Position numbers and translations under genes: made by a program. DNA of 45,108 nt from Spirochaetales bacterium Spiro_02 (lineage in GTDB: Bacteria; Spirochaetota; Spirochaetia; Sphaerochaetales; Sphaerochaetaceae). The notes under the pieces are model-generated. The model was not told the origin of the DNA, made no database searches, and saw nothing but the letters and a program-made list of their open reading frames with translations. Numbering within the stretch: the first letter of the stretch is position 1; every line of letters begins with the position of its first letter. Shown here in pieces: positions 1-45,108 of this stretch. The stretch is taken from assembly GCA_001604275.1 (NCBI GenBank), contig LVBD01000005.1, forward strand, positions 1-45,108, given 5' to 3'.

Positions 1-261
1 CCCGCCTGAACAGCAGGGATTGCAGGGACATGGGCGGTGGTGTAGAATGGGCCATAGGAAAAATATGCAAATATTGCATTTGCCGCAAGAATCGTAGAAC
101 CTTCATACTCAATAATTCAAAATAGAAAATGAATCTGGCTTTCCCTTGCAAGAAGCAGGGGAAGCAAAGGAAAGCGCATCGGCCCCGTCAAACATCGCAC
201 CGGAATTGACGGGCACGGAAGTGAAGAACCTGCTACTATTCCTTTCAGGAGGACTGGAGCC
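1..261. other. Upstream region of the AraC-type regulator with a short gene remnant
   Basis: No intact gene is visible. Bases 22-39 match bases 931-948 (inside the effector domain of the next gene) at 17 of 18 positions, and in the same frame read Ala-Gly-Thr-Trp-Ala-Val-Val before a stop at 43-45, with another in-frame stop at 7-9. This may be a decayed end of a related GyrI-like protein, or chance. A small hairpin lies at 67-83 (arms GCAAAT/ATTTGC, 5-nt loop). A weak promoter candidate for the regulator is TTGCCG (80-85) and CATACT (104-109), 18 bases apart. Confidence 0.35.
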
Positions 262-1134
262 ATGAAAGAGTTCACTCGATTGAACGACGCCATGAGATAC
301 ATCGAGGCGCATCTCATGGAAGAGATCGACGGAAGGGAAATCGCCCGCATCGCAGACTGTTCGGAATATCACTTTCGCAGGATGTTCTCGTTTCTTGCAG
401 GAATGCCGTTGACCGAGTACATCCGCCGCAGACGCTTGTCCGTAGCGGCGGAGTTGCTTCGAACCGAAAACATGAAGATCATCGACATCGCGCTACAAGC
501 GGGATATGGCACGCCGGACGCATTTGCGAAAGCATTCGGCGCAATGCACGGGACATCCCCGTCGAAAGCACGCTTTCTTGCGACTCCGCTGAAAGCATTC
601 CCGCCAATGAATTTCTGCCTTGCGGTTTCAGGAGGAAACGAAATGGACTATCGGATCGTAGAAAAAGGAACTTTTAGTATCGTAGGAATCAGGAAACCCA
701 TACCGTTGGTATACGAAGGGAAAAATCCCCATATGGACTCCATGTGGGAAAGTCTGACGATCGATGACATCAACGAACTCAAAAGCCTATCAGACACACA
801 ACCGGAAGGAATTCTGTGCGTATCAGCGAACTTATCAGACCGGCGGGAAGAAGGGACGGAACTTGACCAGTATATCGGCGTGGCGACGACACGCGAAGCC
901 GCGAAACGATGGGAAAGATTGCACGTCGATGCCGGGACATGGGCGGTGTTCACCATCATAGGGCCCTTTCCGAGAACCCTTCAGAATGTCTGGGCAAGGA
1001 TTTATTCCGAATGGTTTCCGTCTTCGTCGTACGAATCGACAGGAGGCCCGGAAATATTGTGGAACGAAAGCCCAGACACATCAAAACCAGATTATCGCTG
1101 CGAACTTTGGATTCCGGTCAATCGAACCACATGA
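262..1134 (+). CDS. AraC-family transcriptional regulator with GyrI-like effector domain
   Basis: This 290-residue protein is a DNA-binding regulator of the AraC/XylS type in which the DNA-binding part is N-terminal. Residues 5-105 hold the two helix-turn-helix units; the second contains the typical I-A-L-Q-A-G-Y-G-T-P-D-A-F-A-K-A-F segment ending in a G-x-S-P-S motif. From about residue 125 to the end follows a GyrI-like/effector-binding domain (starting near Met-Asp-Tyr-Arg-Ile and ending in Glu-Leu-Trp-Ile-Pro-Val), the Rob/BmrR-type ligand pocket. The start is fixed by AGGAGG at 247-252. A GNAT gene follows 230 bases downstream on the same strand and may be co-transcribed. The ligand and target cannot be read from the sequence. 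The family call is firm, the role is not. Confidence 0.9.
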   Translation: MKEFTRLNDAMRYIEAHLMEEIDGREIARIADCSEYHFRRMFSFLAGMPLTEYIRRRRLSVAAELLRTENMKIIDIALQAGYGTPDAFAKAFGAMHGTSPSKARFLATPLKAFPPMNFCLAVSGGNEMDYRIVEKGTFSIVGIRKPIPLVYEGKNPHMDSMWESLTIDDINELKSLSDTQPEGILCVSANLSDRREEGTELDQYIGVATTREAAKRWERLHVDAGTWAVFTIIGPFPRTLQNVWARIYSEWFPSSSYESTGGPEILWNESPDTSKPDYRCELWIPVNRTT

Positions 1135-1364
1135 CAGGCTCTGTCAGACCAGCGAGGGGCGTGCTCCGGCTCCTGAATGACAGATGTGCGGAAAAGGGGC
1201 TGTGCCGCACATCGCCTGTTCTTCAAAGACCGCGGAACCATCCCCAAGCATTGGAAGGAAAGATAGAATCGAGAAGTATGTCGCGCCCTTTCCCTGTGAT
1301 CGCCCTTGAACAATCCTCCCATTTGGTCGATGATTTCCTCCAGAATACTTTTTGGGGGACCGGC

Positions 1365-1850
1365 ATGGCCAATTGCACGATCAGCGCCGCCTTCGGGCAC
1401 GAAGACAAAGCTAGGGAACTCTTTACCGAATATACCGAAGCGTTATTGCGTCAAGCGCCGGACTTCACCTCATATCTGGCAATGCAAAACTTCAGGCACG
1501 AGCTGGACAACCTCGAGGAAAAATACGGACCGCCTGATGGAAGACTGTACATCGCCACCGTCGACGGCAATCTCGCCGGATGCATAGCCCTACGGAAGAT
1601 CAACGACCACGAGTGCGAAATGAAGCGCCTGTACGTCCGACCTCCATTTCGAGGATGCGGAATCGCAGGCCTGCTCGTGAAAACGATCATTGCCGACGCG
1701 AAGGATATCGGTTACCGTTCCATACTGCTTGACACCTTCCCGTTCATGCAGGACGCCATCCGCCTCTATAGAAAATTCGGCTTTCAAGAAATCGAATCGT
1801 ACAACGGACGCCCGATGGAGAACCTCGTCTACATGAAGCTCGGACTGTAG
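1365..1850 (+). CDS. GNAT-family N-acetyltransferase
   Basis: A 161-residue acetyl-CoA-dependent N-acetyltransferase of the GNAT fold. The acetyl-CoA-binding motif A is visible as M-K-R-L-Y-V-R-P-P-F-R-G-C-G-I-A, followed by a helix and the late Leu-Tyr-Arg-Lys-Phe-Gly-Phe motif B. The open frame extends upstream to 909 but overlaps the AraC gene there. I chose ATG 1365 because it follows a GGGGGA Shine-Dalgarno at about 1354-1359 and the family fold begins right there (Ile-Ser-Ala-Ala-Phe-Gly-His-Glu). ATG 1278 is a weaker alternative that would add 29 residues. The substrate is unknown. It may share a transcript with the upstream regulator. Confidence 0.85.
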   Translation: MANCTISAAFGHEDKARELFTEYTEALLRQAPDFTSYLAMQNFRHELDNLEEKYGPPDGRLYIATVDGNLAGCIALRKINDHECEMKRLYVRPPFRGCGIAGLLVKTIIADAKDIGYRSILLDTFPFMQDAIRLYRKFGFQEIESYNGRPMENLVYMKLGL

Positions 1851-1938
1851 TGAAGGTCCCTCATCAGACATCACTTTGGGTTACCCTGCGCGCAACGAAC
1901 AGCGTGCAAACGACAGTCTGCTTCCGACCCGCCAGAAC

Positions 1939-4359
1939 TCAGACGACCACGACCACTTCGCTTTCCTTCCTCCCGTCATAGGGTACCAGAGTCCCCGCCA
2001 CAGGTTTTCCATCGACAGTCATCCCCGTCTCCTTCCCTTCTCCATTCCTGACGACGATTGTATAGCACGTGTCGCGGAACTGACGCCGGACGGTATAGCC
2101 TGAGATCTCCGAAGGCAGGCACGGCTCGATCCGCACCCCCTCGTAATCGGGCTTGATGCCGAGTATCCCCTGCGAAATAGATACGAAGGCCCACGCGGCG
2201 GTCCCTGTCAGCCAGCTGTTCTTCGCCTGTCCGAACAGAGGGGAATCCTTTCCCGCGATCATCTGCGAATAGACATACGGTTCGGTCGTATGGATATCGC
2301 TGATCTCCTCGGTATATGCGGGACAGATCTTTCGGTAGATCTCCCATGCCCGGTCCCCGTCGCCAAGCCGCGCTTCGGCGCAGGTGATCCAAGGATTGTT
2401 GTGGCAGAAGATTCCGGCGTTCTCCTTCACCCCCGGAGGATAACTGGATATCTCACCGAGTTCCAGATGGTAGGTCTGATACGGCGGGGCGTTCAGCACG
2501 ACCCCGTACTTCGTCTCAAGGCGTTCTTCCACCGACCGCATCGCTACCAGTGCTTCGCCAGTCTCCACACCGATGCCCGCCATGACGCACATGCCCTGCG
2601 GTTCGATGAATATCCGTCCTTCATCGCACCTGTGGCTACCCACCGGATTGCCGAACGCATCGTAGGCACGAAGAAACCAGCGCCCGTCCCACCCGCTTTC
2701 CAATACGGTCCGCGCCATGCGCTCCACTTCGCCCGACGCCGCGCCGAATTCTTCATGCAGGCCGAGCCGTTCGCACAGCCGCGCGTATTCGCGACCGTAC
2801 AGCACGAACAGCCCTCCGATGAACACGCTTTCCGCCACCGAGCCCTCGCTCGGCCCGGAAGTCTGGAAACTCTCGCCGGGCTGAGAGGAGAAACAGTTGA
2901 GATTCAGGCAGTCGTTCCAATCGGCGCGTCCGATCAAGGGCAGCCCATGCGGACCGAGATGTGTGATGGTGAACCGGAAGCTCCTTCGTAGGTGCTCCAT
3001 CAGCGGTGCGGCCTTCGAATCGTCATTGTCGAACGCCACCGATTCATCAAGAATCGAAAGATCCCCGGTCTCCTTGACATATGCGCATGTGGCCGCGATC
3101 AACCACAGCGGATCGTCGTTGAACCCGCTGCCGATGGCATTGTTCCCGCGCTTGGTCAGCGGCTGGTACTGATGGTACGCGCTTCCGTCGGAAAATTGCG
3201 TCGCCGCAATGTCCAGAATCCGTTCCCTCGCCCGTCCGGGAACCATATGGACGAACCCGAGAAGGTCCTGGCACGAATCACGGAACCCCATGCCTCGCCC
3301 CATTCCGCTTTCGAAGTAGCTTGCGCTTCTGGACATGTTGAACGTAACCATGCACTGGTACTGGTTCCAGATGTTGACCATCCGGTCGAGCTTGGCATCC
3401 CCGCTCGAGACCGAGAATCCGGAAAGCAGTCCTTCCCAGTACCGCTTCAGGGAGGAAAACGCTTCCTCGGTTTTCTCGACCGTATCGTAGCGCTTCATCA
3501 TGGCGATGGCGGGTGCTTTGTTGACGATTCCCGCCGCCTCCCATTTCTCGTCTTCGGGATTCTCCACATACCCGAGACCGAACACCACGTCGAACGACTT
3601 CCCCGGTTCCAACGTGACATCCAGCTGGTGGGCGCCGCAGGGCCGCCAGCCATGGGCGATCGAACCGGTGCACGAACCGTCGCATACCGCCCGAGGCAAG
3701 GAAGCCGAACCATACGGACCGGTGAAGGCGTCCATGGACGTATCGAACCCGTCGACATCCCTGTTCGTCCAGAACACGGCGTAATGGTTTCTCCGTTCCC
3801 GGTACTCCGTCGTATGATAGATCGCACTTCCGACCACCTCGACTTCGCCGGTGCTGTAGTTGCGTTGATAGTTCGTTGCATCGTCGTATGCATCCCAGAG
3901 GCAGAATTCGACGAAGCTGAACAACTGCACAACCTTCCGAGCCGTTCCTCGGTTTTCGAGCGTCACACGATAGATCAGGCAGGTATCGCCCTGAGGCACG
4001 AACAGCTTCTGCGTAGCTAAGATTCCGTTCTTCTCTCCCGACAATACGGAATAGCCGAGTCCATGGCGACAGACATAGGAATCGAGCGGGGTCCTCGTCG
4101 GCTGCCAGCCGGGATTCCAGACCACATCGCCGTCCTTGATATACACGCGGAACCCTTCCTGATCCATCGGACTATTGTTGTACCGGTACCGCGTCAACCT
4201 GCGCAGTCTCGCATCCTTGTAGAACGCATAGCCGCCGGCGGTGTTGGAAAGCAGCGCGAAGAAATCCTCCGATCCCAGATAGTTGATCCAAGGAAGCGGA
4301 GTCTTCGGCGTCTCGATCACATATTCTTTCGCACCGTCGTCAAAATGACCGAATTTCAT
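1939..4359 (-). CDS. Cellobiose phosphorylase (glycoside hydrolase family 94)
   Basis: Cytoplasmic enzyme that splits a beta-1,4-linked glucose disaccharide with phosphate, giving glucose 1-phosphate and glucose and so saving one ATP. The protein is 806 residues, close to the usual 810-820 of cellobiose phosphorylases. It opens with the characteristic M-K-F-G-H-F-D-D segment, has an N-terminal beta-sandwich, then an alpha/alpha barrel with [11 protein letters not shown] near 352-362, and A-D-W-N-D around 479-483, whose last Asp sits where the family catalytic acid lies. The start at 4359 is supported by a run of G (GGGGGG) just upstream; an in-frame extension to 4500 lacks this. There is no signal peptide. 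Cellobiose is the likeliest substrate, but longer cellodextrins or related glucosides cannot be excluded. No dedicated transporter is in the window. Confidence 0.9.
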
Positions 4360-4827
4360 ATGTCCCCCCCTGAAATAGCTCATGATGCCACACCTCCGGA
4401 CAGGACAGCCGCTTTCCGCTCGCTGATTCCGGTCCGCCCAAACGAGCCGCCGTACGAACATCTCCCACCGAAGAATCAAGTACAACGGATGTACAAACAA
4501 CGTCAGGCAACGGGCAGGGAATCTCCCCCCTCAACACCATCAATGCCCTCAGGAACCTTCGGAAAGCAACAGCACCATTCCCATGTACAGGAAAATTGCA
4601 GGAGAATGCCCAAAGGAATTCCAGCGGCCGATGACCTGACCAATCTTCATACGATGGAGTCTTCGATTCTACGACACGACGACGAGAAGCGGCGACAAAC
4701 CGAACATGTGTCTCGAAGAAAAACTCATAGTATTTTCCCATCAAATCTCGATCCATGCAAGTATCATCATGGACCTTTCGGTTACTTTCGAAAGGAATCC
4801 TGCAAAACCATAGATGGTATGTCCCCT
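4360..4827. other. 468-bp intergenic region upstream of the cellobiose phosphorylase gene
   Basis: No convincing gene is seen; open frames crossing it are shadows of the flanking enzymes. It holds an inverted repeat GTACA-ACGGA-TGTAC at 4480-4494, about 120 bases before the phosphorylase start, which could be a regulator site. It also holds a 7-bp hairpin at 4774-4795 (CCTTTCG/CGAAAGG) just past the end of the metallo-hydrolase gene, without a T-run after it. The promoter of the phosphorylase gene should lie here. Confidence 0.4.
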
Positions 4828-5661
4828 TTATTCGAGAAAGATCGTCGTACCAGTCACATTGTGGAAGTTCGCAGGAGATGCCGCAAGCGCCATGTCGACG
4901 GCCTCCTTGCCGGAACAGTGGCACAGCCCGAGGATGTCGATGCCCATCCGCGAGCATTCGGACAGCGTCGAACCGATCGTCGAGGCTTCAGCCTCCGCAA
5001 GATGCACTCCGCCCAGCACAGCTTGGATGTGCCGATGACCGAACAGGGTCCTGACCGTATCGAGAATATTCAGGATTCCCGGATGGGAACACCCTACGAG
5101 CACGACAAGCCCTTTCCCGCCCTCCACCACCAGCGACACTTCATCGAGGAATCTATCCGGCACCCACCTATCTCCATCGAGAAGCACGAAACGAGGATGC
5201 AATGCGTCGGCTCGTCCGGAAGAGAAACCTGTGACGATCCAGCTCCCTTTTGCGATCTCGACCTTTGATGCAACAACGTTATATTCGATACAGTTCCTTT
5301 TTAGGAATGATATATCAAATTCCGGCCCCAAATACTGACAGTAAGAATCGAACAGACCATATTTCGGAATGAAGAATCCGTTTCCGGTCCAGACGACGAA
5401 CCGCCGATCTTCCCGGCTCGCGACGAACGACACGAAACCGCCACCGTGGTCATAATGCCCATGGCTGAGCACCACATGGTCGACCCGCCGGAGATCCTTG
5501 CCCAGTTTCCCTGCGTTGCGCACGAACGCATCGCTCTGGCCGGTATCGAACAGAACCGTTGCGGTTTCCGTCTCGACAAGAAACGAAAGGCCGTGCTCGA
5601 CCGACAACCCCCGATGGTGTCCTCCGGTATTTTCCACAAGCGTCGTGATCTCTATCGCCAT
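4828..5661 (-). CDS. Metallo-beta-lactamase-fold hydrolase (COG1237-like)
   Basis: A 277-residue metal-dependent hydrolase. The zinc-binding signature H-G-H-Y-D-H-G-G-G is at about residues 78-86, preceded by L-F-D-T-G-Q-S-D, and a C-terminal G-G-V-H-L plus L-C-H-C-S-G complete the metal site. This arrangement is typical of the subgroup annotated as 7,8-dihydropterin-6-methyl-4-(beta-D-ribofuranosyl)aminobenzene 5'-phosphate synthase-like in archaea. In bacteria its substrate is mostly unknown, so I leave it as a family call. I chose ATG 5661 because the fold starts at once and AAGAAG lies upstream; the frame is open to 5751. It lies 112 bases downstream of deoD on the same strand and could be co-transcribed with it. 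Confidence 0.85.
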   Translation of the reverse strand: MAIEITTLVENTGGHHRGLSVEHGLSFLVETETATVLFDTGQSDAFVRNAGKLGKDLRRVDHVVLSHGHYDHGGGFVSFVASREDRRFVVWTGNGFFIPKYGLFDSYCQYLGPEFDISFLKRNCIEYNVVASKVEIAKGSWIVTGFSSGRADALHPRFVLLDGDRWVPDRFLDEVSLVVEGGKGLVVLVGCSHPGILNILDTVRTLFGHRHIQAVLGGVHLAEAEASTIGSTLSECSRMGIDILGLCHCSGKEAVDMALAASPANFHNVTGTTIFLE

Positions 5662-5773
5662 ATCATCTTCTTTTCGGCATCCTTCCGCACCACCATCCGA
5701 CGGCGCGTTCACCGGACGTGACGCGCCACGGAGCGACGCAAGCGCGCACATTCCCTACCGATATTCCCCGCAG

Positions 5774-6487
5774 CTACTCATTGAACAAGGTGTGCAAGGC
5801 CAGTTCTACCATGGAATCGAATGTGACCTGTCGTTCCTCAGACGGGACATTCTCCCCGGTGACCAAGGAATCGCTGACGGTCATGATCGTCAGCGCCTCC
5901 ACCTGCTTGATCGCCGCAATGGTATACAATTCGCACGTCTCCATATCGACGGCCATCGCACCCAGAGAAGCCGCCATCCGAGCCTTCTCTTCACCTTTTT
6001 CATCGTAGAACTGGTCGCTGGTGAACACGCTGCCGACCACCGCGGGCAGATTGAGTCGTCGGGCGATCCTCCAAGCCTTCTCCAGCAGGCCGAACGTTGC
6101 CACCGGTGCGAATTCGTACGACCATCCGAACCGGGACCGGTTCATCCCGCCATCGCTATGGGCGGCCTGAGCGATCAGGATATCCTTCAGATGCAGCTGC
6201 GGGAGCAGCGAACCGCAGGTTCCGATCCGGACCAATCGTTTCGCTCCGTATTCCTGGATCAATTCGGTAGCGTAGATGGAGAACGAAGGCATGCCCATCC
6301 CGGTTCCCTGCACAGAAACCCGATGGCCGTTCCAATATCCGGTATATCCGTACATGCCCCTGATTTCATTGTACCGGACGGCATCGCTCAAAAACGTCTG
6401 TGCGACATGCTGAGCCCGCAACGGATCTCCCGGTAGCAGGACCGCTTCGGCAACGGAATCCGGCTCTGCGACGATATGTATGCTCAT
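5774..6487 (-). CDS. deoD: Purine nucleoside phosphorylase, DeoD type
   Basis: Hexameric-type purine nucleoside phosphorylase, 237 residues (family usual 235-240). It phosphorolyses purine (deoxy)nucleosides to the base and (deoxy)ribose 1-phosphate in the cytoplasm. The diagnostic pieces are visible: L-L-P-G-D-P-L-R-A near the N-terminus, G-T-G-M-G-M-P-S-F-S-I-Y, R-I-G-T-C-G-S, the A-V-D-M-E-T-C-E-L nucleoside-binding loop, and S-D-S-L-V-T-G-E containing the catalytic Asp. I chose ATG 6487, nine bases after GGAAGG; another ATG three codons upstream abuts that Shine-Dalgarno and is unlikely. The gene heads a probable short operon with the metallo-hydrolase, and the divergent upstream gene is the editing protein at 6714. 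Confidence 0.93.
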   Translation of the reverse strand: MSIHIVAEPDSVAEAVLLPGDPLRAQHVAQTFLSDAVRYNEIRGMYGYTGYWNGHRVSVQGTGMGMPSFSIYATELIQEYGAKRLVRIGTCGSLLPQLHLKDILIAQAAHSDGGMNRSRFGWSYEFAPVATFGLLEKAWRIARRLNLPAVVGSVFTSDQFYDEKGEEKARMAASLGAMAVDMETCELYTIAAIKQVEALTIMTVSDSLVTGENVPSEERQVTFDSMVELALHTLFNE

Positions 6488-6658
6488 GATGATCATCCTT
6501 CCCGAACGTCCCGCCGGACATCCGGCAGGACGAACAGATATGATATAGTATGATGCTATCCCTATACCATAGGTTGTACCGCATGGACATGATCTCGCGC
6601 AATACAAATCATCCGGCACGGGGGCACCATGGAGCTCTCACAGAGAAATCGTCCGCAG

Positions 6659-6688
6659 TTTACCAAACGACGATCTCCAGAGTATACT
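6659..6688 (+). promoter_or_regulatory. Candidate sigma-70 promoter for the ProXp-ala-like gene
   Basis: TTTACC (6659-6664) and TATACT (6683-6688) are 18 bases apart and end 25 bases before the start codon. They match the consensus hexamers at 4 and 5 of 6 positions. This is by inspection only. Confidence 0.4.
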
Positions 6689-6713
6689 CGCAAGGAACGA
6701 TGGAGGCCGAACG

Positions 6714-7205
6714 ATGAACCCCGAACAACAGAAAGTGTTCGACGAACTTGACAAGTCGGGAATCCGCTATGAGGTGATCTTCCATCCTCCGGTCTTTACC
6801 ATCGAGGAGGCCGATGCTCTGCATCTCGACGGGCCCGGCACGATGCTCAAGAATCTGTTTTTACGCGACGCGAAGGGAAAACGATTTTTTCTCGTTTCTA
6901 TGAAAGAAGAGAAGCGCGCCGATCTTCGAGCGCTCCAAGCCAGGCTGGGATGTAGCCGCCTGAGCTTCGCATCGGAACAACGACTCATGGAAATGCTCGG
7001 ACTGAGGAAAGGATCCGTTACACCAATGGGATTGCTCAACGACGAAACGCATGTCGTGGAGTTTTTTCTGGACGATGAAGTCGCTCCCGAAACAAACATC
7101 GGAGTACATCCGAACGACAACGCCGCCACGGTATATCTGCGCATGAAGGATCTGGAACGCCTGCTTACGTCGCATGGGCATGCAGTGCATCGTATCAAGA
7201 TCTAG
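6714..7205 (+). CDS. ProXp-ala/YbaK-type aminoacyl-tRNA deacylase
   Basis: A 163-residue free-standing trans-editing protein, predicted to hydrolyse mischarged alanyl-tRNA(Pro) and so protect translation of proline codons. The family hallmarks are Y-E-V-I-F-H-P-P-V-F-T near residue 20, the K-N-L-F-L-R-D segment with the conserved lysine near 46, and G-S-V-T-P-M-G-L-L-N-D near 105, as in ProXp-ala (formerly PrdX/YbaK-like) proteins. GGAGG at 6702-6706 sets the start. It stands alone between deoD (divergent) and the liv operon. Exact specificity (Ala versus Cys or other amino acids) cannot be decided by eye, though the G-S-V-T-P-x-G-L-x-N-D block favours the ProXp-ala group. Confidence 0.85.
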   Translation: MNPEQQKVFDELDKSGIRYEVIFHPPVFTIEEADALHLDGPGTMLKNLFLRDAKGKRFFLVSMKEEKRADLRALQARLGCSRLSFASEQRLMEMLGLRKGSVTPMGLLNDETHVVEFFLDDEVAPETNIGVHPNDNAATVYLRMKDLERLLTSHGHAVHRIKI

Positions 7206-7320
7206 CTCCGCGGGGACTTTTCCATACCGAAAGCAAGGCGATTGTTGCAACAGCGCAACAGCTCCATGAAAAAAAACGGAGGCATGTTGCATTTTTTCCA
7301 CCTTTTCAAACGAATATTCA

Positions 7321-7350
7321 TTGCGCACAGCATATCTCATACGATATTAT
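7321..7350 (+). promoter_or_regulatory. Candidate promoter for the liv transporter operon
   Basis: TTGCGC (7321-7326) and TATTAT (7345-7350), 18 bases apart, lie 32 bases upstream of the livJ start codon. The region before it has an imperfect inverted repeat GTTGC/GCAAC near 7244-7259. The call is tentative. Confidence 0.35.
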
Positions 7351-7382
7351 TTCGTATCACACACTCTGGGAGGCGCAAAGCT

Positions 7383-8558
7383 ATGAAGAAACTGGTATCA
7401 TTGTTTCTGGTTGTTCTTGTACTCGTAACCGCCGTTCCCCTGTTCGCAGGAGGAGCCAAGGAAGGTTCGCAGGCCAACGTCGTAAAGATCGGTATTTTCG
7501 AACCGTCCACCGGCGATTCCGCATCCGGAGGCAAGAAAGAGATGCTCGGCATGCAGTACGCGAACAAAGAGACTCCGACCGTCGAAGTTGGCGGCACGAC
7601 CTATCAGGTCGAGTTGGTCGCCGCGGACAACGGCTCCACGACAGACAAAGCTCCGTCGGCCGCGTCTCAGCTGGTCAGCGAAGGCGTCGCCGTCGTCCTG
7701 GGCTCGTATGGATCGGGCGTATCGATCGCCGGAGGACCGATCTTCGACGATGCCGGCCTTGCCGCGATCGGCGTGACCTGCACGAACCCGAACGTCACCG
7801 CAGGAAACGACTATTACTTCCGCATCTGTTTCCTTGATCCGTTCCAGGGCACTGTGCTCGCCCGTTTCGCCATCGACAAGTTCGGCGCCGATACGGTCTA
7901 TTGCCTCGGCGAAGCCGGAAATGAATACGACCAGGGGCTGATCGCATTTTTCAAGCAGGCCTTCGAAGCCGCAGGAGGAACGGTCATCACCGACTCATTC
8001 CCGACCAACAACTCCGACTTCACATCGTATCTCAACAAAGCTAGAAGCAACGGCGCCGACGTGATCTTCACTCCGGTATCCATCGCCTATTCGACGCAGA
8101 TACTCCGCCAGGCGGCGTCCTTGGGGATCTCCGCTCCGTTCCTCGGGTCCGACACGCTGGACGACAACATGGTTCTCGATGCAACGACCGGCACGAACAT
8201 CAAGCTGTATGTCTCGACGTTCTACCAGGAAGGCGGCGACACGACGTTTGACGCTGGCGTCAAGAACTATATCAATTCCGATTCCACGGCTCTGACCGCC
8301 AACGGCGGCAACGATACGATCTCGGCCGTGACCGCGATGGGCTACGACGCATACTATGTCGCCCTTGAAGCGATCAAGAAGGCAGGATCCATCGATCCTG
8401 GCGCGATCAAGAAGGCGCTCTGGGATGTCGAGTACGACGGCGTATCCGGTCACATCGCGTTCGATGACGTGAACGGCGATGCAATCAGGAACACCGCGTA
8501 TATCAAGCGTTCCAACAACAGCGGAGCCTGGGAGTTCGAAACGGTCCAGACCGTCTGA
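7383..8558 (+). CDS. livJ: Branched-chain amino-acid-type ABC transporter substrate-binding protein
   Basis: A 391-residue periplasmic binding protein of the LivJ/Leu-Ile-Val family (type I fold), the substrate receptor of the transporter encoded next. Residues 1-22 form a signal peptide ending in Leu-Phe-Ala-Gly-Gly-Ala-Lys-Glu, a form common in spirochaete binding proteins and without a lipobox cysteine. The mature part begins V-V-K-I-G-I-F-E-P-S-T-G and contains V-L-G-S-Y-G-S-G-V-S, the usual ligand-loop region. GGGAGG at 7368-7373 fixes ATG 7383; the frame is open upstream to 7242 but gives no signal peptide there. A terminator-like hairpin follows. Ligand could be branched-chain amino acids or another amide or amino acid; the sequence does not decide. 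Confidence 0.88.
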   Translation: MKKLVSLFLVVLVLVTAVPLFAGGAKEGSQANVVKIGIFEPSTGDSASGGKKEMLGMQYANKETPTVEVGGTTYQVELVAADNGSTTDKAPSAASQLVSEGVAVVLGSYGSGVSIAGGPIFDDAGLAAIGVTCTNPNVTAGNDYYFRICFLDPFQGTVLARFAIDKFGADTVYCLGEAGNEYDQGLIAFFKQAFEAAGGTVITDSFPTNNSDFTSYLNKARSNGADVIFTPVSIAYSTQILRQAASLGISAPFLGSDTLDDNMVLDATTGTNIKLYVSTFYQEGGDTTFDAGVKNYINSDSTALTANGGNDTISAVTAMGYDAYYVALEAIKKAGSIDPGAIKKALWDVEYDGVSGHIAFDDVNGDAIRNTAYIKRSNNSGAWEFETVQTV

Positions 8559-8581
8559 TTTCCCCGACTACCTTTTCGCGC

Positions 8582-8621
8582 GGACTCCTGGCGGTGTCTG
8601 TCAGGAGTCCCTCATTTTTTT
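8582..8621 (+). terminator. Terminator-like hairpin between livJ and livH
   Basis: A perfect 9-bp inverted repeat, GGACTCCTG (8582-8590) and CAGGAGTCC (8602-8610), encloses an 11-base loop and is followed by a T-rich run up to 8621. It starts 23 bases after the livJ stop, inside the operon, and probably terminates part of the transcription so that the binding protein is made in excess over the membrane parts. Confidence 0.8.
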
Positions 8622-8698
8622 CGATAGAAAAGAGTACTCTCCGTCACGAAATCCAGAGTATTCTTTTGTGTAGGAAAACCAACTATCAGGGGGAGCTC

Positions 8699-9574
8699 AT
8701 GGAATTCTTCATCTCCATATTGGTTTCGGGCATCGCGGTCGGAGGACAGTACGCCTTGATCGCCATAGGCTATACGATGGTATACGGGATCCTTCGCCTG
8801 ATCAACTTCGCCCACGGCGATGTATTCATGGCCGCGGGATTGATGGGAATCTACTTCTCATCATCGCTGCCGCTGTATCTCGCCCTACCGCTGGTAGTCG
8901 TCATCACCATCGCCTTGGGATTCGCCATCGAACGGGCGGCATACGAGCCGTTGTTCTCCGCTCCGAGAATGTCGGTGATGATCTCCGCCATCGGCGTCAG
9001 CTATCTGATCCAGAACACGGCAACCTATGTGACCGGCGGACAGCCTATGTCGTATCCCGCTCTGCCGTTGCTCTCCGATACGGTGACCATTGCGGGAACC
9101 CCCACAAAATGGGTGGTGCTGCTGACCCCGTTCCTCGTCCTTGCCTTGGTGTTCGCGTTGTCCTTGATGATCAACCGGACCAAGGTCGGCATGGCGATGC
9201 GTGCGGTAGCGAAGGATTTCGAGACCAGCCAGCTGATGGGCATCAAGCTCAATGCGATCATTTCACTGACCTTCGTCATTGGATCAGCGCTGGCCGCGGT
9301 CGGTTCGATCCTCTACTTCACCAACTACCCGGCCATCGTCCCGACATCGGGGGCGATGCCCGGCCTCAAGGCGTTCGTCGCAGCGGTATTCGGCGGCATC
9401 GGCAGCATCCCAGGCGCCGTCATCGGATCGTTCATCATCGGAATCTGCGAAAATCTGATCAAGAGCACCCACTACACCATTTTCTCGGATGCGTTCACCT
9501 TCGCCTTGCTGATCATCATCCTCGTATTCAAACCGACAGGTCTGTTCGGCGAGAAAGCTACCCAGAAGGTATAA
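8699..9574 (+). CDS. livH: Branched-chain amino-acid ABC transporter permease LivH
   Basis: First membrane subunit of the importer, 291 residues with about eight hydrophobic segments. The N-terminus (F-I-S-I-L-V-S-G-I-A-V-G-G-Q-Y-A-L-I-A-I-G-Y) and R-L-I-N-F-A-H-G-D are hallmark LivH features, as is the late A-V-F-G-G-I-G-S-I-P-G-A segment. GGGGGAG just before ATG 8699 sets the start; the open frame extends to 8594 but that part overlaps the terminator hairpin. livM begins 12 bases after its stop. Partner subunits LivM, LivG and LivF follow without gaps. Confidence 0.92.
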   Translation: MEFFISILVSGIAVGGQYALIAIGYTMVYGILRLINFAHGDVFMAAGLMGIYFSSSLPLYLALPLVVVITIALGFAIERAAYEPLFSAPRMSVMISAIGVSYLIQNTATYVTGGQPMSYPALPLLSDTVTIAGTPTKWVVLLTPFLVLALVFALSLMINRTKVGMAMRAVAKDFETSQLMGIKLNAIISLTFVIGSALAAVGSILYFTNYPAIVPTSGAMPGLKAFVAAVFGGIGSIPGAVIGSFIIGICENLIKSTHYTIFSDAFTFALLIIILVFKPTGLFGEKATQKV

Positions 9575-9586
9575 GGAGGAAGCCGC

Positions 9587-10993
9587 ATGGACCAACAAGC
9601 AAAACGGACAGGAAAGGCGCTGAAGCACTTCCTCATCTGTCTGGCATTCCTCGGATTGCTCATTCTTCTGGAGAACCTGCAGAGCTTCATTCCCCGCTCA
9701 TCGATTCCCAAGGTACTGCTCCCCACGAGCCAGCTGTTCACCGTTCTGAAGAAAGGCGCCGTTTATTCGCTGATCGCCGTCAGCCTCAACCTGCTCAACG
9801 GCTTCACAGGTCTGTTCAGCCTAGGGCAGGCCGGATTCATGCTGCTGGGGGCGTACACCTATGCGATCTTCACCGTCCCGGCGGCGAAAAAAGATGCGGT
9901 CTACTACCTGTTCGGAGGTTCGGCGATCAAATTCTCCTTCCAGGACCTGTTCGGCGTAGTCTTCGGAACGTCGGGGGCGGGAGGCGCCGTCAGCATGATC
10001 CTCGGCGTACTGGTGGCGATCATCCTCGCGGGGCTGGTCGCAGCGTTCTTCGCCTATCTGATCGGTGTGGTGGTCCTCCGCTTCAAGAGCGACTATCTGG
10101 CCATCGCCACGCTCGGATTCGCGGAAATCATCCGTGCGATCTTTCAGTGGCAGACACTCGGTCCGGTGACAAACGGAGCGAACATGATCAAAAGCTTCCC
10201 GACCTTCTCGAGCTTCAATATCGCCAACGCCAGCGGTGCGGTCGTACTCCGGCTCTCGACGGTGATCCCGTTCATCGTCGCGATCGCTTGCATCATATTC
10301 ATCGTCCTGCTGATCGACTCTTCCTACGGGAGGGCATTCAAGGCGATACGGGAGGATGAAGTGGCGGCGGAAGCCATGGGAATCAACCTTGCCAGGCATA
10401 AGATGCTTTCGTTCTGCATTTCATCGTTCTTCGCAGGGGTCGGAGGCGCCCTTTTCGCCATGTACGCCGCAAATACCCAGGCCAAGGTTTTTACCTCTAC
10501 GATGACCTACGAGATTCTGTTGATCGTCGTCATCGGCGGCATCGGCTCGATCTCCGGTTCAGTCATCGCCACATTCCTGTACGTGGCCTCATCCGAATGG
10601 TGGCTTCGGTTCCTTGATTCAAAGGTGGCATTCGCATCGGCTACATCGGCGGGAAGGATCGCGTTCATCGCAGTGTTTCTCATCGCGGTAGTGGCGGGTG
10701 CATTGCTTCTGGTGCGCAAGGAGAACAGAAAGCAGGATACGAAGGTTTCAAAAAACGTGGCGGTAACAGCGGTAGCGTTGCTGCTGATCGGATGGATCAG
10801 CTTCTTCACCGCTTCCGGCACGACGGAACTTCCGCTGCTGCGCAATGGATTCCGCATGGTGGTGTTCTCGATCATCATCATGATCGTGGTACTGTTCTTC
10901 CGCAACGGAATGTTCGGAGACAAGGAACTCCCCTACTACATCGGGAAATTGAAGAAACGGAAAGCGACCAAGCGGGAGGAGCGAAAAGCATGA
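9587..10993 (+). CDS. livM: Branched-chain amino-acid ABC transporter permease LivM
   Basis: Second membrane subunit, 468 residues. The conserved core shows L-N-L-L-N-G-F-T-G-L-F-S-L-G-Q-A-G-F and, later, A-F-K-A-I-R-E-D-E-V-A-A-E-A-M-G-I-N, the cytoplasmic coupling-loop region. Beyond the core there are two further hydrophobic segments (about 370-440) and a highly basic tail rich in Lys and Arg, making it somewhat longer than Escherichia coli LivM. AAGGAGGA at 9573-9580 sets the start. The stop codon overlaps the livG start (ATGA). Confidence 0.9.
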   Translation: MDQQAKRTGKALKHFLICLAFLGLLILLENLQSFIPRSSIPKVLLPTSQLFTVLKKGAVYSLIAVSLNLLNGFTGLFSLGQAGFMLLGAYTYAIFTVPAAKKDAVYYLFGGSAIKFSFQDLFGVVFGTSGAGGAVSMILGVLVAIILAGLVAAFFAYLIGVVVLRFKSDYLAIATLGFAEIIRAIFQWQTLGPVTNGANMIKSFPTFSSFNIANASGAVVLRLSTVIPFIVAIACIIFIVLLIDSSYGRAFKAIREDEVAAEAMGINLARHKMLSFCISSFFAGVGGALFAMYAANTQAKVFTSTMTYEILLIVVIGGIGSISGSVIATFLYVASSEWWLRFLDSKVAFASATSAGRIAFIAVFLIAVVAGALLLVRKENRKQDTKVSKNVAVTAVALLLIGWISFFTASGTTELPLLRNGFRMVVFSIIIMIVVLFFRNGMFGDKELPYYIGKLKKRKATKREERKA

Positions 10994-11838
10994 GCGTCAA
11001 CGTACTCCATCTGGATCATGTCACGATGCAGTTCGGCGGTGTCGTCGCCGTCAATGATCTCAACCTCGATGTCGACGAAGGGGAGATCGTCGCACTGATC
11101 GGCCCCAACGGAGCGGGCAAGACCACCGCGTTCAACTGCGTGACAGGGGTATACGAACCGACGAACGGCAGGGTGACGTTCTTTGGAGAGACGATCGTCG
11201 AAAACCATCCGCAGGGGAAGATGAAGAAACTGTATGCGGGCGACGACAGTACGGAATATCCGCAAGTCATCAGCCAGACGCCGGACTGCATCACACGCAA
11301 AGGAATCGCCCGGACGTTCCAGAACATCCGGCTGTTCAGCGCATTGTCGGTATTCGACAATGTGTTGATCGCAAAGCATATGCGCGCCAGACAGAACTTC
11401 ATGTCCGCTACGCTTAGACTCAACAGAAAGGAAGAGGAACGCATGCGGACGGAGACGAAGGCGTTGCTGGAGCAACAGAACCTCTACCATCTGAAAGACG
11501 AGGTGGCGGGGTCCCTCCCCTACGGACTGCAACGGCGGCTCGAGATCGCACGGGCATTGGCGACCGAGCCGAAGCTGTTGCTGCTCGACGAGCCTGCTGC
11601 AGGCATGAACCCACAGGAAACCAACGAACTGGCGCAGTTCGTCAAGCAGATACGTTCCGAATACAATTTGACGATCTTCATGATCGAACACCACATGGAC
11701 ATCGTCATGCAGATTTCCGACAGGATCTACGTACTGGATTTCGGAAAACTCATAGCGACAGGAACCCCGGAGGAAGTCTCAAGCAACCAACGGGTGATCG
11801 ATGCATATCTGGGGGTGAGCGACGATGCTGAGAATTGA
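10990..11838 (+). CDS. livG: Branched-chain amino-acid ABC transporter ATP-binding protein LivG
   Basis: Nucleotide-binding subunit, 282 residues. Walker A is G-P-N-G-A-G-K-T (about 38-45), the signature region is S-L-P-Y-G-L-Q-R-R-L-E-I-A-R-A-L, Walker B is L-L-L-L-D-E-P-A-A-G-M-N-P, and the LivG-type I-E-H-H-M-D-I-V-M follows. Between G-R-V-T-F-F-G-E and R-K-G-I-A-R-T-F-Q-N-I-R there is an extra, charged stretch of about 25-30 residues compared with the common 250-260-residue LivG. ATG 10990 overlaps the livM stop by four bases, implying translational coupling; the open frame continues upstream inside livM but this start begins the fold. Confidence 0.92.
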   Translation: MSVNVLHLDHVTMQFGGVVAVNDLNLDVDEGEIVALIGPNGAGKTTAFNCVTGVYEPTNGRVTFFGETIVENHPQGKMKKLYAGDDSTEYPQVISQTPDCITRKGIARTFQNIRLFSALSVFDNVLIAKHMRARQNFMSATLRLNRKEEERMRTETKALLEQQNLYHLKDEVAGSLPYGLQRRLEIARALATEPKLLLLDEPAAGMNPQETNELAQFVKQIRSEYNLTIFMIEHHMDIVMQISDRIYVLDFGKLIATGTPEEVSSNQRVIDAYLGVSDDAEN

Positions 11839-12523
11839 TGAACTAAGCGTCAGCTATGGCGGTATCGAGGCGGTCAAACATATTTCCTTCCAGGTCGAAG
11901 AGGGACAGATCGTCACCCTTATCGGAGCCAACGGAGCCGGCAAGTCCACGACGTTGCGTGCGATATCCGGCCTCGTGAGGCTCAAGAGCGGTCGGGTCCA
12001 TTTTCAGGCGGAGGATGTGACCGGACTGCCTCCCTACAGGATCGTATCGAAGGGAATCACCCTTGTTCCTGAAGGACGCAGGGTCTTCCCCGACCTAACC
12101 GTACTTGAGAACCTGAAGATCGGGGCGTATTTGCGTACCGACAGTCTTGAGGAGGACATCGATTGGGTCTATGAGCTCTTTCCTCGATTGAAGGAACGAT
12201 CATGGCAGGCGGCCGGAACCCTCTCCGGGGGAGAACAGCAGATGCTCGCCGTCGGACGGGCGCTCATGTCCCGTCCGAAGCTCATCATGATGGACGAACC
12301 GTCACTCGGACTCGCCCCGCTGGTCGTCAAGGATATCTTCAGCATCATCAAGGAGATCAACAGGCTCGGAGTGACCGTCCTGCTCATCGAGCAGAACGCG
12401 AACATGGCGCTTCGCATAGCGGATGTCGGCTATGTGATGGAAACGGGCAGGATCACCCTCTCCGGCCCGGGCAAGGAACTGCTGAACAACGAAGCCATCA
12501 AGAAAGCATATCTCGGTAAATAA
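11825..12523 (+). CDS. livF: Branched-chain amino-acid ABC transporter ATP-binding protein LivF
   Basis: Second nucleotide-binding subunit, 232 residues, the normal LivF length. Walker A is G-A-N-G-A-G-K-S, the signature L-S-G-G-E-Q-Q-M-L-A-V-G-R-A-L-M, and Walker B L-I-M-M-D-E-P-S-L-G-L-A-P-L-V, which is the LivF variant. The start overlaps the end of livG by 14 bases. It is the last gene of the operon; 20 bases beyond its stop begins a repeat/hairpin region shared with the convergent nrdDG unit. Confidence 0.93.
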   Translation: MLRIDELSVSYGGIEAVKHISFQVEEGQIVTLIGANGAGKSTTLRAISGLVRLKSGRVHFQAEDVTGLPPYRIVSKGITLVPEGRRVFPDLTVLENLKIGAYLRTDSLEEDIDWVYELFPRLKERSWQAAGTLSGGEQQMLAVGRALMSRPKLIMMDEPSLGLAPLVVKDIFSIIKEINRLGVTVLLIEQNANMALRIADVGYVMETGRITLSGPGKELLNNEAIKKAYLGK

Positions 12524-12542
12524 GGATCGGCCAGCCCACCCC

Positions 12543-12625
12543 GGGTCATTGCAGGATAATGGTCGCACTCCCTGCAATGACCCTTACCTACAATCCCCCC
12601 CCCTACAATAACCCTACCATGACCC
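12543..12625. repeat. Palindromic and tandem repeat region, 11-bp unit (copy 1)
   Basis: GGGTCATTGCAGG (12543-12555) and its exact complement CCTGCAATGACCC (12571-12583) form a 13-bp stem with a 15-base loop. Degenerate copies of the right arm follow: CCTACAATCCCCC (12587-12599), CCTACAATAACCC (12602-12614) and CCTACCATGACCC (12613-12625), the last two at an 11-base period. The last copies run into the 3' end of nrdG. The same unit occurs in three exact tandem copies at 39098-39130. Both places are junctions of convergent genes. There is no T-run, so it is not a standard intrinsic terminator. Confidence 0.75.
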
Positions 12626-13306
12626 TATCACGTGCGGTTGTTTTTCTCGCAAGCGTGGAAGCCATGACTTGATATCCTGTTCCGACGGAGCATAGGCATG
12701 GACACGCACCTCATCTTCGGGAAGATAGACTTCCGGGATCCGGTACACGTTCAACCTCCATGCGGGAACGGTAGGCATCTGCATGGCGATCTCCAGCATA
12801 TCGATCGCACCCAGAGTCGGGGCGACCGTCGTGCGGCACTCCCAACCGATTTCTGATGCAACGAGGATATCGAGCGTCGCCTGGACGGCATCCGCATCGG
12901 CGTTCGGGCCACAGATTTCCCGGTACCGACGCCAGGGAGCCTTGACATCCAAGGCGAGATAATCCACCAATCGCAGATCCAGCAGTTCCATCACCTTTTG
13001 CGGGCGACACCCGCAGGTATCGAGCTTCACAGCATAGCCGAAAGCCTTGATCCGCTTGAGAAACGGAACCAAGTCGGACTGGATCGTCGGCTCACCGCCG
13101 CTGACGACAACCCCCTCGAGCAACCCTACCCGCTTGGAAATGAAGTCCAGCACCCGCGCCTCATTCGGTCCGACCGCATCTCCGTTGAGGGCGATACGGT
13201 TGTGGCAGTAGAAACAGTTGAACGGACACCCTGCGGTAAATACAACGCAGGCGAGCTTTCCGGGAAAATCGAGCAACGTCGTCCTGACAAGACCAGCCAG
13301 CTTCAC
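12614..13306 (-). CDS. nrdG: Anaerobic ribonucleoside-triphosphate reductase activating protein
   Basis: Radical S-adenosylmethionine enzyme that installs the glycyl radical on NrdD; 230 residues. The [4Fe-4S] motif C-P-F-N-C-F-Y-C (CxxxCxxC) lies at about residues 27-34, followed by the G-G-E-P-T SAM-binding motif near 69-73. It starts with GTG at 13306, which overlaps the nrdD stop (GTGA), with GAGG upstream, so translation is coupled to nrdD. The subtype (N-terminal M-K-L-A-G-L-V-R-T-T-L-L-D-F-P-G-K) is the one found in many anaerobes and differs from short E. coli NrdG. Its last codons (I-G-S-W) lie within the repeat region at 12543-12625. Confidence 0.92.
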   Translation of the reverse strand: MKLAGLVRTTLLDFPGKLACVVFTAGCPFNCFYCHNRIALNGDAVGPNEARVLDFISKRVGLLEGVVVSGGEPTIQSDLVPFLKRIKAFGYAVKLDTCGCRPQKVMELLDLRLVDYLALDVKAPWRRYREICGPNADADAVQATLDILVASEIGWECRTTVAPTLGAIDMLEIAMQMPTVPAWRLNVYRIPEVYLPEDEVRVHAYAPSEQDIKSWLPRLREKQPHVIGSW

Positions 13307-15393
13307 AGAACTGCCTCGTTGACCACATAGACTTTGCGCTGACGATACTCTTCCTTCTTTCCTACATGGAAATCACGCACAGGGCGCAGATAGCCGACCA
13401 CTCGAGTCCAGACTTCCGTCTCCTTGCCGCAATGGGGACAGACCTTCTGCTCCCCCACCAGATATCCATGATCCTCGCATGTGGAGAACGTGGGAGTCAG
13501 CGACAGATACGGCAGCTTGTACCGGGAGAACGCGGTCCTGAGCAGCTTCTTGGCGACTTCGATATCGGAAATGCGTTCGCCGAGATACAGATGAAGGACC
13601 GTCCCGCCTGTATACTGACACTGCAGCTCATCCTGCAAGTCCAGCGTCTCGAAAATATCGTCTGTGAAGTTCACCGGCAGCTGGGACGAATTGGTGTAGT
13701 ACGGCACGTTCTCACCGGCGGTGCGGATATCCGGGTACAACTCCTTGTCCAGCCTCGCAAGACGATAGCTCGTCCCTTCGGCAGGAGTAGCCTCGAGATT
13801 GTAGAAATGCCCGGTCTCCTCCTGATACGAAGTAATCAGATCCCGAAGGTATCCGAGGGTACGCAACGCGAAGGCCTGCCCCTCTTCGGTCGTCAAGTCA
13901 TGATCCGGCCCCAGCAGATTCAGACAGGCTTCCTGCATCCCGACGATCCCGATCGTACTGAAGTGGTTCGCCCACCACTGCCCCTCCTTGTTCTTGATCG
14001 ACTGCAACCAACGGGCAGAGAACGGATACATGCCTCGATCCGTCTCCTGTTCGACCACCTTTCGCTTCAACTCCAGACTCTCCTTGGCAAGAGCCGACAA
14101 CGCAGCGAGGCGATTACGGAAATCTTCCTCATCGGCCGCCTCATACGCAAGTCTCGGCAGATTGAGCGTCACCACTCCCACAGAGCCGGTCAAAGGATTC
14201 GAACCGAACAGGCCGCCGCCTCGCTTGCGCAACTGGGATGTATCGAGCCGTAGGCGACAACACATCGACAAAGCGTCCTGAGGCGACAAGTCGCTGTTTA
14301 CATAGTTGGAGAAATACGGAATGCCATATTTACACGTCATTTCCATGATCGCATCGACAACCGGCCCTTCCCAGACAAAATCTTTGGTGACATTGATCGT
14401 CGGAATCGGGAACGTGAAGACCCTGCCGCTGGCGTCGCCTTCCATCATTACTGCGCAGAAGGCGAGATTGAACATGTCCATCTCCTCTTGGAAATCGCCA
14501 TACGTCTCGTCCTTGAACTCCCCGCCGACGATGACGCTCTGATCCTTGAGCGTACTAGGAACCCGGAGATCGAACGTCAGGTTGGAGAACGGACACTGGA
14601 AGCCGACGCGAGTGGGGACGTTGAGGTTGAAGATGAATTCCTGCAGAGCCTGCTTCACGGCAGCGAAATCAAGATGATCGTACCGGATGAACGGGGCGCA
14701 GTACGTATCGATCGATGACCAGGCCTGTGCGCCGGCGGCCTCCCCCTGTGTCGAGAACGTGGCGTTGACGATCTGGCCGAGGAACGCCCGCAGATGCTTG
14801 GCCGGCTTCGACGACACCTTGCCGGGAACCCCTCCGAACCCCATAGTCAGCAACTGCTGCAGATCCCAGCCGCAGCAATACGGCCCGAAGAACCCCAGAT
14901 CATGGAGATGCATCGCCCCGCTGGTGTGCGCCTCGCGGATTTCCTGAGGATAGACCTCATGGAGCCAATACTGCTTGGTGAACGACTCGCGGATATAGTT
15001 ATTCATTCCGTTGACCGACTTGCGAGTATTGGCGTTCTCCTGGATCTGCCAGTCCTTGTCGTCGAGATAGTCCTTGAACATCCGAGTGGTGGCATCGATC
15101 AGAACATGTCCGTCCCGGGCCTTGCGACGCTGTTCCCGGTACAGGATGTACGCCTTGGCCGTCGCGGCGGCGCCCGAAGCGATCAACTGTTTTTCGACCA
15201 GATCCTGGATCGTCTCGACATCGGCGGTGTCCTTGCCGCCTTCGGAGGCAAGCATGAGAACTTGTTCTGCAAGCTTGTCGGCATCGACATCGTATTCACC
15301 CGCAGCCTTGGCGGCTTTTGCGATCGCCAGGGAGATCTTCTGTCCATCGCAGAAGACCACCTGCCCGTCACGTTTGATGATATGGGTCAGCAT
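13303..15393 (-). CDS. nrdD: Anaerobic (class III) ribonucleoside-triphosphate reductase
   Basis: Oxygen-sensitive, B12-independent enzyme that makes deoxyribonucleotides, 696 residues. The N-terminal ~90 residues are an ATP-cone allosteric domain (I-I-K-R-D-G-Q-V-V-F-C-D). The catalytic barrel includes Y-C-C-G-W-D-L-Q-Q-L-L-T-M-G-F. At the C-terminus a metal-site pattern C-E-D-H-G ... C-P-H-C-G (about 639-656) is followed by the glycyl-radical loop R-V-V-G-Y-L-R-P (Gly near 667). ATG 15393 is preceded by GGAGGG; the frame is open to 15453 but that part forms the riboswitch leader. It is transcribed with nrdG. The leader carries a cobalamin riboswitch and the promoter region NrdR boxes, both annotated separately. 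Confidence 0.94.
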   Translation of the reverse strand: MLTHIIKRDGQVVFCDGQKISLAIAKAAKAAGEYDVDADKLAEQVLMLASEGGKDTADVETIQDLVEKQLIASGAAATAKAYILYREQRRKARDGHVLIDATTRMFKDYLDDKDWQIQENANTRKSVNGMNNYIRESFTKQYWLHEVYPQEIREAHTSGAMHLHDLGFFGPYCCGWDLQQLLTMGFGGVPGKVSSKPAKHLRAFLGQIVNATFSTQGEAAGAQAWSSIDTYCAPFIRYDHLDFAAVKQALQEFIFNLNVPTRVGFQCPFSNLTFDLRVPSTLKDQSVIVGGEFKDETYGDFQEEMDMFNLAFCAVMMEGDASGRVFTFPIPTINVTKDFVWEGPVVDAIMEMTCKYGIPYFSNYVNSDLSPQDALSMCCRLRLDTSQLRKRGGGLFGSNPLTGSVGVVTLNLPRLAYEAADEEDFRNRLAALSALAKESLELKRKVVEQETDRGMYPFSARWLQSIKNKEGQWWANHFSTIGIVGMQEACLNLLGPDHDLTTEEGQAFALRTLGYLRDLITSYQEETGHFYNLEATPAEGTSYRLARLDKELYPDIRTAGENVPYYTNSSQLPVNFTDDIFETLDLQDELQCQYTGGTVLHLYLGERISDIEVAKKLLRTAFSRYKLPYLSLTPTFSTCEDHGYLVGEQKVCPHCGKETEVWTRVVGYLRPVRDFHVGKKEEYRQRKVYVVNEAVL

Positions 15394-15404
15394 ATTCCCT
15401 CCTG

Positions 15405-15472
15405 CACGGAGCGATGCATCGGCCGGGCCCGCTTCATGAATGCCGGCACCCACGCCTATGCCATGCTCCGTG
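15405..15472 (-). promoter_or_regulatory. Expression platform of the cobalamin riboswitch (Shine-Dalgarno-proximal hairpin)
   Basis: On the minus strand, CACGGAGC (15472-15465) can pair exactly with GCTCCGTG (15412-15405), which is immediately followed by the nrdD Shine-Dalgarno GCAGGAGGG. Pairing would place the ribosome site at the foot of a hairpin. No T-run is present, which favours control of translation start over termination. The link to ligand binding is inferred from position. Confidence 0.55.
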
Positions 15473-15482
15473 GCGGCGTGAT

Positions 15483-15633
15483 CGTACGGGCAGGTCTTCT
15501 GGCTCGGGCGTCAACGACGTTCGGCGCCTTCCCGAAGACCACGGTCTTCAGTGGCAGATTGCCTTCGTCTCTTCCCTCACAGCGGCGGGACCGCAGGGGA
15601 TTCACACCCCTTTCCCTATTGAACTGCAGTACG
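15483..15633 (-). promoter_or_regulatory. Cobalamin riboswitch upstream of nrdDG
   Basis: Read on the minus strand the region matches the adenosylcobalamin riboswitch core in order: outer stem CGTAC (15633-15629), CAATAGGGAA, GGTGTGAATCC, GGTCCCGCCGCTGT, the nearly invariant GCCACTG box, a GGGAAGGCGCC segment, then CCGAGCCAGAAGACCTGCC and the closing stem arm GTACG (15487-15483). It ends about 90 bases before the nrdD start. Known riboswitches of this class repress their genes when B12 is plentiful. Placed before a B12-independent reductase, this suggests nrdDG is turned off when a B12-dependent (class II) reductase can work. That second enzyme is not in the window. Confidence 0.92.
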
Positions 15634-15647
15634 CAGTACCCATACTT

Positions 15648-15695
15648 ACACAAGATATAGTGTCATTGTACCGAACGGTACGCTATCAACGGTAT
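15648..15695 (-). promoter_or_regulatory. Tandem NrdR boxes in the nrdDG promoter region
   Basis: ACACAAGATATAGTGT (15648-15663) matches the NrdR box pattern ACAC-W-A-T-A-T-A-T-W-GTGT almost fully. A weaker second box, ACGCTATCAACGGTAT (15680-15695), matches about 10 of 16 positions. Their starts are 32 bases apart, three helical turns, the usual spacing of paired NrdR boxes. A perfect palindrome GTACCG-AA-CGGTAC sits between them (15668-15681). NrdR is the ATP/dATP-sensing repressor of ribonucleotide reductase genes. The boxes lie just upstream of the riboswitch, where the promoter must be. Confidence 0.75.
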
Positions 15696-15860
15696 GGCAA
15701 TGGTCGTCAATTGTCAATAGGATTTTTCAGACTTCCTGTAGTTTTCGGCTCATCTGCGGAAGCACGATCCTGGCAGGCACCCCACAGAAAGCACTTCCAC
15801 AACAACACGAATGGCGATATGCTAGACATGCATCGAATATCATATCGGGAGTCATGTCCA

Positions 15861-16994
15861 ATGAAAGCAATGATGATCAAACATGCGGATCTCTATACCC
15901 CGGAACATGTCGGAATCAGGGACATGCTGATCGCGAACGACAGGATCGTCGCCATAGGAACCAACCTGGAGTTCTCCATGGGAGCGATCGAGACGATCGA
16001 CCTGCAAGGAAGAATCGCCATCCCCGGTCTGATCGACCAGCACGTGCACAGCATCGGAGGCGGCGGTGAAGACGGCTATGCGAGCAGGGTTCCCCCCCTC
16101 AGGTTCTCCGACTGCGTCAAGGCGGGTGTCACCACGCTGGTAGGACTGCTCGGCACAGACTCCAGGACCAGATCCCTTGCCGACTTGCTGGCCATGACGA
16201 AAGGGCTGACCGCGACAGGAATCACCTCATACTGCCTGACCGGCGCATACGAATACCCGTCCCCCACCCTCACCGGTTCGGTGGGGAACGACATCATCTA
16301 CATAGCCGAAGTACTCGGAGTAAAACTTGCAATCAGCGATCATCGTTGCTCGAACCCCACGCAGCAGGAACTTGTGCGGCTTGCATCGGAAGTGAGGATC
16401 GCCGCATTGCTGTCAAAGAAACCCGGCGTCGTGCATCTGCATGTCGGCGCAGCGGAGGAAGGGATCGAGAAAATTCTAAGGATCGTTTCGGAAACTCCGA
16501 TTCCCGCCAAGCATTTCCGGCCTACGCATATGGGAAGGCATCTCGACCAGGCGCTGGAATTCGCCGCCAGGTTCGGAGGATACGTGGATATCACCGCGGG
16601 TGAGGCGTCAGCTGCGCAAGCGAAGTCGTTGCTCGACAAAGGATGCCCTCCGAATCTGCTGACCCTCAGCTCCGATTCGAACGGGAGTTTCCCGAAATGG
16701 AACGAACGCAAGGAAATCATCGGAATGACATACGGCAAGATGACCAGCCTGTTCTCTACCATCAGGAACCTTGTGAGCCAGGAAGGACTGCCGTTGGAAC
16801 AGGCTCTGCCCTTCGTGACTGAGAACGTATCCCGTGCTTTGGAACTGTTTCCCCGCAAAGGGGTGCTGCAGGAAGGCGCGGACGCCGATTTCGTGGTCCT
16901 GGACTCGGATCTTTCCATAAAATCCGTCATGGCGAAAGGTCGGTGGCTGTCCTATGAAGGGAAAATCCTTGTCACCGGCATGTACGAGGAATGA
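15861..16994 (+). CDS. iadA: Isoaspartyl dipeptidase (beta-aspartyl-peptidase)
   Basis: Metal-dependent amidohydrolase of 377 residues (family about 390) that cleaves isoaspartyl dipeptides formed by protein ageing, in the cytoplasm. Visible marks are the metal motif P-G-L-I-D-Q-H-V-H near residue 54-62 with G-G-G-G-E-D-G after it, T-S-Y-C-L-T-G-A-Y-E-Y-P-S-P-T, a later H-V-G and T-H-M-G, and L-S-S-D-S-N-G-S-F-P containing the catalytic Asp. I chose ATG 15861 (GGGAG at 15847-15851); the frame stays open to 15414 through the riboswitch region, which is a shadow. It is divergent from nrdDG and followed by a strong terminator. Confidence 0.9.
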   Translation: MKAMMIKHADLYTPEHVGIRDMLIANDRIVAIGTNLEFSMGAIETIDLQGRIAIPGLIDQHVHSIGGGGEDGYASRVPPLRFSDCVKAGVTTLVGLLGTDSRTRSLADLLAMTKGLTATGITSYCLTGAYEYPSPTLTGSVGNDIIYIAEVLGVKLAISDHRCSNPTQQELVRLASEVRIAALLSKKPGVVHLHVGAAEEGIEKILRIVSETPIPAKHFRPTHMGRHLDQALEFAARFGGYVDITAGEASAAQAKSLLDKGCPPNLLTLSSDSNGSFPKWNERKEIIGMTYGKMTSLFSTIRNLVSQEGLPLEQALPFVTENVSRALELFPRKGVLQEGADADFVVLDSDLSIKSVMAKGRWLSYEGKILVTGMYEE

Positions 16995-17022
16995 TCGCCG
17001 GCAATTACGGTCACAACCGTGG

Positions 17023-17060
17023 AAAAAAGCATCGTCCGCTGAAAAGATGATGTTTTTTTC
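17023..17060 (+). terminator. Intrinsic terminator after iadA
   Basis: CATCGTC and GATGATG form a 7-bp stem (one G-U pair) around a 9-base loop, flanked by six A on the left and a run of T (17053-17059) on the right that extends the stem. It lies between the iadA stop and the trp promoter region. Confidence 0.75.
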
Positions 17061-17069
17061 TTCTTCCTA

Positions 17070-17099
17070 TTGATTCTACATACAGAAACAGTGTACAAC
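17070..17099 (+). promoter_or_regulatory. Candidate promoter for trpBA
   Basis: TTGATT (17070-17075) and TACAAC (17094-17099), 18 bases apart, lie between the iadA terminator and trpB. No tryptophan-rich leader peptide, T-box or attenuator-like pair of hairpins is visible in the remaining 56 bases. Confidence 0.35.
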
Positions 17100-17155
17100 T
17101 TCCCCTACATGGCGATTCTATACAAAGAAACACATGATGCAATGAGGAGAATGCG

Positions 17156-18340
17156 ATGACACAAGGACGGTTCGGAGTCTATGGAGGACAATTCATCACC
17201 GAAACGCTGATGAACGCCGTCATTGAACTGGATCAGGCATACAACCACTTCAAGGACGATCCACAGTTCCGAGGGGAACTTGATGAATTGCTGAAGGAAT
17301 TCGCAGGTCGCCCCTCCCTGCTGACGTATGCTCAACGAATGACCGAGGATCTCGGTGGCGCGAAGATCTATCTGAAGCGCGAAGACCTGAACCATACAGG
17401 ATCACATAAGATCAACAACGTACTGGGGCAGGTGCTTCTGGCCAAGAGAATGGGGAAAACCCGGGTCATTGCGGAAACAGGAGCCGGACAGCATGGAGTG
17501 GCGACGGCCACCGCCGCCGCGCTCATGGGAATGGACTGCGAAATATTCATGGGCAAGGAAGATACCGGACGGCAAGCGCTGAACGTCTACCGGATGGAGT
17601 TGCTCGGCGCGAAGGTCCATCCCGTGACGACAGGTACGATGACGCTCAAGGACGCGGTTTCGGAAACGATGCGGGAATGGACGAGCAGGATAGCCGACAC
17701 CCATTATGTCCTCGGTTCCGTCATGGGGCCGCACCCGTTTCCGACGATCGTCCGGGACTTTCAGAGCGTCATCGGCAAGGAAGTCCGCCGACAGATACTT
17801 GAAAAAGAGGGTCGGCTTCCTGATGCGCTGATCGCCTGCGTCGGAGGCGGATCAAACGCCATGGGGCTGTTTTATGACTTCATCGGAGATCCCCAGGTAC
17901 AGCTCTTCGGATGCGAGGCAGCCGGAAAAGGGGTCGATACCGACGAGAACGCGGCGACGATCGCCAACGGCACCGTCGGCATCTTCCATGGAATGAAATC
18001 CTATTTCTGCCAGGACCAGTACGGTCAGATAGCCCCTGTGTACTCCATCAGCGCAGGGTTGGACTACCCGGGAATCGGACCGGAACATGCGATGCTCCAT
18101 GACACCGGCAGGGCGTCATATGTGGCGATCACCGACGACGAAGCCGTGGAAGCGTTCGAATATCTGTCCAGGACGGAAGGAATCATTCCGGCGATAGAAA
18201 GCGCCCATGCCGTAGCTTATGCGAAGAAACTGGCGCCGACGATGGACAAGGACAAGATCATCGTCGTCAACCTCTCCGGACGGGGGGATAAGGATGTCGC
18301 CGCGATCGCACGGCACAGGGGGGTGCAGCTCTATGAATAG
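17156..18340 (+). CDS. trpB: Tryptophan synthase beta subunit
   Basis: PLP enzyme joining indole and serine to give tryptophan, 394 residues, the normal TrpB1 length. It begins [14 protein letters not shown], has the PLP lysine in H-T-G-S-H-K-I-N-N (about residue 84-87), [11 protein letters not shown], and the phosphate loop V-G-G-G-S-N-A-M-G. The start follows GAGGAG at 17144-17149. trpA overlaps its end by 8 bases, as expected for the alpha-beta complex. No other tryptophan pathway gene is nearby, so the pair may serve indole salvage, or the rest of the pathway may lie elsewhere. Confidence 0.95.
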
Positions 18341-19139
18341 CACGATGCGGAAATCCGAAGAACGAATCAACAAGGCGTTTTCCGGAGGCAAGGCGTTCAT
18401 ACCGTTCGTCACCTGCGGCGATCCCGACATGGAGACGACCGAGCGGCTCGTCCTTGCCATGGCACGATCCGGAGCCGACATCATCGAATTGGGAATCCCC
18501 TTTTCCGATCCTGTCGCGGAGGGGCCGGTCATCCAGATGGCGGACATGCGGGCACTGGAAAGCGGAACCACCACGGATCGACTGTTCGAAATGGTGGCCA
18601 GGATCAGAAAAGCGAGCTCCGTGCCGCTGGTTTTCATGACCTACATCAATCCTGTGTTCACCTATGGCAAGGAGCGGTTCCTCGAACGATGCAGCCATGT
18701 CGGCATCGATGGACTGATCGTCCCTGACATGCCGTTCGAAGAGCGGGAGGAGCTGCTCGCCCCTTGCGAGCGCTATGGGGTCACGCTGATTTCCATGATC
18801 GCCCCGACCAGCGAACGGCGGATCAAAGCGATCGCATCCCAGGCGCGGGGTTTCGTGTATTGCGTCTCGTCGCTTGGAGTCACCGGAATTCGGACGACGC
18901 TGTCGGACGTGGCGAAAGACATGGTAGCGGCGGTCAAACGGGAGCGGGATATTCCCTGCGCCATCGGGTTCGGCATCTCGACACCCGAGCAGGCCGCCCA
19001 TATGGCGTCGTTCTCCGACGGGGTGATCGTCGGAAGCGCGATCGTCCGCCTCGTTGCGCAATACGGCAAGGATTCTGTTCCAATCGTCGCCGGATTTACA
19101 GAACGCATGAAGCGGGCCGTCACAGGAACCGTCGAATGA
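18333..19139 (+). CDS. trpA: Tryptophan synthase alpha subunit
   Basis: TIM-barrel subunit that releases indole from indole 3-glycerol phosphate and channels it to TrpB; 268 residues, the standard length. The catalytic Glu is in [10 protein letters not shown]. The position of the second catalytic acid (Asp60 in E. coli, in L-A-D-G-P) is occupied by Glu in V-A-E-G-P, a conservative variant. Phosphate-binding segments G-I-R and G-F-G-I-S and G-V-I-V-G-S-A-I are present. I chose ATG 18333, preceded by AGGGGGG; ATG 18345 is an alternative. The next gene, a sugar-binding protein, starts only 38 bases downstream on the same strand. Confidence 0.94.
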
Positions 19140-19177
19140 ACTACGGACCAAACGATCATACGCAAGGAGAACATGCC

Positions 19178-20107
19178 ATGAAGAAACGACTCACAACGAT
19201 CATCTTCCTGCTCTGTCTGGGGCTGACGGCTCTATGGGCAGGCGGGACAAAGGAAACGGCGGACGATTCGGTCCGAAACGTGACGGTATTGACGCCGTAT
19301 CTGAGCTCGGTCACCACAAAGGACATGGTGGACTCTTTGCGGACGAAACTCCAGAAACAGGGGATCAACGTAACCGTCATCGATACCGCAAACGACTTTT
19401 CCGCCTTGGCGAGCAGGATCGAAGATACCGTCTCCGCAAAGCCGGACGCCATGATCCTCGTCAGCGCCGATCCCAACTTGGTGGCTGCGCAGTTGCAAGG
19501 GGCGTTCGACGCAGGCATCCCCGTCCTCGGCTGCGACAGCGGATTCATCGACGGGATGCTGGTGAATGCGACCAGCGACAACTACGCCATGGGAGTATTG
19601 ATCGTCAGGTATCTGTTCGATGAGCTGATGGGAGGGAAAGGCACCGTCATAGCATTGACGCACAGACCACATCCGGGCGTCGTCAAGCGATGCATCGCAT
19701 TCGATGACATCATCAAGGAATACCCGGATATCACGCTGATCACCGAACAGCACGTCAATGTTCCGAACCCGATCGAGAACGCGAGGCAGACGGTCGAGAA
19801 TCTGGCGCTGGCGAATCCGGCGAAGGGGTCCGTCACGGCGATCTGGTGCGCATGGGACGAGCCCGCCATCGGTGCGACGCAGGCTCTGATGGATGCAGGC
19901 AGGGACGAAGTGATCGTCACGGGAGTGGACGGCAACAGTCAGGCGATCGCATTGATCGAACAGGGAACGAATCTCAAGGCGACGGTAGCGCAGAATTTCG
20001 AAGGAATGACCGATCTGGTCGTCCAGACGTTGGATAGTTTGTTCGTAGGCGAAGCGGTACAGCCGGGAGAGCTGTACGCTCCTGCGGTATTGATCACTCA
20101 GGAATGA
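19178..20107 (+). CDS. Ribose-type sugar ABC transporter substrate-binding protein
   Basis: A 309-residue periplasmic binding protein of the RbsB-like (type I, Peripla_BP_4) family. Residues 1-21 form a signal peptide ending Ala-Leu-Trp-Ala-Gly-Gly-Thr-Lys-Glu, the same spirochaete-like form as in livJ. Family marks are D-A-M-I-L-V-S-A-D-P-N near 90, A-G-I-P-V-L-G-C-D-S, and T-G-V-D-G-N-S-Q-A near the C-terminus. AAGGAGA at 19164-19170 sets the start. It heads the set ATPase-permease-kinase that follows without gaps. The sugar is unknown. It could be transcribed from the trp promoter since no terminator separates it from trpA. Confidence 0.88.
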   Translation: MKKRLTTIIFLLCLGLTALWAGGTKETADDSVRNVTVLTPYLSSVTTKDMVDSLRTKLQKQGINVTVIDTANDFSALASRIEDTVSAKPDAMILVSADPNLVAAQLQGAFDAGIPVLGCDSGFIDGMLVNATSDNYAMGVLIVRYLFDELMGGKGTVIALTHRPHPGVVKRCIAFDDIIKEYPDITLITEQHVNVPNPIENARQTVENLALANPAKGSVTAIWCAWDEPAIGATQALMDAGRDEVIVTGVDGNSQAIALIEQGTNLKATVAQNFEGMTDLVVQTLDSLFVGEAVQPGELYAPAVLITQE

Positions 20108-20114
20108 ACGGTCC

Positions 20115-21659
20115 ATGGAAGCACCTGTCAGGCAGCCTTTGCTCATCATCGACGACCTCTGCAAGTCCTTCGGTAGCACGAAGGCCTTGAATCATGTCTC
20201 CCTATCGATCGAACCGGGGGAAGTCCATGCCCTTATCGGGGAAAACGGCGCGGGAAAATCAACGCTGATCAAGATCCTCGGCGGGATGTACTCCCCCGAC
20301 ACCGGCACGATCCGGTGCGAGGAGACGACCGTGCCACATCTGACCTTAGAAGCAAGCCGTTCCCTCGGGATATCGATCCTCCATCAGGAGCGCAACCTTG
20401 TTCCGAACTTCACCGTCGCGGAGAATCTGTTCCTCGGACTTCCCGCACCTACCCGAGGCATCATAGCTCTGGATTTCAAGGAGATGGAGCTGCAGGCTCG
20501 CCGAAAACTGGAGGCACTGGGAATCGAAATCGATGTCACTGCGAGGGTAAGCAAGCTGACACCGCCACAGCAGACGTTGCTCGAACTCGCACATACCATG
20601 ATGCGCCCCTATAGGCTGCTCGTCATGGACGAACCGACGGCATCGCTGACCGATAAGGAAACGGATCTCCTGTTCAACATCATCGATCGGTGCAGACAGG
20701 ATGGAGCTTCGGTCCTCTATGTTTCCCACCGGCTGGAGGAGGTGCTGTCGATCAGCGATCGGATATCTGTACTGAAAAACGGGATGACCGTCGGAACATT
20801 CAAAACGGAAGAAACGACGAAATCGGCTTTGATAGCCTGCATGACCGACCATTGGACGGGACCTACCGGACGACGGAGCGCGAAGTCGCGCGCATCGGGA
20901 ACCGAACGGGTAACGTTGGAAGCCAGATCGATCCGTAGCGCGGACCGGAAGGTCAAGGATGTGAGCTTTTGCCTCCACGAGGGGGAGATACTAGGCGTGT
21001 TCGGACTCGGAGGAAGCGGAAGGACATCGTTGCTCGAAACCCTGTATGGATACAGAGCGCTTTCCGCGGGTTCCATCCTCGCGGACGGCCGGGCATATCA
21101 GAACCCGTCATGCGCCCGGTCGCTCCGAAAAGGGATCGTCCTCATCTGCGAAGACCGGAAACGGAAAGGAATATTCCCGAACATGTCCGTCATGGCGAAC
21201 ACGATCCTCTCGACGCTTGCGCGATATCGCAAGGGCATCATGATGGATGAACGCCACGCGGAGGCGGATACATATGTTCAGATGGAGATGCTGAGGATCA
21301 AGACGGCAGGACCTCACCAGCGGCTATGGCAACTGTCGGGAGGGAATCAACAGAAAGTCGTATTCGCCAAGGCATTGATGAGCGACCCGCACATCTGGTT
21401 GTGCGATGAACCCACCATGGCGATTGATGTCGGAACAAGGAGCGATATCCATGCGTTGCTCCGTAAACGGGCCGACGAAGGCGACTCGATCCTCTTCGTA
21501 TCGTCCGATCTGCTGGAAATACTTGAAATCAGCGACCGAATACTGATCATGACGAACGGAACAGGGAATCGGACGCTGATCAACGACGGGCTGGACGCCA
21601 GGCAAGTCCTAGGCTATTGCTACGAACCTGAAAACGGGAAGGACAACGATGAAATATGA
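20115..21659 (+). CDS. Ribose-type sugar ABC transporter ATP-binding protein (two nucleotide-binding domains)
   Basis: A 514-residue RbsA/MglA-like protein with two fused ATPase domains. Domain 1: Walker A G-E-N-G-A-G-K-S (about 41-48) and Walker B L-L-V-M-D-E-P-T-A-S-L-T; its signature loop reads L-T-P-P-Q-Q-T-L-L-E-L-A, far from L-S-G-G-Q. Domain 2 (from about 275): a Walker A lacking the lysine, G-L-G-G-S-G-R-T, as usual for this family, a canonical L-S-G-G-N-Q-Q-K-V, and W-L-C-D-E-P-T-M-A-I-D-V-G. The start is the first ATG after the binding-protein stop. Its end overlaps the permease gene by 11 bases. It energises import of an unidentified sugar. Confidence 0.9.
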   Translation: MEAPVRQPLLIIDDLCKSFGSTKALNHVSLSIEPGEVHALIGENGAGKSTLIKILGGMYSPDTGTIRCEETTVPHLTLEASRSLGISILHQERNLVPNFTVAENLFLGLPAPTRGIIALDFKEMELQARRKLEALGIEIDVTARVSKLTPPQQTLLELAHTMMRPYRLLVMDEPTASLTDKETDLLFNIIDRCRQDGASVLYVSHRLEEVLSISDRISVLKNGMTVGTFKTEETTKSALIACMTDHWTGPTGRRSAKSRASGTERVTLEARSIRSADRKVKDVSFCLHEGEILGVFGLGGSGRTSLLETLYGYRALSAGSILADGRAYQNPSCARSLRKGIVLICEDRKRKGIFPNMSVMANTILSTLARYRKGIMMDERHAEADTYVQMEMLRIKTAGPHQRLWQLSGGNQQKVVFAKALMSDPHIWLCDEPTMAIDVGTRSDIHALLRKRADEGDSILFVSSDLLEILEISDRILIMTNGTGNRTLINDGLDARQVLGYCYEPENGKDNDEI

Positions 21660-22611
21660 TTTCAAACGATATGGCACACTGATAGCGGGAGGATGCATCC
21701 TCGTCATCTTCAGTCTCTTGCGACCTGAGACATTCTTCACCGTGAACAATTTCATCAACATCAGCAGGCAGATGTCTCTCCTAGTCATCATCGGACTTGG
21801 AGCGACGCTTATCATGACGGTCGATGAATTCGATCTGTCGATCGGGGCCATGGCGAGTTTTGCCGGAATACTTGCTGCGAAACTCGCCGTACAGGGTGTG
21901 CCGTTCTCGCTTGCGATTCTCATCGTGGCGACGGCCTGTTTTTCGATCGGATGGTTCAACGGTTTCCTTGTCACGCGATTCAACATCCTTTCCTTCATCA
22001 CGACGCTTGCCATGGGAACCGTGCTTGGAGGCATCACGTTCAAGCTCAGCGGCGGAGCCACGATCTTCCAAGGAATCCCGAAGGCGTTCACGTCCCTCGG
22101 TACAAAAAGTTTCGCGATACTTTCCTTCGGAGCCTCCCAATTCAGGATTCCGCTGCTCAGCCTGCTGATGCTGGCCTTCACCGTATTGCTCTGGTTCGTC
22201 ATGGGGCATACCATTTTCGGCAGACGTCTCTATGCTGTCGGAGGAAATCCGGTAGCCGCGACGCTCTCCGGACTCCCGGTCGCACGGGACAAGCGGCTGG
22301 CGTTCGCGCTGAGCGCGCTTTTGGCAGGATGTACCGGCATCCTGCTGGCCAGCAGACTTGGATCTGCGACACCCACCGGAGGGGACAGCTACTTTCTCAA
22401 GGCGTATGCGACGGTATTCCTTGGCAGGACACTAAATCAGGAAGGAGTCCCCGATGTCTGGGGAACGTTCGTAGGAGCGGCGATCTTCGGCATCCTCGCC
22501 AACGGATTGACGATTCTCCAAATGCCTTCGTACATCCAGGATATCCTGACGGGAGCGATCATCATCGTAGCCGTCATCGCACAGAAACAGCTTGGCGAAC
22601 GAAGACAGTAG
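21649..22611 (+). CDS. Ribose-type sugar ABC transporter permease
   Basis: A 320-residue RbsC-like membrane protein with about nine hydrophobic segments. It shows the family segments G-A-T-L-I-M-T-V-D-E-F-D-L-S-I-G-A-M (about 45-62), F-N-G-F-L-V-T-R-F-N-I-L-S-F-I-T-T-L-A, and G-R-R-L-Y-A-V-G-G-N-P-V-A-A-T-L-S-G, the cytoplasmic coupling region. AAGGACAAC precedes the start. It forms the transport channel together with the double ATPase upstream. A single permease gene is present, so a homodimer is expected. Confidence 0.92.
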   Translation: MKYDFKRYGTLIAGGCILVIFSLLRPETFFTVNNFINISRQMSLLVIIGLGATLIMTVDEFDLSIGAMASFAGILAAKLAVQGVPFSLAILIVATACFSIGWFNGFLVTRFNILSFITTLAMGTVLGGITFKLSGGATIFQGIPKAFTSLGTKSFAILSFGASQFRIPLLSLLMLAFTVLLWFVMGHTIFGRRLYAVGGNPVAATLSGLPVARDKRLAFALSALLAGCTGILLASRLGSATPTGGDSYFLKAYATVFLGRTLNQEGVPDVWGTFVGAAIFGILANGLTILQMPSYIQDILTGAIIIVAVIAQKQLGERRQ

Positions 22612-22624
22612 AGGACGCTTGCCC

Positions 22625-24103
22625 ATGGAACGACATGTTATCACGATAGATATCGGAACAACTGCGGTGAAAGGAGTCCTGATGACCGATTCGCTCAAGA
22701 TCGAGGCCGCGTATTCGGTCGAAATCACGACGCTCCGTACGGCGGGTAGGATCGAGCAATCACCCGCCCAGTGGTATGATGCGTTCAAGATCGTCTGCAA
22801 CAAGCTGCTGGTCGAAAGCGGACGCGGCCCGAAAGACATCGCGGCAATCTGCTTCAGCGGCCAGATGCAGGATGTCATCTGTGTGGACGAACATCGAAAG
22901 GCTGTCGGAAACGCCATTCTGTACAGTGACTTCCGCGCCACGGAGGAAGCTCGGGAGATCAGGGAGCGGATACCGGACTTGCAGAGGATCACGGGCAACG
23001 GCCTTGATGGATCCATTCCCGCCGCGAAGTTGCTCTGGCTTGCCGGAAACGACAGGGAAACGCTCCGTCGGACGTGGCGCATCCTGTTCAGTGCAAAAGA
23101 TTTTCTCATCTCATCGCTTTGCGGGAACGCATACACGGACATGACGACCGCAGCAACCGCAGGACTGATGGACATCCACGCCAAGACATGGAACGGACGG
23201 CTTGTGGACTGTTGCGGAATCGATCCGACCATCATGCCGGAACTAGCGAGCGGCGACACGCTCGCCGGGGAACTGACCGAACAGGCGGCCAAGGAGACCG
23301 GGCTGAAGCAGGGAACGAAGATTTTCGTCGGAACGGGGGACGCAGGCGCGACCACACTCGCCAGCGGAATCTGCAAACCGGGGGAACTGAACATCAATCT
23401 TGGGACCACCGGATGGGTCGCGGCAATCAGCGACCGGATATCGACATCGCCCGGAGTCTTCAATCTGGTAGCGATGGATGGCGAGCGATACATTAATGTA
23501 GTGCCGTTTCTCAATGCAGGGAACATCCATCGGTGGCTGTGCGACGTACTGGGGAGGAATGGCGATGGCTACGAATATATCGAAACCTTGCTCATGGGGG
23601 ACACCACCCCGACTCGGGAGGGATTGCTCTGCCTTCCCTATTTCTCCGGGGAGCGCTTTCCTGTAGCCGACGATAAGATTCGCGGGAGCTTCATCGGCAT
23701 CGACACTGAAACCACGGCTTCCGACCTTGCGAAAGCCACGCTGGAAGGAGTCGCATATGCGTTGCGGCAGGGACTTGGACAACTCGCTCTTGTCCCTTCG
23801 GAAATTTCGCTGATCGGAGGCGGAGCAAAGAGCATGGCATGGAGAAGCATCCTTACGAATGTCCTTGGACATCCGGTCACGGTCTTCGACGACGGAACAT
23901 ATCTGCCTGCGATGGCGACCGCTTCCGCCTATCTGCTGCATGAGGGCATCTGCGATTCCTATGAATCGTTCGTCTCCATGATGCAGGAAACTGTAGGTCG
24001 TACCGTCATGGAACCGACGGGTTCCGCCATCCAGACCTATGAACGGAGGTTCTCATCATATGTGAGGCTCTACCCATGTCTGAAAACTCTGTATCGGAAC
24101 TGA
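22625..24103 (+). CDS. FGGY-family carbohydrate kinase
   Basis: A 492-residue sugar kinase of the FGGY family (xylulokinase, ribulokinase, LsrK and relatives). The N-terminal phosphate motif is I-D-I-G-T-T-A-V-K-G-V; the family signature near 78 reads C-F-S-G-Q-M-Q-D-V; G-T-G-D-A-G-A-T and N-L-G-T-T-G-W form the hinge region; and L-I-G-G-G-A-K-S-M-A-W-R-S is the C-terminal adenosine motif. The sugar-binding strip Y-S-D-F-R-A replaces the W-x-D-x-R of typical xylulokinases, so the substrate may be unusual. ATG 22625 has AGAGGA at 22610-22615. Being last in the transporter operon, it probably phosphorylates the imported sugar. Confidence 0.88.
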   Translation: MERHVITIDIGTTAVKGVLMTDSLKIEAAYSVEITTLRTAGRIEQSPAQWYDAFKIVCNKLLVESGRGPKDIAAICFSGQMQDVICVDEHRKAVGNAILYSDFRATEEAREIRERIPDLQRITGNGLDGSIPAAKLLWLAGNDRETLRRTWRILFSAKDFLISSLCGNAYTDMTTAATAGLMDIHAKTWNGRLVDCCGIDPTIMPELASGDTLAGELTEQAAKETGLKQGTKIFVGTGDAGATTLASGICKPGELNINLGTTGWVAAISDRISTSPGVFNLVAMDGERYINVVPFLNAGNIHRWLCDVLGRNGDGYEYIETLLMGDTTPTREGLLCLPYFSGERFPVADDKIRGSFIGIDTETTASDLAKATLEGVAYALRQGLGQLALVPSEISLIGGGAKSMAWRSILTNVLGHPVTVFDDGTYLPAMATASAYLLHEGICDSYESFVSMMQETVGRTVMEPTGSAIQTYERRFSSYVRLYPCLKTLYRN

Positions 24104-24129
24104 GTCTTCAGCACACCGCTTCTCCGTTG

Positions 24130-24147
24130 TTGTGAAAAAAGTATGAA
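24130..24147 (+). promoter_or_regulatory. Candidate Pho box upstream of phoB
   Basis: TTGTGAA (24130-24136), AAAA, and GTATGAA (24141-24147) form two 7-base units at an 11-base period. The reverse complement, TTCATAC-TTTT-TTCACAA, matches the site before pstS. It starts 79 bases before the phoB start and may mediate autoregulation. Confidence 0.5.
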
Positions 24148-24208
24148 TTACTTCTGTCCTGAACGTTTCCCACTTGCCCAGACGCCCCGGTTCAAGTACG
24201 GTTGAGGT

Positions 24209-24961
24209 ATGGATGGAAGCAATAGCAGGACTACCGCCACCGCCGGGAGCGTGAAGACTATTCTCGTAGTCGAAGACGAGAAGGATATTCAGGAGCTGAT
24301 CTGCTACTATCTGAAGATGGAAGGGTTCCGTATCGAACAAGCCTCCACTGGCGACGAAGCGCTCCGTTCCGTCAGGGAGGAAAAGCCGGATCTTGTCGTG
24401 CTCGACCTGATGCTACCGGGCATCGGAGGGCTCGAAGTCCTCAAGCAGATCAGATTCTCCATGAACCTCAAGACACTGCCGGTGATCATTGCATCGGCGA
24501 GAACCGAAGAAAGCGACATCATCATGGGATTGGAACTGGGCGCCGACGACTATCTTCCGAAACCGTTCAGTCCGAAAGTCCTGACAGCGAAAGTCAAGGC
24601 GCTGCTGCGAAGGGTGGATGGAAGCCTGGATTCCCATTCTCCGGACGGAACGGACAAACAGACGATCACCACCGCGGGAGGGCTTGTGATGGATCCCGTC
24701 CGGTATACCTGCCGTCTCAACGGACAGGAAATCCTGTTCACCGCCACGGAATTCGCATTGCTGTATCTGATGGCTGGGGAAAGCGGCAGGGTGTTCACCA
24801 GGAACCAACTGATCAGTTCCGTCAAAGGAAGCGACTATCCGGTCACGGAACGGTCGATCGACGTGCAGATCGCAAGCCTTCGACGAAAGCTTGGTTCTGC
24901 GGGCGAATCGGTCAGGACCGTATGGGGAATCGGATACAAATATCAGGAGCAGGATCCATGA
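24209..24961 (+). CDS. phoB: Phosphate-regulon response regulator PhoB
   Basis: OmpR/PhoB-type two-component regulator, 250 residues. The receiver domain (17-135) has the acidic pair E-D-E near 22-24, the phospho-acceptor Asp66 in V-V-L-D-L-M-L-P-G, and the conserved K-P-F near 119. The C-terminal winged helix (about 155-247) shows F-T-A-T-E-F-A-L-L, V-T-E-R-S-I-D-V-Q-I-A-S-L-R-R-K-L and V-W-G-I-G-Y-K-Y. The first 15 residues are Ser/Thr-rich and not part of the fold; GAGG directly abuts ATG 24209, so the true start could be a little different. phoR overlaps it by 4 bases. Assignment to the Pho system rests on neighbours pst and phoU. Confidence 0.9.
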   Translation: MDGSNSRTTATAGSVKTILVVEDEKDIQELICYYLKMEGFRIEQASTGDEALRSVREEKPDLVVLDLMLPGIGGLEVLKQIRFSMNLKTLPVIIASARTEESDIIMGLELGADDYLPKPFSPKVLTAKVKALLRRVDGSLDSHSPDGTDKQTITTAGGLVMDPVRYTCRLNGQEILFTATEFALLYLMAGESGRVFTRNQLISSVKGSDYPVTERSIDVQIASLRRKLGSAGESVRTVWGIGYKYQEQDP

Positions 24962-26868
24962 AGTTGCGCTCCCGCCTGCTGATCCTCGTCATCATCGCAC
25001 TGTGCATCACGGCGGTCTGTTGCATTTTCGCCGCAACCAAAGCTTTCAAAACCACGCTCACACAATCCACCTCGACAGAACTCGCAGCACAATGCAGATA
25101 TCTTGCCGAGACCATCCCCGAACTCCTTGCCGCGGCAGAGGAAACCTGGCCGCAGGAGGCGACCGATTCCTCTATCGACCGGTACGCTTCGGCTTTGGGA
25201 ATACGGATCACCATCATCGACGTAGACGGTACGGTACGGTACGACAGCCAGGCGGATCCCGCCATGATGGACAACCATGCATGGAGAGCCGAAGTGCGGC
25301 AGGCTCTGGAAATCGGCGAAGGGGAAAGTTCCCGGACAAGCGGAACACTCGAAACGACGATGATCTATCACGCACTGCGCATCGACCCTCCGCAGACTCT
25401 AGTCCCGATGGTCATGAGAACCGGAGCGCCCGTTTCCGATATCAGTGCTTGGCAGACACAATTCAACCAGATTCTTCTGCCGTTACTGCTGATTCTGCTG
25501 GCTTGCATCGTCATCGTCACGCTGCTGATCATCCGTCACATCACGAAACCGATCGACCTCCTCGCCGCAGCAGCAATCCGCTATGCCGCTGGGGATCTGT
25601 CGCCGAGGACGCTGATAGACGGCCCCCAGGAATTGAAACAGCTGTCCGAAACGCTCAACATGATGGCCAGCGAACTGGCGATGCGCATCCGGCAGCTGGA
25701 ACAGGACAAACTGCTCTATTCGTCGATCCTCCTGTCAATGACCGAAGGAGTCCTGATGGTGGACCGAAAGCAGACGATCCTCCTTGCGAACCACGCGGCG
25801 GCGATGATGATCGGCAGGGATTCGATGGAACATCCTTCCGGAGAGCCGGCTTCTCGCTCCCCTACCCAGCTGATCGGCAGTAGCGTTTTCCAGCTGTTCC
25901 GGGATTCCGATCTGACGCGTGCAATCGAGCGGACGGCCGCGGGGGAAGGCCCTCGACAGGTAACGGTGGTTCGTTACGGACACCTGCACGGAGATACGGC
26001 GGTTCTGGTAGGATCGGGAAAAGAGCGGACGTACCAGGTATCGATGGCGGCGATCAACGATACGCAGGACAAGAAATCAGGACAGGTCGTCATCACGTTC
26101 GCAGACATCACCGACTTGAAGCATCTGGAACAGATCAGGAAGGATTTCGTCGCGAACGTATCCCATGAGCTGAAAACTCCGTTGACAGCGATCGGAGGAT
26201 TCGCCGAACTACTGGCGAACGAACGGATCGGAGAGCAGGATGCGACGAAATTCGCGAAGATCATCGACCGGAACGCGAAGCAGATGCTCGACATCATCAA
26301 CGATCTGCTGTTGCTCGCCTCGTTGGAAAATACCAACTCAAGCCCATCGATGAGCCGTTGCACACTCGAATCCCTGCTTGACGAGACGATTGAGACAATC
26401 CAGTACCGGGCGGATCTCAAGCATATGAAGATCGTCAAGACGGTCGTCGATCCATCGGGAGACGGCGTGTATGCGAACCAGGGACTGCTCGTGCAGGCTC
26501 TGGTCAACCTGGCTGTCAATGCGATCACATACAGCGACGAAGGCACCGAAATCCGGCTGGAAGCCAAAGCGGACGACCAGTTCGTGAAGCTGTCAGTCAT
26601 CGACCACGGCTGCGGCATTCCGGAAAAAGACCTGTCAAGGATATTCGAACGATTCTACCGTGTGGACAAGGCGAGAAGCCGAAGCCAGGGAGGAACCGGC
26701 CTAGGGCTGTCCATCGTCAAACATGTCACCGTCCTGCATGGAGGCGGGGTCGAAGTCATCAGCAAGGAGAACGTAGGTTCGACATTCACCATCACGATCC
26801 CCCGCGAAGATGCTAGGATCGCCCGACTAAGAGCCAGAAGCAAGGAACTCTACTCGGAAAAGGCATAA
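24958..26868 (+). CDS. phoR: Phosphate-regulon sensor histidine kinase PhoR
   Basis: Membrane sensor kinase of 636 residues that phosphorylates PhoB. Segments in order: transmembrane helix 7-27, periplasmic part about 30-168, transmembrane helix 171-193, HAMP-like linker to about 247, PAS domain about 250-385, HisKA with V-S-H-E-L-K-T-P-L (phospho-accepting His403), and the ATPase domain with N-L-A-V-N-A-I-T-Y-S, D-H-G-C-G-I-P and G-G-T-G-L-G-L-S. The periplasmic part is larger than in E. coli PhoR and like that of PhoR/WalK in Gram-positives. The ATG overlaps the phoB stop (ATGA). It converges with the pst operon, leaving 22 bases. Confidence 0.9.
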   Translation: MKLRSRLLILVIIALCITAVCCIFAATKAFKTTLTQSTSTELAAQCRYLAETIPELLAAAEETWPQEATDSSIDRYASALGIRITIIDVDGTVRYDSQADPAMMDNHAWRAEVRQALEIGEGESSRTSGTLETTMIYHALRIDPPQTLVPMVMRTGAPVSDISAWQTQFNQILLPLLLILLACIVIVTLLIIRHITKPIDLLAAAAIRYAAGDLSPRTLIDGPQELKQLSETLNMMASELAMRIRQLEQDKLLYSSILLSMTEGVLMVDRKQTILLANHAAAMMIGRDSMEHPSGEPASRSPTQLIGSSVFQLFRDSDLTRAIERTAAGEGPRQVTVVRYGHLHGDTAVLVGSGKERTYQVSMAAINDTQDKKSGQVVITFADITDLKHLEQIRKDFVANVSHELKTPLTAIGGFAELLANERIGEQDATKFAKIIDRNAKQMLDIINDLLLLASLENTNSSPSMSRCTLESLLDETIETIQYRADLKHMKIVKTVVDPSGDGVYANQGLLVQALVNLAVNAITYSDEGTEIRLEAKADDQFVKLSVIDHGCGIPEKDLSRIFERFYRVDKARSRSQGGTGLGLSIVKHVTVLHGGGVEVISKENVGSTFTITIPREDARIARLRARSKELYSEKA

Positions 26869-26890
26869 AAACATGACGAGCACAGACAGG

Positions 26891-27592
26891 CTATTTTGAA
26901 TCTTCCTGTTCCAGATAGCCCGCGTATTCGGAGAGAAACGTCCCGTCGTCATATACCCCTTTGCTCTGCATCGAGCCGGCATCGCTCCGTTTCGGAATAT
27001 TCATCGAATCCACCTCCAGCGGTTCGCGAAAGTCGATTTCCATATAGAGAGCTTTCCTGATAGCGACTTCAAGGTTTCTTCCATCGGTCAGATCGTCAAG
27101 ATTGCGTCGTATCGCATCGCTACGAGCGACCAGTTCCTGCATGTACAAGCCGAGCTTCACGGCCTGCATGGCGGTCGGCCGGCGCTTCGTGCTCTTCGCT
27201 ACCGAGGCAAAGCCGTCCGCATCCTGTGCCGATGCCATCAGGTACCGTGACAGGAGCGTCGCCATTCCCGCCCCCCGATCCGCACCTGCGGAAAGCCACA
27301 TGCCGCCCAATCTGGAAAACGAGCCGACGAGCACCGTCACGTCCGGCATGCTCTCCAGCATACCGGCGACCTCGCCGTACCGAGGATGGTCGTCCATCAT
27401 CAGCACGAGATCCTTCTCCATGATTTTCTTCGCCAATCTGGCGGCCCATGAACTCACTTTCAAACTTCCGGTACTGCGGTGCCGACCTCCATCCGACAGA
27501 TCGACGGCACACAGGGAGTATGTATTCTGATAGAGTTCCAATCCGACAGCCCGTCCATGCTCGGACAGGCGATATGCAATCGAAGTGTCCAT
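26891..27592 (-). CDS. Unknown protein, last gene of the pst-phoU operon
   Basis: A 233-residue soluble protein that I do not recognise. It starts M-D-T-S-I-A-Y-R-L-S-E-H-G-R-A-V-G-L-E-L-Y, which reads like a strand-rich opening, contains D-L-V-L-M-M-D-D-H-P-R-Y, T-V-L-V-G-S-F-S-R-L-G-G-M-W and a Lys/Arg-rich T-K-R-R-P-T-A-M-Q-A-V-K, and ends in an acidic tail. No signal peptide or membrane segment is visible. I chose ATG 27592; the frame is open to 27724, overlapping the end of phoU. A GGGGG stretch lies 12 bases before the ATG, a long spacing. It lies 80 bases after phoU on the same strand with no terminator between, so a link to phosphate control is suggested by position only. Confidence 0.7.
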   Translation of the reverse strand: MDTSIAYRLSEHGRAVGLELYQNTYSLCAVDLSDGGRHRSTGSLKVSSWAARLAKKIMEKDLVLMMDDHPRYGEVAGMLESMPDVTVLVGSFSRLGGMWLSAGADRGAGMATLLSRYLMASAQDADGFASVAKSTKRRPTAMQAVKLGLYMQELVARSDAIRRNLDDLTDGRNLEVAIRKALYMEIDFREPLEVDSMNIPKRSDAGSMQSKGVYDDGTFLSEYAGYLEQEDSK

Positions 27593-27672
27593 GTCTCGAG
27601 CATACCCCCGGACAGGACGGACAAAAGAGGTTATCGGACGGACAGTCTTCGTGGTTCGAGGCCTCTGGGGGG

Positions 27673-28335
27673 TCAATTCAAGTCGGGCTTCACTCCGGCG
27701 GCCATGTACACGATCCATGAGCAAATGGTCGTGACATGGTCTCCCAGACGCTCCATTTCCTTTGCGATGTAGAAGTAGTTGTACAGATCCTCCCGATCCT
27801 TGGCTTCTTTCGGTTCTTCGGCGAAGATCAAGGCGTTGATCTGTCTTCGGTACTCATCGATTCCATCGTCCATCGCCGCGACCTTCCGGGCCAATTCGGC
27901 GTCGTTGGCGATCAAGGCGTCGACGGCGCACCGAGTCATTTTCGCATCTGCCAGCGCCATGTCTGCGATGGCATCGACGATCTTCCGGTGGGAGGTTCCG
28001 CTGGTCGTCTGGACGGCGAGTTTCGCCAGATGCGCCGCATGGTCTCCCATCCGTTCCAAGCTCGTGACTATCTTCAGTCCTGCGATCACCTGCCGCATGT
28101 AATGTCCGTACGGAGCTTCACTGATCAGCAGCCTCACGCCGTCCGACTCGATCAGGTCCCGCATCTGGTCGATGAAGTAGTCTTCCGACACCACTTTCTC
28201 CGCCAGCGCCTCATCGTGGTTCTTGAAAGCGTGCATCGCCTGGTAGATCGCTTCCTCCACTCTGTTGACCATCTGGATGAGCAGTTCATGGAAAAACTGC
28301 ATCTTGTCATCCAACTGATATTTTTTCGTACCCAT
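27673..28335 (-). CDS. phoU: Phosphate transport regulator PhoU
   Basis: A 220-residue all-helical cytoplasmic protein that links the Pst transporter to PhoR and keeps the Pho regulon off when phosphate is sufficient. The two PhoU repeats are visible by their metal-cluster motifs: E-R-M-G-D-H-A-A-H in the first half (about 94-102) and E-R-L-G-D-H-V-T-T near the end. The Shine-Dalgarno AGGAGCG precedes ATG 28335. It follows pstB by 65 bases in the pst operon. Confidence 0.93.
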   Translation of the reverse strand: MGTKKYQLDDKMQFFHELLIQMVNRVEEAIYQAMHAFKNHDEALAEKVVSEDYFIDQMRDLIESDGVRLLISEAPYGHYMRQVIAGLKIVTSLERMGDHAAHLAKLAVQTTSGTSHRKIVDAIADMALADAKMTRCAVDALIANDAELARKVAAMDDGIDEYRRQINALIFAEEPKEAKDREDLYNYFYIAKEMERLGDHVTTICSWIVYMAAGVKPDLN

Positions 28336-28400
28336 ATTACGCTCCTATCGCATTCATTGCGCGGTCATGGTCGTTCCAAGGCCGCCGCCGGATACCGGCA

Positions 28401-29183
28401 TCAACCGAATTTTCCGGAGATATAGTCCTCGGTACGCTTGTCCTTCGGATTGAAGAACAGGTCGGCGGTATCGCCGTATTCGACGAGGTATCCGCATCGT
28501 TTGTCGTCGATCAGAAAGAACGCCGTCTTGTCCGAAACCCGGGACGCCTGCTGCATGTTGTGCGTCACGACGATGATCGTATAGCGTTCCTTCAACTCGG
28601 TCATCAGTTCCTCGATGCGGGCGGTGGAAATCGGATCAAGGGCGCTTGTCGGCTCGTCCATCAGCACCACATCGGGATTGACCGCCAGCGTCCGTGCGAT
28701 GCACAGCCGCTGTTGCTGACCACCTGACAAGCTCAAAGCGCTTTTGTGGAGACGATCCTTCACTTCGTCCCACAGCGCCGCTTGGGAAAGACTACGTTCG
28801 ACGGTCTCATGCAGTTCCGCCTTCGAAGGGCGACCATGCAGGCGCGGCCCATAGGCGACATTGTCGAAAATGCTCATCGGGAACGGATTCGGCTTCTGGA
28901 ACACCATGCCCACCCGTCGCCGAAGTTCCATCGTATCGTAGTCCCTGTAGACGTCATGTCCGTCGAAGATCACGTCTCCGGTGATCCTGACATTGTCGAT
29001 CAGGTCGTTCATCCGATCAAGAACCCGAAGAAACGTCGATTTTCCGCATCCTGACGGTCCGATGAACGCTGTCACCGTATTCGGGTCGATCGCAAGCGAC
29101 ACATCTTTCAGCGCATGGACGGAACCATACCAAAGATTCAAGTCCGTGACATCGAACAGATGCCCACCCGTATGTTCAATCAT
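28401..29183 (-). CDS. pstB: Phosphate ABC transporter ATP-binding protein
   Basis: ATPase of the high-affinity phosphate importer, 260 residues (family 250-260). Walker A is G-P-S-G-C-G-K-S-T (about 40-48), the PstB-typical R-M-N-D-L follows, then [15 protein letters not shown], the signature L-S-G-G-Q-Q-Q-R-L and Walker [14 protein letters not shown]. The start overlaps the pstA stop by 8 bases, with GAGAGG upstream. Confidence 0.96.
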
Positions 29184-30750
29184 TGCTTTTGCCTCTCTGT
29201 CTTCTCGTTGATGATGTCATCAGCACCCGGGCGATGATATTGATCGTCAGGACAACCACGACCAGGACAAGAGCCGAAGCGAACGCACGATCGAACGACT
29301 GTCCTTCGGTGATGGTCAGATAGATATGCATCGACAGTACTCGCGCCGAACTTCCTAGGTTCTTTACGAAATCGGTCGAAGAACCGATCGTATAGATCAA
29401 TGCCACCGTCTCGCCCACCGCACGTCCGATTGCGAGGATGATTCCCGTCGTGATACCGTTCACTGCCGAAGGAAGAATGACCTTGACGATCGTCTCGATC
29501 CGCGTGGCTCCCAGTCCGATGCTCGCCTCGCGCAACGATCGATCCACCGATCGTATCGCCTCCTCGCTGGTACGGATGATCGTCGGCAGAACCATCAGAG
29601 CGACGGTCAGCGTTCCGCTGATCAACGAGAAGCTCCAGCCGAACATCTGTACGAACACCAGAAGTCCGAACAATCCGAAGATGATCGAGGGGATGCCGGC
29701 GAGCACGTCGATACCGGCTCTGATGATCGAAGTCAGTCGTCCTTTCCTGGCGTATTCCACCAGATACACAGCAGCGGCGATGCCCAGCGGAGCGGCGACC
29801 AATGCCGTCAACGCCACCATGACGAACGTATTGCCGATGATCGAAAGGATCCCCCCGTACTTGCCGGACTCCACGGTCGGCTGGGTCAAGTACTCCCAGG
29901 TGATGTTCGGCCCGCTATCGATCCGTTCGCTTTTCAACAAGTCGATCGAAAGCCCCTCCTGCTTCGCATGGAAATACCATGAGGCGGGCATGACCGCCGT
30001 CGAACCTTCCCTTGTGGAAAGTTCCCGAACCGCGGCCTGTTCGCCAAGCTTTTGGGCGTCCAGTACATCGACAGGGATATCTCCCCCACCAAGGAGGGAC
30101 CAATCGGACACGGAACCGGACAACAGTCCGACTACATCATCGGAGGAGAGCGTTCCCACCCGGTTGTTGCCGTACAACTGCACGACCGAGCTGTTCGCCG
30201 CCAGAACATACAGGTCAAGAACCGGTTCACGGAAACCCGACGGAAGATCCGCAGGCCCGGCTTCCTTTCCGCGCGACAGGATCAGCACGGAACCTTTCCG
30301 GTCCTTCGCCTGGACAAGGATCTCATCGCGCGAAGCGACGACCGCACCGGATGCAGCGATCTGCCGACTCTCGATCCCGAGAAGCGCACTCGCTTCCTCG
30401 AGCGCCGAATCTTCCACATAGAGAAAAAACGGAGCGTCCGTGGAACTGATCTTGCGAAGCGACGCGACCTTTCCCAGCGCCATATCGCGCAGGGTGAACC
30501 ATGACAGGTGGCGGATGTTCGACTTTCCGTTGGCAATGACGATGACTGGAGGCTCGGCCGACTCGAAGCCTGCGTCCGCAAGGGTGGAAAGCGGAAGGAC
30601 ATCGCTTTCGGTCCGTTCGCTCTTATGGACGCCGCGGAATATCAGATAGCCGATGATCAGAGCGAGAAGCGCCACGGCCAGGAACGATAGGACCTTGATG
30701 ATCGTCAGCGCCACGTCGTTGGTCAGCTGTTTCTTTTTTTCAAATAGCAT
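29176..30750 (-). CDS. pstA: Phosphate ABC transporter permease PstA with a large periplasmic insertion
   Basis: Membrane subunit of the phosphate importer. At 524 residues it is about 230 longer than normal PstA (near 290). Transmembrane helix 1 is at about 16-39. Residues about 45-290 are soluble and contain [29 protein letters not shown], split here as a match to the PstS pattern in which a short strand is followed by L-T-x-D-Q-L and I-F-x-G-x-I-x-N-W. A weaker similar segment (near residue 70-140) suggests two lobes. The regular permease core follows (about 298-515) with E-Y-A-R-K-G and G-A-T-R-I-E-T. GGAGG precedes ATG 30750. The insertion may help deliver phosphate from PstS. Confidence 0.88.
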
Positions 30751-30752
30751 CG

Positions 30753-31649
30753 CTACGCCTCCATCCTGCTGCGCCGCGATATGGACACAACCACAAGATT
30801 GAGGGCGAGGATGAACACGAACAACAGCATCGCCGTGGCGAACAGGGCGGACATGTGGGTTCCTTCCGCATAGCTCATGTCAGTGACAATGTTCATCGTC
30901 AGCGTCCTGCCCATCGATATCGGCGACGTGGGAAATATCGGCGCGTTCCCACCGACGAGCAGCACAGCGGCGGTCTCTCCTACTGCGCGCCCCAATCCAA
31001 GGACGATAGCCGTAATGATTCCCGATCGTGCCGCTGGCACTACGACCCGGCTGATCGTCTGCCAGGAAGTCGCGCCCATCGCCACGGAGGCTTGGCGCAA
31101 TTCATCTCCGACCGCTCGAATCGATACTTCGCTCACATTGATGATCGTAGGGAGCACCATGATGGCAAGGATAATCGATGCGGCAAGCAGGCTGTAGCCG
31201 TTGCCGCCGAACGTATTGCGGACGGCGGGGACGATCACCGCGATACCGAACAGGCCATAGATGATCGAAGGAATGCCGGCCAGTAACTCGATCGAGCTGC
31301 GAAGAATCGTTGCTGTACGCCCTTTCGCGAACTCAGCCAGATAGATCGCCGCAGCAAGGGCGATCGGAGTGGATAGCAGCAAGGAGAGGAACGTAACGAC
31401 GAAGCTGGCGTATATGAACGACGCGATCCCATAGGATGGAGGATCGCCAGAAGGTCGCCAGTCGGCCGAAAACAAGAACTGCGAGACAGGAACATCGCCG
31501 AACATCGGAAGCCCCTGCTGGAAGATGAACAGACTGATCAACAAGACCGTCGCTACGGAGACTAAAGCGCAGAGCAACAGGAATACCCTGCCGCTCCGCT
31601 CCTTGAAACTTCGTGCACGGTCGCTGGATAGCAAACCTTTTCCCATCAT
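30753..31649 (-). CDS. pstC: Phosphate ABC transporter permease PstC
   Basis: Second permease subunit, 298 residues, normal size and without the insertion seen in PstA. Six hydrophobic segments are visible. Family marks are [26 protein letters not shown] and G-A-T-S-W-Q-T-I-S-R-V-V-V-P-A-A-R-S-G, the coupling loop. There are two adjacent ATG codons (31649 and 31646) and no good Shine-Dalgarno; the pstS stop lies only 3 bases upstream, so translational coupling is likely. Confidence 0.94.
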   Translation of the reverse strand: MMGKGLLSSDRARSFKERSGRVFLLLCALVSVATVLLISLFIFQQGLPMFGDVPVSQFLFSADWRPSGDPPSYGIASFIYASFVVTFLSLLLSTPIALAAAIYLAEFAKGRTATILRSSIELLAGIPSIIYGLFGIAVIVPAVRNTFGGNGYSLLAASIILAIMVLPTIINVSEVSIRAVGDELRQASVAMGATSWQTISRVVVPAARSGIITAIVLGLGRAVGETAAVLLVGGNAPIFPTSPISMGRTLTMNIVTDMSYAEGTHMSALFATAMLLFVFILALNLVVVSISRRSRMEA

Positions 31650-31652
31650 GAC

Positions 31653-32498
31653 TTAGTCGAGGGGGATGAATTCACTGTCCAGAACGATGGCCTGACCCTT
31701 CGCCGAGAGAAGGAAATCTACAAAATCCTTCTCCACACCACCTTGCAGCGGCCCCTTGCTCACCACGTACAGAGCACGGCTGATCGGATATTCCCCGCTC
31801 TTGACGGCATCGGACGATGGCGCCACGCCGTCGACAGTCAGCACTTTGCCGCCCGCTTCGGTGATGATGTGATTGAACGCCATGCCAATGTATCCGATCG
31901 AATTGGGAGTCGATGCGATCTTGGCCGCCAACTCGCCGTTCTCACGCGCTACGATCGCGTTCACACTCGGGCTTTTCTTTCGGGAATCCAGGACGATTTC
32001 CTTGAACGAACCATAGGTTCCGCTTGTTTCGTCACGGACGATCAGTTCGATCTTCGCATCCTTGCCCCCGACTTCCTTCCAGTTGGTGATCTCGCCGGCG
32101 AAGATTGCCGCCAGCTGATCCATCGTAAGGTTCGAGATCGAAACGGAGCTGTTCACCGCCACGCTCAGCCCGTCGAGAGCGATCGTCGTAGGAACCAGAC
32201 CTGCGTCGACTTCCGCCGGCTTCAGCTCCCTGCTGGAACCTGCGAGCGAAAGCGTTCCTTCCTGCAACTGCTTGATGCCGACGGACGACCCGAGTGTCTC
32301 ATAGCTGATCTTCACACCGGGATTCGCGTCTTCGAAAACTGGGATCGCGCTGTTGACGATCGGAGCGACGGTAGAAGATCCACCGAAGGTATAGTTCTTG
32401 GTCGAGCCGGATGCGCCGCTCTCTCCGCTTCCCTGGGCAAAGACCGCCGCAGCGGACAGCGCACCGACCAATGCAATCATCATCAATGTCTTTTTCAT
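31653..32498 (-). CDS. pstS: Phosphate ABC transporter substrate-binding protein
   Basis: Periplasmic phosphate-binding protein, 281 residues. Residues 1-21 form a signal peptide ending A-A-A-V-F-A-Q, without a lipobox cysteine. The phosphate pocket is visible as G-G-S-S-T-V-A-P-I (about 39-47), L-A-G-S-S-R-E-L-K-P near 85 and R-D-E-T-S-G-T-Y-G-S-F, and the D-Q-L-A-A-I-F-A-G-E-I-T-N-W signature is present. GGAGGAG precedes ATG 32498; the open frame continues to 32690, across the Pho box, which is a shadow. It heads the operon pstSCAB-phoU-unknown. Confidence 0.95.
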   Translation of the reverse strand: MKKTLMMIALVGALSAAAVFAQGSGESGASGSTKNYTFGGSSTVAPIVNSAIPVFEDANPGVKISYETLGSSVGIKQLQEGTLSLAGSSRELKPAEVDAGLVPTTIALDGLSVAVNSSVSISNLTMDQLAAIFAGEITNWKEVGGKDAKIELIVRDETSGTYGSFKEIVLDSRKKSPSVNAIVARENGELAAKIASTPNSIGYIGMAFNHIITEAGGKVLTVDGVAPSSDAVKSGEYPISRALYVVSKGPLQGGVEKDFVDFLLSAKGQAIVLDSEFIPLD

Positions 32499-32548
32499 AG
32501 TTTCTCCTCCATTGGATGACCTTACCCTACATGGATGTTGCAAGAAAA

Positions 32549-32577
32549 CATTCACAAAACTATGAGAAAAGTATGAA
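32549..32577 (-). promoter_or_regulatory. Candidate Pho box upstream of pstS
   Basis: On the minus strand: TTCATAC-TTTT-CTCATAG-TTTT-GTGAATG, three 7-base units with 4-base T spacers, an exact 11-base period. This is the architecture bound by tandem PhoB/PhoP dimers. It ends 51 bases before the pstS start. The unit TTCATAC-TTTT recurs before phoB. Confidence 0.65.
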
Positions 32578-32654
32578 TTTCCAACCCTATGATTCCAGAC
32601 GGAGGACGGAAGGCGGATCAGATGGTCGTGGCATGCCCGTCTGCCCGTCATACC

Positions 32655-32694
32655 AAAAAAAAGGACGACGCAGGCAAAACCATACGTCATCCTT
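32655..32694 (-). terminator. Intrinsic terminator after the first desulfoferrodoxin gene
   Basis: On the minus strand AAGGATGACG and CGTCGTCCTT pair over 10 bases (one G-U pair) around a 14-base loop and are followed by a run of eight T. It lies 29 bases beyond the stop and separates this gene from the pst operon. Confidence 0.8.
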
Positions 32695-32722
32695 ATTCTC
32701 TACAGGAAGAATTACGACTTGA

Positions 32723-33106
32723 CTATTTCGCGAGATCGACCTTCCAAAGGCCGTGGAGATTGCAGTATTCGTAGACGGCCACTACACCTTCCTCATTGCA
32801 GAATACCTGTTCCGGTTTCTCGCCGGGTTTCAGATACTTGCGCTTGATGCCATCCTTGGTCTCGACGGCGATCCATTGGATATAATGCTCCTCGGTCATC
32901 GGATGAGGAACGGAACCTACCTTAACGTCGAGTTCGTTGCCACGGACTTCAACCACGGGAACATGCTTTTCCGTCGCACCATCGCTGGTGTTCGCCTTGA
33001 GTTCGATCATCGGCTTGCCGCAACAGACCAGCTGGCCGCCGCCGCTATGGACGAGATCGACGATATTCCCGCACACGGAACACCTGAAAAACTTTGCACT
33101 ATCCAT
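32723..33106 (-). CDS. dfx: Desulfoferrodoxin (two-iron superoxide reductase)
   Basis: A 127-residue cytoplasmic enzyme that reduces superoxide to hydrogen peroxide without releasing O2, typical of anaerobes. The N-terminal desulforedoxin domain binds an Fe(SCys)4 centre through C-S-V-C and C-C (about residues 9-12 and 28-29). The catalytic domain has E-K-H-V-P (with the Glu-Lys pair of the active site), H-P-M-T-E-E-H-Y-I and C-N-L-H-G-L-W, giving the His4-Cys iron site. ATG 33106 follows GAGGGGAG (33120-33113); a TTG one codon upstream is in frame. A perfect palindrome lies directly upstream and a strong terminator downstream. Confidence 0.94.
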   Translation of the reverse strand: MDSAKFFRCSVCGNIVDLVHSGGGQLVCCGKPMIELKANTSDGATEKHVPVVEVRGNELDVKVGSVPHPMTEEHYIQWIAVETKDGIKRKYLKPGEKPEQVFCNEEGVVAVYEYCNLHGLWKVDLAK

Positions 33107-33119
33107 CAAACACTCCCCT

Positions 33120-33132
33120 CGGTCAATGACCG
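33120..33132. promoter_or_regulatory. Perfect palindrome adjoining the desulfoferrodoxin ribosome-binding site
   Basis: CGGTCA-A-TGACCG, 13 bases, ends where the Shine-Dalgarno begins and lies 14-26 bases upstream of the start codon. It could be a repressor operator or, as RNA, a small hairpin beside the ribosome site. Confidence 0.4.
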
Positions 33133-33190
33133 ATACATTGGTTTCATGTTTCCATCATATCCAATCATGAAGGAAACGAAAAGCGAAAAA

Positions 33191-33379
33191 TCATACGATT
33201 CGTTGCGTTTCAGAAAACATCATCTGTTCCGCATGATCCCGAACAGGCTCCCCTTCGGGCTGTTCATCCAGTTCCGCCAAAGCGGCGCCATCGTCCAGAT
33301 CAAAGCCTTCCTGCTCAAGCAGAGCGGGATCTTCGAACACGACATCCCTGCGGATGGTCCTGTACTTGTCTTTTCTCAT
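33191..33379 (-). CDS. Small acidic hypothetical protein
   Basis: A 62-residue open frame that begins M-R-K-D-K-Y-R-T-I-R-R-D-V-V-F-E-D-P-A-L-L and continues with many Glu and Asp. It has a good Shine-Dalgarno (AAGGAG, 9 bases before ATG 33379), which is the main reason for calling it. The frame is open further upstream to 33655 through the promoter region of the plus-strand paralogue, which I do not take as coding. It lies 84 bases upstream of the first desulfoferrodoxin gene on the same strand and could be in its transcript. No family is recognised. Confidence 0.45.
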   Translation of the reverse strand: MRKDKYRTIRRDVVFEDPALLEQEGFDLDDGAALAELDEQPEGEPVRDHAEQMMFSETQRIV

Positions 33380-33592
33380 ACGCAGATTCTCCTTCGCTCC
33401 AGCTAACGATACGTCGGCCCCGACGAATCCGGTCGCTTCCTTCCCGTATGCATTCCTGTGAAAGACCAGCGTCGCGAATCCGAGGAAAGCCACGCCTTCA
33501 TATAGAAAAGATACTACTGAAATCGAGAATTGGCAAAAGCTCGTATTGATTTTCTTGTGCTTTGCGCACATATTTTGTGCGGAGGTCAGTCC

Positions 33593-33970
33593 ATGGCGAA
33601 AAAAATCAGATTTTTCCGTTGTCCGGTATGCGGAAGCATCATCGAGCTTGTCCACGACGGGGGGAATTCCCTAGTCTGCTGCGGCAGGCCGATGGAACAG
33701 ATCGAACCGAAGACTTCAGGCGAAGGCGCTGAAAGCCATGTTCCCTCGCTACGACATCGAGACGGCTTGCTGTACGTCAATATCGGAGAGAAGATGCATC
33801 CTGCCACCAGCGATCATTATATTCAGTTCGTAGTGTTCGTCACAAAACAGACGATACGACGCGCCGACCTGACTTCGGACAAAGCCCCGGCGGTGATATT
33901 CACCGACAAGGACCACGGCGATGTCTATGCGTACTGTACGAAACACGGGCTCTGGAAGACATCGTTCTAA
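33593..33970 (+). CDS. dfx: Second desulfoferrodoxin-type superoxide reductase, active-site Lys replaced
   Basis: A 125-residue paralogue of the gene at 32723. The desulforedoxin centre (C-P-V-C and C-C) and the five ligands of the catalytic iron (E-S-H-V-P, H-P-A-T-S-D-H-Y-I, C-T-K-H-G-L-W) are kept. The lysine of the catalytic Glu-Lys pair is Ser here (E-S-H instead of E-K-H). That lysine is known to speed superoxide attraction and protonation, so activity or specificity may differ. GGAGG at 33581-33585 sets ATG 33593. It is on the opposite strand from the first copy, about 490 bases away, so the pair is divergent with the small ORF between. Confidence 0.9.
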   Translation: MAKKIRFFRCPVCGSIIELVHDGGNSLVCCGRPMEQIEPKTSGEGAESHVPSLRHRDGLLYVNIGEKMHPATSDHYIQFVVFVTKQTIRRADLTSDKAPAVIFTDKDHGDVYAYCTKHGLWKTSF

Positions 33971-34063
33971 AGCAACCGGGTATCTCCCGCGCCGGCATCC
34001 CTGCCTACGTCATCTTGCGCCGACCTGATTGAATCGATACTCCGCAGATGCGTCTTGAATGGT

Positions 34064-35707
34064 ATGGACGAATACGAAGACAGAATCGGGACGCTTGCAC
34101 AACGTCGGTTCGGGCTACGGTATCTCCGACCGTTCCAGCGCCTTGCGATCACCAGAATCCTAGAACATGGGAGGCCGTCAGCGAACCCGCGTCGCGACCA
34201 ACTGATCGTTCTCCCGACAGGAAGCGGCAAAAGTGTCTGCTTTCAGCTTCCGGCGTTACTTCTCGACGGATTGACCGTCGTAGTCTACCCGCTTCTTGCG
34301 CTGATGAACGATCAGAAGAACAGTCTCGATCGAAACGGGATTCCTTCCGTGGTTCTCCGCGGAGGACAGACGAAGGAGCAACGGTCGAGAATCTGGCGGG
34401 AAATTGCATCCGGGACGGTTCGGATCGTCATCACGAACCCGGAGACGCTAGTCACGGGACGGACCCTCGCCCGCCTTGCGACATTCCCTGTCGATCTGTT
34501 CGTCGTAGACGAGGCGCACACGGTTTGTCAATGGGGGGAAACCTTCCGTCCCGCCTATCTAGGTCTGGGCGATGCTATCGATGCCATCAAGCCGAAACAG
34601 ACGATCGCATTCACGGCTACCGCGGACAACGCCACCATCGGGCGATTGACGGAACTGCTGTTCAGAAACCGCAAGCCGTTCGTGCTGCGGGCGACACCCG
34701 ACAGGCCGAATATCCACTATCATGTGCGTCGCACGCTGTGTCCGGAACATGATGCGCTCATGTTGCTGGAAAGGAGCGTCGCCAGACCTGTCGTCATATT
34801 CTGCCGCACAAGGATCGGATGCGAGCGTCTGGCATGGAGGATCGCATCGTGTCATCCGCCGTATCCGGTGCAGTATTACCATGCGGGACTGTCGAAAACA
34901 CAGCGGGAGGCGATCGAGTCTTGGTTCAGAAACAGCAGAGACTCTATTCTGTGCGCTACAGTGGCGTTCGGCATGGGGGTGGACAAGCCGGACATTCGCA
35001 CTGTGATCCATACCGGCATGCCCGACGGCGTCCTTTCGTTCCTTCAGGAATCGGGAAGAGCCGGCAGGGACGGCGATGCCGCTGATGCATGGATGCTGGT
35101 GGATGCTGGCATGAGATGCGAGGATTCTCCGCTTGCGAAAGCGTTCCTGTCCGGCACATGCATCAGAAAGAATCTACTGGCGTTGATGGACGCTACGATC
35201 GATCATGATTTTTCCTGCGGTGGCTGCGATGTCTGCGACGGAACGTCGGACACGACCCCGGATGGACAGAGACAGATCGTATCGCTCATTCGACGGTATC
35301 CGTTCCGATTTTGCGCCGAGGAGGCGGCATGGTTGCTGTCCGGCAGAAGAATCCAGCCGGTTCCCCGGGCGCAGGACAGGCTCGATCCGGCGTTCGGGAC
35401 ACTGGAAAACTGGTTTCAGGAACATCTGGTCCAGGCGATCGACCGGCTCTGCGCCCTTGGTTTCGTCAAGCGCATACGTCGTGGCCCGCTTGCCGGACGG
35501 CTCCTGACAGTGATTCCGAAAACACGGTTCAAACGAAGACGATCGACGTCTCGCTCTGCACCTGCAGCTTCGGTGGGCAGATCAAGCTCGAGACCTTCTC
35601 CCCCGACAACTTACGCACAAGAAGTTTCGTCGCTTCGCAATAGACTTGCTGCGGATCGATGTCGATTGAAGCGAGGGGACCGGGAAGAAATCGATAGTAC
35701 GGAGTAG
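34064..35707 (+). CDS. recQ: RecQ-type ATP-dependent DNA helicase
   Basis: Superfamily 2 DNA helicase, 547 residues from ATG 34064 (a TTG at 34055 is also possible; no clear Shine-Dalgarno). Motifs: P-T-G-S-G-K-S (Walker A, about 49-55), V-D-E-A-H-T-V-C-Q-W-G (DEAH box with the RecQ aromatic loop), F-T-A-T-A, and Q-E-S-G-R-A-G-R-D-G (motif VI). The zinc-binding subdomain has four Cys, one in G-T-C-I-R-K and three in C-G-G-C-D-V-C, followed by a winged-helix part. There is no HRDC domain. The final ~59 residues are Ser/Arg-rich and lie antisense to the conserved end of lacI, so the normal C-terminus may have been near residue 488. Confidence 0.87.
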   Translation: MDEYEDRIGTLAQRRFGLRYLRPFQRLAITRILEHGRPSANPRRDQLIVLPTGSGKSVCFQLPALLLDGLTVVVYPLLALMNDQKNSLDRNGIPSVVLRGGQTKEQRSRIWREIASGTVRIVITNPETLVTGRTLARLATFPVDLFVVDEAHTVCQWGETFRPAYLGLGDAIDAIKPKQTIAFTATADNATIGRLTELLFRNRKPFVLRATPDRPNIHYHVRRTLCPEHDALMLLERSVARPVVIFCRTRIGCERLAWRIASCHPPYPVQYYHAGLSKTQREAIESWFRNSRDSILCATVAFGMGVDKPDIRTVIHTGMPDGVLSFLQESGRAGRDGDAADAWMLVDAGMRCEDSPLAKAFLSGTCIRKNLLALMDATIDHDFSCGGCDVCDGTSDTTPDGQRQIVSLIRRYPFRFCAEEAAWLLSGRRIQPVPRAQDRLDPAFGTLENWFQEHLVQAIDRLCALGFVKRIRRGPLAGRLLTVIPKTRFKRRRSTSRSAPAASVGRSSSRPSPPTTYAQEVSSLRNRLAADRCRLKRGDREEIDSTE

Positions 35708-36584
35708 CGTCATACCCGGCCGCCGGAAGCTCACGCGACGGGGTCTGAATCCCCGCCGCACGTAATCCGAACAGGATCTCGTACAACGTCATGTCGTTCA
35801 CTGCGGCGATCGAATCGACTTCGCCGGAACGGCAGAGGTCCGCGATCCGTTTCAGGACGGAGGGAACGGCGCCCACGCTCCCCACTTCGATGTCGAGTAC
35901 CAGCGGATTGGCACCGGACTCGATGATACTTTCCATGAATCCTTTATAGCGCTGTGCATGGGAATCGACGAAATCCCGCCATCCCGTGACATACACCGGT
36001 CGGCGACAGCCTTGTTCTACCAGCCAACGCCCCTGCATTTTTCCTCCGAACCGATTGTCCGTACCGACATAGAGATATGACTGGAACTCCGGCGATGTGC
36101 CGATATGATGGGCAAGCACATATGGAACCGGCATCGAATCAAGCATCTCCGCCTCTTGCAGCGTATCCACATCATAGCTGACGATTCCGTCGCATCGCCG
36201 GGATATTTCCAGAAGCTCTTTCTCATCATGGGCTGTCTCCACGGAGAAATGCCACGTGCTGTATGCGAGCGCCTGTTGGACCCCCCTCATCGCGGAAGCG
36301 AAGAACCAGTCGAAGCACTTCAATGCCCCCCAGTAATAGCGTCGGGGAGGCTTGACGAATTCAACCAGCGCGATGGTCCCGGTTCCATTGCGTCGAAGGG
36401 CCCCCGCGGCTTTATTCGGCCGATAGCCCAGGTCCCTGGCCGCATCCAGCACCGCCTGGCGCATCGGTTCGGAAACAGCGGACGGACAATTGAACACCCG
36501 GGATACCGTAGCCGAGCTGACTTTCGCTTTGCGTGCGACCAGATCTCGGGTTACATGGATCGTGTCTTGCTTGTCGTCGTTCAT
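35529..36584 (-). CDS. LacI-family transcriptional regulator of the gal genes
   Basis: A 351-residue repressor-type regulator. The N-terminal helix-turn-helix (V-T-R-D-L-V-A-R-K-A-K-V-S-S-A-T-V-S-R-V-F-N) and hinge (G-Y-R-P-N-K-A-A-G-A-L-R) are followed by a periplasmic-binding-protein-like sugar domain ending in S-I-D-I-D-P-Q-Q-V-Y-C-E-A. The start ATG 36584 is where the family begins; the frame is open to 36653. It is divergent from galT-galK and a perfect LacI-type palindrome lies between, so it probably controls galactose use. Its last 178 bases overlap recQ on the other strand. Confidence 0.92.
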   Translation of the reverse strand: MNDDKQDTIHVTRDLVARKAKVSSATVSRVFNCPSAVSEPMRQAVLDAARDLGYRPNKAAGALRRNGTGTIALVEFVKPPRRYYWGALKCFDWFFASAMRGVQQALAYSTWHFSVETAHDEKELLEISRRCDGIVSYDVDTLQEAEMLDSMPVPYVLAHHIGTSPEFQSYLYVGTDNRFGGKMQGRWLVEQGCRRPVYVTGWRDFVDSHAQRYKGFMESIIESGANPLVLDIEVGSVGAVPSVLKRIADLCRSGEVDSIAAVNDMTLYEILFGLRAAGIQTPSRELPAAGYDATPYYRFLPGPLASIDIDPQQVYCEATKLLVRKLSGEKVSSLICPPKLQVQSETSIVFV

Positions 36585-36609
36585 AGTGTTTCCACTATAG
36601 CTCATTTTC

Positions 36610-36649
36610 TTGACAATTGAACACAGAAAGACTACTGTACACGTGTACA
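36610..36649 (+). promoter_or_regulatory. galTK promoter with LacI-type operator
   Basis: TTGACA (36610-36615) and TACTGT (36633-36638) are 17 bases apart. The palindrome TGTACACGTGTACA (36636-36649), with the central CG step usual for LacI-family operators, overlaps the -10 element and the start point. Binding there would block galT-galK transcription; the site is 51 bases from the lacI start, so it could also control lacI. Confidence 0.72.
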
Positions 36650-36713
36650 TCATTCATGAATAGAGGCCGCATACTGGTTCTGCTCCTGATTGATGGATAT
36701 TGAGGAGGAACTG

Positions 36714-37763
36714 ATGAATCTCCAGGATCATACCCACAACCGTTTTAATCCATTGCTTGGAGAATGGGTCAAAGTATCGCCACACAGGACGAAGCGCCCT
36801 TGGCTCGGACAAGTGGAGAAGCCGCAGATCGACGACAGACCCCAGTATGATCCCGACTGCTACCTCTGTCCGGGGAATAAACGCGCAGATGGCACGGTGA
36901 ATCCTTCCTATTTCGGTACATATGTGTTCGTCAATGATTTTTCTGCGCTCCTTCCCGACACTCCGTCCGAAGTCTTCGAGCAAGGGCCGGAAGGTTTGCT
37001 GAAAGCTCGGGGAGAGAAAGGCATCTGCAAAGTCGTCTGCTTCTCCCCCCGCCATGATCTGACGTTGTCGAGGATGGATCATGATTCGGTCGTGAAGGTA
37101 GTCGAGGTGCTGAGGGATCAGTACAAGGAACTTGGATCGATCCCGTTCATCAATCATGTGCAGATATTCGAAAACCGTGGGGCGATGATGGGATGTTCGA
37201 ATCCGCATCCACATGGCCAGATTTGGGGCGAGGAGTCGATTCCCGACATCCCCGCCCGGGAACTGGAGCGTCAGCGGGAATACTATCGGCGCTCCGGCAG
37301 GTCGATGCTTTTTGATTATGTCCGTTATGAGATGGAGCAAGGGGAGCGCATCGTGCTTTCGAATGAACATTTTACCGCACTTGTCCCGTTCTGGGCGGTC
37401 TGGCCGTACGAAACCATGATCATTCCTTTGAAGCGGGAAATCGCTTCGCTCGACCAGCTTACCGAGGAGGAAATCTCCGCTCTTGCCGATGTAATGCGGA
37501 GACTCGGCATTCGATACGACAATTTATTCTCCACGAGCTTCCCCTATTCGATGGGCATCCACCAGAAACCGACCGACGGTAAGGAACATCCGGGTTGCAT
37601 GCTCCATGTACACTACTTTCCACCGTTGCTCAGATCGGCTACCGTCAAGAAATTCATGGTGGGATATGAAATGCTGGCGATGCCTCAGAGGGACATCACC
37701 GCGGAACAGAGCGCGGAGCGACTTCGGAGATTGCCTGAAATACATTATATGGATACACTGTAG
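36714..37763 (+). CDS. galT: Galactose-1-phosphate uridylyltransferase
   Basis: Leloir-pathway enzyme exchanging UMP between UDP-glucose and galactose 1-phosphate; 349 residues, the usual length. The active-site motif with the uridylylated histidine is visible as [10 protein letters not shown] (about 164-173), a zinc-site pair is in C-Y-L-C-P-G near 46, and H-P-G-C-M-L-H-V-H is near the end. ATG 36714 is preceded by GAGGAGG (36702-36708); an in-frame TTG at 36690 is upstream of that site and unlikely. galK follows after 36 bases. Confidence 0.95.
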
Positions 37764-37799
37764 ATTACGGATTTGTCGCCGAAAGGAAAGGAGGATCGG

Positions 37800-39098
37800 A
37801 TGACCAGTTTCGAGACTGCGCGGAAACAGGTGGAGGAAGGTGCGCTACATGCGGTATACCCACAGCTCTACGGGAATTCTTTTAATACTGAAGTTCTTGA
37901 TAAACGATATAAAAACCTTATCGAAATTCATAATAAATTATATAAGAATAATGCGCATGCATCTGGTCCGTTGCATTTGTTCAGTACCGCAGGGAGAAGT
38001 GAGCTGGGAGGCAATCATACCGACCATAATCTTGGAAAAGTGATCGCTGCGACGATCAATCTTGACACGATCGGCGCTGTTCGGAGGACGGATGACGGAC
38101 TGGTCATTCTCAAGAGCGAAGGGTTCCCTGTCGTCGAAGTGGATCTCAATAATCTTGGGGTCCGGGAAGAAGAGCGGAATACGACCGATGCGTTGTTGCG
38201 AGGCATCGCCGATGGGTTCGTGAAGCGCGGTTTGAAGATCGGGGGATGGATTGCGAATACTTCGACGAATGTTCTCAAAGGTTCCGGACTGAGTAGCTCG
38301 GCTGCGATCGAGATGCTTTGCGCGACGATTTTCAATAGTCTGTACAATGATGACGCACTGACGCCTGTGGAACTGGCGATCATCGGAAAGTATGCGGAAA
38401 ATGTCTACTTTGGCAAACCTTCGGGCTTGATGGATCAGATTGCATGCGCCGAAGGAGGTGTCGTCGGTATCGACTTCAAGGATCCTGACAATCCGGTCCT
38501 CACTCCGATCGATTTTGCGTTCTCCGACTATGGGTATTCGCTGGTTATCGTCGACACCAAGGGAGACCATGCGGATCTGACACCCGACTATGCCGCTGTC
38601 CCGCTCGAAATGCGGATGATCGCAAGCTATTTCGGCAAGCATGTGCTCCGGGATGTCGGTATCGAGGAGTTCATCGCGGCGATTCCGTTACTGCGGAAAA
38701 AGAGCAACAACGACCGGGCGGTGCTGCGTGCGTATCATTTCCTGACGGAAAACGAGCGTGTTGACGGGATGCTCTCGGCACTTCAGCGAAAGGATATGGA
38801 CGGATATCTGCGATTGGTCCGCCAGTCAGGCGATTCTTCATACAAGTTCCTGCAGAATCTGTATTCGAGTGCCCATCCTGCCGACCAGGGGTTGCCGATT
38901 GCAATCGCGCTGACGGAGCGATTCCTCAATGGAACGGGTGCCTGCAGGGTTCATGGCGGGGGATTTGCCGGTACGATTCAAGCTTATGTCCCTTTGGACA
39001 GCACGGAAGCGTATGCTTATGAAATGGACAGTGTGTTCGGTTCCGGATCGACTACCGTCCTATCGATCCGCAGTCTCAAATCCTCCCTCCTCCTATAA
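37800..39098 (+). CDS. galK: Galactokinase
   Basis: GHMP-family kinase, 432 residues, that phosphorylates galactose at C1. The galactokinase signature appears as G-R-S-E-L-G-G-N-H-T-D-H-N (about 66-78; usual form G-R-x-E-H-x-x-x-H-T-D), the phosphate loop as L-K-G-S-G-L-S-S-S-A-A, and the third motif as C-R-V-H-G-G-G-F-A-G-T. AAAGGAGG at 37787-37794 fixes ATG 37800. Bases about 37875-37960 are strikingly AT-rich compared with the rest of the gene. The TAA stop shares its last base with the first repeat unit downstream. No galE or mutarotase is in the window. Confidence 0.94.
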   Translation: MTSFETARKQVEEGALHAVYPQLYGNSFNTEVLDKRYKNLIEIHNKLYKNNAHASGPLHLFSTAGRSELGGNHTDHNLGKVIAATINLDTIGAVRRTDDGLVILKSEGFPVVEVDLNNLGVREEERNTTDALLRGIADGFVKRGLKIGGWIANTSTNVLKGSGLSSSAAIEMLCATIFNSLYNDDALTPVELAIIGKYAENVYFGKPSGLMDQIACAEGGVVGIDFKDPDNPVLTPIDFAFSDYGYSLVIVDTKGDHADLTPDYAAVPLEMRMIASYFGKHVLRDVGIEEFIAAIPLLRKKSNNDRAVLRAYHFLTENERVDGMLSALQRKDMDGYLRLVRQSGDSSYKFLQNLYSSAHPADQGLPIAIALTERFLNGTGACRVHGGGFAGTIQAYVPLDSTEAYAYEMDSVFGSGSTTVLSIRSLKSSLLL

Positions 39099-39180
39099 GG
39101 GTCATTGCAGGGTCATTGCAGGGTCATTGCAAGGGAACGAAGAGACCGCTGCAATACCCCCGCAATCAGCCTGCAATGGG
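39098..39180. repeat. Tandem 11-bp repeat with inverted degenerate copies (copy 2)
   Basis: AGGGTCATTGC occurs three times exactly in tandem (39098-39130). About 20 bases later come degenerate complements CTGCAATACCCC, CCGCAATCAGCC and CTGCAATGGG (39149-39180). The two halves can fold into one long imperfect hairpin. It is the same unit as at 12543-12625. It lies just after galK, between convergent galK and thrC. Confidence 0.75.
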
Positions 39181-39200
39181 AGAAGCGAGGAGTAGCTGAG

Positions 39201-39221
39201 TGCAAGCGGAATACGCTTGCA
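39201..39221. repeat. Short perfect hairpin between galK and thrC
   Basis: TGCAAGCG and CGCTTGCA pair over 8 bases around the loop GAATA. No T-run follows on either strand, so a termination role is uncertain. The rest of the 39181-39344 stretch holds nothing I recognise. Confidence 0.45.
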
Positions 39222-39344
39222 TGGAACGAAAGACAATAAGCAGGCCGAGAAGTCGGGGTCCGGACTTATCCTGATCCGAGATGTCCTTTCTTGTCATGCC
39301 CTTTTCTTGACACGGGTTGCGCGGCAGTCGTGTTCAATGGTCAC

Positions 39345-40613
39345 CTAGAATATCAAGTGATAATCGACGCCGACTTCCGTGTAGCTGGTAGGCTTTTCCA
39401 ACAACGCGGCGAGATTCCCGGGAATCTCGACTTCCGTTCTGATCAGGGGTTCGACGACCGATTCGAATTTCGCAGGATGCGCGGTGGAGACGACCAGAGA
39501 ATAGGCGTCGGCGAAATGATCCCGTCGAACACGTTCCGCCGTCGCCGTATGAGGACAGATCGCATACCGGCTATCGTCCCAGACCTCCTTGATCGTCCTA
39601 CGAATCGTTCCGTCGTCGACGCTCCAGGCGCTTACTTCCCTGCGGAACAGATCAATCGTCGGGAATAGATGGAACAGCCGCTCCATGTTTGACGGCGCTC
39701 CTACGTCCATGGCATTCGCAAGCGTCGCGATGCTTTGTCTCGGGCGGTAGATTCCATTGTCCAGATAATCGGGAATCGTCGCATTCGCATTCACGGCAAG
39801 GGCGATCCGTTCGATCGGAGAACCCATCAGCTTCGCCCAGTATGCACCGCAACAGTTGCCGACATTCCCGCTGGGAACGATGATCACCGGCTCGTGGCCG
39901 TCATGGGTTGCGCGGAACACCAAGGAGGCATAGACATAGTAGACCGCCTGGGGAAGCAATCTACCGAGATTGATGCTGTTAGCGCTGGACAGTCCCCATT
40001 CTTCGGAGAGCTTCTGATCCATGAACGCATCCTTGACCATCTTCTGGCAATCGTCGAACGTCCCGACCACCTCGTATGCGCTGATGTTCCCGCCCCAGCA
40101 GGTCAGCTGCCGTTTCTGCCGTTCGGAGACTCTCCCTTTCGGAAACAGGACCTTTACTTCGATATTCTTCCGGTTGTAGAACGCGGCGGCCACCGCGCCA
40201 CCGGTATCACCGCTGGTTGCGACGAGGATCGTCAGCTTGCGGTCCCGGTTCTGCAGCAGGCGCTCCATGGAGCATGCAAGGAATCGAGCCCCGAAATCCT
40301 TGAACGCGGCCGTCGGTCCGTGAAACAGCTCGAGCGTTGCACGCCTGTCGTCGAAATCATGGAATAGAACAGGAAAGTCGAATGCATCGAAACAGATTTC
40401 CGCAAGGGATCCGGACAATTCATCACCTTCGAAGAATGGCGCGAGAACTTCATATGCAAGTTCCGGATATGAAGAAATTTCATCATATCGAAGATTGCGA
40501 AGGAACGGCAGGTTCTCAGGAACGTACAGCCCGCCATCAGGGGCCAGCCCCTGCAAGATCGCTTCCGAAGCAGTGCATGCCGGAGCCTTGCCCCGGGTGG
40601 AAATATAGTTCAT
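39345..40613 (-). CDS. thrC: Threonine synthase
   Basis: PLP enzyme converting O-phosphohomoserine to threonine, 422 residues, matching the E. coli-type threonine synthase length. The N-terminus (M-N-Y-I-S-T-R-G-K-A-P) is typical; the PLP lysine lies in G-P-T-A-A-F-K-D-F-G (about residue 97-106); T-S-G-D-T-G-G-A-V and P-S-G-N-V-G-N-C form the substrate and phosphate loops. ATG 40613 has GGAGG upstream, which itself lies in an in-frame extension to 40631. It follows thrA by 18 bases, forming a thrA-thrC unit; thrB is not in this window. Confidence 0.95.
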   Translation of the reverse strand: MNYISTRGKAPACTASEAILQGLAPDGGLYVPENLPFLRNLRYDEISSYPELAYEVLAPFFEGDELSGSLAEICFDAFDFPVLFHDFDDRRATLELFHGPTAAFKDFGARFLACSMERLLQNRDRKLTILVATSGDTGGAVAAAFYNRKNIEVKVLFPKGRVSERQKRQLTCWGGNISAYEVVGTFDDCQKMVKDAFMDQKLSEEWGLSSANSINLGRLLPQAVYYVYASLVFRATHDGHEPVIIVPSGNVGNCCGAYWAKLMGSPIERIALAVNANATIPDYLDNGIYRPRQSIATLANAMDVGAPSNMERLFHLFPTIDLFRREVSAWSVDDGTIRRTIKEVWDDSRYAICPHTATAERVRRDHFADAYSLVVSTAHPAKFESVVEPLIRTEVEIPGNLAALLEKPTSYTEVGVDYHLIF

Positions 40614-40631
40614 GATTCTGTCCTCCCTCAT

Positions 40632-43064
40632 TCAGATTCTTGCCCCGAGATATGCGCTCAGACGCAAAACGTCGGCGAAGACACCGCCGGCGGTGACTTC
40701 CGGCCCCGCTCCCGGCCCTTTAATGACAAGCGGCTGGGTCAAGTACCTGTCGGTCGTGAACGCAATGATATTGTCGGTTCCGGAAGCCTGCGCGAACGGA
40801 TGGTCCGATGGATAGCCCTTCAAGCTTACACTGCAGGTACCGTCCGTGTCGACCATCCCGACGTATCGGAGCTTCTCACCCCGACTCTCAGCCTCGCGAT
40901 ACATCCGTAGCATGGCCTCGTCGGCTTCCTCGAGTCTTGCCAGGAATTCTCCGACAGGCAGTCCCTCGAGCACTTTCGGCACAAGCGAAGTGACGGAAAG
41001 CTGAGAAACTTCCACCTGATAGCCGAGTTCCCTGGCAAGGATCACGGTCTTTCTCGCAACATCCATTCCGGAAAGATCGTCGCGAGGGTCCGGCTCCGTA
41101 TACCCCATCGCCTTGGCTTGCCGAACCATGGCGCTGAACGGCACGGATCCGTCATAGTTCGAGAACAACCAAGCCAGCGTTCCGCTGACGATTCCTTCTA
41201 TCTTGTGTATCCGGTCTCCGGTCTGGATCAGATCCTTGAGGGTCCCGATCACAGGCAATCCCGCGCCGACGGTCGTTTCATAGAGGAACCGCTTTCCTGT
41301 GCGACGACAGGTATCCATCATCATCCGATAATATGGATACGGTGAGGTACCCGCCTTCTTGTTCGGAGTAACGATATGGATGCCTTTCTCAAGCCAGGAT
41401 ACGTAGCGTTCCGGAAGTTGCGAACTCGTAGTGCAGTCGATCAGCACGGAATGGGGATAGTATGTCGCACCGACATGGCTGACAAGCGCTTCCAGATCAA
41501 GTTCGACGGCTTCGCGCTCGAACTTGTCACGCCAATCCGTCAGGTCGATGCCATCTTCGTCAAGAAGCATCCTGCGGCTGTTGGCTATCGCGCGGATACG
41601 GATATCGACGTCGAACTGCTCATGCAACCGGTCGGTCTCCCTCGCAATCTGATCAAGCAACGTCCCGCCGATGTTCCCGGGACCGAACAGACCGACCGAC
41701 AACGCCTGCCGGGAAAGAAAAAAGCCTGCATGCAGCGCCCGAAGCGCCCGCTTGCCGTCCGCATCCTTGATCACGGCGCTGATATTCCGTTCCGAAGACC
41801 CCTGGGCGATCGCACGGACGTTCACACCCGCCTTGCCAAGGGAGCTGAAGAATTTACCGGCGACACCGGGAGTGCCGGGCATCATTTCACCTACAGCGGC
41901 GAGGATGGCGCAACCATGCTCGCTCTCCACGCTATGAATCAACTGTTCGTCGAGCTCGCGACTGAATTCATTGCGCGTCGTCCGGCAGGCGAGCGCCGCT
42001 TGGAAATCCGGAACCGCGAAACAGATGGAATATTCGCTGGAAGCCTGGCTGATGAGGATCACGGAGATACCGGCCTCGCGCATCGAGGTGAACAGCCGGC
42101 TGGAGATTCCCGGCACGCCGCTCATCCCAGCCCCCTCCACGTTGATCAGCGCGATATCATGGATAATGGAGAATCCCTTGACTTTGTACTGCACGTCCTT
42201 CTCCGGCTTCGCCACCACAAGGGTACCCGGAGCCTTGATGTCTCCCCACCAGCGGAGCTTGATCGGTATTGCGGCGGATACGGCAGGCAGCATGGCCTGC
42301 GGATGAATGATCGGAGCGCCGAAGAACGAAAGCTCGGTCGCTTCGGCATATGTCAGCGTTTCGATGACCTTCGCACCGGGAACCATCTTGATGTCCGCGG
42401 TACGGAGCAACGACCGGTTGTTCCAGAGCGTCAGCGCTTTCGCGTTGAGTCTCACCGCCAGCAACGACGCCGCGTATTCGCTCCCTCCCTCATGCCGAAG
42501 ATGGACCGCAGGATCCGCCTGTGCAACTCCTTCCGACTGCGGGAGATCGCCGATGACCAGGACGGTCTGAGCACCGAACGACGATGCGTCCTGAATCGAT
42601 AGGGCCTTGGATATATCGACGATCGTCACGGAACTTCCGCTATCCTCCAGGAATCGTCCGACGGCAAGCGCGAGCCATGATACGACGGTCGAATCGATGA
42701 ATCGACGGGAACCTTCCGACACGTCGCCGACCAGCCAGATTGTCCTCAGCACGTCCTCGATATCGGAGAATCCCTGCTTGATCGCCTCATGGACTTCCTC
42801 GCCGTGCGTGCGTGGCAGCAGAGCGTCGACGAACGCCCCCCAGATTTCCGAGCTCTTCTCCATCGCGCTCCACATCCGTTCGTCATGGTTGAGCGCAGAA
42901 CGAAGCAGGGAATCGAGTTCTAGCGGAGATCCATCGTTCATCGGAGCGATCACGAACACCTGCGTCGTCTCCTTGCAGGCTTTTCGGAGCGACAGCAGCT
43001 TCCTGCACCCGGCGACGGACGCCAACATGGAACCTTCGATGGAATGTATCCGGATATCGTTCAT
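40632..43064 (-). CDS. thrA: Bifunctional aspartokinase/homoserine dehydrogenase with degenerate kinase half
   Basis: An 810-residue ThrA-type protein. The C-terminal homoserine dehydrogenase (from about 455) is intact: G-L-F-G-P-G-N-I-G-G, T-P-N-K-K-A-G, E-T-T-V-G-A-G-L-P-V, G-I-V-S-G-T-L and D-P-R-D-D-L-S-G-M-D. Two ACT segments lie at about 300-440 (G-V-P-G-I, G-T-P-G-V-A-G). The N-terminal aspartokinase domain lacks the essential K-F-G-G-T-S motif (here S-I-E-G-S-M), G-R-G-G-S-D reads R-H-E-G-G-S-E, and T-D-V-D-G reads N-N-R-S-L. It is probably not a kinase, and a separate aspartokinase must exist. GAGGAG precedes ATG 43064, so the N-terminus is not simply misplaced. Confidence 0.88.
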   Translation of the reverse strand: MNDIRIHSIEGSMLASVAGCRKLLSLRKACKETTQVFVIAPMNDGSPLELDSLLRSALNHDERMWSAMEKSSEIWGAFVDALLPRTHGEEVHEAIKQGFSDIEDVLRTIWLVGDVSEGSRRFIDSTVVSWLALAVGRFLEDSGSSVTIVDISKALSIQDASSFGAQTVLVIGDLPQSEGVAQADPAVHLRHEGGSEYAASLLAVRLNAKALTLWNNRSLLRTADIKMVPGAKVIETLTYAEATELSFFGAPIIHPQAMLPAVSAAIPIKLRWWGDIKAPGTLVVAKPEKDVQYKVKGFSIIHDIALINVEGAGMSGVPGISSRLFTSMREAGISVILISQASSEYSICFAVPDFQAALACRTTRNEFSRELDEQLIHSVESEHGCAILAAVGEMMPGTPGVAGKFFSSLGKAGVNVRAIAQGSSERNISAVIKDADGKRALRALHAGFFLSRQALSVGLFGPGNIGGTLLDQIARETDRLHEQFDVDIRIRAIANSRRMLLDEDGIDLTDWRDKFEREAVELDLEALVSHVGATYYPHSVLIDCTTSSQLPERYVSWLEKGIHIVTPNKKAGTSPYPYYRMMMDTCRRTGKRFLYETTVGAGLPVIGTLKDLIQTGDRIHKIEGIVSGTLAWLFSNYDGSVPFSAMVRQAKAMGYTEPDPRDDLSGMDVARKTVILARELGYQVEVSQLSVTSLVPKVLEGLPVGEFLARLEEADEAMLRMYREAESRGEKLRYVGMVDTDGTCSVSLKGYPSDHPFAQASGTDNIIAFTTDRYLTQPLVIKGPGAGPEVTAGGVFADVLRLSAYLGARI

Positions 43065-43125
43065 GGAAATCTCCTCGTGTTTGACATATTGAACGGATGA
43101 ATGAACAAGTCTGGTTTGCGGATGT

Positions 43126-43155
43126 AAAAAAAGAGCCCGGTTTGGGGGCTCTTTC
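43126..43155 (-). terminator. Intrinsic terminator after rpmB
   Basis: AAAGAGCCC (43131-43139) and GGGCTCTTT (43147-43155) pair perfectly around a 7-base loop, followed on the minus strand by a T-run. It separates rpmB from the thr operon. Confidence 0.88.
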
Positions 43156-43190
43156 CTGATCGCGTCTCTCTGTACAGACAGAGACCGGTA

Positions 43191-43421
43191 CTACACCAGC
43201 TTCTCGACCCGACCGCTTCTCAAGCAACGCGTGCAAATCTTGATGGTACGCGGAGTACCATTGATGAGGGTCTTGACGGTAACGAGATTGGGACGGAACA
43301 CGCGTTTGGTGGTCACGCCGATGTGCTGACCGACACCACCTTTCTTCTTTGCCTGACCTTTTCTCGGAACGCTGTTGCCAGCGACCGTGCCCTTTCCGCA
43401 AATTTCACATCTACGAGCCAT
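43191..43421 (-). CDS. rpmB: 50S ribosomal protein L28
   Basis: A 76-residue ribosomal large-subunit protein. It shows the L28 N-terminus A-R-R-C-E-I-C-G-K-G, a Lys-rich loop and a C-terminal I-C-T-R-C-L-R-S-G-R-V. The two CxxC pairs mark the zinc-binding (C+) form. AAGGTGG precedes ATG 43421; the in-frame extension to 43529 is leader. It has its own promoter and terminator and is monocistronic. Confidence 0.95.
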   Translation of the reverse strand: MARRCEICGKGTVAGNSVPRKGQAKKKGGVGQHIGVTTKRVFRPNLVTVKTLINGTPRTIKICTRCLRSGRVEKLV

Positions 43422-43563
43422 AGCTATATCCACCTTGTCCTTGACGTTCTGAACTTCAATCGCCGAAGCGCGCGCAGGAATCTTCCGGAAAGCCTTGCCC
43501 GGGATGGATACCCGTGAGCAGTAATGCAAGACCCTTTGCAGACGAAGACCCGCAACTCAAAGA

Positions 43564-43592
43564 AAATTAGCAGATATTTCTGTTTGTGTAAA
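43564..43592 (-). promoter_or_regulatory. Promoter of rpmB
   Basis: On the minus strand TTTACA (43592-43587), 17 bases, TAATTT (43569-43564). This leaves a leader of about 135 bases before rpmB in which I see no known riboswitch or ribosomal-protein site. Confidence 0.6.
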
Positions 43593-43616
43593 TACCTGCT
43601 GTCCAGGTACATTGCG

Positions 43617-43681
43617 TTTTTCCATCCGTTTTTCCACCTCGGCGGGGAGGAACTCCATACCACTTTATCGGGATGGAAAAA
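43617..43681. repeat. Long-spaced inverted repeat between rpmB and the divergent unknown gene
   Basis: TTTTTCCATCC (43617-43627) and GGATGGAAAAA (43671-43681) are exact 11-base complements 43 bases apart. The right arm is 17 bases before the unknown gene's start. It could be a regulator site pair or an RNA hairpin in that gene's leader. Confidence 0.4.
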
Positions 43682-43698
43682 AACGTTATGCTGACGGC

Positions 43699-44256
43699 AT
43701 GACGAACAGGACGCTGCATCTGATGGCGATCATGGCACCGCATCGGCTCGCGATCGATATCTATCGACTCAGGGACATCCTTTGGCGCACCACCGGTGAT
43801 GTCTCGACGAAAATACTTCCGCCTTGCATCCCCCTGCTTGCGATGGCTGGGGAGGATCCGATTCCCGACGGGCTCGCCTGGGAAGGCGGCGTGGCGAAAC
43901 CTTCAGGCGTCGCCGTCATCCAAGGGGGTGCGACAGTACTTCCCGTACTGCCGGACAAACGCATCCAGTCGCTCAAGATTGACCTCCAGGCACGACTATG
44001 CCGCTCGTACGATGACGCAGGGGGAAACCTCTTCGGCATCCCCAGTCCTGATTCTGCCGTCGGTATCTTTCTCGGCGGAGCAAGCGAAGCGCTTGTCGAT
44101 GCTGTTCGACTCGCCCAGCCCTTCGTCCTGTCGTCGCTTGACGATATGCGTCTTGCGATCATCGCATGTACGTTACGGCGTCCCGACAGCCTGTCGGACG
44201 GCGCTTCATGGCATATCGTCGATCAACGACATTTGGTCCCAAGCAGGCAAATCTGA
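43699..44256 (+). CDS. Hypothetical protein, unknown function
   Basis: A 185-residue protein that I do not recognise. It starts M-T-N-R-T-L-H-L-M-A-I-M-A-P-H-R-L-A-I-D and contains L-P-P-C-I-P-L-L-A-M-A-G, a central strand-rich part and, late, S-A-V-G-I-F-L-G-G-A-S-E-A-L. No signal peptide or membrane segment is clear. Start choice is weak: ATG 43699 has no good Shine-Dalgarno, the frame is open to 43612, and ATGs at 43720 and 43729 are alternatives. It is divergent from rpmB and converges on nth, leaving 11 bases. Sequence composition looks coding and no competing frame is better. Confidence 0.65.
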   Translation: MTNRTLHLMAIMAPHRLAIDIYRLRDILWRTTGDVSTKILPPCIPLLAMAGEDPIPDGLAWEGGVAKPSGVAVIQGGATVLPVLPDKRIQSLKIDLQARLCRSYDDAGGNLFGIPSPDSAVGIFLGGASEALVDAVRLAQPFVLSSLDDMRLAIIACTLRRPDSLSDGASWHIVDQRHLVPSRQI

Positions 44257-44267
44257 CGCAGAGACAT

Positions 44268-44918
44268 CTAGGAGACGGCTGTCGTCTTCCCTTCCCATGG
44301 ACAAACGTGGGCGAGCATGCAGGTTCCGCATTCTGGGGCTTTGGCATGGCAGCGGATTCTGCCGAACCAGTTCACGGTCATGGAGAACCGGTAATGCCGT
44401 TCCGGCGGCAGCAATGCCGCGATCCGGTGTTCGATCTTCGTAGGATCGTCGCTACTGACAAGGCCCAGTCGTCGCACTACTCGTCCGAAGTGGGTGTCAA
44501 CGATGATCGCCGGACGGCCGTAGATACCGCCGAGAATGCAGTTGGCGGTCTTGCGTCCTACTCCGGGCAAGGTGGTGAGATCCTCCATCGTATCGGGAAC
44601 GACCCCTTCGTAGCGGGCCTCCAAGGCGGCGGCGCATCCGATGATGTTCTTCGCCTTGGCATTGTAGTATCCGGTGCTTTTGATGATCGCCTTCACGTCA
44701 TCGATCGAAGCTTTTGCAAGGGCATGGGGATCGGGATACGTTGAAAACAGTTCTTGTGCGACGATATTCACTTGTCGATCGGTAGTCTGTGCGGAAAGAA
44801 TGACGGAAATCAGCAACTTGAATGGATCGGTGGCCTCCAGAAAAGCGATATGAGGTGGAGCGGCCTTGTCCAGAATGTCCGAGATTTCGAGTATCTTCCG
44901 TCGCAACGTTTCGTCCAT
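44268..44918 (-). CDS. nth: Endonuclease III (DNA glycosylase/AP lyase)
   Basis: Base-excision-repair enzyme removing oxidised pyrimidines, 216 residues (E. coli 211). The helix-hairpin-helix L-P-G-V-G-R-K-T-A-N carries the catalytic lysine (about residue 119), V-D-T-H-F-G-R-V the catalytic aspartate, and the C-terminal C-x6-C-x2-C-x5-C binds the [4Fe-4S] cluster. ATG 44918 follows GGAGGGG; ATG 44930 is in frame but that Shine-Dalgarno lies inside the extra codons. It is a single gene with its own promoter. Confidence 0.95.
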   Translation of the reverse strand: MDETLRRKILEISDILDKAAPPHIAFLEATDPFKLLISVILSAQTTDRQVNIVAQELFSTYPDPHALAKASIDDVKAIIKSTGYYNAKAKNIIGCAAALEARYEGVVPDTMEDLTTLPGVGRKTANCILGGIYGRPAIIVDTHFGRVVRRLGLVSSDDPTKIEHRIAALLPPERHYRFSMTVNWFGRIRCHAKAPECGTCMLAHVCPWEGKTTAVS

Positions 44919-44947
44919 GCGCCCCTCCATGACTGATCGATTTTCAT

Positions 44948-44976
44948 ACTATACACGATTCTGACGATCAGGTCAG
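44948..44976 (-). promoter_or_regulatory. Promoter of nth
   Basis: On the minus strand CTGACC (44976-44971), 17 bases, TATAGT (44953-44948), matching consensus at 4 and 5 of 6 positions. The expected transcript start is about 25 bases before the nth start. Confidence 0.5.
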
Positions 44977-45108
44977 GCGTGGAACAACGGGGATGTTGGA
45001 AGACAGAAGTTGCAAATGGATTGAATGCCAATCTTTCGGTCGCTTTACTGTTAACTTCCAGAAAAAGTAAACCTCAAAGTTCAATGAACCTCAGGAGTTC
45101 ATCAAAAG

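Follow-up and report, generated by a model that had tools for sequence, protein, structure and literature searches.

What decides when the class III ribonucleotide reductase operon nrdDG of this spirochaete is expressed, and how would the cobalamin riboswitch and the NrdR boxes sharing its leader divide the work? In Streptomyces, a class I reductase is repressed by a B12 riboswitch where a class II enzyme exists, whereas the switch addressed here precedes a class III enzyme. We analyzed this leader in the 45,108-nt stretch of DNA that contains it (hereafter, the window), in its source genome (2.6 Mb, 74 contigs) and among relatives in the Sphaerochaetaceae. The reading that we favor, with a probability of roughly 0.8, places nrdDG under two serial negative controls, with NrdR blocking transcription and B12 blocking translation.

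A study of 2004 described B12 elements on nrdDG of Desulfovibrio vulgaris and Desulfuromonas, where, as here, a class III operon stands behind the element in genomes with nrdJ and the same logic was proposed; these bacteria belong to another phylum, and the report makes no mention of NrdR (PMC545781). In Propionibacterium (Cutibacterium) acnes, published in 2013, nrdDG likewise carries both a cobalamin riboswitch and an NrdR box pair, nrdAB is also preceded by a riboswitch, and nrdJ lacks one (PMC3848588). Both the B12 element logic on nrdDG and the combination of riboswitch and NrdR boxes are thus already known, and the preliminary description of this DNA erred in calling it unusual for a class III gene to be controlled in both ways, since besides these precedents such control is the norm in family members that have nrdJ. 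What sets the present case apart is the order of the controls, the family-wide conservation, a 5' hairpin and the replacement of the aptamer by an AdoCbl-II switch in one genus. In the literature collection searched, no paper named Sphaerochaeta together with ribonucleotide reductase.

Aptamer, predicted promoter and putative operator of the nrdDG leader

Scanning with cmscan identified the RF00174 aptamer at 15658-15472 (-) as the sole Rfam match across the 45 kb window, covering model positions 1-189 of 189 (Table 1). The riboswitch core described earlier at 15483-15633 corresponds to the inner part of this match, and its minus-strand score of 124.9 bits lies far over the gathering cut-off of 31.5 bits. 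Downstream of the aptamer, after P1, a P13 hairpin presents a loop (L13) that reads CGGAGYA across related leaders; in the window leader its CGG is complementary to the CCG of L5, which points to an L5-L13 kissing loop as judged from complementarity alone. A kissing loop of just this composition, CCG in L5 and CGG in L13, was tested in the metE switch of Priestia megaterium, for which UCCCG is quoted as the L5 consensus (PMC10653944). Behind the switch, NrdD and NrdG both exceed the cut-offs of their curated models, as befits a class III ribonucleotide reductase operon. NrdD has an ATP-cone and, close to its C terminus, the glycyl-radical-type motif RVVGYLRP, and the nrdG start overlaps the nrdD stop by 4 bases.

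Table 1. Features of the nrdDG leader and operon, in window coordinates
Feature	Position	Strand	Basis
-35 element TTGACA	15712..15717	-	Conserved 17 bp ahead of TACYRT in almost every aligned related leader
Weak upstream NrdR box ATACCGTTGATAGCGT	15680..15695	-	10/16; overlaps the -10; equivalent position in related leaders
-10 element TACCGT (family consensus TACYRT)	15689..15694	-	Spacing and hexamer conserved in aligned leaders
5'-terminal hairpin of the predicted transcript, GTACCGTTCGGTAC	15668..15681	-	Inverted repeat of 14 nt, in the inter-box spacer
Strong NrdR box ACACTATATCTTGTGT	15648..15663	-	15/16 against ACACWATATATWGTGT; predicted to be transcribed
Cobalamin riboswitch aptamer RF00174, full length	15472..15658	-	cmscan 124.9 bits, E 4.3e-31
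L5 UCCCG, predicted kissing-loop partner of L13	15586..15590	-	Invariant across aligned leaders; matches the consensus in PMC10653944
P13 hairpin (CACGCC...GGCGTG)	15451..15480	-	Conserved in aligned leaders; loop L13 CGGAGCA at 15470-15464
Pre-Shine-Dalgarno segment GCTCCGTG	15405..15412	-	ON: pairs with CACGGAGC of P13/L13; OFF: CUCC pairs with GGAG (both predicted)
Shine-Dalgarno GGAGG	15398..15402	-	Sequence; 4 bases before ATG 15393-15391
nrdD, class III ribonucleotide reductase, 696 aa	13303..15393	-	TIGR02487 533 bits (cut-off 326); PRK08270 1009 bits
nrdG, radical-SAM activase	12614..13306	-	TIGR02495 NrdG2 181.7 bits (cut-off 131)

A generic sigma-70 scan left the window nrdD promoter unreported because TACCGT is a weak -10; it was found instead by alignment of related leaders. 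Aligned from TTGACA, these form a nearly gapless block that runs through 17 bp, TACYRT, a 14-nt inverted repeat and the strong NrdR box into the aptamer, which would place the transcription start near 15682, immediately ahead of the inverted repeat.

The strong NrdR box (15663-15648) overlaps the 5' end of the aptamer, over riboswitch model positions 1-11. All remaining 16-mers of the 45 kb window score at most 11 against the NrdR consensus ACACWATATATWGTGT. Across the 2.6 Mb genome, a search for ACACWATATATTGTGT that tolerates up to two mismatches yields just three places, each upstream of a reductase gene, namely the window nrdD, the second nrdD and nrdJ; the near-perfect box noticed at 15648-15663, with its 15/16, is one of these. 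The weaker partner proposed 32 bases away is likewise there at 15695-15680, exactly 32 bp upstream of the strong box (start to start), which leaves a 16-bp spacer. At a score of at least 10/16, reached by 0.15% of positions, ATACCGTTGATAGCGT would be unconvincing alone; it gains credibility because its position is kept in ~20 related leaders and the spacer is of the usual length. Spacers between NrdR boxes usually measure 15-16 bp, and repression depends on helix phase (PMC12051234). The leader thus shows the two boxes, the spacing and the reductase promoter of an NrdR-regulated gene, with a second box that is weak by itself, and the pair is presumably occupied by NrdR.

Because the boxes flank the predicted promoter, ahead of the aptamer, both controls would act in series. 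This order differs from that of P. acnes, in which a long distance separates the active nrdDG promoter from the NrdR boxes downstream of it, and a promoter at that position, as the authors suggest, could bypass the riboswitch (PMC3848588); here, the aptamer is downstream of the box-flanked promoter. NrdR, a dATP/ATP sensor, would bind the box pair, which spans the -10 and the beginning of the transcribed sequence, and turn transcription off when deoxynucleotides suffice.

Each nrdDG transcript would then start with a short hairpin, followed by the cobalamin aptamer. The five-pair stem of this hairpin has 96.3% of cells paired across 16 leaders, with both-sided changes at three of the five pairs, two G-U cases and a covariation score above that of all 500 shuffles. 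The arms of the inverted repeat adjoin the weak NrdR box, which could speak for a role in DNA; judging from the aligned sequences, a covarying repeat of this kind fits an RNA hairpin better than a protein-bound DNA palindrome. Its role in the RNA is perhaps transcript stability.

Predicted switching at the Shine-Dalgarno

The layout common to ~20 related leaders comprises the promoter overlapped by the NrdR pair, the covarying 5' hairpin, the aptamer, the P13/L13 hairpin and a pre-Shine-Dalgarno segment with two alternative predicted partners, P13/L13 and the Shine-Dalgarno. For the window leader in its free state, the prediction pairs CACGGAGC of P13/L13 with GCUCCGUG just 5' of the Shine-Dalgarno, whose predicted openness falls from 0.27 to 0.00 once P13 is locked. 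The same manipulation lowered openness in 18 of the 22 leaders folded (mean 0.55 to 0.23). Among 15 representatives the mean drop was 0.26 versus 0.08 for shuffled tails (sd 0.04, maximum 0.16), and none of 40 shuffled-tail control sets reached 0.26. Four of the 22 leaders (own_D2, L144, L029 and L028) showed no openness change upon P13 locking, so that the P13-dependent switch is a family trend and not a property of every member. In the window leader, the P13-tail duplex by itself was no better than with shuffled tails (p 0.14), and the folding of the whole leader was not unusually good (z -1.3).

These predictions suggest a simple sequence of events. Without adenosylcobalamin, P13/L13 would pair with the pre-Shine-Dalgarno segment and make the ribosome site more accessible; in its presence, L5 and L13 would kiss, P13 would be locked, and the freed CUCC would fold onto GGAG to block translation. 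Both ligand binding and the direction of the response are what we infer from this architecture. The metE switch of P. megaterium resembles it in the pairing of L5 CCG with L13 CGG and in a P13 that competes with an alternative, output-setting pairing, but it controls a transcription terminator, whereas the competing pairing here involves the Shine-Dalgarno (PMC10653944).

Alternatively, the riboswitch could repress nrdDG by stopping transcription within the leader, in a Rho-dependent or intrinsic manner, as some cobalamin switches do and as seen in P. acnes, where nrdAB transcription largely stops in the leader (PMC3848588). We deem this unlikely, since no terminator-like site was found in 15300-15850, and the conserved CUCC/GGAG pairing together with the P13-dependent closure of the Shine-Dalgarno favors a block of translation. 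Repression by B12 is itself the expected sign only, because one activating corrinoid riboswitch has been described (PMC10653944). That B12 would activate nrdDG through this switch is nonetheless extremely improbable: the predicted P13-locked state closes the Shine-Dalgarno, the same aptamer family precedes B12 uptake genes in this genome, a normally repressed class, and it makes little sense for a B12-independent isozyme to require B12.

Reductase and B12 genes of the genome

The class II enzyme that the preliminary description had postulated is indeed encoded, on contig C64 (NrdJ, TIGR02504 574 bits), and so is NrdR itself (TIGR00244 173.6 bits; L024 6474-6977). Upstream of nrdJ, two NrdR boxes (15/16 and 11/16) stand 32 bp apart, and the genome-wide scan returned no RF00174 at this gene. 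The genome carries five RF00174 switches: those of the two nrdDG operons, that of nrdAB, and those of a btuFCD-like operon and of a gene resembling TonB-dependent B12 receptors. Every B12-independent reductase found (nrdDG-1, nrdDG-2 and the class I nrdAB) accordingly sits behind a B12 switch, next to a B12-dependent isozyme that has none. A B12-replete cell would then depend on NrdJ, whose gene has NrdR boxes but no riboswitch, and nrdDG would most likely be expressed only under B12 shortage.

The second nrdDG encodes an 803-aa NrdD behind a B12 riboswitch and an NrdR box; no convincing NrdR box was detected at nrdAB or upstream of nrdR (best 10/16). The presence of the same kind of switch on nrdAB and on the second nrdDG had been overlooked earlier. 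The two operons, nrdAB (riboswitch, no clear NrdR box) and the second nrdDG, are divergent within ~4 kb (L020; C72:8000-27999), and a tandem array of CACCCTACCAG-like repeats lies upstream of the nrdAB switch. The leaders of the two nrdD paralogues are 74% identical, versus 78-80% for the nrdD leaders of relatives with D1, and a recent copying of the leader between the paralogues was rejected on these grounds. All nrdD leaders are mutually closer than to most nrdAB and btu switches; plasmid copies of the nrdD leader gave no match.

B12 uptake, which the proposed logic demands, is represented by the riboswitch-linked BtuFCD-like and TonB-dependent B12-receptor-like genes; the best curated match of the latter is a vitamin B12 receptor model, below its cut-off. 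B12-binding domains are present, and CbiC is absent from the genome. De novo synthesis is therefore unlikely and the corrinoid probably imported, so the cell appears to import rather than make it. At L022 3850-5853, in a spirochaete, a TonB-dependent receptor lies behind a cobalamin riboswitch near ExbB/ExbD/TonB-like genes.

Riboswitch and nrdJ across the family

The survey took in 66 genomes of the family in which nrdD had a substantial match. In 18 of them RF00174 precedes nrdD, and 17 of the 18 encode nrdJ, as opposed to 3 of the 48 whose nrdD has no RF00174; this raw table (17:1 versus 3:45) yields a Fisher p of 8e-12, a value that overstates independence because the genomes are related. 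The three nrdJ-positive exceptions all resolved to a riboswitch on nrdD, and riboswitch-free exceptions to the nrdJ rule were discarded, being accounted for by a scaffold gap and AdoCbl-II switches. In one (G001/L027), a run of N crosses the aptamer and leaves its 3' end and P13. In the other two (G004 and G023), the switch is of the AdoCbl-II class (RF01689; 35.3 and 37.0 bits, cut-off 36.5) and adjoins NrdR boxes of 16/16 and 15/16. A further genome, G037, has a sub-threshold RF01689 match (28.9 bits) upstream of nrdD and was moved, with less certainty, to the class with both switch and nrdJ; its NrdJ is split over two reading frames (C2:14917-16579), by either an assembly frameshift or a broken gene. 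With the exceptions checked and G037 moved, nrdJ presence to absence becomes 21:1 with a switch and 0:44 without. The one residual exception, G074 (82% complete), has the nrdD riboswitch and shows no nrdJ.

AdoCbl-II replaces RF00174 on nrdD in one genus (L162 527-601 (-), L165 ~1500, L167 ~1500), with one of the three RF01689 matches above the gathering score and two below; near-perfect NrdR boxes occur in two of the three genomes. Riboswitch and nrdJ also co-vary within two genera (g8 and g10). These within-genus changes and the use of a second aptamer class argue that the association is functional. A further alternative is that the switch is a relic, or mainly answers another corrinoid, with NrdR alone controlling nrdDG in practice. 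Corrinoid switches do respond to several corrinoids (PMC9600662), yet an intact core and L5, a conserved P13/L13 and a near one-to-one correspondence with nrdJ, which holds even where another aptamer class has taken over, make this very unlikely.

Serial control by NrdR and B12 would offer a family-wide, testable case of reductase choice, set by deoxynucleotide state at the promoter and by cofactor supply on the mRNA, and the tracking of nrdJ together with the second aptamer class provides good comparative support for selection acting on the isozyme switching proposed in 2004. A broader proposal, tentative and to our mind somewhat more doubtful than probable, is that the Sphaerochaetaceae nrdD leader forms one compact gate. 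In it, the NrdR operator would be transcribed, its spacer being the conserved 5' RNA hairpin and its strong box running into the aptamer base, so that one stretch would act as operator, mRNA stem-loop and riboswitch flank; the class III genes of the family would, moreover, have independently acquired RF00174 and AdoCbl-II behind NrdR boxes.

The window nrdD has Sphaerochaeta and other spirochaete genomes among its closest named relatives, 14 of these loci having a riboswitch just upstream, as do three nrdD loci of Desulfobacterota/Clostridia. Beyond spirochaetes, the dual arrangement itself is seen in the nrdD leaders of a Desulfogranum (L054) and a Desulfobulbaceae (L064) locus, both from Desulfobacterota, which combine RF00174 with 14/16 NrdR boxes.
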